Below are positions 1-38,281 of a stretch of 38,281 nt of DNA, piece after piece. Source of the DNA: Alphaproteobacteria bacterium (GTDB lineage: Bacteria > Pseudomonadota > Alphaproteobacteria > UBA9219 > RGZA01); NCBI GenBank assembly GCA_021732145.1, contig JAKFVN010000025.1:1-38281 (forward strand), in the 5' to 3' direction. Below the pieces are notes generated by a model. That model ran no database searches. It saw only the letters and a program-made list of their open reading frames with translations, and was not told the origin of the DNA. The position numbers and the translations under genes were made by a program. Numbering within the stretch: the stretch's first letter is position 1; every line of letters begins with the position of its first letter.

Positions 1-66
1 CAGGGTTCCGCCCACCAAAATGCCAACGATAATTTTGAACAGGATGATGAAAGTCGTTTCAGACAT
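1..66 (-). CDS. Partial membrane protein, N-terminus only
   Basis: An open frame starts with ATG at 66-64 on the minus strand and runs off the left edge after 22 codons. It begins two bases after the stop of the glycosyltransferase gene, and an AAGGAT sequence a few bases upstream is a good ribosome binding site, so it is very probably the next gene of the same operon. The visible residues MSETTFIILFKIIVGILVGG are strongly hydrophobic, which suggests a first transmembrane segment. The family cannot be told from 22 residues. Its place after hldD, hldE and a glycosyltransferase suggests, by inference only, a role in surface polysaccharide or LPS export or assembly. Confidence 0.6.
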   Translation of the reverse strand, partial: MSETTFIILFKIIVGILVGGTL

Positions 67-68
67 TT

Positions 69-1763
69 TTATCCTTGTGCGCGGTGCAGCCGCATTAAGC
101 CCATTTTCAAAAACCATGTAATCGTGCGCATGAAACGCGGCGTATCGTCAATGCCAATCCCTTGCTGAATTTCAAACAGCGACGGGTGCTTTTTTTCCTG
201 CGTCGTGTGGTACAAGACCCCCATGATTTTGCTCATGGTTTCTTCGGGCAGCAGCATATCCATGCCAAACATGTTCATGCGGTGCCGTGCAATCAGCTCA
301 ATATCCGCTGTCTTGGCCAGAATTTCCAGACGGTCATTGGGCTGCAAATGCTGGCTCGGGAAGCCTGCAAACATGTTGGATGGGTCGGGGTATGCCGGAT
401 GCGCCGCTGGCCAGTAATTAGGAACGGGATTGCCCACATGCGCACTTTTACGTTTGCGCGCCTGTTCTTCCCATAAATCTTCATACGCGGGAATAATCGT
501 CTTCCAGTCATAGTTTTCGGTTGCGCGTTTGCGGCCCGATGCACCCATTGCCAACCGTTTTTCCTTGTCATTAATCAGCAGCGCGAAGGCAGCCGCAGCT
601 GCATCAATATCCACTGCAATCGTTTGGTTATTGCGGATAAGGTAGTCGCCGTAATTGCGCATGTTATAATAATGCGTCGCCACATCCAGGTTATTGCCCG
701 GCGCAATGCTGATGGTTGGAATTAAAATGCCATCCACGCCATCGCGCACGCCGTCGCGGTATCCGTCAAAATCGCTGACCACGGCTGGAAGGCCGCAGGT
801 CATCGCTTCAATTGGGGTAAAGCCAAAGCTTTCCTGAATATTGTCGATGAGGGATGAGAAAATATCACCGCATGCCCATAACCCATCCGGGAAGCGCTGG
901 TCATTATTCAGCACAAAATCAACCTGCACGGTTTTGCAGATGTCGTTGGCCAGCGCATGGAATTCCGGCTCCATCAGTTCTGGTTTAAAGAACCCATACA
1001 TCACCAGCCGCACTTTTTTGGGCGCGACTTTCTGCGCGGCAAGTTCGGCGGCTTTTAATAATGCAATCGGGTGTGCCTTGGTCGCGTAACTCAGGCGGCC
1101 AACGTAAAGAATAACCACTTCATCGTCGCTAATGCGCAACGCGGCGCGTTGCGCGGCGCGGTGCTGCGGCGTGGCGAAGCCCAAAAACTTTTGCGTATGA
1201 ATGCCCAGCGGAATAACCGGCAAATCAACAGGGCAGGTGAAGTGTCCGCGGAAACGATGCTGCAAGTAATCATTCTGGATTTCCCACAATGCCTTGATGC
1301 TGTCGCGAATGGCACGTGATGGGCAAATAATCGCATCGCCCGCCTGCGTGGGCGCGGTTAAATACTGCATCGTCACATCGGCAATGCGTTCGCCCGACAT
1401 GGTATGCACAATGGTTGAAACCGCATACCCTTTGCCCTGCATTTGAATGCGCCGCCAGATATGGTCGCCAATATTGGGGTCGGGGCGGAACACTACATCC
1501 ACATCCTGCATCGCGTAAGATGGGTTGGCGGCCGGAACAAGCGCGCAGCGGCTGAAATCGATGCGCTCGCTGCGGGCGATATTTTTTAATTCTTCCGCGC
1601 TTTCATCGCTGCCGGGGAAAAAGAAAAATTCAGCGGCGCGTGAATAACGAAACAGCGCTTTCAGAAAGCTGGTGATGGCAACATCAATGCCGAAGATTTC
1701 CGAAGGCCCTGCGCCCGTTCCTGAGCCTGATTGCGCTTTAAGATAATTGATGACGGTTTTCAT
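69..1763 (-). CDS. Family 4 (GT-B) glycosyltransferase with C-terminal extension
   Basis: The 564-residue protein has the layout of a GT-B retaining glycosyltransferase. The N-terminal half contains a glycine-rich stretch near residues 14-25. The C-terminal half has the nucleotide-sugar binding core, with VILYVGRLSYATKAHP at about 217-232 and the EX7E motif ESFGFTPIEA (Glu311, Glu319), followed by GLPAVVSDFDGYRDGV. Such enzymes move a sugar from a nucleotide donor to a glycan or lipid acceptor at the inner membrane face. About 120 residues after the catalytic part (from roughly 440) are not typical of the family and end in a helical, possibly winged-helix-like, segment. The gene follows hldE after 12 bases and precedes a membrane protein after two bases, so the acceptor may be LPS core or another surface glycan. 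The substrate cannot be named from sequence. Confidence 0.88.
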   Translation of the reverse strand: MKTVINYLKAQSGSGTGAGPSEIFGIDVAITSFLKALFRYSRAAEFFFFPGSDESAEELKNIARSERIDFSRCALVPAANPSYAMQDVDVVFRPDPNIGDHIWRRIQMQGKGYAVSTIVHTMSGERIADVTMQYLTAPTQAGDAIICPSRAIRDSIKALWEIQNDYLQHRFRGHFTCPVDLPVIPLGIHTQKFLGFATPQHRAAQRAALRISDDEVVILYVGRLSYATKAHPIALLKAAELAAQKVAPKKVRLVMYGFFKPELMEPEFHALANDICKTVQVDFVLNNDQRFPDGLWACGDIFSSLIDNIQESFGFTPIEAMTCGLPAVVSDFDGYRDGVRDGVDGILIPTISIAPGNNLDVATHYYNMRNYGDYLIRNNQTIAVDIDAAAAAFALLINDKEKRLAMGASGRKRATENYDWKTIIPAYEDLWEEQARKRKSAHVGNPVPNYWPAAHPAYPDPSNMFAGFPSQHLQPNDRLEILAKTADIELIARHRMNMFGMDMLLPEETMSKIMGVLYHTTQEKKHPSLFEIQQGIGIDDTPRFMRTITWFLKMGLMRLHRAQG

Positions 1764-1775
1764 GTACCGATGAAG

Positions 1776-3239
1776 TTAGCCGGATGATTTGAGTTTCTTG
1801 ATGGTATTAGTGGTGCTTTGGCCTTCGACCAGATTGGCAAGCACAACTTTCCCGCCCCAGCTTTGCACTTCCGTTGCGCCAACCACTTTATCAATCGTGT
1901 AATCCGCGCCCTTGACCAGCACGTTGGGGCGCAATGCCTTGATGAGCTCCAGCGGCGTGTCCTCGCCAAAAATCACGACCAGATCAACGGGGTTGAGGTT
2001 TGCCAAAACGGTTGCGCGCGCCTTTTCATTTTGCACAGGCCGTTCAAGACCCTTTAATCGCTTGACCGATGCATCGCTGTTCAGGCCAACCACCAAACGG
2101 TCACAGGCCTTGCGTGATTGCTGCAAGATGGAGATATGCCCCGGATGAATTAAATCGAAACAGCCATTGGTGAAGCCGACATTCAAACCCTGTCTGCGCC
2201 AACGTTCCACGAGTTCAATCGCCTTATTCTGGCTGAGCACTTTTTCATTGATATCGCGGTCTTCAATCTGGCGCAGATTGTTGATGAGTTCATCAACCGT
2301 AACCGTCGCCGTACCCACCTTGCTCACCACAATCGAACCCGCTTCATTCGCGATGTGCGCTGCCTGTTCCATGCTCATGCCCGCAGAAATCGCGGTAACA
2401 AAACCGGCAATCACGGTATCACCCGCACCCGATACGTCGAATACTTCGCGTGCCGTCGCCTTGATATGCATCGGGTCTTTGCCGTCCATCACCAGGCATA
2501 CGCCGTCGCCGCCAAGTTTCGCCAGCACCGCGCCAAAACGGTATTTATTGATAAGCGCGCGGGATGCTTTTACGGCATCTTCAACCGTCTTAATCTCATT
2601 GCCCGTTGCTTCGGCCAATTCCTTGCGGTTTGGCGTGACCACATCGGCACCGGTGTAACGCGTATAATCGCGGCCCTTGGGGTCGATGATGACAGGCTTC
2701 TTGTGTTGTTTACCTAAGCTTATGCAATCCGAAATAATTTTGGATGTTAAAACGCCCTTCGCGTAATCGGATAAAATCACCGCAGCGACTTGCGGAACCG
2801 CGAGGCGCAGGCGCACCGCCACCTGTTCTTCAATTGCGGCATTCAGATTTTCGGCGCGTTCAACGTCGCAACGCAACACCTGCTGAATACCAGCCACAAA
2901 ACGCGTTTTAATGGTGGTGGGGCGGTCTTTATCGGTCAGCAAATGGGGGGTAACAACTTCGTCTTGCGATAATTGCTTGGCAATTTCAAAGCCCGCTGGG
3001 TCTGCGCCAATCACCGCGATTAAATCGCAGCGTTGCTTCAAGCTAACCAAGTTGCGCACCACGTTGCCCGCGCCGCCAAGCATCGAGGTTTCGCGCACAT
3101 ACCGCATGACCGGAATGGGGGCTTCGGGCGAAATACGGTCAACCTGCCCATACATAAAGCGGTCAAGCATCACGTCGCCCACAACCAATATCGGGTTGCT
3201 GGGCAGGGTTTCAAGTTTTTGAATGATATCGTATTGCAT
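1776..3239 (-). CDS. hldE: Bifunctional D-glycero-beta-D-manno-heptose-7-phosphate kinase / heptose-1-phosphate adenylyltransferase
   Basis: HldE carries out two steps of ADP-heptose synthesis for LPS inner core in the cytoplasm: phosphorylation of heptose 7-phosphate at O-1, and adenylylation of heptose 1-phosphate. The N-terminal PfkB-type kinase domain (about 1-320) shows GDVMLDRF at 21-28, GGAGNV at 55-60 and the anion-hole/catalytic motif DVSGAGDT at 268-275. The C-terminal nucleotidyltransferase domain (about 350-487) shows TNGCFDLIHPGH at 357-368, the cytidylyltransferase-fold HxGH signature. At 487 residues it has the length of fused HldE. It lies nine bases downstream of hldD in the same operon, which supplies the next enzyme of the pathway. 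Confidence 0.95.
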   Translation of the reverse strand: MQYDIIQKLETLPSNPILVVGDVMLDRFMYGQVDRISPEAPIPVMRYVRETSMLGGAGNVVRNLVSLKQRCDLIAVIGADPAGFEIAKQLSQDEVVTPHLLTDKDRPTTIKTRFVAGIQQVLRCDVERAENLNAAIEEQVAVRLRLAVPQVAAVILSDYAKGVLTSKIISDCISLGKQHKKPVIIDPKGRDYTRYTGADVVTPNRKELAEATGNEIKTVEDAVKASRALINKYRFGAVLAKLGGDGVCLVMDGKDPMHIKATAREVFDVSGAGDTVIAGFVTAISAGMSMEQAAHIANEAGSIVVSKVGTATVTVDELINNLRQIEDRDINEKVLSQNKAIELVERWRRQGLNVGFTNGCFDLIHPGHISILQQSRKACDRLVVGLNSDASVKRLKGLERPVQNEKARATVLANLNPVDLVVIFGEDTPLELIKALRPNVLVKGADYTIDKVVGATEVQSWGGKVVLANLVEGQSTTNTIKKLKSSG

Positions 3240-3248
3240 GGGGTGATG

Positions 3249-4247
3249 TTAACAATAGGGGTCAGGTGTTGCGAGATATTCTTTCACATATGCGCCGATG
3301 CCATCTTCCAGCGAGGTGAAGGGTTTGGTGTACCCGGCAGCTTTCAATTTCGCCATGTGCGCTTGGGTGAAGTATTGGTAATGTTTGCGCAGTTCCTCCG
3401 GCATATCGCGGTAGATGATGTTGGGTTCCTTGCCGCACGCAATATAAACTGCCTGCGCCAAATCCACAAAGCTGCGCGATTCGCCCGTGCCCACATTGAA
3501 CAGGCCATTCACGCGCGGATGGTGGTAAAGCCAAACCATCACATCCACGCAGTCTTGCACCCAAATAAAGTCGCGCAATTGCCCGCCATCCACGTAATCG
3601 GGGTTGTGCGATTTAAAGAGGGAGAAGGGTTCGCCCGCTTGCGCGACCGGAAAAATCTGGTGCACAACCGAACGCTGGCCTTCCTTATGATATTCATTTG
3701 GGCCGTACACATTGAAAAACTTTAATCCAACCGACTGCGCTGGGAATTTTTCGCCTTCCTCACGTGTCTGGGTAATAAACTGGTCAAACGCGTGCTTGCT
3801 CCAGCCATATGGATTTAATGGACGCAGTTTTTTCAAACTTGCCAGATCATCCTTGTCATCAAAGCCCTGTTTGCCATCGCCGTAAGTTGCGGCGGATGAT
3901 GCATAGATAAGCCGCTTGCGCTTATCGCAGCACCACATAAATAAATCTTTCGACAGGCGGAAGTTGTTGGCAACGATCTTATCAACGTCCATTTCCGTCG
4001 TGCTGGAAATCGCGCCCATGTGGTAAATCATATCAATGCTTTTCTGGTTCGCATCCAAAAACGGGAAAAGCTGGTCGGGCGTGATGATGTCGTGCAAGGT
4101 GCGCTTGGCAATGTTGCGCCATTTCTGGCCATCCTTTTGCGCATGGCCTAACAGGTCGCAAATCACAATCGGGCCAAGCCCTGCTTTTTCGAGGGTAGCC
4201 GCCAAACATGAACCGATGAATCCAGCCCCGCCGGTAATGATTATCAT
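3249..4247 (-). CDS. hldD: ADP-L-glycero-D-manno-heptose 6-epimerase
   Basis: HldD converts ADP-D-glycero-D-manno-heptose into the L,D form used for LPS inner core. The 332-residue protein is an extended short-chain dehydrogenase/reductase: it starts with the NAD(P)-binding glycine motif GGAGFIG at 6-12, has the SSAATYGDG serine region at 117-125, and has the catalytic YxxxK as Tyr147 and Lys151 in NPYGWSK. The C-terminal half carries substrate-binding sequence such as RDFIWVQDCVDVM and GLFNVGTGESRSF. A TAAGGA ribosome binding site lies just upstream of the ATG. It is the first gene of the hldD-hldE-glycosyltransferase operon and is divergent from fabD. Confidence 0.95.
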   Translation of the reverse strand: MIIITGGAGFIGSCLAATLEKAGLGPIVICDLLGHAQKDGQKWRNIAKRTLHDIITPDQLFPFLDANQKSIDMIYHMGAISSTTEMDVDKIVANNFRLSKDLFMWCCDKRKRLIYASSAATYGDGKQGFDDKDDLASLKKLRPLNPYGWSKHAFDQFITQTREEGEKFPAQSVGLKFFNVYGPNEYHKEGQRSVVHQIFPVAQAGEPFSLFKSHNPDYVDGGQLRDFIWVQDCVDVMVWLYHHPRVNGLFNVGTGESRSFVDLAQAVYIACGKEPNIIYRDMPEELRKHYQYFTQAHMAKLKAAGYTKPFTSLEDGIGAYVKEYLATPDPYC

Positions 4248-4319
4248 GGTAGTTCCTTAAATAGCATATGCGGTTGGGCGAAGCCCGGAGCAGTCGCGCC
4301 AGCACCAAATATATATGTC

Positions 4320-4348
4320 ATTAGACAGGCTTGACACAGGGTGCGCAA
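4320..4348 (-). promoter_or_regulatory. Putative promoter of the hldD operon
   Basis: Read on the minus strand there is a TTGCGC -35 box (4348-4343), a 17-base spacer and a TCTAAT -10 box (4325-4320) that matches TATAAT at five of six positions. It points towards hldD, about 75 bases from the start codon, and overlaps the putative fabD promoter on the other strand. It is a consensus match only. Confidence 0.45.
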
Positions 4349-4359
4349 GTGACTTGATT
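4331..4359 (+). promoter_or_regulatory. Putative promoter of fabD
   Basis: A perfect TTGACA box at 4331-4336 is followed after 17 bases by the weak -10 candidate TTGATT at 4354-4359. It would start transcription some 25-30 bases before the fabD ATG. The -35 box is convincing and the -10 box is poor. Confidence 0.4.
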
Positions 4360-4392
4360 AGCATGGTTTTTACACAAGGATTCACAACGAAA

Positions 4393-5334
4393 ATGAAACG
4401 GGCTTTATTATTTCCAGGGCAGGGCAGTCAGGCCATCGGCATGGGCAAGGAACTGTGCGGCGCATTCCAATCCGCAAAGGATGTTTTTCAGGAAGTGGAT
4501 GACGCGCTTTCCCAAAAACTCAGCCAGTTGATGTTCGAAGGCAATGATGCCGATTTGAAAATGACCGAAAATACCCAGCCCGCGCTTATGGCGGTCAGCA
4601 TGGCCGTGGTGCGCGTCCTGGAAAAAGATGGCGGCAAGAAGATTTCCGGTTTGGCGAATTACGTGGCTGGCCATTCGTTGGGCGAATATGCGGCGCTTTG
4701 CGCGGCTGGTACATTCAGCATTGCGGATGCCGCGCGTTTATTGCGTAAGCGCGGCAGCGCAATGCAGGCGGCAGTGCCTGCTGGCATTGGTTCGATGGCG
4801 GCATTGCTGGGCGTTGATATGCAGCAGGCAGCGGAAATTGCAAAGGAAGCGGAGCAGGGTCAGGTCTGCGCGGCAGCCAATGATAATTCCGTTGGCCAAG
4901 TTGTGATTTCCGGCCACAAGGAAGCGATTGAGCGCGCGGTGGCCATCGCCGCAACCAAGGGCTTTAAGCGTTCGGTTATTTTGCCCGTTAGCGCGCCATT
5001 CCATTGCTCGTTGATGCAGCCCGCCGCAGATGTTATGAGCCAAGCGTTGGCTGAAGTGAAAATGAACGCGCCTGTTGTGCCGGTTATTGCGAACGTGACT
5101 GCATCGGAGCAAACCGATGTGAACGAAATCCGCAAATTATTGGTCGCGCAGGTAACGGGCGCGGTGCGTTGGCGCGAAAGCATGCTGGCCTTGAAGGAAA
5201 AAGGCGTTGCAAGCGCGATTGAAGCAGGTTCGGGCACTGTTCTCGCTGGCCTGATGAAACGCATTGATAAGGATGTAGCCGTGACATCCCTTCACACGCC
5301 GCAAGACATCGAAGCATTTTTGAAAACAGCTTAA
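4393..5334 (+). CDS. fabD: Malonyl-CoA:acyl-carrier-protein S-malonyltransferase
   Basis: FabD loads malonyl groups from CoA onto acyl carrier protein, providing the extender unit for type II fatty acid synthesis in the cytoplasm. From the ATG at 4393 the protein has 313 residues, the usual length, and starts with MKRALLFPGQGSQ as in the family. The nucleophile elbow is GHSLGEY with Ser95. QxQGSQ-type oxyanion residues are near the N-terminus, and the conserved His lies in SAPFHCSLM near residue 200. The frame stays open upstream to 4315, but those extra 26 residues do not resemble FabD and the AAGGA at 4376-4380 supports the 4393 start. fabG follows after 10 bases. Confidence 0.95.
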   Translation: MKRALLFPGQGSQAIGMGKELCGAFQSAKDVFQEVDDALSQKLSQLMFEGNDADLKMTENTQPALMAVSMAVVRVLEKDGGKKISGLANYVAGHSLGEYAALCAAGTFSIADAARLLRKRGSAMQAAVPAGIGSMAALLGVDMQQAAEIAKEAEQGQVCAAANDNSVGQVVISGHKEAIERAVAIAATKGFKRSVILPVSAPFHCSLMQPAADVMSQALAEVKMNAPVVPVIANVTASEQTDVNEIRKLLVAQVTGAVRWRESMLALKEKGVASAIEAGSGTVLAGLMKRIDKDVAVTSLHTPQDIEAFLKTA

Positions 5335-5344
5335 GGGAGCACAC

Positions 5345-6085
5345 ATGTTTAATCTAACTGGCAAACGCGCATTGGTAACGGGTGCTTCAGGTGGTTTGGG
5401 TAAAGCCATCGCAACCGCACTTATCCAGCAGGGCGCGCAGGTTGCGCTTTCCGGCACCAAGGTTGATGCGCTCAAAGCATTGCAAGCGGAACTTGGCGAA
5501 AAATCATATGTCACGCCAGCCAATCTTGCTGACCCCGCCGCGCCAATTGAATTGGTGAAGCAAGCCGAAGAAGCGATGGGCGGCGGTATTGATATTTTGG
5601 TGAATAACGCAGGCTTAACGCGCGATGGTTTGTCAATGCGTATGAAGGATGAAGATTGGCAGCAGGTGATGGACGTAAATCTCACTTCCGCATTCCGTCT
5701 TATCCGCACCGTGACCAAGGGCATGATGGGTCGCCGTACGGGTCGCATCATCAACATCACTTCCATCGTGGGCGTAACGGGTAATGCGGGTCAGGCAAAC
5801 TACGCCGCATCAAAGGCAGCTTTGATTGGTATGAGCAAATCATTGGCCCAAGAACTTGCAGGCCGCGGCATCACCGTGAACTGCATTGCGCCAGGCTTCA
5901 TCGTTTCCAACATGACCGATGGCTTGCCAGATAATGTGAAGGAAAAAATTCTTGGCTCCATTCCACAAGGCCGTATGGGCGAAGGCAAAGACATCGCTGC
6001 CGGTGTTGTCTATTTGGCAAGTGCCGAAGGTGCTTACGTCACTGGCCAAACGCTGCACATCAATGGCGGGATGGCGATGATTTAA
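5345..6085 (+). CDS. fabG: 3-oxoacyl-acyl-carrier-protein reductase
   Basis: FabG reduces 3-oxoacyl-ACP to 3-hydroxyacyl-ACP with NADPH, the first reduction of each fatty acid elongation cycle. This 246-residue classical short-chain dehydrogenase has the cofactor motif TGASGGLG at 12-19, the NNAG structural motif at 87-90, and the catalytic Ser140, Tyr153 and Lys157 (YAASK). The C-terminus is the typical GQTLHINGGMAMI. A GGGAG ribosome binding site precedes the ATG. Many proteobacteria have acpP and fabF directly after fabG; here neither is in the window and a UbiB-family gene follows after 14 bases. Confidence 0.95.
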   Translation: MFNLTGKRALVTGASGGLGKAIATALIQQGAQVALSGTKVDALKALQAELGEKSYVTPANLADPAAPIELVKQAEEAMGGGIDILVNNAGLTRDGLSMRMKDEDWQQVMDVNLTSAFRLIRTVTKGMMGRRTGRIINITSIVGVTGNAGQANYAASKAALIGMSKSLAQELAGRGITVNCIAPGFIVSNMTDGLPDNVKEKILGSIPQGRMGEGKDIAAGVVYLASAEGAYVTGQTLHINGGMAMI

Positions 6086-6099
6086 TCGCCAATAACGGT

Positions 6100-7437
6100 A
6101 TGGCTGACAAGAATTCCCTTTCTGGTCGTATGAAGCGGCACGCGAATGTGGCGGGTGCCATGTCCGGCGTGGCGGTGCAGGCGGCGGGGAAGCGTTTGCT
6201 TGGCATTGAAATCAATCACGCCAAACATGCGGTTGAATTGCGTCATGCGCTTGGCGGGTTAAAAGGCCCGCTCATGAAAATTGCGCAGATTATTTCAACT
6301 ATTCCTGATGCGGTGCCGCCGGAATACACGAAGGAACTGGCGCAGTTGCAATCCGATGCACCATCGATGGGTTGGGCATTCGTCAAACGCCGCATGATGG
6401 GTGAATTAGGCGCCGATTGGCAAACGAAGTTTAAATCCTTTGATCAAACCGCATCCGCCGCAGCGTCGTTGGGCCAAGTGCACAAAGCTGTTACGCAAAA
6501 AAACGTCAATGTCGCGTGCAAGCTGCAATACCCCGATATGAATTCGGCCGTGGAAGCTGACCTTAAACAGCTTTCGATTATCTTCAGCGTGTTTGAAATG
6601 TGGGATAGGGCGGTTTCAACCGGCGATATTCAAAAAGAAATCGCTGACCGCCTGCGCGAAGAACTGGATTACGTGCGCGAAGCAAAACACATCGCGCTTT
6701 ATGCCGAAATGCTATCCGCCATTAAAACCGTGTATGTGCCCGAAGTGCTGCACGACCTTTCCACTAGCCGTTTGCTGACCATGACCTGGCTGGAAGGCGA
6801 ACGCATGGCCAGTGTTGCCGAAACCCGCAATTTAGAAGCACGAAATGAAATCGCCATGAACATGTTTCATGCGTGGTATGTACCATTTTATAATGCGGGC
6901 ATCATTCACGGCGACCCGCATTTGGGTAATTATTCGGTGCGCAAGGATAATTCCATCAACCTGCTTGATTTCGGCTGCATCCGCATTTTTCGCCCCGCGA
7001 TGGTGGGCGGGGTGATTGAACTGTATCACGCGCTGGTCGCCAATGACCATGACCGCGCGGTTGAAGCGTATAAGGAATGGGGTTTTAAACATCCATCCAA
7101 GGCACTGATTGATACGCTGAACATTTGGGCGCGGTTTATTTATGCGCCGCTGCTGGAAGACCGCAAACGCCTGATTGAAGAAACCAATACGGGTTTATAT
7201 GGCCGTGAAATTGCTGCCAAGGTGCATGAAGAGCTTCGTAAAATCGGCGGTGTTACCGTGCCGCGCGAATTTGTATTCATGGATAGGGCGGCGATTGGCC
7301 TTGGTTCCGTATTCTTGCGTCTGAAAGCTGAAATCAACTGGTACGAAATGTTCCATAATCTGACCCATGATTTTGATGTAGCAAAGGTTACAAAAAGCCA
7401 GGAAAAGCTGTTGAAGAAGCATAAGCTAACCGCATAA
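6100..7437 (+). CDS. UbiB/ABC1 (AarF) family atypical kinase-like protein
   Basis: The 445-residue protein belongs to the ABC1/UbiB atypical kinase family, whose members act on ubiquinone synthesis or lipid transport, usually as ATPases. Visible family marks are the KxGQ-like element GPLMKIAQIIST near residues 56-67 (with Ala in place of the usual Gly), the alanine-rich nucleotide loop AAASLGQVHKA at about 121-131, a lysine in VACKLQYPD, the catalytic-loop motif HGDPHLGNY near 270 and the metal-binding LLDFGCIR near 290. It lacks the C-terminal transmembrane hairpin of classical UbiB, so it fits the shorter soluble AarF-like group. It follows fabG closely and probably shares its transcript. 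No gene symbol is given because the paralogue cannot be fixed by eye. Confidence 0.88.
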   Translation: MADKNSLSGRMKRHANVAGAMSGVAVQAAGKRLLGIEINHAKHAVELRHALGGLKGPLMKIAQIISTIPDAVPPEYTKELAQLQSDAPSMGWAFVKRRMMGELGADWQTKFKSFDQTASAAASLGQVHKAVTQKNVNVACKLQYPDMNSAVEADLKQLSIIFSVFEMWDRAVSTGDIQKEIADRLREELDYVREAKHIALYAEMLSAIKTVYVPEVLHDLSTSRLLTMTWLEGERMASVAETRNLEARNEIAMNMFHAWYVPFYNAGIIHGDPHLGNYSVRKDNSINLLDFGCIRIFRPAMVGGVIELYHALVANDHDRAVEAYKEWGFKHPSKALIDTLNIWARFIYAPLLEDRKRLIEETNTGLYGREIAAKVHEELRKIGGVTVPREFVFMDRAAIGLGSVFLRLKAEINWYEMFHNLTHDFDVAKVTKSQEKLLKKHKLTA

Positions 7438-7441
7438 ATGC

Positions 7442-7470
7442 TTGACTTGGGCGGCTGTTTTCCCTGTTAT
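7442..7470 (+). promoter_or_regulatory. Putative promoter of the pnt operon
   Basis: TTGACT at 7442-7447, a 17-base spacer and TGTTAT at 7465-7470 form a good sigma70-like promoter. Transcription would start near 7477, about 25 bases before the pntAA ATG. It begins five bases after the stop codon of the UbiB-family gene. Confidence 0.55.
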
Positions 7471-7501
7471 CACCTTCCAACCTTTTAAAGTCTTTTATTT
7501 C

Positions 7502-8629
7502 ATGAAAATTGCCATCCTTAAAGAACACCAAGCTTACGAAAAGCGCGTTGCCGCCACACCCGAAACCGTGCGCAAGTTAAAGGGCATGAATATCGATGTG
7601 GTGGTTGAAAAGGATGCGGGTTTAAATGCCAGCTATACCGATGCATCATATATCGATGCAGGTGCAACCATTGCCAATGACAGCAAAGCCGCCGCAGGTG
7701 ATGCCGATATTGTGTTGAAGGTTGTTCGCCCCGATGGCGAAATTGCGAATATGAAGCGCGGCGCAAAACTGATTGCGATGCTTAGCCCTTATAACAACAA
7801 AGATGCCATTAAAACCTATGCCGATAAGGGCGTGGATGCGTTTTCACTGGAACTGGTGCCGCGCATTACCCGCGCGCAAAGCATGGACGTATTATCCAGC
7901 CAATCCAACCTTGCGGGTTACCGTGCAGTCATTGATGCAGCCGCCGAATTTGGCCGCGCTTTCCCCATGATGATGACGGCGGCGGGTACGGTCGCGCCCG
8001 CGCGTGTATTGGTGATGGGCGCTGGCGTTGCAGGGCTGCAAGCGATTGCAACCGCCAAGCGTTTAGGCGCGGTCGTCAGCGCAACCGATGTGCGCATGGC
8101 CGCAAAGGAACAAGTGCAAAGCCTTGGCGGCACATTCGTGATGGTGGAAGACGAAGAAACCAAGCAAGCTGAAACCAGCGGCGGCTATGCCAAGGAAATG
8201 AGCGATGCATATAAAGCCAAGCAAGCCGCGCTGATTGCTGAGACGATTAAAAAACAGGACATTGTGATTTGCACCGCGCTCATTCCGGGCCGCCAAGCAC
8301 CGCGTTTGGTCAGCGATGCAATGCTCAAGACCATGAAGCAAGGTTCCGTCGTAATCGATTTAGCTGCGGAACAAGGCGGCAATTGCGAAGGTTCCGTGCT
8401 GGGCAAAACCGTGCAACTGCATGGCGTAAGGGTGGTTAGCCCTGCTAACATCGCATCCAGCGTTGCGGTTGATGCATCGGCCCTTTACGCTAAGAACGTG
8501 CTGCAATTCCTGACCTTGATTGTGGATGCCAAAACAGGCCAATTGGCAATCAACTGGGAAGACGAAATTATCAAAGCAACCGCGCTAACCAAAGACGGTG
8601 CGGTCATTCATCCGAACTTTAAAGCCTAA
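7502..8629 (+). CDS. pntAA: NAD(P)+ transhydrogenase subunit alpha, NAD(H)-binding part
   Basis: PntAA is the soluble domain I of the Re/Si-specific proton-translocating transhydrogenase, which moves hydride between NADH and NADP+ at the cytoplasmic face of the inner membrane, driven by the proton gradient. From the ATG at 7502 it has 375 residues, the usual length of the separate alpha-1 subunit, and starts MKIAILKEHQAYEKRVAATP as in the family. The NAD-binding Rossmann motif GAGVAG is at 173-178, with the acidic residue of ATDVR near 196. An upstream TTG frame extension to 7442 overlaps the promoter and is not used here. No good Shine-Dalgarno sequence is visible. The membrane subunits follow after a small extra gene. 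Confidence 0.93.
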   Translation: MKIAILKEHQAYEKRVAATPETVRKLKGMNIDVVVEKDAGLNASYTDASYIDAGATIANDSKAAAGDADIVLKVVRPDGEIANMKRGAKLIAMLSPYNNKDAIKTYADKGVDAFSLELVPRITRAQSMDVLSSQSNLAGYRAVIDAAAEFGRAFPMMMTAAGTVAPARVLVMGAGVAGLQAIATAKRLGAVVSATDVRMAAKEQVQSLGGTFVMVEDEETKQAETSGGYAKEMSDAYKAKQAALIAETIKKQDIVICTALIPGRQAPRLVSDAMLKTMKQGSVVIDLAAEQGGNCEGSVLGKTVQLHGVRVVSPANIASSVAVDASALYAKNVLQFLTLIVDAKTGQLAINWEDEIIKATALTKDGAVIHPNFKA

Positions 8630-8647
8630 CCAAAAGGGAGACACTTC

Positions 8648-9079
8648 ATGTCCGATAACGATCTTAAAAATTCCGTTCAGCCCTGGATTGTAAGCCTTGG
8701 AATTTCCGTGTTCTGCTGCGCATTGTTTTTTGCGTTCATGTCGAACTATGTTGGCTCCATCAACAAATCACTCGCGCAAATTGATGAACGCTTGGCGGGT
8801 ATGGAAGCGCGCGCTGCCGCTGCGGCTTCTGCGCCAGCACCGGTTCCTGCGGTTGCCGTTCCCGTGGTTGTCCCAGCCGTGCCAGCGCCATCACCTGCCG
8901 TTGATGCGCCTTCAGGCGTAACAGGTTCGGGCGCTGTGGAAAGCGGCGCGCCAACCCCATTGGTTGCGCCTGCGGTTGCTGTGCCATCGGCTGCGCCAGC
9001 ACCGGAAGCGCTTGCGCCGGTATTGCCATCCGTTCCGCCATCAGCAGCGCCAATTCCACCAGAACCAGAACAGCAATAA
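8648..9079 (+). CDS. Small Pro/Ala-rich single-pass membrane protein in the pnt operon
   Basis: This 143-residue protein is not recognisable as a known family. It has a short polar N-terminus, one transmembrane segment at about 13-33 (WIVSLGISVFCCALFFAF), a short helical stretch at about 38-58 (INKSLAQIDERLAGMEAR) that could form a coiled coil, and then some 85 residues made almost wholly of Ala, Pro, Val and Ser, ending in PPEPEQQ. A GGGAG ribosome binding site precedes the ATG at 8648, and the gene sits 18 bases after pntAA. The low-complexity tail would lie in the periplasm or cytoplasm as a flexible arm. A role as an accessory or scaffold of the transhydrogenase is only suggested by position. 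Confidence 0.75.
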   Translation: MSDNDLKNSVQPWIVSLGISVFCCALFFAFMSNYVGSINKSLAQIDERLAGMEARAAAAASAPAPVPAVAVPVVVPAVPAPSPAVDAPSGVTGSGAVESGAPTPLVAPAVAVPSAAPAPEALAPVLPSVPPSAAPIPPEPEQQ

Positions 9080-9092
9080 TGTAAACAAACAT

Positions 9093-9127
9093 AATATCCC
9101 TGCCAGAAATGCCCGGGGATATTTTTT
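9093..9127 (+). terminator. Rho-independent terminator-like hairpin inside the pnt operon
   Basis: AATATCCC (9093-9100) is perfectly complementary to GGGATATT (9116-9123), with a 15-base loop, and the arm runs into a T tract at 9122-9127. It lies between the small membrane protein gene and pntAB. It may lower or stop read-through into pntAB-pntB, or protect the upstream mRNA. Confidence 0.6.
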
Positions 9128-9138
9128 ATGGAAACTAT

Positions 9139-9501
9139 ATGCCAGAAAAAATTTTAAACCAGCCTGTTTTAACTGAAGCCGCTACGCAAGCAGCGCAACA
9201 CGCAGCTACCAGTGATTTCTTCATCACCGGTCTCACCGTTTTCGTGCTCGCATGCTTTGTGGGGTATTACGTGGTGTGGCGCGTGACGCCTGCGCTGCAT
9301 TCTCCTCTCATGGCTGTTACCAACGCCGTGTCATCCGTGATTATCGTGGGCGCGCTGATTGCGGCGGGGCCTGCACTCATTAACACATCAACCATTCTTG
9401 GTTTCCTTGCAGTTGTATTGGCCAGCATCAATATCTTCGGCGGCTTTATCGTCACGCGCCGAATGCTTCAGATGTATAAGAAAAAGGAGAAGAAGGCATG
9501 A
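9139..9501 (+). CDS. pntAB: NAD(P)+ transhydrogenase subunit alpha, membrane part
   Basis: PntAB is the small membrane subunit of the three-subunit transhydrogenase found in alphaproteobacteria such as Rhodospirillum; in E. coli the same segment is the C-terminal end of PntA. From the ATG at 9139 it has 120 residues with three hydrophobic helices: [20 protein letters not shown], then a segment after [20 protein letters not shown], then [20 protein letters not shown], followed by the family ending [18 protein letters not shown]. The [11 protein letters not shown] stretch is a family signature. An in-frame extension to 9109 would overlap the terminator hairpin and is not used. The stop overlaps the pntB start by four bases (ATGA), so the two are translationally coupled. 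Confidence 0.92.
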
Positions 9502-10910
9502 CCGCGCTTCTTTCCTTCGCATATCTCGTTTCCGGTATTTGCTTCATCATGGCGCTGCGCGGGCTTTCATCGCCTGAAACCGCGAAGTCTGGCAATATGT
9601 ATGGCATGTTCGGCATGGCGCTGGCGATTGTCACTACGCTGTTCCTTCTTCCCAACATCATTCCGCAGATTTCCTATAATCTGATTATTGCGGGCGTTGT
9701 TATTGGCGGCGCCATCGGCACCTTCATTGCCTACCGCATTCAAATGACGGCATTGCCGCAACTTGTGGCTGCGTTCCATTCCCTTGTGGGTTTGGCGGCG
9801 GTGTTTGTGGCGATTGCGGCGTATCTATCGCCCGAAGCTTATGGCATCGGCGTTGCGGGCAATATTCATGGCGGCAGCCTTGTGGAAATGGGCCTTGGCC
9901 TCGCGATTGGTGCGATTACCTTTACGGGTTCCATCATCGCATTCGGTAAATTGCAGGGGCTGATTTCAGGTAAGCCCGTGACTTTCCCAATGCAGCATCC
10001 GCTCAACGCCTTGCTGGGTATTTCGATTGTGGGTTTGATTGTCATGCTGGTTGTGCAGCAAGACGTTAGCATCGTTATGGCGCTGACCGTTGTGTCATTG
10101 CTGCTCGGTATCTTGCTGATTATCCCGATTGGCGGCGCGGATATGCCTGTTGTTATCTCCATGCTCAATTCCTATTCGGGTTGGGCGGCATGCGGCATCG
10201 GCTTTACGCTGCAAAACCCGTTGCTGATTATCACCGGCGCATTGGTGGGCGCCAGCGGTGCCATTCTTTCCTACATCATGTGCAAGGGCATGAACCGTTC
10301 CATTTTCAACGTCATCCTTGGCGGCTTTGGCGCGGAGGCGGGCGGTGCATCTGCTGGCGGCAGTGCGGTTGACAGACCCGTTAAATCAGGTTCCGCCGAA
10401 GATGCAGCCTTTATTTTAAAGAACGCATCCAGCGTCATCATCGTGCCGGGTTACGGTATGGCAGTTGCGCAGGCCCAGCATGCTTTGCGCGAAATGTGTG
10501 ACTTGCTGAAAAAGGAAGGCGTATCCGTTCGTTATGCCATTCACCCTGTGGCGGGCCGCATGCCGGGCCATATGAACGTGCTGCTTGCCGAAGCCAATGT
10601 GCCGTATGATGAAGTATTTGAACTGGATGAAATCAACCGCGATTTCGGCATGAGCGATGTGGCGTTTGTGATTGGCGCGAATGACGTGACCAACCCCGCC
10701 GCGAAGACCGATCCCAAATCACCCATTTTCGGCATGCCCATTCTGGATGTTGAAAAGGCAAAGACAGTGCTGTTCATCAAACGCTCCATGGCATCAGGCT
10801 ATGCGGGCGTTGAGAACGAATTGTTCTACCGCGCCAATACCATGATGCTGTTTGGTGATGCGAAGAAAATGTGCGAGTTGATTGTGAAATCAATTGGCGG
10901 GGGACATTAA
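9498..10910 (+). CDS. pntB: NAD(P)+ transhydrogenase subunit beta
   Basis: PntB carries membrane domain II, with the proton channel, and the NADP(H)-binding domain III of the transhydrogenase. The 470-residue protein has about nine hydrophobic segments up to residue 270, including [20 protein letters not shown]. The C-terminal domain III has the NADP-binding [17 protein letters not shown] at about 312-328, followed by the family motifs [30 protein letters not shown] and [10 protein letters not shown]. The ATG at 9498 overlaps pntAB by four bases and has an AAGGAGAAG ribosome binding site inside pntAB. The gene ends only 15 bases from the converging trpC, and no terminator is evident between them. 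Confidence 0.96.
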
Positions 10911-10925
10911 TTCAAGGCCACTAAT

Positions 10926-11738
10926 TTAGGCCAGCATTGCCTTGGTGGTGGCGGCGACATCATTGGATTTGAGCAGGTTTTCGCCGATTAAGAAGCAGGA
11001 AACCCCTGATTTCTTCAGGTAATCAATATCGCTGTGATTGCGAATACCGCTTTCGCTCACGAATAAATGCGGGGCTTTGGCTGCGGTTGCGCGGCTAATC
11101 AAACGGCCCGTCGTTGCCAAATCAATTTGCAAGGTTTTCAGATTACGGTTGTTGATGCCAATCATGGTGTTGGTGATGCCGTGCGCTAAAGGCAGCGCTC
11201 TATCCAGTTCTTCCTCATCATGCACTTCGATCAGAATGCTAAGGTCATAGGCGCTGGCGGTTGCAATCAGTTCTTTGGCTTGTTCATTCGATAAGCACGC
11301 CATGATGAGGAGGACGCAATCTGCGCCCAGCGCACGGCTTTCCACAATCTGGTATGGCTCAATCATAAAATCCTTGCGCAGCACGGGCAGCGTGCATGCG
11401 GCGCGCGCGGTCTTCAAATGCGCATCTTCGCCTTGGAAAAACGGCGTATCTGTTAAAATGGAAAGGCAGGTTGCACCCGCCTGTTCGTAGGTTTTGGCGA
11501 TTTTGGCGGGATCAAAATCCTTTACAATCAGGCCAGCGCTGGGCGATGCTTTCTTCACTTCGGTAATCAGCGCGGTTTTTCCGGCCGCATGTTTGGCAGC
11601 AAGGCTGCGGTAAAACGGGCGTAAGCTTGGCGCGTTTTCTGCATCCGCTTCCACCGCGGATAGCGATTTTTTGGCCTTGCAGGCGGCAACGTGTTTTTTC
11701 TTGTCAGCAATAATTTTGGTCAGAACATTATCAGTCAT
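10926..11738 (-). CDS. trpC: Indole-3-glycerol phosphate synthase
   Basis: TrpC closes the indole ring by decarboxylating 1-(2-carboxyphenylamino)-1-deoxyribulose 5-phosphate, the fourth step of tryptophan synthesis. The 270-residue TIM-barrel protein shows LITEVKKASPSAGLI (first catalytic Lys), VLRKDFMIEPYQI (second catalytic Lys), IEVHDEEELDRAL, IGINNRNLKTL and the phosphate-binding VSESGIRNHSDI near the C-terminus. It is the monofunctional form, without fused TrpF, which is encoded separately at 26155-26796. The start ATG overlaps the trpD stop by one base (TAATG), showing translational coupling. Confidence 0.96.
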   Translation of the reverse strand: MTDNVLTKIIADKKKHVAACKAKKSLSAVEADAENAPSLRPFYRSLAAKHAAGKTALITEVKKASPSAGLIVKDFDPAKIAKTYEQAGATCLSILTDTPFFQGEDAHLKTARAACTLPVLRKDFMIEPYQIVESRALGADCVLLIMACLSNEQAKELIATASAYDLSILIEVHDEEELDRALPLAHGITNTMIGINNRNLKTLQIDLATTGRLISRATAAKAPHLFVSESGIRNHSDIDYLKKSGVSCFLIGENLLKSNDVAATTKAMLA

Positions 11739-12751
11739 TATGCTTCATTCGTAATTTGAATTAGTTTTTCAAGCGCAGCCTTGGCCTTGCCGCTATCAAT
11801 CGTTTCCGCGGCAATTCCCACGCCGTCTTTTAAGTTCTTGGCCTTGCCGCCAATAATCAACCCTGCGGCAGCGTTCAGGCACACAATGTCGCGGTACGCC
11901 CCTTTTTCGCCTGTCAGCATGCGTTTGAAATGCGCGGCATTGGTTTTGGCATCGCCGCCCTTAAGCTGCTCCAGCGTTGCGTTTTTAACACCTTCCTTGG
12001 CGGGCATGATGTCAAAGCTGCGCAGACTTTCGCGCGCCTGTTCTACCACATAGGTATCGGTTGTGGTGGTGATTTCATCCATGCCATCGCCGCCATGCAC
12101 AACCCAGACATGTTCGCTGCCCAGGGTTTGCAGAATGCGCGCCATCGGATCGCACCAGTTTTTATCAAACACGCCAATCACCTGTCGGCGCACGCGCGCG
12201 GGGTTGGTGAGCGGCCCAATCAGGTTGAAGATGGTGCGAAAACCCAGCTCCGCACGAATGGCTGAAACATTCTTCATCGCCGCATGATAAATCGGCGCAT
12301 GAAGGAAGCAGACATTGGATGCGTCCAGCGCTTTGCGCATGCGGTTGGCCGCCACGTCAATCTTAATGCCGAGTTCGGATAGAATATCGGAAGAGCCGCT
12401 GCGGCTGGAAACCGCGCGGTTACCGTGCTTGGCAACCTTTACGCCGGCGCCCGCCAATACAAACGCCACAGCGGTTGAAACATTCACTGTGCCGTGCTGG
12501 TCGCCGCCGGTGCCGCATACATCCACCGCGTCTTCCGCGCCGGGGAATATGGTCATGCGAATGCGCAATGCGCGCACCGCGCCCAATACTTCATCGCTGG
12601 TTTCGCCGCGCTGGTGCAGGGATGTAAGAAACGCCGCCGCCAAAATCGGCGAAACATCGCCGTTCAAAATGGCATTGAACGCATCCTGGCTTTCCTGCGC
12701 GGTCAGCGTTCCGCCATCGGCGGTTTTCTTGGTTAGTTCTTTAAAGCTCAT
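11738..12751 (-). CDS. trpD: Anthranilate phosphoribosyltransferase
   Basis: TrpD attaches phosphoribose from PRPP to anthranilate, the second step of the pathway. From the ATG at 12751 the protein has 337 residues, the normal length, beginning MSFKELTKKTADGGTLTAQE. The PRPP-binding motif DVCGTGGD and the loop VAKHGNRAVSSRSGSSDIL are clear, followed by the FNLIGPLTNPARVRRQVIGV family signature and the metal-binding GMDEITTTT. A longer frame beginning at 12781 would overlap the end of trpG, and its extra residues do not look like TrpD. trpG lies 10 bases upstream and trpC overlaps by one base, so trpG-trpD-trpC form one operon. Confidence 0.95.
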   Translation of the reverse strand: MSFKELTKKTADGGTLTAQESQDAFNAILNGDVSPILAAAFLTSLHQRGETSDEVLGAVRALRIRMTIFPGAEDAVDVCGTGGDQHGTVNVSTAVAFVLAGAGVKVAKHGNRAVSSRSGSSDILSELGIKIDVAANRMRKALDASNVCFLHAPIYHAAMKNVSAIRAELGFRTIFNLIGPLTNPARVRRQVIGVFDKNWCDPMARILQTLGSEHVWVVHGGDGMDEITTTTDTYVVEQARESLRSFDIMPAKEGVKNATLEQLKGGDAKTNAAHFKRMLTGEKGAYRDIVCLNAAAGLIIGGKAKNLKDGVGIAAETIDSGKAKAALEKLIQITNEA

Positions 12752-12761
12752 TTGGCCAAAC

Positions 12762-13334
12762 TCACTTGGAAAGCCCCACAAAATTCTTCAGCATCGCGTG
12801 TCCATGTTCGGAAACGATGCTTTCAGGATGAAATTGCACGCCGTGTATCGGCAAAGTCTTGTGTTGCAGGCCCATAATCAGGCCTTCCGCATTCTCCGCA
12901 GTCACCATCAAATCAGTTGGCAACGTGTTTTTTTCAACAATCAGCGAATGATAACGCGTGGCTTTCAATGGTGATGCAATGGTTTTAAAAACACCTTTGC
13001 CGTTATGCGTAATCACATCGGTTTTGCCGTGAACGGGCAGGGGCGCGCGAATAACCTTGCCGCCAAAGGCTTGGCCAATCGCCTGATGGCCTAAGCAAAC
13101 GCCCAGCAATGGCAGTGATTGCTTTGCTGCAAGTGCGATAACATCCAGACAAATGCCGGCTTCGCTTGGGCTGCAAGGCCCCGGTGATAAAATGATGCCA
13201 GAGGGTTTTAATGCGAGTGCTTGCGCTGCGCTCAATGCGTCGTTGCGGTGCACTTGCACCTCTGCGCCAACCTCACTCAAGTAATGGAAGAGATTATACG
13301 TGAACGAGTCGTAGTTATCGATGAGCAAGAGCAT
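12762..13334 (-). CDS. trpG: Anthranilate synthase component II, glutamine amidotransferase
   Basis: TrpG releases ammonia from glutamine for anthranilate synthase component I (TrpE). The 190-residue protein is a class I amidotransferase: [13 protein letters not shown] at the N-terminus, the oxyanion region [13 protein letters not shown], the nucleophile Cys80 in [15 protein letters not shown] and the catalytic His-Glu in VQFHPESI near residue 165. The Gly-Pro-rich NYDSFT start distinguishes it as TrpG/PabA type. PabA activity for folate cannot be excluded, but the fusion-like spacing with trpD and trpC supports tryptophan synthesis. It is the first gene of the trpGDC operon and is separated from trpE by an unrelated plus-strand gene. 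Confidence 0.95.
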
Positions 13335-13610
13335 AAATTATTTTATGAGAGCGGGTTAATTTTTCATAGGTAAATATCGCAACATTCATAGTGGATTAGC
13401 CGAACTTGTTCATGTTAAAAACCAAATTGATTACAATAGCGGAATAATATCGTTTACCATTTTTCTCTTGAATTTTGCTCATAATTGTTGCATTCTTGCA
13501 TCGTTAGTTGATTAGTCAATTCGTTAATTTTACATACGATTGCACTAAGTAGCCAAGTTGTTAAGTCCCCCGTTGGTGTTGTGGTTTCAACCCTTAAACC
13601 TGAGGCTCAG
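13335..13610. other. AT-rich divergent intergenic region between trpG and the HMA-like gene
   Basis: This 276-base stretch is visibly richer in A and T than its surroundings and has no gene. It must hold the trpG promoter (minus) and that of the small plus-strand gene. The best plus-strand candidate is TTGATT (13508-13513), a 17-base spacer and TACATA (13531-13536), which is weak. Near its end a GGTTT/AAACC hairpin can form just before the GAGG ribosome binding site of the plus-strand gene. I saw no leader peptide with Trp codons. Confidence 0.4.
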
Positions 13611-13826
13611 ATGGCAAAAATATATCGAGTAAGCGGTCTACAAACATCCGGTTCTGCCAGCACGCTGGCACGCGCCATTACGGCTATCGAAAAGGGCCTG
13701 CGTGTCAGGGTAGATGCCGAACACGGCATCGTCGATGTACGCGGCTCGGTCAGCGACTTTATGGTGGCTGACACCGTGAAGAAAGTTGGCTGCACCTATC
13801 TTGGCCTTCAAGAACTTCCAGAGTAA
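13611..13826 (+). CDS. Small HMA-fold-like protein lacking the metal-binding CxxC
   Basis: From the ATG at 13611, with GAGG six bases upstream, the product has 71 residues. Its pattern resembles a heavy-metal-associated (HMA/copper chaperone) domain: a beta strand MAKIYRVSGL, a loop, a helix STLARAITAIEKG, a strand LRVRVDAEHGIVDVRGSV, a helix DFMVADTVKKVGCTY and a last strand. In HMA proteins the first loop carries MxCxxC; here it reads LQTSGSAS with no cysteine, so copper or zinc binding of the usual kind is unlikely. The only Cys is near residue 60. It lies alone on the plus strand between trpG and trpE. The family call is by pattern only and the function is unknown. Confidence 0.7.
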   Translation: MAKIYRVSGLQTSGSASTLARAITAIEKGLRVRVDAEHGIVDVRGSVSDFMVADTVKKVGCTYLGLQELPE

Positions 13827-13854
13827 ATCCAGAAGTCCTCAATTAAACCCCAGA

Positions 13855-15354
13855 CTATTTAGCTTCCTGTAATGCTTGCTCTGCCGCTTTAATCAATGCG
13901 CGGGCCTTGGCTTCGCTTTCATTGTATTCATAGGCGGGGTCGCTATCGGCCACCACGCCGCCACCTGCCTGAATGTACATAGTACCATCTTTAACAAGCG
14001 CGGTGCGCAGGGCAATGCAGGTATCCATGCTGCCATTGGCGCCGAAATACCCCACGCAACCGGCATAAGGCCCGCGGCGCGATGCTTCCAATTCATCAAT
14101 AATCTGCATGGCGCGAACCTTTGGCGCGCCTGAAACGGTTCCGGCTGGGAAGCCCGCAAACATGGCATCCAGCGCGTCATACGTATCGGCAATTGTGCCC
14201 TCCACATTAGACACAATATGCATCACGTGCGAATAAAGTTCGATTTGGAATTGCTCGGTCACCTTCACGCTGCCCACCTTGGCAACACGGCCCACATCAT
14301 TGCGGCCCAAATCCAGCAGCATCAAATGCTCCGCGCGTTCCTTGGGGTCGGCCAATAAATCGGCTGATAATTCTGCATCGCTGCGGTTGCCGCTGCCACG
14401 TGGACGCGTGCCCGCAATGGGGCGAATGGTCACTTTGTTATCGCGAAGGCGCACAAGGATTTCAGGGCTGGAACCCACCAATTGAAAATTGCCCAAATTC
14501 AAAAAAAACAGGAATGGAGAAGGGTTCAAGCGGCGCAGCGAACGGTATAATGCAAAGGGCGGCAAGCCAAACGGCATCGAAAAACGCTGCGATAGCACCA
14601 CCTGAAAAATATCACCGGCGTGGATATATTCCTTGGCGCGTTCGACCATTTTATAAAATGTGTCGCGCGGCGTATTGGAAACGGGTGGTTTGATTTCAAT
14701 CTTGGCTGGCTTTGCTTCAACGGGCAGTGCACCTGAAAGCGCCTTCATCGCATTGTTCAAACGCGCTTGCGCAGCCGCATAGGCATCAGCCGCCGACACG
14801 CTTTTATCAGGATAAACCGGAGTGATGAGTGTGATGCGGTTATCAATGCTATCAAACGCCGCGATTAAAGATGGGCGCATTAGAATCGCATCATCCAGAT
14901 TCAAATCATCCGGATTTTCATCCGGTATGGCTTCAATCTGGCGGATCATGTCATAGCCCAGATAGCCGAACAGCCCAGCGCTCATGGGAATGCTTGGGAA
15001 CCCAAGAGGCATATCAATGCGGCTTTCATTCAGCAAGGCGCGCACGGCTTCAACGGGTTTGATGCGTTGCTTTTCAAACGCATCAGGTTTCGACAATGCG
15101 CTACGGTTGATGCTGCAATCATTGCGTTTACACTTCCAGATGATATCCGGATTTAAACCGATGAAGGAGTAGCGGTCTTTACGCGAACCGCTGACAACGG
15201 ATTCCAGCAGGAAGCTATACGGCTTATTATCCGCCAGTTTCAGGTAAGCAGAAATGGGCGTTTCCAGATCGCTGACCATGCTGGCCCAGACAATTTGCGC
15301 CTTGCCGTTTTGATAAAGGTTATGGAAGGCTTCGGGGGTTGGTTTGTCGCCCAT
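13855..15354 (-). CDS. trpE: Anthranilate synthase component I
   Basis: TrpE makes anthranilate from chorismate and ammonia, the committed step of tryptophan synthesis, with TrpG as partner. From the ATG at 15354 it has 499 residues. The tryptophan feedback site is suggested by SFLLESVVSGSRKDRYSFIG near residues 46-65. The chorismate-binding C-terminal domain shows SQRFSMPFGLPPF, GSSPEILVRL, RPIAGTRPRG, LMLLDLGRNDVGRV and AGTVSGAPKVRAMQIIDELE. The frame extends upstream to 15387, but that would overlap ppiD by 26 bases and adds residues unlike TrpE, so the internal ATG seven bases after the ppiD stop is preferred. It is presumably co-transcribed with ppiD and separated from trpGDC by a plus-strand gene. 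Confidence 0.95.
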   Translation of the reverse strand: MGDKPTPEAFHNLYQNGKAQIVWASMVSDLETPISAYLKLADNKPYSFLLESVVSGSRKDRYSFIGLNPDIIWKCKRNDCSINRSALSKPDAFEKQRIKPVEAVRALLNESRIDMPLGFPSIPMSAGLFGYLGYDMIRQIEAIPDENPDDLNLDDAILMRPSLIAAFDSIDNRITLITPVYPDKSVSAADAYAAAQARLNNAMKALSGALPVEAKPAKIEIKPPVSNTPRDTFYKMVERAKEYIHAGDIFQVVLSQRFSMPFGLPPFALYRSLRRLNPSPFLFFLNLGNFQLVGSSPEILVRLRDNKVTIRPIAGTRPRGSGNRSDAELSADLLADPKERAEHLMLLDLGRNDVGRVAKVGSVKVTEQFQIELYSHVMHIVSNVEGTIADTYDALDAMFAGFPAGTVSGAPKVRAMQIIDELEASRRGPYAGCVGYFGANGSMDTCIALRTALVKDGTMYIQAGGGVVADSDPAYEYNESEAKARALIKAAEQALQEAK

Positions 15355-15361
15355 GTGCCAG

Positions 15362-17239
15362 CTACATCGTGCCGTCGTTTGTGCCAACCAGTCGGTCTAG
15401 CCCGGCCTTGTCCTTTTCAACCGGATAGGCTTGGCGCAACGCTGCGGTATAAGCATCCAGATAGCCTGCAACAGCATCCTGCTCCAGCTTTTGCGCCAGC
15501 GGCTTTTTGCGTTCTTCGATTTCCTTTTCGGTTCCAGGAATAATATCCTTCACGCGCACAACCAGTTCGCCGTCTGCGGTTGATACCACAGCAACTTCAC
15601 CCTTCTTCAAATCGAACAGCGGCGCAAGCGCTTCGCGCGGTACGTCCTTTTGCTTCTTGTCATCCGCCACCAATGGGCTTGATGTCTTTTTGCTCACGGC
15701 ACTATCGCCGGCAATGCTGGAAAGCGGCTTGCCTTCCTTCAACTCCTTGGAGATGCGTTCAGCCAATTGCGCGGCCTTTTTGGTTTTGGCATTTGCAATC
15801 CAATCCTGCTTAACGCGGTCTTTCACCGCATCAAATTCCATCACATGGCTTGGCACAACCTTATTGACGTGCACTAGCGCATAGCCGCCCGCCTTGCTTT
15901 CCAGCAATGGGGACGATTCCCCTTCATTATACTGGAACGCGGCTTTCAAAACTTCCGCCTTGAACGGAATTTCGGTTTTTGCGTTATCGCCGGAAGCATC
16001 AAGGAGTTCAAACTTGGCAAGCGCCAGGCCTTGCGCGCTGGCGATTTCCTGCAATGGCTTGCCTGCGCCCAGCATGTCATCCACCTTATTGGCGATTTGT
16101 ACCATGTGCTCGGATGCCTGGTCTTTCTTCAATTGCTCAATCACCTGGTCTTTGATTTCTGCAAATTCAGGTGATTTTCCTGCAATAACTTTTTCAACCA
16201 CAAATACGTGATAACCCATATTGGATTTAATCGGGCCAACCAGCTTGCCAGTTGCCGCGCCAAACACCGCGTCATTCAAGATGGGCGGCAAATCATTGCG
16301 TGTGATGCTGTCAACGGGAACCGCGTTTTCGCCCTGTGCTTTGGCCACGTATTTCAGCGTGGCGGGGTTGGCGGCATCGGCAATTTCCTTGGCCTTGGCT
16401 TCATCGCTCACCACCACTTGCAGCAAGTCGCGCTTTTCGGGGATTTCGAATTCGGCTTTGCGCTCATCAAATGCCTTTTGCGCATCCTCAACGCTGACAC
16501 GAACATCCTTGCTCGCGTCAGCCGGGGTAATGGTCAGCACTTCAAAGCTGCGGGTTTCTGCAGCCTTATAGCTTTCCTTGTTTTCATCGTAATGCTTTTT
16601 AAGCTCCGCCTCATCCGGCGCGTCAGGCGCGGAAACTTTCCTGGGGTCAATCAGCACGGTTTCGGCGACGCGCTTTTGCGCATAGCCTGTCGCCAAATCA
16701 TTCAGCAGCAGGGCAGGGGTTGTCACCGCGCCCGATAACGCGCGCACAATGATATTGCGCGCGGCGATCTGCTTTTGCGTATCAATAAACATCGCCTCGT
16801 TCATGCCTTGGCTGGCCAGCACCTGCTGGAACATTTCCTTGTTAAAGGTGCCATCGGCATTGCGCAGTTGCGGGGTTGCTTCCAGCGTGCGCACGATTTC
16901 GCTGCGCGGAATGTGAAAGCCCAGACGGTTGGTTTCAAGGTTCACGATGGTCAGCGCCACCAGCTTATCAATGCTGCGGTCAAGAAGGCCAAGTTCCTTG
17001 GCTTTCTGGGCGGTGAAATCGGGGCCGAGCAAGCCGCGCATTTGCGTGACCTGATTATCAAATTCGCGCTTTAACACATTGGCGCTTAATTTGGCATCGC
17101 CAACTTTAACAACCCAGTCTTTGCTGGCACCGCCGCGGAAAATGTCGCCAATTCCCCAAATACCGAAGCTGATGACCAAAAGGATAAGCAAGGTCGATGA
17201 AACGAATGATTTGGATTTATCGCGGAGTTGTTGCAGCAT
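15362..17239 (-). CDS. ppiD: PpiD-type periplasmic folding factor (SurA_N / parvulin peptidyl-prolyl isomerase)
   Basis: PpiD-type proteins are anchored in the inner membrane and help newly exported proteins fold near the Sec translocon. The 625-residue protein begins with a short cytoplasmic part and one transmembrane helix (SSTLLILLVISFGIWGIGD, about 15-33). A SurA_N-like helical domain follows at about 40-190 (VLKREFDNQV, DRSIDKLVALTIV). A parvulin domain around 265-365 includes GPIKSNMGYHVFVVEKV. A second PPIase-like region and long charged helices follow to the end. The length matches PpiD (about 620). Position between tpiA-secG and trpE is common in alphaproteobacteria. It is divergent from tpiA, with a 98-base promoter region between. 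Confidence 0.92.
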   Translation of the reverse strand: MLQQLRDKSKSFVSSTLLILLVISFGIWGIGDIFRGGASKDWVVKVGDAKLSANVLKREFDNQVTQMRGLLGPDFTAQKAKELGLLDRSIDKLVALTIVNLETNRLGFHIPRSEIVRTLEATPQLRNADGTFNKEMFQQVLASQGMNEAMFIDTQKQIAARNIIVRALSGAVTTPALLLNDLATGYAQKRVAETVLIDPRKVSAPDAPDEAELKKHYDENKESYKAAETRSFEVLTITPADASKDVRVSVEDAQKAFDERKAEFEIPEKRDLLQVVVSDEAKAKEIADAANPATLKYVAKAQGENAVPVDSITRNDLPPILNDAVFGAATGKLVGPIKSNMGYHVFVVEKVIAGKSPEFAEIKDQVIEQLKKDQASEHMVQIANKVDDMLGAGKPLQEIASAQGLALAKFELLDASGDNAKTEIPFKAEVLKAAFQYNEGESSPLLESKAGGYALVHVNKVVPSHVMEFDAVKDRVKQDWIANAKTKKAAQLAERISKELKEGKPLSSIAGDSAVSKKTSSPLVADDKKQKDVPREALAPLFDLKKGEVAVVSTADGELVVRVKDIIPGTEKEIEERKKPLAQKLEQDAVAGYLDAYTAALRQAYPVEKDKAGLDRLVGTNDGTM

Positions 17240-17280
17240 GGGGGAGTTCGCTCTAAGTTATGGAAGTCATTCAGGAAGGC

Positions 17281-17294
17281 GGACTATAAAGTCC
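17281..17294. repeat. Short perfect inverted repeat in the ppiD/tpiA divergent region
   Basis: GGACT and AGTCC flank ATAA, giving a 14-base palindrome-like site 44 bases before the tpiA start and 42 bases before ppiD. TATAAA overlaps its centre, so it could be an operator over a -10 box, but no convincing -35 box accompanies it. Confidence 0.3.
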
Positions 17295-17337
17295 TTTCGC
17301 TTTAAGAGCAATCCCAAGGAAGGCCAAGAGTAAACGC

Positions 17338-18081
17338 ATGCCTAAACGAAAGCTGGTCGCAGGTAATTGGAAAATGAACGGAAACCGGGCAATGGCGGAT
17401 AGCCTTGTCAGCGGCGTTCGCATGGTGCTGGCGGCAAGCCCGGTTGAAGTCGATGTGGCCTTTTGCCCGCCGTATCATTTGCTGGCGGATGTGGGCGCGG
17501 CTTTGTCCGGCGCAGCCTTGAAGCTGGGCGCGCAGGATTGCAGCGCGGTGGCGGATGGCGCGTTTACGGGCGATGTGTCGGCAACCCAGCTGCGCGACAT
17601 GGTATGCGATTACGTTATTCTTGGCCATTCCGAACGCCGCGAGATTCACAAAGAAACAAGTGAACAGGTTGCGGCCAAAATGCTCGCCGCACATAAGGCG
17701 GGGTTGATCGTGATTGTCTGCGTGGGTGAAAAAGACGCGAAGATGGATGCGCAGGCGCGCAACGGCATTGTCAAAGACCAGATTGCGAAATCACTGGCCG
17801 CAACGGCGGATGCAAAAAATACCATCGTCGCGTATGAGCCCGTTTGGGCAATCGGCACGGGTTTAACGCCAACCCCTGATGACATCACCACCATGCATCG
17901 TTTGATTGCGGGCGCGCTGCCGGAAAAAATGAAAGGCGCACGGATTCTCTATGGCGGTTCGGTAAAGGCCGATAACGCTGAAACCATATTGAAACTGCCG
18001 GAGGTTGATGGCGCTCTGGTTGGCGGCGCAAGCCTCAAAAAAGATGATTTTATCAGCATTATAAAGGCCGCCGCGCCGTAA
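17338..18081 (+). CDS. tpiA: Triose-phosphate isomerase
   Basis: TpiA interconverts dihydroxyacetone phosphate and glyceraldehyde 3-phosphate in glycolysis and gluconeogenesis. The 247-residue TIM barrel has all catalytic residues: Lys12 in GNWKMNG, His97 in LGHSERR and Glu167 in AYEPVWAIGTG, and the phosphate-binding ILYGGSVKADN near 210. Length is normal. AAGGA and AAGAG sequences lie upstream of the ATG. secG follows after 83 bases and pyrG after that, an arrangement frequent in proteobacteria. Confidence 0.97.
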   Translation: MPKRKLVAGNWKMNGNRAMADSLVSGVRMVLAASPVEVDVAFCPPYHLLADVGAALSGAALKLGAQDCSAVADGAFTGDVSATQLRDMVCDYVILGHSERREIHKETSEQVAAKMLAAHKAGLIVIVCVGEKDAKMDAQARNGIVKDQIAKSLAATADAKNTIVAYEPVWAIGTGLTPTPDDITTMHRLIAGALPEKMKGARILYGGSVKADNAETILKLPEVDGALVGGASLKKDDFISIIKAAAP

Positions 18082-18164
18082 AAGGTTAAGTTAAAGATTA
18101 TACTGGAAAAACAGCGGCCAAACGGCTATCAATTCGTCCCGTCTTACATTCAAAGGAATAACCC

Positions 18165-18545
18165 ATGACAGCCACTCTGCTGGTCATCCATATCTTATTG
18201 GCGATTGCGCTTATCGCCGTGATCTTAGTTCAACGTACCACATCCGATGGCGGTGGGTTAATGGGCGGCAGCGGTGGCTCGAATATGGGCGGTATGCTTT
18301 CCGTTCGTGGCACAGCCAATTTACTGACCCGCGTAACGGGCGTTCTTGCAACCGCATTCATCGCCACCAGCATTGTGCTGACCATCTTTGCGGGTAGCCA
18401 TAACCGCGTGCGTTCCATCACTGACCAGATTAAACCAGCGCCCGTTGAGCAGAAAGCGCCGGAACAACCAGCAACGGGCACAACCGATAAGCCCGCGCAA
18501 TCAACACCCAATACGTCGACACCTGCTGTACCCGTTTCACAGTAG
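18165..18545 (+). CDS. secG: Preprotein translocase subunit SecG
   Basis: SecG is the small inner-membrane subunit of SecYEG that aids SecA-driven protein export. The 126-residue protein has two transmembrane helices: TLLVIHILLAIALIAVILVQ at about 4-23, then the Gly-rich loop GGGLMGGSGGSNMGG typical of SecG, then LLTRVTGVLATAFIATSIVL at about 60-79. The C-terminal 45 residues are a Pro, Thr, Gln-rich tail of variable kind. An AAAGGAA ribosome binding site precedes the ATG. Its TAG stop lies in the first copy of a 21-bp tandem repeat that leads into pyrG. Confidence 0.93.
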   Translation: MTATLLVIHILLAIALIAVILVQRTTSDGGGLMGGSGGSNMGGMLSVRGTANLLTRVTGVLATAFIATSIVLTIFAGSHNRVRSITDQIKPAPVEQKAPEQPATGTTDKPAQSTPNTSTPAVPVSQ

Positions 18546-18581
18546 TAAGTTAAGCAAGGACAGTAGTAAGTTAAGCAAGGA
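18540..18581 (+). repeat. Perfect tandem 21-bp repeat between secG and pyrG
   Basis: Two identical 21-base units lie head to tail at 18540-18560 and 18561-18581. Each contains TAGTAAGTTAAGCAAGGA. The first holds the secG stop codon, and each ends in an AAGGA ribosome binding motif. The likely origin is recent slippage or unequal duplication. Confidence 0.95.
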
Positions 18582-18588
18582 GAGAGAC

Positions 18589-18627
18589 TTGGCCATTACG
18601 CGTACCTTCCTAACGGGGGGCAGATGA
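18589..18627 (+). CDS. Putative 12-codon leader ORF coupled to pyrG
   Basis: A TTG at 18589 lies six bases after a strong AAGGAG (18577-18582) and opens a 12-codon frame, read as [12 protein letters not shown]. Its TGA stop (18625-18627) overlaps the pyrG ATG (18624-18626) in an ATGA junction, the classic form of translational coupling. pyrG itself has only a GGGGGG run as a possible ribosome binding site. The peptide bears a slight likeness to the PyrG N-terminus (TRxF, TGG), which could be chance. It may simply be the way ribosomes reach pyrG. Confidence 0.4.
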
Positions 18628-20252
18628 CACGGTTTATATTCGTCACTGGCGGCGTAGTATCGTCTCTTGGTAAAGGCATCGCCTCCGCATCGCTCGCCGC
18701 ATTGTTGCAGGCGCGCGGCTACAAGGTTCGCTGCCGCAAGCTTGACCCATACCTCAACGTTGATCCCGGCACCATGTCGCCCATCCAGCATGGCGAAGTC
18801 TATGTAACCGATGATGGCGCGGAAACCGATCTTGATTTGGGCCATTATGAACGTTTCACCGGCGTATCCGCCAAGCAATCCGATAACGTGACCACAGGCC
18901 GCATTTATTCCGATGTCATTGCAAGGGAACGTCGCGGCGATTATCTGGGCGGCACCGTTCAGGTGATTCCGCATGTGACCGATGCGATTAAAAACTTCCT
19001 GCGCAGCGATATTACGGATGAAGATTTCATCCTGTGTGAAATTGGCGGCACCGTGGGCGATATTGAAGGCCTGCCGTTCCTGGAAGCCATTCGCCAATTC
19101 CGCAATGAAGTCGGCGCGCATAATGCCATGTTCATCCACTTAACATTGCTGCCTTATATCCCGACATCCGGCGAATTGAAAACCAAGCCTACGCAGCATT
19201 CCGTGAAAGAACTGCTCAGCGTTGGCATTCAGCCGGATGTGCTGGTGTGCCGCGCCGACCGCGATATTCCCGAAGGTGAGCGCCGCAAGATTGCGCTGTT
19301 CTGCAATGTGCCGGAAAGCAATGTGATTGCCGCGCTGGATGTTGACACCATTTACCAGGTGCCCATCAGCTATCACGCGCAAGGCTTTGATAAGGTTGTG
19401 CTGAACCACTTCAAGATGGAAATCAAGGGTGAGCCGGATTTAAGCAAGTGGCGCGAGATTGTGAACCGCATCCGCCATCCCGAAAGCGTCATTAAAATCG
19501 CGATTGTTGGCAAATACACAACCATGCTCGATAGCTATAAATCCCTGTCCGAAGCGCTTATTCACGGCGGCATTGCCAATAACGTAAAGGTCAAGCTGGA
19601 ATGGATGGACAGCGAAATCTTCGAAAGCGAAGATGCCGTGCATCATCTGGAAGGCGTGAGCGCCATTCTGGTTCCCGGCGGCTTTGGCGAGAGGGGTGCC
19701 CAAGGTAAAATCCGCGCGGCGCAATTCGCGCGGGAGCATAAGGTGCCGTATTTCGGTATCTGCTTTGGCATGCAGATGGCGGTTGTGGAAGTCGCGCGTC
19801 ATCTGGCAAATCTGCCAAAAGCCAATTCCACCGAATTCACCCCGCACGAAAATCCCGTTGTCGGTATCATGACCGAATGGGTAAAGGCGGGCGAAGTCCA
19901 AATCCGCAAAGCCGATGGCGATAAGGGCGGCACGATGCGCCTTGGCGCATATCCATGCAAGCTGGCCAAGGGCAGCAAGGTGGCAGGCATCTATGGCCAA
20001 AGCGATATTCAGGAACGCCACCGCCACCGCTATGAAGTAAATATCGGGTATAAGGAAAAGCTGGAAAAAGCGGGCCTGTTATTCTCCGGCATGTCACCTG
20101 ATGCGAAGCTGCCGGAAATCGTAGAACTGCAAGGCCATCCGTGGTTTATCGGGGTGCAGTTCCATCCGGAATTAAAGTCCAAGCCGTTTGAACCGCATCC
20201 GCTATTCACATCGTTTGTGGCTGCTGCCGTTGAACGCAGCCGCCTGGTTTAA
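18624..20252 (+). CDS. pyrG: CTP synthase
   Basis: PyrG makes CTP from UTP, ATP and glutamine, the last step of pyrimidine nucleotide synthesis. The 542-residue protein has the normal length and two domains. The synthetase domain (about 1-265) begins [20 protein letters not shown] with the P-loop, and contains [20 protein letters not shown] and [13 protein letters not shown]. The glutaminase domain contains the oxyanion GGFGERG, the nucleophile Cys in [13 protein letters not shown] near residue 378, and the catalytic His-Glu in GVQFHPEL near the C-terminus. The start is fixed by likeness to other PyrG proteins. Regulation may involve the coupled upstream mini-ORF. Confidence 0.97.
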
Positions 20253-20334
20253 AATCCAGCTTAAAGTCCGGTTAATACTTTCAGGGTTATAGCCTATTCT
20301 TCGCCTTGTATATTGAAACAGGCATTTTTTAGTC

Positions 20335-20964
20335 ATGACACGCATTTACAGTCCGCGCTATGCGATTGATATCGACCAGCCTACGGGAAGCAATGTGTAC
20401 ATTCTTTCCGAACCGGCCAATGAACGCACCATCCCGTTCTTGTTTGAAGCAGCGCGCTTCATTCGCGACAGGCCCAATACCACGATAGCAGTTGTAAAAT
20501 TACGTAACGGCGAGACGATGGATTTCGGCCCATGCGGTATGGAATTGGGTCATGCCTTGTATAACGTCTATGGATTCTTTGTGGTCAATAAGCGCGACCA
20601 GTTTTTATCAACGGTTGAAACATCAAAGCTTGATGCCGATGGCAATCTGGAAATCACCATCAATCCAAAAAATCTTGATCGCGGTGAATCTATTCCTCAA
20701 TTAACAGACAGCAATGTGATTGCCTATCACCTGGAAGAGCTCCGCATTTATTTCGACATCTTTGTTACGCGCCATATGCTGCCCGAATTTATTCCGATGA
20801 TTAATGGCAATGTGAAAGATGCGCGCCGTGCCACGTCGGTTAAGATGCAGGAACGGATTGGCAGCATGCCTATCCGTTTCGTCACGCCGGATGGCAAGCG
20901 TGTGAAGGTTAAAACCAAAAATCATCCTTCATTGGGCAGCATTCCTGACCTTGATTTTGGCTAG
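20335..20964 (+). CDS. Protein of unknown function (209 residues)
   Basis: I do not recognise this protein. It has 209 residues, no signal peptide and no transmembrane segment, so it is probably cytoplasmic. The composition is mixed alpha/beta, with several aromatic and basic stretches: IPFLFEAARFIRDRPNTTIA, MDFGPCGMELGHALYNVYGFF, a central NLEITINPKNLDRGE, and a C-terminal basic run MPIRFVTPDGKRVKVKTKN. It follows pyrG after 82 bases that hold no clear terminator. The TAG stop lies in the left end of a 74-bp inverted repeat. The codon use looks like that of neighbouring genes, so it is likely a real, expressed gene. Confidence 0.75.
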   Translation: MTRIYSPRYAIDIDQPTGSNVYILSEPANERTIPFLFEAARFIRDRPNTTIAVVKLRNGETMDFGPCGMELGHALYNVYGFFVVNKRDQFLSTVETSKLDADGNLEITINPKNLDRGESIPQLTDSNVIAYHLEELRIYFDIFVTRHMLPEFIPMINGNVKDARRATSVKMQERIGSMPIRFVTPDGKRVKVKTKNHPSLGSIPDLDFG

Positions 20965-21034
20965 TGTCCCAGTTTTGAAATTCATTCAATTTTTGTGCAG
21001 AGGTGTTGAACTTCAAAATCAATAAGGACACTAG
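20961..21034. mobile_element. MITE-like 74-bp inverted-repeat element flanked by TA
   Basis: CTAGTGTCC (20961-20969) and GGACACTAG (21026-21034) are perfect inverted repeats. Inside them TTTTGAAATTCA on the left and TGAACTTCAAAA on the right extend the pairing imperfectly. The unit can be read as a 68-bp element (20964-21031) beginning GTGTCC and flanked by TA dinucleotides at 20962-20963 and 21032-21033, the target duplication of IS630/mariner-type elements. Removing it restores TAG at the stop codon, so the insertion leaves the upstream protein unchanged. It has no coding capacity. A plain terminator hairpin is the alternative, but no T tract follows. Confidence 0.5.
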
Positions 21035-21096
21035 TAAACGCTAATTGCTTACCCTATGATGGCAGGGCTTCTCCCCTCCAACCATCATCGTTCATC

Positions 21097-22029
21097 ATGC
21101 AAATCACATTACTCGGCCTTGTGCGCCGTCTGGGTCTTTGGCTTGGCGTTTTAGTCATTGCAGGCCTGTTCTTCTATTACATCGTGCTGGGCCTCGCGGT
21201 TTATCAAAAGGTGGATGATGATCCGAATTTTCAGGCAACCCAAATCACCACGGGCGGAAGCGCCGCGGTGGATATGGCGGCCGCACTGATCACGCGCGAG
21301 GTCGATGACCATAGCTGGGTTGCTAATGACCCGTGGTTTGTTCCGTCATCGTGGCTCACGCGCACGCCCGCATTCCAGCAAGGCATCATTTACGCGCTCA
21401 GCCGTTTTTCCATTTCGATGACGGATAACCTTGCGCGCCAGCGCGGATCCAGCGCCGTTGACCCTGATTTGGATAAAGCGTCCGGCTTTCTAAAATATGC
21501 GGGCGATGTGTGGGTGTTCCATGACAGCGTCATTCCAACCACGACCAGCGAACAGCAATACCGCAATGCGCGCAAATCGTTGCTCGCATTCAATGAACGG
21601 CTGGCAACAGGGAAGGCGACCTTTGACCGCCGTGCCGATAATCTCCAGGCCGCCATTGAAAGCATCGCCGCTGATTTGGGGTCGCAATCCGCCATCATCA
21701 GCGATGCTATTGAAAAGAACGGCGGCGGCTTTCTGGAATTCAAGAGCAATGCGATTTACTTCACTGCCAAGGGTCGTCTTTACGCCTATTACTTAATATT
21801 GCGCGAATTGGGTAAGGATTTTGCGCCGATTATTAAAGAAAAGGGCATGCAGAACGTCTGGGACAACGCCGTTGCAAGCCTGAAAGACGCGTCCAGCCTG
21901 TTTCCACTGATTATTTTTAACGGCAGGGGTGACAGCCAGTTCCTTCCATGTCATCTTTGCGGCCAAGGTTTCTGGTTGTTGCGTGCCCGTACGCAGCTCT
22001 ACGAAGTCAGTAACATTATCACCAAGTAA
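21097..22029 (+). CDS. DUF2333 family membrane-anchored protein
   Basis: The 310-residue protein matches the DUF2333 family of alphaproteobacteria and related groups by its overall layout and motifs. It has one N-terminal transmembrane helix (LGVLVIAGLFFYYIVLGLAV, about 16-35), then a large domain with AALITREVDDHSWVANDPWF, a long helical middle part (about 140-210) and the typical ending with FAPIIKEKG, SLFPLIIFNGRGDSQFLPCH, LCGQGFWLLRARTQLYEVS. The function of the family is not established; topology suggests that the main domain faces the periplasm. It begins 62 bases after the MITE-like element and precedes a small lipoprotein gene. Confidence 0.85.
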   Translation: MQITLLGLVRRLGLWLGVLVIAGLFFYYIVLGLAVYQKVDDDPNFQATQITTGGSAAVDMAAALITREVDDHSWVANDPWFVPSSWLTRTPAFQQGIIYALSRFSISMTDNLARQRGSSAVDPDLDKASGFLKYAGDVWVFHDSVIPTTTSEQQYRNARKSLLAFNERLATGKATFDRRADNLQAAIESIAADLGSQSAIISDAIEKNGGGFLEFKSNAIYFTAKGRLYAYYLILRELGKDFAPIIKEKGMQNVWDNAVASLKDASSLFPLIIFNGRGDSQFLPCHLCGQGFWLLRARTQLYEVSNIITK

Positions 22030-22074
22030 TAATCCCCCCTTTGACTAGTCTAACCAAACTACAGGAGACCACTT

Positions 22075-22482
22075 ATGACCAAGCGCTTCCTTTCGTTGAT
22101 TGCGGTTCTCGCAATCTCCCTGCTCACGGCGTGTGCGCAAGTTTCATCCCACCCAACATGCAAGAGCTGCCCGGCATGGGTTGATGATTGCTGTGGTGCA
22201 TGCCCATGCAGCGCGCCAGTGGTTGAAAGCTCGCAAGGCAAGATGTGCGATCCTGCAACCAAGAAAAAGCATCACCGCAAGCATCACGTGAAATCAGAAG
22301 CAAAAGCGGAAAGCAAGGGAACGATTCCGTTGAAAGCTGAACCAGCCAAAAAAGCTGATGCTACAAAAAAGGACGCTAAAAAAACGGAACCCGAAGCTAA
22401 AAAGGTGGATGTTCTCGAAGGCGTAAAGAAAATCATCCAGGATGTAACGCCAAAAGACGCAAAAGATACAAAAAAGCCGTAA
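22075..22482 (+). CDS. Small Cys-rich, Lys-rich lipoprotein
   Basis: The 135-residue product starts with a lipoprotein signal peptide MTKRFLSLIAVLAISLLTAC; the lipobox LTAC makes Cys20 the lipidated residue. After processing there is a cysteine cluster (CKSCPAWVDDCCGACPC, about 29-45), then a basic His/Lys patch KKKHHRKHH near 63-71, and then a low-complexity Lys/Ala/Glu tail to the end. No known family is evident. The cysteines and histidines could bind metal ions or form disulfides, which is inference. AGGAG precedes the ATG, and a strong terminator follows at once, so it forms the end of a transcript. Confidence 0.8.
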   Translation: MTKRFLSLIAVLAISLLTACAQVSSHPTCKSCPAWVDDCCGACPCSAPVVESSQGKMCDPATKKKHHRKHHVKSEAKAESKGTIPLKAEPAKKADATKKDAKKTEPEAKKVDVLEGVKKIIQDVTPKDAKDTKKP

Positions 22483-22498
22483 TAAATAATTGATATTT

Positions 22499-22538
22499 AA
22501 ACACCATCCCTGCCTTAATTGGCGGTGATGGTGTTTTT
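22499..22538 (+). terminator. Rho-independent terminator after the lipoprotein gene
   Basis: A 10-bp perfect stem (AAACACCATC at 22499-22508 with GATGGTGTTT at 22527-22536) encloses a loop that can pair further by GCC/GGC, and runs into a T-rich tract. It ends transcription after the lipoprotein and lies 17 bases before the next ATG. Confidence 0.85.
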
Positions 22539-22552
22539 TATTTGAAGGACGT

Positions 22553-23224
22553 ATGCAACCTTTCTTCTTATTCGATGAAATCTCGGTGTTCTTGCGCGGG
22601 CTCGTGCTTGGCGTGGTGATTGCCGCGCCGGTCGGGCCTGTTGGAATCCTGTGCATCCGCCGCACGCTGGAGCGCGGGATTTTTGCGGGCCTGGCGACAG
22701 GGTTTGGTGCCGCCGTTGCCGATGCGATTTTTGCGGCGATTGCCGCATTCGGCGTGACCGCTGCCTTATCACTGCTTACCGGCTTGGAAAAAGAAATCCG
22801 CCTATTCGGCGGATTTTTCCTTATGGTCATGGCCATCCGCATGTTCTTTCAAAAAATTGAGCTGGCGCGCGCGCATGTTGTTTCCGCAGCTGGCCTTATC
22901 AAAGCCTTTATCGCTGGATTTATTATTACGATTACTAACCCGCTCACCATCATCGGTATTCTTGCTGTCATCGCTACATTCGCGGGTCATCTCAGCTATG
23001 TTCAGGCTGCGACTCTGACCGGGGGCATTTTCTGCGGCTCGCTGGCGTGGTGGCTGATGTTGGGCGGCGGCGTGTTCCTTATCCGCCACCATTTTACCGA
23101 TGGCGCGCTCAACTGGGTCAACCGCGGAACCGCCATTTTGCTGCTGATTTTGGCGATTTGGGCAATTTTTACAGGGGTTGTTGCCTTTTTGGGCATGCCG
23201 GTGCCGGGCCTGCTGCCTAAGTAG
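22553..23224 (+). CDS. LysE/RhtB family amino-acid exporter-like transporter
   Basis: The 223-residue inner-membrane protein has about six hydrophobic segments, as in the LysE translocator family that exports amino acids or related solutes. The first segment contains the conserved GLVLGVVIAAPVGPVGILCI at about 16-35 with the APVGP family motif, followed by RRTLERGIFAGLATGFGAA, also typical. Later helices include FIAGFIITITNPLTIIGILA with the TNP motif. Length is normal. GAAGGA lies just upstream of the ATG. It follows a terminator and stands alone before typA. The substrate cannot be predicted. Confidence 0.88.
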   Translation: MQPFFLFDEISVFLRGLVLGVVIAAPVGPVGILCIRRTLERGIFAGLATGFGAAVADAIFAAIAAFGVTAALSLLTGLEKEIRLFGGFFLMVMAIRMFFQKIELARAHVVSAAGLIKAFIAGFIITITNPLTIIGILAVIATFAGHLSYVQAATLTGGIFCGSLAWWLMLGGGVFLIRHHFTDGALNWVNRGTAILLLILAIWAIFTGVVAFLGMPVPGLLPK

Positions 23225-23271
23225 AACCGTCCTGAAAACGCATAAAAACAGCCATAAAACTAAAAAGAACC

Positions 23272-23298
23272 TTGCGTGTGCAGTGCTGCATATATAAA
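23272..23298 (+). promoter_or_regulatory. Putative typA promoter
   Basis: TTGCGT at 23272-23277 and TATAAA at 23293-23298 are separated by 15 bases, a little short. Downstream, GGGGC/GCCCC around 23317-23331 forms a small hairpin in the presumed untranslated leader. Confidence 0.35.
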
Positions 23299-23361
23299 CA
23301 ATCGCAGCAAGAGAGTGGGGCATTTGGCCCCCTAAATAGTTGACCCCTGAAAGTTAGTAAA

Positions 23362-25182
23362 ATGCAGTTACGTAACGTCGCCATCATCGCCCACGTTGAT
23401 CATGGGAAAACCACGCTGGTGGACGCATTGCTGCGCCAGAGCGGCAGCTTCCGTGAAAACCAGCAAGTCGCCGAATGCGTAATGGACAGCAACGATCAGG
23501 AACGTGAACGCGGCATTACCATTCTTGCGAAATGCACTTCCATCGTTTGGAAAGATACGCGCATCAACATCGTGGATACACCGGGCCACGCCGATTTTGG
23601 CGGTGAAGTTGAACGTATTATGTCGATGGTGGATGGCGTGGTGCTGCTGGTTGACGCCGCCGAGGGCCCGTTGCCACAAACCAAATTCGTGTTGAACAAG
23701 GCGTTGGGTTTGGGGCTGCGCCCCATCGTGGTTATCAATAAAGTCGACCGCAGCGATGCCCGCGCGCACGAAGTACTCGATGAAGTATTCGACTTGTTCC
23801 TTGCATTGGATGCAAACGGCGAACAATTGGATTTCCCGACGCTTTACGCATCGGGCCGTGCAGGCTGGGCAAGTCTATCGCTTGAAAACAAGATGCCGGA
23901 TTTGACAACCCTCTATGAAACCATCATCGCGCACGTACCAGCACCAAACGTGAAGCCAGATGCGCCATTCAGCATGTTGTCATCGCTGATTGAGTATAAC
24001 CCGTATCTGGGCCGCTTGCTCACTGGCCGTATAGAATCCGGTACTGTTAAAACCAACATGAACGTGAAGTCGCTGACCCGTGATGGCAAGTTGATTGAAA
24101 ACGCGCGTATCACCAAAATTCTGGCATTCCGTGGTATTGAACGCACCGTAGTTGAAGAAGCAGTGGCGGGCGATATCGTATCCATCGCTGGTTTCACCAA
24201 GGCAACCGTTGCCGATACGCTTTGCGATGTTGCTGTTGAAAACGCAATTCCTGCACAGCCAATCGACCCTCCAACCTTGGCAATGACGTTCTCCGTGAAC
24301 GACAGTCCGCTTGCTGGCACCGAAGGCAGCAAGGTTACATCCCGTATGATTTTAGACCGCCTGGAAAAAGAAGCAGAAGGCAATGTTGCGATTAAGATTA
24401 CCACCTCGGCTGAGAAAGACTCCTTCGAAGTTGCCGGTCGCGGTGAATTGCAATTGGGCGTTCTGATTGAAAACATGCGCCGCGAAGGGTTCGAGCTCAC
24501 CATTTCACGCCCACGCGTATTGTTCCAAAACGATGAGCAAGGCAACAAGCTGGAACCCATCGAAGAAGTGCAAGTGGATGTGGATGAAGAATACTCAGGC
24601 ACCGTTGTGCAAAAGATTTCTGAACGCAAGGGTGAACTCGTTGGCATGAAGCCATCGGGCGTTGGCAAAACCCGTATCACCTTCCACGTGCCATCCCGTG
24701 GCTTAATCGGTTACTTTGCGGAATTCCTTACCGATACACGCGGCACCGGTTTGATGAACCGTTTGTTCAAGGGCTATGAACCGTTCAAAGGCCCCATTGC
24801 TGGCCGCCGCACCGGCGTGTTGATTTCCAACGGCACTGGCGTTTCGGTTGCCTATGCCATGTGGTATCTGGAAGAACGCGGCCCGATGTTGATTGAATCC
24901 GGCGTAAAAGTTTATGAAGGCATGATTATCGGCGAGCATTCCAAGAACAACGATTTGGATGTGAACGTATTGGAAGGCAAGAAGCTCACCAATATGCGCG
25001 CTGCGGGTAAGGATGATGCTATTCGCCTAACCCCGCCCATCAAGATGACTTTGGAACGCGCGATGTCCTATATTCAGGATGATGAATTGGTGGAAGTAAC
25101 GCCAAAGAATGTACGCCTTCGCAAGCGCTACCTTGACCCGAACATGCGCAAACGCGCTGCCCGTTCCGGTACAGACGGCTAA
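23362..25182 (+). CDS. typA: Ribosome-associated translational GTPase TypA/BipA
   Basis: TypA/BipA is an EF-G-like GTPase that binds ribosomes and helps 50S assembly and adaptation to stress and cold. The 606-residue protein has the normal length. The G domain shows AHVDHGKT (G1, 10-17), ERGITI (G2), DTPGHADFGGEVER (G3), NKVDR (G4), and a G5 region around residue 160. EF-Tu-like domain II follows (about 205-300), then the EF-G III and V-like folds with EVAGRGELQLGVLIENMRREG and PSRGLIGYFAEFLTDTRGTG, and the BipA-specific C-terminal domain with NVLEGKKLTNMRAAGKDDAI. It appears monocistronic. Confidence 0.97.
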   Translation: MQLRNVAIIAHVDHGKTTLVDALLRQSGSFRENQQVAECVMDSNDQERERGITILAKCTSIVWKDTRINIVDTPGHADFGGEVERIMSMVDGVVLLVDAAEGPLPQTKFVLNKALGLGLRPIVVINKVDRSDARAHEVLDEVFDLFLALDANGEQLDFPTLYASGRAGWASLSLENKMPDLTTLYETIIAHVPAPNVKPDAPFSMLSSLIEYNPYLGRLLTGRIESGTVKTNMNVKSLTRDGKLIENARITKILAFRGIERTVVEEAVAGDIVSIAGFTKATVADTLCDVAVENAIPAQPIDPPTLAMTFSVNDSPLAGTEGSKVTSRMILDRLEKEAEGNVAIKITTSAEKDSFEVAGRGELQLGVLIENMRREGFELTISRPRVLFQNDEQGNKLEPIEEVQVDVDEEYSGTVVQKISERKGELVGMKPSGVGKTRITFHVPSRGLIGYFAEFLTDTRGTGLMNRLFKGYEPFKGPIAGRRTGVLISNGTGVSVAYAMWYLEERGPMLIESGVKVYEGMIIGEHSKNNDLDVNVLEGKKLTNMRAAGKDDAIRLTPPIKMTLERAMSYIQDDELVEVTPKNVRLRKRYLDPNMRKRAARSGTDG

Positions 25183-25290
25183 TCCCTGAAATAGCTGGTT
25201 TTTTTCTGTTTTTACTTTCGGCATTTGGCCGATACCTTGGTACGTGACTTATTTAAAGGCATTTTTTAAGCAATATTGGCTTTAAGTGAT

Positions 25291-26160
25291 ATGACCGAGA
25301 ACAGATTTAAAAGCACCGAATTCCGCGCAGCCATTCAAGAAGTTGTTGCAAAGCACCTTGAAGGCGTGACGCATATTCCATCAGCCGATAGGCTTCTGGA
25401 ATTAGCGGCAGAAGGTGTGCAGGCAGCAATTGATGCCGCCATTGATGAAGGTGATTTCAAGCCAGCCAAGGGTTTGGAACATGTTGCATTCACCGAATTT
25501 GCAAAATTATCGGTACTGGTTCCGCAAAAATTTCCGCAACGCGAAAATATCGGCCTGAAAGCATATCCGCTGCTGTCGGATAATTTTCTGGCAGAACCGT
25601 TTTTCAAGCAATTCCCGACCATCGCAGCGGTGCGCAAATACATGGTTGATAGTAACACAGGCCTCGATGGGTTGAATTCGGTGCGTTACGAAGGCCAGCC
25701 CAAGGGCCTTCGCTATGATCGCCGCGCAGAGCTGGCGCAGCTTATTCACCGCACCGGTCTTGAATTATTGCCGGGCATGGTGCCGTTTATGGAAATGGGC
25801 AAGGGTTCGATGGTGTGGGACAGAGATAATCTACGCGCCTTGCTTGCGCAAATCGCATCCCCGCAGACACGCGACATGATCAACGACCTGCTGCGTGACG
25901 GCGAAGGGGATATAAACTATCTCTATAACCACACGCCGATTACCCGAAACCTTATTATGAAGCATCTGAAGTTGGGCGAGAATGAAGGGGTGCTTGATAA
26001 TGCCGTTGGCTTCCGCAATTCAGGTTCGCAAGTTGCGGCGCATTTGCGCTTCCTTTTGGATTTCCAGCATATCGGCCTTCGTGGCGGCAAGCCTTATCTG
26101 ATGCCATCCGCGCCAAAAGGCGGCAGCGCACGCGCGGAAATGATTTCCAAAAAGTTATAG
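25291..26160 (+). CDS. Protein of unknown function (289 residues)
   Basis: I do not recognise this protein. From the ATG at 25291 it has 289 residues; a TTG frame extension begins at 25276 but adds only five residues. It has no signal or membrane segment. The N-terminal half is helical and acidic (FRAAIQEVVAKHLEGVTHIP, LLELAAEGVQAAIDAAIDEG). The second half has MVDSNTGLDGLNSVRYEGQP, ELLPGMVPFMEMGKGSMVWD and a C-terminal basic part ending PKGGSARAEMISKKL. It follows typA after about 108 bases and converges with trpF, overlapping its end by six bases. Codon use fits the neighbours. Confidence 0.75.
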   Translation: MTENRFKSTEFRAAIQEVVAKHLEGVTHIPSADRLLELAAEGVQAAIDAAIDEGDFKPAKGLEHVAFTEFAKLSVLVPQKFPQRENIGLKAYPLLSDNFLAEPFFKQFPTIAAVRKYMVDSNTGLDGLNSVRYEGQPKGLRYDRRAELAQLIHRTGLELLPGMVPFMEMGKGSMVWDRDNLRALLAQIASPQTRDMINDLLRDGEGDINYLYNHTPITRNLIMKHLKLGENEGVLDNAVGFRNSGSQVAAHLRFLLDFQHIGLRGGKPYLMPSAPKGGSARAEMISKKL

Positions 26161-26796
26161 GGCCTTGGCCTTATCCAGCAATTCAAGGATAAGCGCGGGA
26201 TCTTTTTGCCCGCGCGCCATTTCAACGCCCGATGCCACATCCACCATGCGTGTGCCGGATTCAGCAACGGCCTTTTTCAAATTGCTGGAATTAATCCCGC
26301 CCGCCAGCATCCAGGGCAGGGGCGATGCGTAATCCTTCATGATATTCCAATCGAACACTTCAGCATTGCCGCCGGGCAAATCGGAATCCTTGGGCGGGCG
26401 CGCATCAAACAAAAACCAGCTCACCAGGGTTTCATAAGCAACGGTTTCTTCAATGTCATCGACATGCGAAACGGCAAACGCCTTGATAATGGGCTTGCCG
26501 TAAATGCGCTTGATTTCAGTCACGCGGGTGGGGGATTCCATGCCGTGCAATTGAATAATATCGGCATCAAACATCGCCAGCGTGTCTTCCAATTGCGCAT
26601 CGCTTGGGTCAACAAACAGCGCAACCTTTGGAATCGTTGGCGGCACCAGCGGCGCAAGCTGCGCGGCAGATTCCGGCGTGACAAAGCGCGGTGATTTTTC
26701 AAAAAAATTAAATCCTAAAAACGCCGCGCCGCCTTTAACGGCAGCGTTCACTGCATCATCGCTTTTTAATCCGCAAATTTTTACTGAAATGCTCAT
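26155..26796 (-). CDS. trpF: Phosphoribosylanthranilate isomerase
   Basis: TrpF isomerises N-(5-phosphoribosyl)anthranilate, the third step of tryptophan synthesis. The 213-residue TIM barrel has the catalytic Cys in VKICGLKSDDAV (near 8), GFNFFEKSPRFV with the family NF/F..SPR motif, the IQLHGMESP strand, the catalytic Asp in FLFDARPP near 130, and the phosphate-binding MLAGGINSSNL and VDVASGVE near the end. Length is normal. It overlaps the end of pyrF by four bases (ATGA) and is translationally coupled to it. trpB and trpA, which usually follow trpF in related genomes, are not present; the next gene converges. Confidence 0.96.
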   Translation of the reverse strand: MSISVKICGLKSDDAVNAAVKGGAAFLGFNFFEKSPRFVTPESAAQLAPLVPPTIPKVALFVDPSDAQLEDTLAMFDADIIQLHGMESPTRVTEIKRIYGKPIIKAFAVSHVDDIEETVAYETLVSWFLFDARPPKDSDLPGGNAEVFDWNIMKDYASPLPWMLAGGINSSNLKKAVAESGTRMVDVASGVEMARGQKDPALILELLDKAKAL

Positions 26797-27491
26797 GTGG
26801 CGATTGCCTGTACGTTAATTGCCTTTGCCATCGCCGCCGGGTCTGGCGACCCGGTAATCGGCCTTCCGATAACAACATAGGTCGCTCCGGCCGCAACGGC
26901 ATCCTTTGGTGTCATGACGCGTTTTTGATCGCCCAAATCCGCGCCTACTGGGCGAATACCCGGCACCATCAGAATAAAGTCAGGGCCCAGCGCCGCGCGT
27001 AGCATGGCAACTTCGGCGGGGGAGCATACGCAGCCATCCACGCCGGATTGGCTGGCGAGTTGCGCAAGGCGTAATACCTGCGATGTTGGTTCAGCATCCT
27101 GTCCTACCGCATTTAAATCATTGGCATTCAGGGATGTGAGCACGGTCACTGCCAGAATCTTCGGGCGATTTGGGCCACCTTTGGCGGCCGCTTCGGCGGC
27201 TGCTTTCATCATCGCCGCGCCGCCGCTGGCGTGAATGGTCATGAATTGCGGCTTGAGCGGCAATAAGGATGCCACGGTCGCCGCAACAGTGTTTGGAATA
27301 TCGTGCAGTTTCAAATCCAGAAAAATCGGCGCGCCCATTCCCGAAATGGCCTTGTACCCTTGTGGGCCATGCGCGGTAAAGAATTCCAGCCCCAATTTCA
27401 AACCTGCCACATGGGGCTTCAAGGAGCGCGCCAAATGCTTGGCTGCATTTAAATCGGTTGTATCAATGGCGCAAAAAATCCGCGATGACAT
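26793..27491 (-). CDS. pyrF: Orotidine-5'-phosphate decarboxylase
   Basis: PyrF converts OMP to UMP, the last step of de novo UMP synthesis. The 232-residue protein has the N-terminal strand FCAIDTTDLNAA, the catalytic FLDLKLHDIPNTV (the Lys-Asp network DxKxxD near 60-66), TIHASGGAAMM, and the C-terminal MVPGIRPVGADLGDQKRVMT with GATYVVIGRPITGSPDPAAM, all typical of the group I enzymes. It is placed between lapA and trpF, eight bases after lapA and overlapping trpF by four bases. Confidence 0.96.
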   Translation of the reverse strand: MSSRIFCAIDTTDLNAAKHLARSLKPHVAGLKLGLEFFTAHGPQGYKAISGMGAPIFLDLKLHDIPNTVAATVASLLPLKPQFMTIHASGGAAMMKAAAEAAAKGGPNRPKILAVTVLTSLNANDLNAVGQDAEPTSQVLRLAQLASQSGVDGCVCSPAEVAMLRAALGPDFILMVPGIRPVGADLGDQKRVMTPKDAVAAGATYVVIGRPITGSPDPAAMAKAINVQAIAT

Positions 27492-27499
27492 ATGATTTC

Positions 27500-27778
27500 C
27501 TAAATCGGTTTATCTTCATTCAGTTTGGTTTTCAGCTTGTCTACTTCCTTGCTCAGCTTCCGCTTTTCCAAATGCGTGCGCAAACTGCCAAACCACACCC
27601 ATGCCGCGCCCACCATTATGCCCAGAAGCAATGCGCCAAGGGTAACGATGAACAGGGGCGTTTTAATATCGTAATCAAAGGGCCAGCAATCAATCGTGAC
27701 TTCCTGACGGTTATTGACGGCAAACAGCACACAAACAACCAGAAAGGGCAGGGAGATTAGCCAGGATAAAAACTTCAT
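27500..27778 (-). CDS. lapA: LapA/DUF1049 domain-containing small membrane protein
   Basis: The 92-residue protein has two transmembrane helices, FLSWLISLPFLVVCVLFAVN at about 3-22 and LFIVTLGALLLGIMVGAAWV at about 43-62, separated by a short periplasmic loop with RQEVTIDCWPFDYDIKTP, and ends in a charged coiled coil (LEKRKLSKEVDKLKTKLNED). This is the LapA (lipopolysaccharide assembly protein A, DUF1049) layout; in E. coli LapA works with LapB to control LpxC turnover. Its place after ihfB and before pyrF-trpF is a common alphaproteobacterial order. No clear ribosome binding site is visible; a TATAGA box lies three bases before the ATG. Confidence 0.85.
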   Translation of the reverse strand: MKFLSWLISLPFLVVCVLFAVNNRQEVTIDCWPFDYDIKTPLFIVTLGALLLGIMVGAAWVWFGSLRTHLEKRKLSKEVDKLKTKLNEDKPI

Positions 27779-27825
27779 AAGTCTATAAAGGACTAAAGGT
27801 TGCGAAGCGCAGGAATACGAATAGC

Positions 27826-28131
27826 TTAATCGTCGTCGCCGTCGCTCGCATCTTTGCCGTTCAAGCGGTCACGAAGCTGCTTGCCGGTTTTGAAAAATGG
27901 AACGGTCTTGCCAGCAACGGAAACGGTTTCACCGGTGCGCGGGTTGCGGCCGGAGCGCGCTTCACGTTTCTTAATCGAGAATGCACCAAACCCGCGAAGC
28001 TCCACGCGGTCACCGCGCGTGAGAGCAACCGTAATTTCTTCGAATATCGTGTTTACGATACGCTCGACATCTTTCTGCATCAGATGCGGGTTCTTCTCGG
28101 CGAGTTTTTGAACCAAATCAGAACGTGTCAT
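27826..28131 (-). CDS. ihfB: Integration host factor subunit beta
   Basis: IhfB pairs with IhfA to bend DNA at specific sites, affecting transcription, replication and recombination. The 101-residue protein has the HU/IHF fold: N-terminal helices [20 protein letters not shown] and [20 protein letters not shown], the sheet [20 protein letters not shown], and the DNA-intercalating beta arm [20 protein letters not shown] with the key proline. The IHF-beta type is indicated by MTRSDLV and RNPRTGE. The acidic tail (DASDGDDD) is an addition. Upstream lies a dense set of related short repeats that may be operators. Confidence 0.94.
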
Positions 28132-28140
28132 GGGCAGCTC

Positions 28141-28282
28141 ATCGGTTTAAACAGCGGTTGTAAACAGCATTATTTTACGCATAGGGGAATTTTTCCCTAT
28201 ACTTCAATAGTTTAAACCGATTATGGCATGCCCCGCAAGCCCTGTTTTCGCAAGGTTTAAGCCGATTCAATAGCTTAGACCG
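28141..28282. repeat. Cluster of five related GTTTAAACCGAT-like sites upstream of ihfB
   Basis: ATCGGTTTAAAC (28141-28152) and GTTTAAACCGAT (28210-28221) are perfect 12-base inverted copies. GTTTAAGCCGAT (28255-28266) matches at 11 of 12 positions. GCGGTTGTAAAC (28154-28165) and CTTAGACCG (28274-28282) are weaker copies. TTCAATAG precedes both the copy at 28210 and the weak copy at 28274. A hairpin with ATAGGG/CCCTAT arms (28181-28200) lies between. The region separates gltA (end) from ihfB (start) and must hold the ihfB promoter. Confidence 0.6.
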
Positions 28283-28285
28283 CTT

Positions 28286-29683
28286 TTAGGCGACGTCTGT
28301 GGCGCGTTTTGGAGCGTCCACGCCACCTGTCAGTGTGCCTCGTGCGCTATCGCCATTTGGTCCGCGTGTTTCAATCGCAGGGTATGGGCGTTGCTCTGGG
28401 CCAGTGTAGTTCTGACGTGGGCGGCCAATGGTCAGTTTTGGTGCATTCACCATTTCCTGCCATTGCGCAATCCAGCCAGAGGTACGCGCAAGCGCGAACA
28501 ACGGCGTAAACATCTGCACAGGGAACTTCATCGCAGAGAGAATAATGCCCGAATAGAAATCCACGTTTGGATAAAGCTTTCTATCCTTGAAGTACGGGTC
28601 GCTTAACGCAATACGTTCCAACTCCTTGGCAACTTCCAACAACGGGTTGGACACACCAAGACCAGCCAGCACGCTATCGCAATCGGCTTTAATAATATTG
28701 GCGCGCGGGTCAAAGTTTTTATAAACGCGGTGACCAAAGCCCATGAGCTTGGTTTCGCCGCCTTTAACTTTAACTGCTGCGATAAATTCTGGAATTTTAT
28801 CAACGGTGCCAATGCCTTTAAGCATCTTGAGCACAGCTTCGTTCGCGCCGCCATGGGCGGGGCCCCATAATGCAGCAACACCGGCAGATAGCGCCGCATA
28901 AGGCTCGGTTCCTGTGGAGCCCGCCAAGCGTACGGTTGATGTGGATGCGTTTTGCTCATGGTCAGCGTGCAGGATGAATACGCGGTCCATTGCCTTGGTT
29001 AGCACATCGTTTTGTACGTAATGGCCTGATGCATCAGCAAAGCACATGCGCAGGAAGTTTTCCGAGTAACCCAATTGGCTGCTTGGGCGGATAACAGGCT
29101 TACCTTGCGAATAACGCTGCGCAGCGGCAACGATGGTTGGAATTTTCGCAATCAGGTTGAGTGCAACTTCATAACGGCCTTCGGGCTTGCTGGTATCAAT
29201 ATCGCTATGAAAGCCGCTAAGGTCGGTGACCATGCTGCTGACCAATGCCATCGGATGCGTATCGCGCTTATGGCGGTCAAGAATGCTGAGCAATTGTTCG
29301 TGAACAGGCATACGTGAAACAATATCTGCTTCAAATGCTTTAAGCTGTTCGGATGTTGGCAACTCGCCCTTAAGCAATAAGTAAGCGGTTTCCATATAGC
29401 TGCCATTGGCAATTTCTTCGATAGGGTAGCCGCGATACAGCAGAATGCCTTTATCGCCATCAATATAAGTAATCGCGGATTCAGTTCCTGCGGTGGATGT
29501 ATAACCCACGTCATAGGTCATTACGCCAGCGCGTTGAAAAAGGCCGGTAATATCAACAATGCGCGCATCACCAATGCTGTCGCGGCGAATGGGCAAATCA
29601 AAAACTTCATTGCCAATCTGCAAACGGGCAGTGCCGGGATTTACATTATCTTGTGATGGGGCGGGCTGTTTTGGATCGGCCAT
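28286..29683 (-). CDS. gltA: Citrate synthase
   Basis: GltA condenses oxaloacetate and acetyl-CoA to citrate, the entry step of the TCA cycle. The 465-residue protein is of the hexameric, Gram-negative type: RRDSIGDARIVDIT and GYTSTAGTESAITYIDGDKG near the N-terminus, then the catalytic residues in HADHEQNASTSTVRLAGSTG, GPAHGGANEAVLKML, KLMGFGHRVYKNFDPRANII (His and Arg), and the Asp in YPNVDFYSGI near 375. About 25 extra residues at the C-terminus (to ATDVA) are rich in Gly and Ala. AGGAG precedes the ATG. It seems to be transcribed alone from the promoter at 29727-29754. Confidence 0.96.
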   Translation of the reverse strand: MADPKQPAPSQDNVNPGTARLQIGNEVFDLPIRRDSIGDARIVDITGLFQRAGVMTYDVGYTSTAGTESAITYIDGDKGILLYRGYPIEEIANGSYMETAYLLLKGELPTSEQLKAFEADIVSRMPVHEQLLSILDRHKRDTHPMALVSSMVTDLSGFHSDIDTSKPEGRYEVALNLIAKIPTIVAAAQRYSQGKPVIRPSSQLGYSENFLRMCFADASGHYVQNDVLTKAMDRVFILHADHEQNASTSTVRLAGSTGTEPYAALSAGVAALWGPAHGGANEAVLKMLKGIGTVDKIPEFIAAVKVKGGETKLMGFGHRVYKNFDPRANIIKADCDSVLAGLGVSNPLLEVAKELERIALSDPYFKDRKLYPNVDFYSGIILSAMKFPVQMFTPLFALARTSGWIAQWQEMVNAPKLTIGRPRQNYTGPEQRPYPAIETRGPNGDSARGTLTGGVDAPKRATDVA

Positions 29684-29726
29684 TTGAAATACTCCTAAAA
29701 AATACTGTTACGTTTTCGGAACAGAA

Positions 29727-29754
29727 AGAATATGTTCAAAAGGAATAGAGTCAA
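29727..29754 (-). promoter_or_regulatory. Putative gltA promoter
   Basis: On the minus strand TTGACT (29754-29749), a 16-base spacer and TATTCT (29732-29727) form a fair sigma70-like promoter about 44 bases before the gltA ATG. Confidence 0.45.
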
Positions 29755-29788
29755 TATTGAAAAGTGCTAATTACTGCGGTGCAGCAAT

Positions 29789-32215
29789 TTATTCTGCTTT
29801 CACGCCGTAGCGGTTGCGCACATAGCCTTTGCTGGTGATTTTGCGGATTATATTAAGTGCAGCATCACTGGCTAAATTGCCTTCCTTGGGCAAATCGCCT
29901 TCGCGGTGGCCTTTACCAAGGCTATCGGGGTGTAAATCGGTTTCATGCACCTGCGCCAAATCTTCACGGCCCAAATATGAAATCGCCAATTCACGGAACA
30001 TGTAATCCAGTACAGAAGTGGAGGCGGTAATCATATCATTGCCTTCCACCATGCCGGATGGCTCAAAGCGCGTAAACGTAAACGCTTCCACGAATTCTTC
30101 CAATGGCACGCCATATTGCAGGCCGATGGAAACAGCAATCGCGAAGTTGTTGATGAGGGAGCGGAACGCCGCGCCTTCCTTATGCATGTCGATGAAGATT
30201 TCACCAATGCGGCCATCTTCATATTCACCGGTGCGCAAATACAGCTTATGCCCGCCAATCACGGCGCGCTGCGTATATCCTTTGCGGCGGTCGGGCATTT
30301 TGTTGCGGCTGACGCGGCGCGGCGCAACAGGTTGCGGTGCTGATTTGGGTTGCGTGGTTGCTGCTTGCGGCGCGGCTTCTTCAATAGTGCGCCATGCAGG
30401 GTCTAAGAGCCATGTGATACGACGAATGCCTTTTTCCTGAACAGCGATATGCAGGCTGGATAATTCCTGCGCCGATGTATCAACGGGCAAATGCAATTGA
30501 TAATCGCATGCGCCAAGCAGGAATGGCTGTGCAGCATGCAGTAAATCGATTTGGCATTGCACAGACAGCGCGGCGTTATCATCGCCATTCGGCTTTGATG
30601 TTGCGAACAGGCTTTCATGTTCTTTCTTTAACTGCGCGCAACCCGTAATACGCTGTGTGCCGCACACATGCTGGTTCGCGAGCTTAATCTCATCTTCGCT
30701 AAAGCCAAGGAAGGTGAGTAAATCAAAAGCGGGGTCACGAATAGCATCGGGGGTTAAGCCCAGCTTTCTAATGCAGAAACTTTCCCCAACCACCCACGGG
30801 CTGAATGCATGGCGGATGTGTTGCGCTTTCGATAATGCTTCTTCCAAACGTGTAATCGCCGCCGCATCAAAGCCGCGCACATGCAGCGCTGCTGGATTAA
30901 TTACAGGAGCATCATGTAATCCATGATGGCCAGCGGCATAACGTTCAATTTGTGCGATGTCATCGGGGTCATAGCCAAGCTTGGAAAGCCCTTCGATAAT
31001 CACGGGACGAACGCGTTGTTCCAAACGGCCATCCATCGTCCAGATGGTAATGACGTGGGAGGTGAGAGGATTGATGCTGGAGCTATCGCTATCAAACCAT
31101 TCATCGGCTTCGCGCATCGGCAAAATGCCGTTCAGGTACACATTGCGCATGCCGGTTTTTTCAATCAGGCTTAACGCTTCATCCCAAATCTTGCGGCTTT
31201 CTGCCACCAACGGTAATTCCGGTGCTTCACCGGGCTCCAGCGTGAAAATGTTCAACGCATTCTTCGTGCCATGAATGGCGATTTCCTGATTATCAAACAA
31301 TTCCATCAGCGCATCCTGGCGCTGCGTATAATCTGCTGATGCGCCTTTTTCCTGCGCAACCATTGCGGTGGTTTGCAATGCGCATGCGCTGATTTGCGCC
31401 ATGATGCCGGCAATGTAATGCTTGGCCGCCACGCTGTTATAGGCAATGCCTTGGCATGCCAAAAGGCTTGCGAAATTCGTCACGGTAATTCCGCCGCATG
31501 TGCCTTCATGCGTTGCGGTCAGAATATGCAGCGCAAGTGACCAGATGCGCGTTGCATGGCGCAGCAATTGCACATTTAAAAAACCATCATCGCGGCGGAA
31601 GGCGAGGAGGTTAAACGTAACGATAAAATCCGCCTTGGCATTTAATGCGCCATCCAGTGACCATAAATTATCCGCAACCTTGTTGATGATAATAGGCAAG
31701 TCGGTGGAATTTTCAGCTTCCAAACGCTGGGTTTGAATGCCATAGGCCCAATGCGCGCCAAAGCTTGCTAATAATGACAAATTTGGCACGGCAATCTGGC
31801 TGGCCAGCATCATGCGCAATTCGTCATAAAACGCGCGCGCATCATTTTCGCGGTTAAAGAAACTTTGCTTCCACCCTTCATAGGTCAGCGCGCCAACAAA
31901 ACGATCAAAGCTGCTTTTCGCGCTATGTTCGGTTGTAATATCTTTTTCAGCCGGGTTTGCAACCTTGGGCCACAGCCATGATGGAACGGTATTTTCTTCA
32001 ACCGTTTTCAAGGTGCGAGAGAAGGGAGAATTTAAAAATCCGTATTGCTTTAATGCGGTGACGCTGCGGCGGCTCCAATTCGCGGGAATTTCCAGAATGC
32101 CAGCCAGATTTCCATCTTCTTCATCGGGCGCATTGGCATCAAACGCCAGCGTAATAAATTCAAGACCCTGATAGGCGTCTTGATCTTTTTTAGTGAGCAG
32201 GCGCTCAATTCGCAT
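29789..32215 (-). CDS. NrdJ-like protein lacking the catalytic core, with TSCPD-type C-terminal domain
   Basis: The 808-residue protein is clearly descended from adenosylcobalamin-dependent (class II) ribonucleotide reductase, NrdJ, but it cannot be a normal enzyme. The N-terminus resembles NrdJ: KKDQDAYQGLEF, WKQSFF, ARAFYDELRMMLASQIAVPN and FGAHWAYGI (about 115-160). In the family roughly 350 residues then follow, with the first redox cysteine, the GTGTNFS loop, the finger-loop NPCxE and the NACNLASLNL block; here only about 40 divergent residues remain, and the last block reads ADFIVTFNLLAF. The PTGT phosphate motif is replaced by LPMREA near 366. The part around AQIERYAAGHHGL to HAAQPFLLGA (420-570) still aligns. 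The domain at about 645-745 (KGYTQRAVIGGHKLYLRTGE, IDMHKEGAAFRSLINNFAIA) is well kept. The usual Cys-rich zinc tail is missing. The frame is open throughout, so it is not a decaying pseudogene. Function is unknown. Confidence 0.85.
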   Translation of the reverse strand: MRIERLLTKKDQDAYQGLEFITLAFDANAPDEEDGNLAGILEIPANWSRRSVTALKQYGFLNSPFSRTLKTVEENTVPSWLWPKVANPAEKDITTEHSAKSSFDRFVGALTYEGWKQSFFNRENDARAFYDELRMMLASQIAVPNLSLLASFGAHWAYGIQTQRLEAENSTDLPIIINKVADNLWSLDGALNAKADFIVTFNLLAFRRDDGFLNVQLLRHATRIWSLALHILTATHEGTCGGITVTNFASLLACQGIAYNSVAAKHYIAGIMAQISACALQTTAMVAQEKGASADYTQRQDALMELFDNQEIAIHGTKNALNIFTLEPGEAPELPLVAESRKIWDEALSLIEKTGMRNVYLNGILPMREADEWFDSDSSSINPLTSHVITIWTMDGRLEQRVRPVIIEGLSKLGYDPDDIAQIERYAAGHHGLHDAPVINPAALHVRGFDAAAITRLEEALSKAQHIRHAFSPWVVGESFCIRKLGLTPDAIRDPAFDLLTFLGFSEDEIKLANQHVCGTQRITGCAQLKKEHESLFATSKPNGDDNAALSVQCQIDLLHAAQPFLLGACDYQLHLPVDTSAQELSSLHIAVQEKGIRRITWLLDPAWRTIEEAAPQAATTQPKSAPQPVAPRRVSRNKMPDRRKGYTQRAVIGGHKLYLRTGEYEDGRIGEIFIDMHKEGAAFRSLINNFAIAVSIGLQYGVPLEEFVEAFTFTRFEPSGMVEGNDMITASTSVLDYMFRELAISYLGREDLAQVHETDLHPDSLGKGHREGDLPKEGNLASDAALNIIRKITSKGYVRNRYGVKAE

Positions 32216-32390
32216 CGGGAATGGCCTTTAACAGATTGGGTGATGTAAGCACTTGATATGCTTGCCACATATTCGGGAGCTTAAGTACAAAAGACTGAAA
32301 AGTATCCCCAACATTTATGAATTTGATAACTACGGCAAATATCGCTAAAAAGGTGGCCTCATTCAGTTTCGAATCCAAGTATAGAACCCT

Positions 32391-32795
32391 ATGCAAGAAC
32401 CTTATTCATGGATTGCCCGCTTTTCCCATTTGGGCACGCAGCTTTTTACAATGTTTTCCGGAGAGCTGGTCGGCAAGGATAGCCACGGCAACCGCTACTT
32501 CCGCCAAAAGAAGCAAAAGGGTGCCCGCAACAATACTCATGTGCGCGAAAAGCGCTGGGTGATGTATAACGGTCGTCCCGAAGCATCATTGGTTCCGCCC
32601 GAATGGCATGGCTGGCTGCATTACACGCTTGATGAACCGCTGCCCGAAGAAAGTGATTTCCATCAGGCATGGGTAAAGCAACACCATGCGAACCTGACTT
32701 TTTCTGATAAAGCCTATCGTCCCCCTGTTTTTGACGGCGGGAAACGTGATAAAGCAACGGGCGATTATCAAGCATGGCAGCCCCAAAATAAATAA
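32391..32795 (+). CDS. NDUFA12 homologue, accessory subunit of NADH:ubiquinone oxidoreductase
   Basis: The 134-residue protein matches the NDUFA12 (17.2 kDa, B17.2) family, a supernumerary subunit of complex I that alphaproteobacteria share with mitochondria. Family marks are LGTQLFTMFSGELVGKDSHG with NRYF, RWVMYNGRPEASLVPPEWHG, WLHYTLDEPLPE and the C-terminal part with RPPVFDGGKRDKATGDYQAW. Length is typical. The N-terminal segment SWIARFSHLGTQLF fits related proteins, which supports the ATG at 32391, although no ribosome binding site is visible. A TATAGA box ends five bases upstream, so the mRNA might be leaderless. mlaD follows after 32 bases. Confidence 0.93.
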   Translation: MQEPYSWIARFSHLGTQLFTMFSGELVGKDSHGNRYFRQKKQKGARNNTHVREKRWVMYNGRPEASLVPPEWHGWLHYTLDEPLPEESDFHQAWVKQHHANLTFSDKAYRPPVFDGGKRDKATGDYQAWQPQNK

Positions 32796-32827
32796 CGAGT
32801 AATAAAAACTGATAAGGAAGTTAAACG

Positions 32828-33406
32828 ATGAACCGTAATGTCATTGAAACCGTGCTTGGCGCAGTTGTTCTCCTGACTGCCGTGATGTTTTTAAGCTTTG
32901 CATACAGCAGCGCCGATTTGGGCAAGAAGGAAGGCTATACGGTTCGCGCCGATTTTGAACGTATTGACGGCTTGAAGCCCGGCAGCGATGTGCGCATGAA
33001 CGGCGTTATGGTTGGCTCTATTCTCAACATTTCACTCGATAAAGAAAACTTCCGCGCTACCGCAAATTTCAGTGTTGATAAGAAAATCAAACTGCCGCGC
33101 GATACCATCGCAATGATTGCCAGCGAAAGCTTGCTCGGCGGCAAATATCTTTCATTGGAAGTTGGCGTGGAAGACGAGAACATCGCGACCGATGGCACCG
33201 GCAAGTTAACCCGCACCACGCCGCCCATGCGTCTTGATGATTTAATCGGCCACATGATTTTCAAGGAAGATGACAAGAAGAAAGGCCCGCCACCGCCAGG
33301 CGCACCAAATGACAAGACATCATCCGGTGCATCGCTGCGTGATACCATTCCGCTTTTGGCGGCCGAACCCGTTCCAGAACCAGACACAAAGCCAGCCGTT
33401 AAATAA
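32828..33406 (+). CDS. mlaD: MlaD-family substrate-binding protein of an outer-membrane lipid transport system
   Basis: MlaD proteins are anchored in the inner membrane and carry phospholipids through the periplasm as hexameric MCE rings. The 192-residue protein has an N-terminal transmembrane helix (VIETVLGAVVLLTAVMFLSF, about 5-24) and an MCE domain at about 36-117: YTVRADFERIDGLKPGSDVR, MNGVMVGSILNISLD, then MIASESLLGGKYLSLEVG. The C-terminal 70 residues are low-complexity (Pro, Lys, Asp). The Mla ABC-transporter genes mlaE and mlaF are not nearby; the linkage to the NDUFA12 homologue, DUF2155 and aat is usual for alphaproteobacteria. AAGGAAG precedes the ATG and the stop overlaps the next start by one base (TAATG). 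Confidence 0.9.
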   Translation: MNRNVIETVLGAVVLLTAVMFLSFAYSSADLGKKEGYTVRADFERIDGLKPGSDVRMNGVMVGSILNISLDKENFRATANFSVDKKIKLPRDTIAMIASESLLGGKYLSLEVGVEDENIATDGTGKLTRTTPPMRLDDLIGHMIFKEDDKKKGPPPPGAPNDKTSSGASLRDTIPLLAAEPVPEPDTKPAVK

Positions 33407-33852
33407 TGAACCGTTTTTGTGCATGGCTAGTATTGATGTTGTCTGCATTGCCGCTTGCGGCCCATGCCCAGCATCATTTCGAAGAATATGATACCGCCGT
33501 GATGCAGGCATTGGATAAACCCAATGCGCGCGTGCAGACCTTTAATGTGCAGGTGGGGCACAGCGCGACCTTTGGCCCGTTAAGCGTCAAAATCCGTTCC
33601 TGCAAAAAGACTCCACCGGAAGAAACACCGGAAGCCGTCGCGTTTGTTGAAATTGATGATCCGCGCGTAAAAGAAATGGCGCGCCAGAATTTATACCGCG
33701 GCTGGATGTTTGCATCATCGCCCGCGTTATCGGCGCTGGAGCATCCGATTTATGATGTCTGGGTTCTGGATTGCAAGAATTCCAAGGCGCCATCGCCGCC
33801 AGCGGATTCAAAAGCTGCCGCGCCAGCCAAGGCCAAGCGCAAGAAGCCATGA
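33406..33852 (+). CDS. DUF2155 domain-containing exported protein
   Basis: The 148-residue protein starts with a Sec signal peptide (CAWLVLMLSALPLAAHA, cleaved about after residue 21) and continues with the DUF2155 domain: RVQTFNVQVGHSATFGPLSV, KIRSCKKTPPEETPE, FVEIDDP, and the C-terminal YRGWMFASSPALSALEHPIY with DVWVLDCK. Two cysteines (in RSCKK and LDCK) are typical and may form a disulfide. The function of the family is unknown; it is periplasmic. A basic, Ala-rich tail (APAKAKRKKP) ends the protein. It is coupled to mlaD by a one-base overlap, and its last 103 bases overlap the convergent aat gene. Confidence 0.9.
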   Translation: MNRFCAWLVLMLSALPLAAHAQHHFEEYDTAVMQALDKPNARVQTFNVQVGHSATFGPLSVKIRSCKKTPPEETPEAVAFVEIDDPRVKEMARQNLYRGWMFASSPALSALEHPIYDVWVLDCKNSKAPSPPADSKAAAPAKAKRKKP

Positions 33853-34403
33853 TATTCCTCGCGCGGGATTTCGATGATTCCAAACTGCTTTAAATGGTCG
33901 TTGATAAACTGCGCATCCAGCAGCGTGTAGCCTTGCTTTACTAACCTTGCCACCAAATGCACCAGCGCAACTTTGCTGGCATCACGCGCGGTTGAAAACA
34001 TGCTCTCGCCAAAAAATGCGCGGCCAAGTGAAATGCCGTAAAGCCCGCCAACTAACTTGTCGCCTTCCCATACTTCCACCGAATGTGCATGACCCATATG
34101 ATGCAGGCGGGTGGTGTTGGCAATAATCATTTCATTAATCCATGTCTTGCCATCTCTGCGTTTTATTTCCGCGCAGGCTCTAATCACATCTTCAAAACAG
34201 GTGTTGATGGTGACGCGGTAGCGGCCAGAACGCACGGTGCGCGCAAGGCGTTTGGGTACGTGGAATGTATCCAGTGGAATAATGCCGCGATGCTTGGGGT
34301 TGACCCAATAAATGGCATCGCTGGCCGCGTCATCCGACATGGGGAATACCCCAATCGAATAGGCTTCCAGCAGCAATTCAGGCGTTAATTCGCGGTTTGA
34401 CAT
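33750..34403 (-). CDS. aat: Leucyl/phenylalanyl-tRNA-protein transferase
   Basis: Aat adds Leu or Phe to N-terminal Lys or Arg of proteins, marking them for ClpAP degradation in the N-degron pathway. The 217-residue protein has LTPELLLEAYSIGVFPMSDD at the start (FPM motif), WVNPKHRGIIPLDTFHVPKR, the active region TWINEMIIANTTRLHHMGHA, HSVEVWEGDKLVGGLYGISL, AFFGESMFS, and the C-terminal LLDAQFINDHLKQFGIIEIP. The last 30 residues or so, beyond REEYHGFL, overlap the end of the DUF2155 gene on the opposite strand. Its position after DUF2155 is usual for alphaproteobacteria, here in convergent orientation. Confidence 0.95.
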   Translation of the reverse strand: MSNRELTPELLLEAYSIGVFPMSDDAASDAIYWVNPKHRGIIPLDTFHVPKRLARTVRSGRYRVTINTCFEDVIRACAEIKRRDGKTWINEMIIANTTRLHHMGHAHSVEVWEGDKLVGGLYGISLGRAFFGESMFSTARDASKVALVHLVARLVKQGYTLLDAQFINDHLKQFGIIEIPREEYHGFLRLALAGAAAFESAGGDGALEFLQSRTQTS

Positions 34404-34502
34404 AAAGTTAAGCCCTTAAAAATGCACGTTCATGGGCATGAAAGCATTAAGCGCATTGTAGCGCGTTTTGCTAAAAACTACTATCCAGCCATATCGTTAA
34501 TT

Positions 34503-34532
34503 TTGCACGAATTTTTGAGTTATATTTATAAG
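34503..34532 (+). promoter_or_regulatory. Putative promoter abutting the 34540 gene
   Basis: TTGCAC (34503-34508), an 18-base spacer and TATAAG (34527-34532) form a good promoter. The start codon is only seven bases beyond the -10 box, so transcription from it would give a leaderless mRNA. The same bases include AAGGA, a possible ribosome binding site for a longer transcript. Confidence 0.4.
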
Positions 34533-34539
34533 GATATTC

Positions 34540-35214
34540 ATGCCTGCCTCCCGTCGCCGTAAGATTAGAAAAAAAGCCGCAACAGGCGCTGTTGTTAAAA
34601 TGCCCAGCGCTGGTGAACGCGTTTCTGCGTTATGGAAAAATGCAAGTGTCGCGCAAAAGCGCGGCGCAATGCTGGTCGCTGTTTTGTTAAGCGGCGGCGC
34701 GGTTGCAACGTTTGCCATCCGCACGGCGCGGTTGCCTGCGGTGTGCTATAAATCCGCAAGCCCATTGCCGGCAAAAACCAGCATTTTCTCCGGCCTGTAT
34801 GATGGTGGCAATCAACTATCCGCATCCGAAAGCCTTATGCTTATCCAGCAAGGGCTCAATACCGAATTGGCGCGCGTGCAGAACCTTGATGTGGGCACAT
34901 TATTTGACCGCAATGGCAAGATGGTTGGACGTTTTCAGGGCGTATCCGCTGCACTTCAAAGCTCAGTGCCAGCACCAACATTGCCAACCCAATACCGCCT
35001 GACCATCAACGGCAAGGAAGTTGATATTCATCCCGGCGATGAATTCAGCGTGTCCACAACAGGCGTGAGCATTGGGGAGCATCGTTTCAAAATTACCGAT
35101 GTGGTTTTATTCCAATCAATACCAGGCGCGCATGGGGCCTCTGCTGCGATTGTGCCGGAAGGCCGCATCATGTATCACTTGATTGGCAAAGACAAACGCT
35201 ATACCTGCGAATAA
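34540..35214 (+). CDS. Membrane-anchored protein of unknown function (224 residues)
   Basis: I do not recognise this protein. It starts with a very basic segment (MPASRRRKIRKKAATG), a further cytoplasmic stretch to about 40, one transmembrane helix (AMLVAVLLSGGAVATFAI, about 43-60), and a periplasmic domain of about 160 residues. This domain has a helical part (SASESLMLIQQGLNTELARV) and a beta-rich end, YRLTINGKEVDIHPGDEFSV, STTGVSIGEHRFKITDVVLF. The AAGGA at 34530-34534 is a plausible ribosome binding site. It lies between aat (divergent) and the penicillin-binding protein gene (convergent, 10 bases away). Confidence 0.72.
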   Translation: MPASRRRKIRKKAATGAVVKMPSAGERVSALWKNASVAQKRGAMLVAVLLSGGAVATFAIRTARLPAVCYKSASPLPAKTSIFSGLYDGGNQLSASESLMLIQQGLNTELARVQNLDVGTLFDRNGKMVGRFQGVSAALQSSVPAPTLPTQYRLTINGKEVDIHPGDEFSVSTTGVSIGEHRFKITDVVLFQSIPGAHGASAAIVPEGRIMYHLIGKDKRYTCE

Positions 35215-35224
35215 TTGGTTTGAA

Positions 35225-37780
35225 CTAGTATAGGCCGCCTGTGCCAACATCCGAACCGGGCGGGCGTTCCTGCTGTGCAGGCGGCAAAACAGGGGCGAGC
35301 GGGTTGACGCCCGGCGGCGGCGTGCCAGTGCCGGGGATTAGATTTCCATCTTCATCAAATTGCGGTTCATCCATCGGCATCGGGTCGCTGCCGCCCAATA
35401 CGGTTGTTTGCGCGCTTTCGGGGTCGGTACCGACCAAGAACGGCTCGTAAATCGCTTCTTCGCCGCTCATCGCACGCTTACCTGTATACGGGTCAACGCG
35501 AACCAATTGCACGCCGGGCGGAACGCGGAATGGCATATCGGGTTTATCCGCCAATGCCTTTTCCATGAATTCCTTGAAGATGGGGAGCGACATCGTGCCG
35601 CCGGTTTCTTTTTCGCCCAGCGGTGTCGGGTCATCAAAGCCAACGAATACACCCGCCGCCAGGTTGGGAGAAAAACCAACAAACCACAAATCCTTGCTGT
35701 CATTGGTAGTACCTGTCTTACCTGCCAATGTTTTGCCAAGCGACCGCAAGGACGCAGCGGTGCCGCGTGTTGCAACGCCTTCCAGCAATGAAACGATTTG
35801 GTAAGTCGTGCGCGGGTCATTCACCTGTTCGCGTGTATCGGGCAAATCGGGCACAGTTACCTTGTCATTCCATAATACATTGGCGCAGCCTTCGCATGGG
35901 CGGCGGTCATGCTTCCAAATCGTCTTGCCTTCGTTATCCTGAATGCGGTCAATAAAGCTTGGCAGGATTTTTTTGCCGCCATTCACCAGCATCGCATAGG
36001 CGGTGGTTAAACGCAGCAGACTGGTTTCTTTCGCGCCCAATGCAAACGCCAGATAAGGCGGCATATCATCCACAATGCCGAATTTCTTGGCGTATTCGAT
36101 GACCTTTTCCATGCCGATTTGCTGCGCCAATCGCACGGTCACAATATTGCGTGATTTTTCCAGTGCGCGGCGCATGGTCATCACGCCCATGTAATCGCCG
36201 TCAAAGTTTTGCGGCTCCCAAATGGGCATGCCCGGGCCTTGCGATGCTTGCAATGGCGCATCGTTAATCAGGCTGGATGGGGTAAAGCCGTTATCCAGCG
36301 CCGCCAGATACACGAATGGCTTGAAGGATGAACCTTCCTGGCGCATCGCTTGCGTTGCGCGGTTGAATGAACTTAAACGCGCGCTGAACCCGCCCACCAG
36401 TGCCAGCACGCGGCCCGTATGCGGGTCAACCGCCACAAATGCACCTTGAATTTTTGGAACCTGCATGAGCCGATAGAGCGGCGATGAAGGCTTTGCTTCA
36501 ACCTTCTTTTCATCTTTCTTCTTATCGTCATTCGCAGGCGATGCTTCATCGACCAAAATCACATCGCCCACATTCACAACATCCGCCACGCGGCGCGGGG
36601 CAGGGCCATACCGCTTATCCTTATATTGCGGGCGTGCCCAGCGCATAGTGGTGAATGGCAGCAAACCGCGTCCGCCCCCTTCAAAGCCCAGTAATGCTTG
36701 GTCATCGCGCACTTCCAGCACAACACCCATCTTCCAGTCTTCGCCGCCGGGCGGAACTTCCACCGCTTCCAATTGGCGCGACCAATCGGTCATATTGGCA
36801 AACTTGGTCACGGGGCCGCGGTAACCGGTGCGGCTTTGGTCAAAATTGATCAGCGCGCGGCGCAGCGCGTTATCGGCGATGATTTGCAATTTGGGGTCAA
36901 GGCTGGTGCGCACCGCATAGCCATCCTTTAGAACGCTGGTGCTGCCATAGGCATCCACCAATTCGCGGCGGACTTCTTCGGCATAGTATTCGGCGCGCAC
37001 GTTTTCATTTTCACCGCGGCCGCGCATTTCCAAGCGCTCGCCCATCGCCAGCTTGGCATCGCCATCGCTAATCTTGCCATCATCGCGCATGCGGGAAATA
37101 ACCCAGTTGCGGCGTTCCAATGCGCGTTGCGCATCCTTGGTGGGGTGATAATTATTTGGCGCTTTCGGCAATGCGCCTAAATAGGCTGCTTCGGCAATCG
37201 TCAATTCATCCAGTGATTTATTGAAGTAATTAAGCGCCGCCGCCGCCACGCCATATGAATGCTGGCCAAGGAAAATCTGGTTTAGGTAAATTTCCAGGAT
37301 CCGGTCTTTGCTGAGCACGCTTTCAATGCGGAAGGCTAAAATCGCTTCCTTGATTTTACGGGCAAATGAAACTTCATTGCCCAGCAACATGTTCTTTGCA
37401 ACCTGCTGGGTAATCGTTGATGCACCCATAGGGCGTTTTGCGCCTATCGTTTGAAGATTGCTTAAAATCGCGCGGCCAATGCCAAAAATATCAACGCCGG
37501 GATGGGTATAGAAATCTTTATCTTCGGCTGAAAGGAACGCATCCTTCACGCGCTGCGGAATGTCCTTAATCGGAATGAAAATACGCTGCTCCGCGGCAAA
37601 GGTCGCCAGCAAGCGGCCATCGCCCGCATAAACTCGGGAAAGGATGGCGGGTTCATAATTTTTAAGAACCTGAAAATCAGGCAGGTTTTTGCTGAATTGG
37701 TGCAGTACATAAAACCCAGACCCGATACCCAGCATGACCAGAAGCACCGATATAGAGAAAAGCCATGAAATAAAGCGCAT
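35225..37780 (-). CDS. mrcA: Class A penicillin-binding protein 1A (glycosyltransferase/transpeptidase)
   Basis: PBP1A polymerises lipid II into glycan strands and cross-links the stem peptides in the periplasm. The 851-residue protein has an N-terminal transmembrane anchor (about 3-25) and a GT51 domain (about 55-225) with the catalytic Glu86 in AFLSAEDKDFYTHPGVD, RPMGASTITQQVAKNMLLGN and RKIKEAILAFRIE. An OB-like insert (about 310-440) contains a charged DDKKKDEKK stretch. The transpeptidase domain has the active Ser in EGSSFKPFVYLAALDNG, the SRN motif in EKSRNIVTVRLAQQIGMEK, and KTGTTNDSKDLWFVGFSP. The C-terminal 60 residues are Pro/Gly-rich. Length agrees with PBP1A (about 850). Confidence 0.96.
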   Translation of the reverse strand: MRFISWLFSISVLLVMLGIGSGFYVLHQFSKNLPDFQVLKNYEPAILSRVYAGDGRLLATFAAEQRIFIPIKDIPQRVKDAFLSAEDKDFYTHPGVDIFGIGRAILSNLQTIGAKRPMGASTITQQVAKNMLLGNEVSFARKIKEAILAFRIESVLSKDRILEIYLNQIFLGQHSYGVAAAALNYFNKSLDELTIAEAAYLGALPKAPNNYHPTKDAQRALERRNWVISRMRDDGKISDGDAKLAMGERLEMRGRGENENVRAEYYAEEVRRELVDAYGSTSVLKDGYAVRTSLDPKLQIIADNALRRALINFDQSRTGYRGPVTKFANMTDWSRQLEAVEVPPGGEDWKMGVVLEVRDDQALLGFEGGGRGLLPFTTMRWARPQYKDKRYGPAPRRVADVVNVGDVILVDEASPANDDKKKDEKKVEAKPSSPLYRLMQVPKIQGAFVAVDPHTGRVLALVGGFSARLSSFNRATQAMRQEGSSFKPFVYLAALDNGFTPSSLINDAPLQASQGPGMPIWEPQNFDGDYMGVMTMRRALEKSRNIVTVRLAQQIGMEKVIEYAKKFGIVDDMPPYLAFALGAKETSLLRLTTAYAMLVNGGKKILPSFIDRIQDNEGKTIWKHDRRPCEGCANVLWNDKVTVPDLPDTREQVNDPRTTYQIVSLLEGVATRGTAASLRSLGKTLAGKTGTTNDSKDLWFVGFSPNLAAGVFVGFDDPTPLGEKETGGTMSLPIFKEFMEKALADKPDMPFRVPPGVQLVRVDPYTGKRAMSGEEAIYEPFLVGTDPESAQTTVLGGSDPMPMDEPQFDEDGNLIPGTGTPPPGVNPLAPVLPPAQQERPPGSDVGTGGLY

Positions 37781-38281
37781 AAGCCGGGTTTTCTTAAATG
37801 TTAAGGTATCGGATTTGATTCCGCTGGTTGCGGGCTGATTTAACTAGCATTTTAGGCGGTACAAAGGCAAAGCAGAATTCTTATTGCTAAACGGCTTAAC
37901 CTCTGACTATGATAGGTTCGCGATAGTTACCAAGGTCGCGCACGTTATGGCCTCCTTAATTTGTTCATTCGTGCTTTGCCGTTTTGTTTATTCACAGAAT
38001 ACTTCATTGAAGTATAAGCTTTTTCAGTTGCTCTGTGGATTTATTTGGCAGTTTTGCCTTGGTAATTTTTTTAACAGTTTTGCCTTTATGCGCATGGCTT
38101 CAGCTTTTTCTCCTGAACCGCGCAAACAGGGCAATGTTTGGGTGCGCCGCGCCTGATGTTTTGTTCTATCGCCAAAACGAAGGATGCTGGCTTGTCGCCC
38201 AGGGGTCTTTTATTGACCACCTGCGCTTAATCATTTTAGCGCAACCAGTGGCAGATAAAAGCTCCCGTCAGGGAGTTATAC
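37781..38281. other. Non-coding region upstream of mrcA at the right edge
   Basis: No convincing gene is present on either strand in these 500 bases. A palindrome-like site ATACTTCA-T-TGAAGTAT lies at 37999-38015. A 12-base direct repeat CAGTTTTGCCTT occurs at 38049-38060 and 38075-38086. Near the edge are three small hairpins: GGTC/GACC (38204-38218), TGCGCT/AGCGCA (38222-38243) and CTCCC-GTCA-GGGAG (38262-38275). These could be part of a structured leader for a plus-strand gene beyond the window. The mrcA promoter must also lie here. Confidence 0.4.

Follow-up and report, generated by a model that had tools for sequence, protein, structure and literature searches.

In the enteric arrangement, ihfB, the gene for the beta subunit of IHF, follows rpsA. 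The ihfB gene of Escherichia coli and Salmonella is autoregulated by IHF, as stated in PMC8942017 with reference to Aviv et al. 1994. The IHF consensus is quoted as WATCARNNNNTTR (PMC8421141), and most strong IHF sites are described as carrying an A-tract upstream of it (PMC8421141, PMC9519438). For the alphaproteobacteria, ChIP-seq and mutation are cited for IHF sites with essential TT bases at the gafYZ and gene-transfer-agent promoters of Caulobacter (PMC11150451). The sites described below resemble the latter in being alphaproteobacterial IHF-type sites with TT bases, here predicted from sequence, but the Caulobacter sites are concerned with activation of phage-like genes, not with ihfB. 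The literature searches made here listed no report of ihfB autoregulation in alphaproteobacteria, and no paper with both Micavibrio and ihfB.

The window analyzed here is a stretch of 38,281 nt from an alphaproteobacterial genome of 2.09 Mb (G000), in which ihfB and gltA, both on the minus strand, are separated by a gap of 154 bp (28132-28285). The best explanation of this gap, to which we give a probability of roughly 0.6, is an IHF-autoregulated ihfB promoter with two phased IHF-type sites, in a rearranged form that overlaps the promoter. Similar to the enteric systems, transcription of ihfB would be under IHF, with IHF-type sites in the promoter region. In contrast to them, the system is alphaproteobacterial, gltA rather than rpsA lies upstream, and there are two candidate sites about six helical turns apart, one of them over the -10 box. 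The kind of control is thus a known one (IHF-controlled ihf genes, E. coli), and the layout is a variant. The genes, and the features of the gap relevant to this reading, are:

27826-28131, minus strand: ihfB, IHF subunit beta, 101 aa (TIGR00988, 148.5 bits against a cut-off of 119.95).
28286-29683, minus strand: gltA, citrate synthase, the neighbor upstream of ihfB (NF004126, 599 bits against a cut-off of 505).
28202-28214, minus strand: proximal IHF-type site TAAACTATTGAAG, matching the consensus at 7 of 9 positions.
28265-28277, minus strand: distal IHF-type site TAAGCTATTGAAT, matching the consensus at 8 of 9 positions and lying 63 bp farther upstream than the proximal site.
28188-28194, no strand assigned: A/T tract beside the proximal site (plus strand AATTTTT), its AAAA columns invariant in all five family genomes.
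28211-28216, minus strand: predicted -10 box TTTAAA, read from the sequences, overlapping the proximal site.
28233-28238, minus strand: predicted -35 box TTGCGG (TTGACG in G001 and G004).
28179-28202, minus strand: hairpin TATAGGG/CCCTATG where the ihfB mRNA is predicted to begin, with the A/T tract in its loop.

Both IHF subunits are encoded in the genome, ihfA and ihfB exceeding their NCBIfam cut-offs. The family set consists of five genomes (G000 to G004), of which G002 is the sister of G000 (IhfB 98% identical), while G003 has a ribonucleotide-reductase gene, not gltA, upstream of ihfB. In the window itself, a protein of 808 aa (29789-32215) resembling B12-dependent ribonucleotide reductase aligns to PRK07562, a model of 1222 positions, over 489-1125 only and far under its cut-off, and appears to be a shortened or diverged form. 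A clear ribosome-binding site is not seen ahead of ihfB (28128-28142). The start of ihfB shares bases with a frame of four codons, ATGAGCTGCCCATGA, in G000 and likewise in G002, and G001 has an upstream ATG in frame with ihfB.

In an alignment of the five family genomes upstream of ihfB, one long invariant block stands out, TAAACTATTGAA, which lies in the proximal site, is identical in all five and is kept even in G003 despite the different upstream gene; invariant A's follow it at a fixed distance. A second element, TAAnnYATTGAAT, lies farther upstream in four of the five genomes, at 63 bp in G000 and G002, 64 bp in G001 and 65 bp in G004, and is missing from the ihfB upstream region of G003. 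The predicted -10 to -35 spacing is 16-17 nt in G000, G001, G002 and G004 (in the last with CATAAA as -10 box), and these box positions put the proximal site over the -10 box and the predicted start region. A generic consensus promoter scan did not report a promoter on the ihfB strand. We infer the promoter position and a repressive effect, the latter because the predicted -10 box and the proximal site share bases.

The shared core, TAA-N4-TTGA, is the reverse complement of the core of the IHF consensus (WATCARnnnnTTR). Scored against WATCAR-N4-TTR, the distal site reaches 8/9 and the proximal site 7/9, and 8/9 arises in ∼20% of shuffles of the region. The cores of the ihfB pair read TTCAA in place of the ATCAA of the consensus (T for A), and the YA preceding TTGAA is unaccounted for by the consensus. 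In a 434-kb sample of G000, intergenic TAA-Nk-TTGA is found 28 times with a spacer of four, against 5-13 times for other spacers (Poisson P about 9e-7), and the unselected next bases at TAA-N4-TTGA in G000 lean towards TW, matching the IHF consensus. This peak is weak in the sister G002 (14 vs 9.2, P 0.08), absent in G013 and G010, and not clear in repeat-rich G003. An unguided ranking of intergenic dyads, in which adjacent-trimer words prevailed, along with repeats in G003, placed TAA-N4-TTG outside the top 16 in G000, G002, G003 and G013. An A/T tract lies on the WATCAR side at ihfB in all five genomes, the proximal site carrying AAAAATT. Over 41 intergenic sites, positions 10-17 nt past the TTGAA side are A or T in 239 of 328 cases (0.73), against 190 of 328 (0.58) on the mirrored side; with G003 removed, the figures are 198 and 160 of 272 (34 sites). 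A search of 400 bp upstream of ihfA gave no TAA-N4-TTGA; the autoregulatory control could act through ihfB alone.

Relatives at the level of the order also show an IHF-like element at ihfB, typically AAAA-N11-CCAA-N4-TTA, separated from TTGAC by 12-14 nt in most cases. The element closely precedes the -35 box, and its A-tract keeps one register through all 17 alignable loci (20 order-mate loci were considered, of which two are without the core and one is incomplete). The form AAAA-N11-nnAR-N4-TTA occurs at the Azospirillum loci L090, L096 and L104, and at L087, L027 and L029; in the last three the element is 3 nt from the -35 box, about one helical turn below 13-14. Among 83 other alphaproteobacterial ihfB loci, mostly Rhodobacterales, six have the sense-strand A-tract element (L031, a duplicate of G004, and L078, a duplicate of L019, are counted within their groups in this comparison). 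The elements of the 17 order loci and of Azospirillum share with the family sites the CAA/TAA-N4-TTA geometry and the adjoining A-tract. However, they are single sense-strand sites upstream of -35 with CCAA, GAA or TAA cores, whereas the G000 layout has the opposite orientation, a TTCAA core and two sites, one on the -10 box. Several alphaproteobacterial lineages may keep an IHF-type element above the -35 box, for which this family has swapped in two opposite-facing sites six turns apart, one over -10, changing an upstream bend into an occluding, possibly looping, form of self-control; we offer this history only tentatively.

A further feature of the order relatives is a GANTC (CcrM methylation) site 25-60 nt before ihfB, present in 16 of 20 loci (L006-L019, L022-L026 and L030); in shuffles the mean is 2.1 and the maximum 6. 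In the window, GANTC is at 28264-28268; each of the five family genomes has it at a greater distance from ihfB, within or close to the distal site or the -35 box. Among 31 genomes searched, 29 have GcrA and 25 a CcrM-like RAMA domain, with G000 in both groups. Cell-cycle control of ihfB is possible.

The family motif is not confined to ihfB. TAAnnYATTGAA matches 26 places in G000 and 78 in the five family genomes together; the reversed pattern matches 3 and 22, respectively. Two sites within 1 kb occur only at the ihfB promoter, in the four genomes that have both. With the ihfB pair left out, 14 of the 24 other copies in G000 are intergenic, as judged by a simple coding-potential model, compared with 9% intergenic DNA (binomial P about 1.6e-9). 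In orthologous promoters of G000, G002 and G001 the motif forms a conserved island within diverging flanks: at fliL/flgF (three genomes), an rpoH-like gene of the sigma-70 family, flgI, coxB, a trxB-like gene and rmlB/mgtE (the labels rpoH, trxB and rmlB are readings of domain matches). At the orthologous sites of the sigma-70-family gene and flgI, the nn bases change and the remainder is kept. In G003, seven of ten places outside ihfB were inspected, and four of the seven look like copies of one repeat; the inspection covered none of the four non-ihfB places in G004. The intergenic DNA of G003 is rich in repeats, and its loci L268, L270, L272 and L274 form a repeat family that starts with TTAAATCATTGAAAAGACC and ends near TGAACATTCCGGGCAAGGTTG.

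Such a regulon-like distribution, with its conservation, would also be expected if TAAnnYATTGAA belonged to another global regulator of this family that controls ihfB together with the flagellar, rpoH-like, coxB, trxB and rmlB promoters. The YA before TTGAA, and the AT that follows it in many sites, exceed the IHF consensus and fit this alternative, as do seven other intergenic TAA-N4-TTGAA sites in the 434-kb sample that are without YA. We regard it as unlikely, given that the core, the N4 spacing and the side of the A/T tract match IHF, that it is an IHF gene which carries the doubled site, and that the ihfB genes of the order relatives have an IHF-like element. We are much more confident that the ihfB promoter has a conserved pair of regulatory sites, for IHF or another binder, than that they are IHF sites. 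IHF is probably the binder, and we go no higher because the per-site scores, the spacer peaks, the TTCAA and YA bases, ihfA, and the 6 of 83 loci count against it.

It could also be asked whether the conserved block is simply the -10 box and start region of a plain promoter, the other repeats being chance in A+T-rich DNA. The proximal block does overlap the -10 box, one site alone scores within chance against the consensus, and the exact word GTTTAAACCGAT, discussed below, is not conserved. A plain promoter nevertheless leaves the second site at fixed spacing in four of five genomes, and the genome-wide intergenic enrichment, without explanation, and is improbable.

The gap had been noted at first for GTTTAAACCGAT, of which the original prediction counted five copies in both orientations. 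A perfect 12-nt inverted pair is indeed present (28141-28152 and 28210-28221, 57 nt between), and two further copies lie at 28255-28266 (1 mismatch) and 28273-28284 (3 mismatches). The clustering is real but the number is four non-overlapping copies rather than five, because GTTTAAAC is its own reverse complement and the extra copies (28145-28156 and 28206-28217, each with 3 mismatches) share bases with the first two. The density, said to be far above chance, is so: when all 12-mers of the 154-bp gap were scanned in 150 dinucleotide shuffles, none gave three copies at ≤1 mismatch, one gave two exact copies, and three gave four copies at ≤3 mismatches. The proposed central hairpin was likewise found, as an inverted repeat between the paired copies, and the ihfB-sense RNA of 28132-28207 folds with z = -2.95 (-2.76 for the 5' hairpin in G002, -0.89 in G001). 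This 5' hairpin is not taken as the main feature because it is strong in G000 and G002 but not in G001; that at 28179-28202 may stabilize the ihfB mRNA.

Beyond the gap, GTTTAAACCGAT can be ruled out as a genome-wide motif. It has two exact matches in the 2.09-Mb genome, both between gltA and ihfB. At ≤2 mismatches there are 257 places against 162 for the reversed control; those looked at are the ones in the window and one-mismatch places outside it (8 of 17 rows, in 7 places), of which six fall within open frames and the seventh at the edge of a gene. Another word, TTTAAACTATTGAA, is also not enriched (13 vs 16). Exact GTTTAAACCGAT is absent upstream of ihfB in all four family relatives, G001-G004; the original prediction was to fall if the word was missing there and found nowhere else in the genome, and this is the outcome. 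In G002, the counterparts of the two exact copies are GTTTAAACTGAT and GTTTATAACCGAT, and G001 is without the start-codon copy. Two features of the gap hold copies of the word:

28141-28167, minus strand: CTGTTTACAACCG and CTGTTTAAACCG in tandem (about 13 bp), the source of the start-codon GTTTAAACCGAT copy.
28254-28266, minus strand: AATCGGCTTAAAC, which adjoins the distal site and is the one-mismatch copy of the original prediction.

The second unit of the tandem is CCGTTTATAACCG in G002, and the tandem is absent in G001. The likeness of AATCGGCTTAAAC to AATCGGTTTAAAC (28210-28222) is lost in both genomes. The conserved unit is TAAnnYATTGAA, overlapping the GTTTAAACCGAT copies in another register.

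A dedicated repressor that reads GTTTAAACCGAT, the operator array of the original prediction, would agree with four copies beyond what shuffles give, at this locus only. It is very unlikely, since the word is missing from four relatives and the start-codon copy fits a 13-bp tandem duplication not present in G001. The direction of that proposal, ihfB control, is retained, and GTTTAAACCGAT as the operator fails because it is absent from all four family relatives. Its other suggestion, a decayed repeat element, here taken as mobile or REP-like, is in keeping with the inverted copies that flank a hairpin but is scarcely credible, as a dispersed (REP/MITE-like) repeat has many genome copies and here there are no exact ones outside the gap, the sequence is position-conserved as a promoter, and Rfam has no match in the window. 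The region is a real regulatory region that was framed wrongly.

Under the preferred reading of IHF autoregulation, the two sites would be bound and bent by IHF, whose subunits come from ihfA and ihfB. Abundant IHF would fill the proximal site and exclude RNA polymerase from the -10 region, and this block would cap IHF's own synthesis. The distal site, ∼60 bp farther upstream, is on the same face of the helix, because 63 bp is about six helical turns, and could stabilize the complex or fold the promoter.

A repeated word spotted by eye can be the shadow of another functional motif. If the preferred reading is true, the locus would provide a ready test of a nucleoid protein setting its own level outside the enterics, with related genomes offering natural promoter variants, an upstream site versus a promoter-overlapping pair. 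It would also supply a candidate set of IHF sites for an uncultured group, comprising fliL/flgF, flgI, the rpoH-like gene, coxB, trxB, rmlB/mgtE and rimP.
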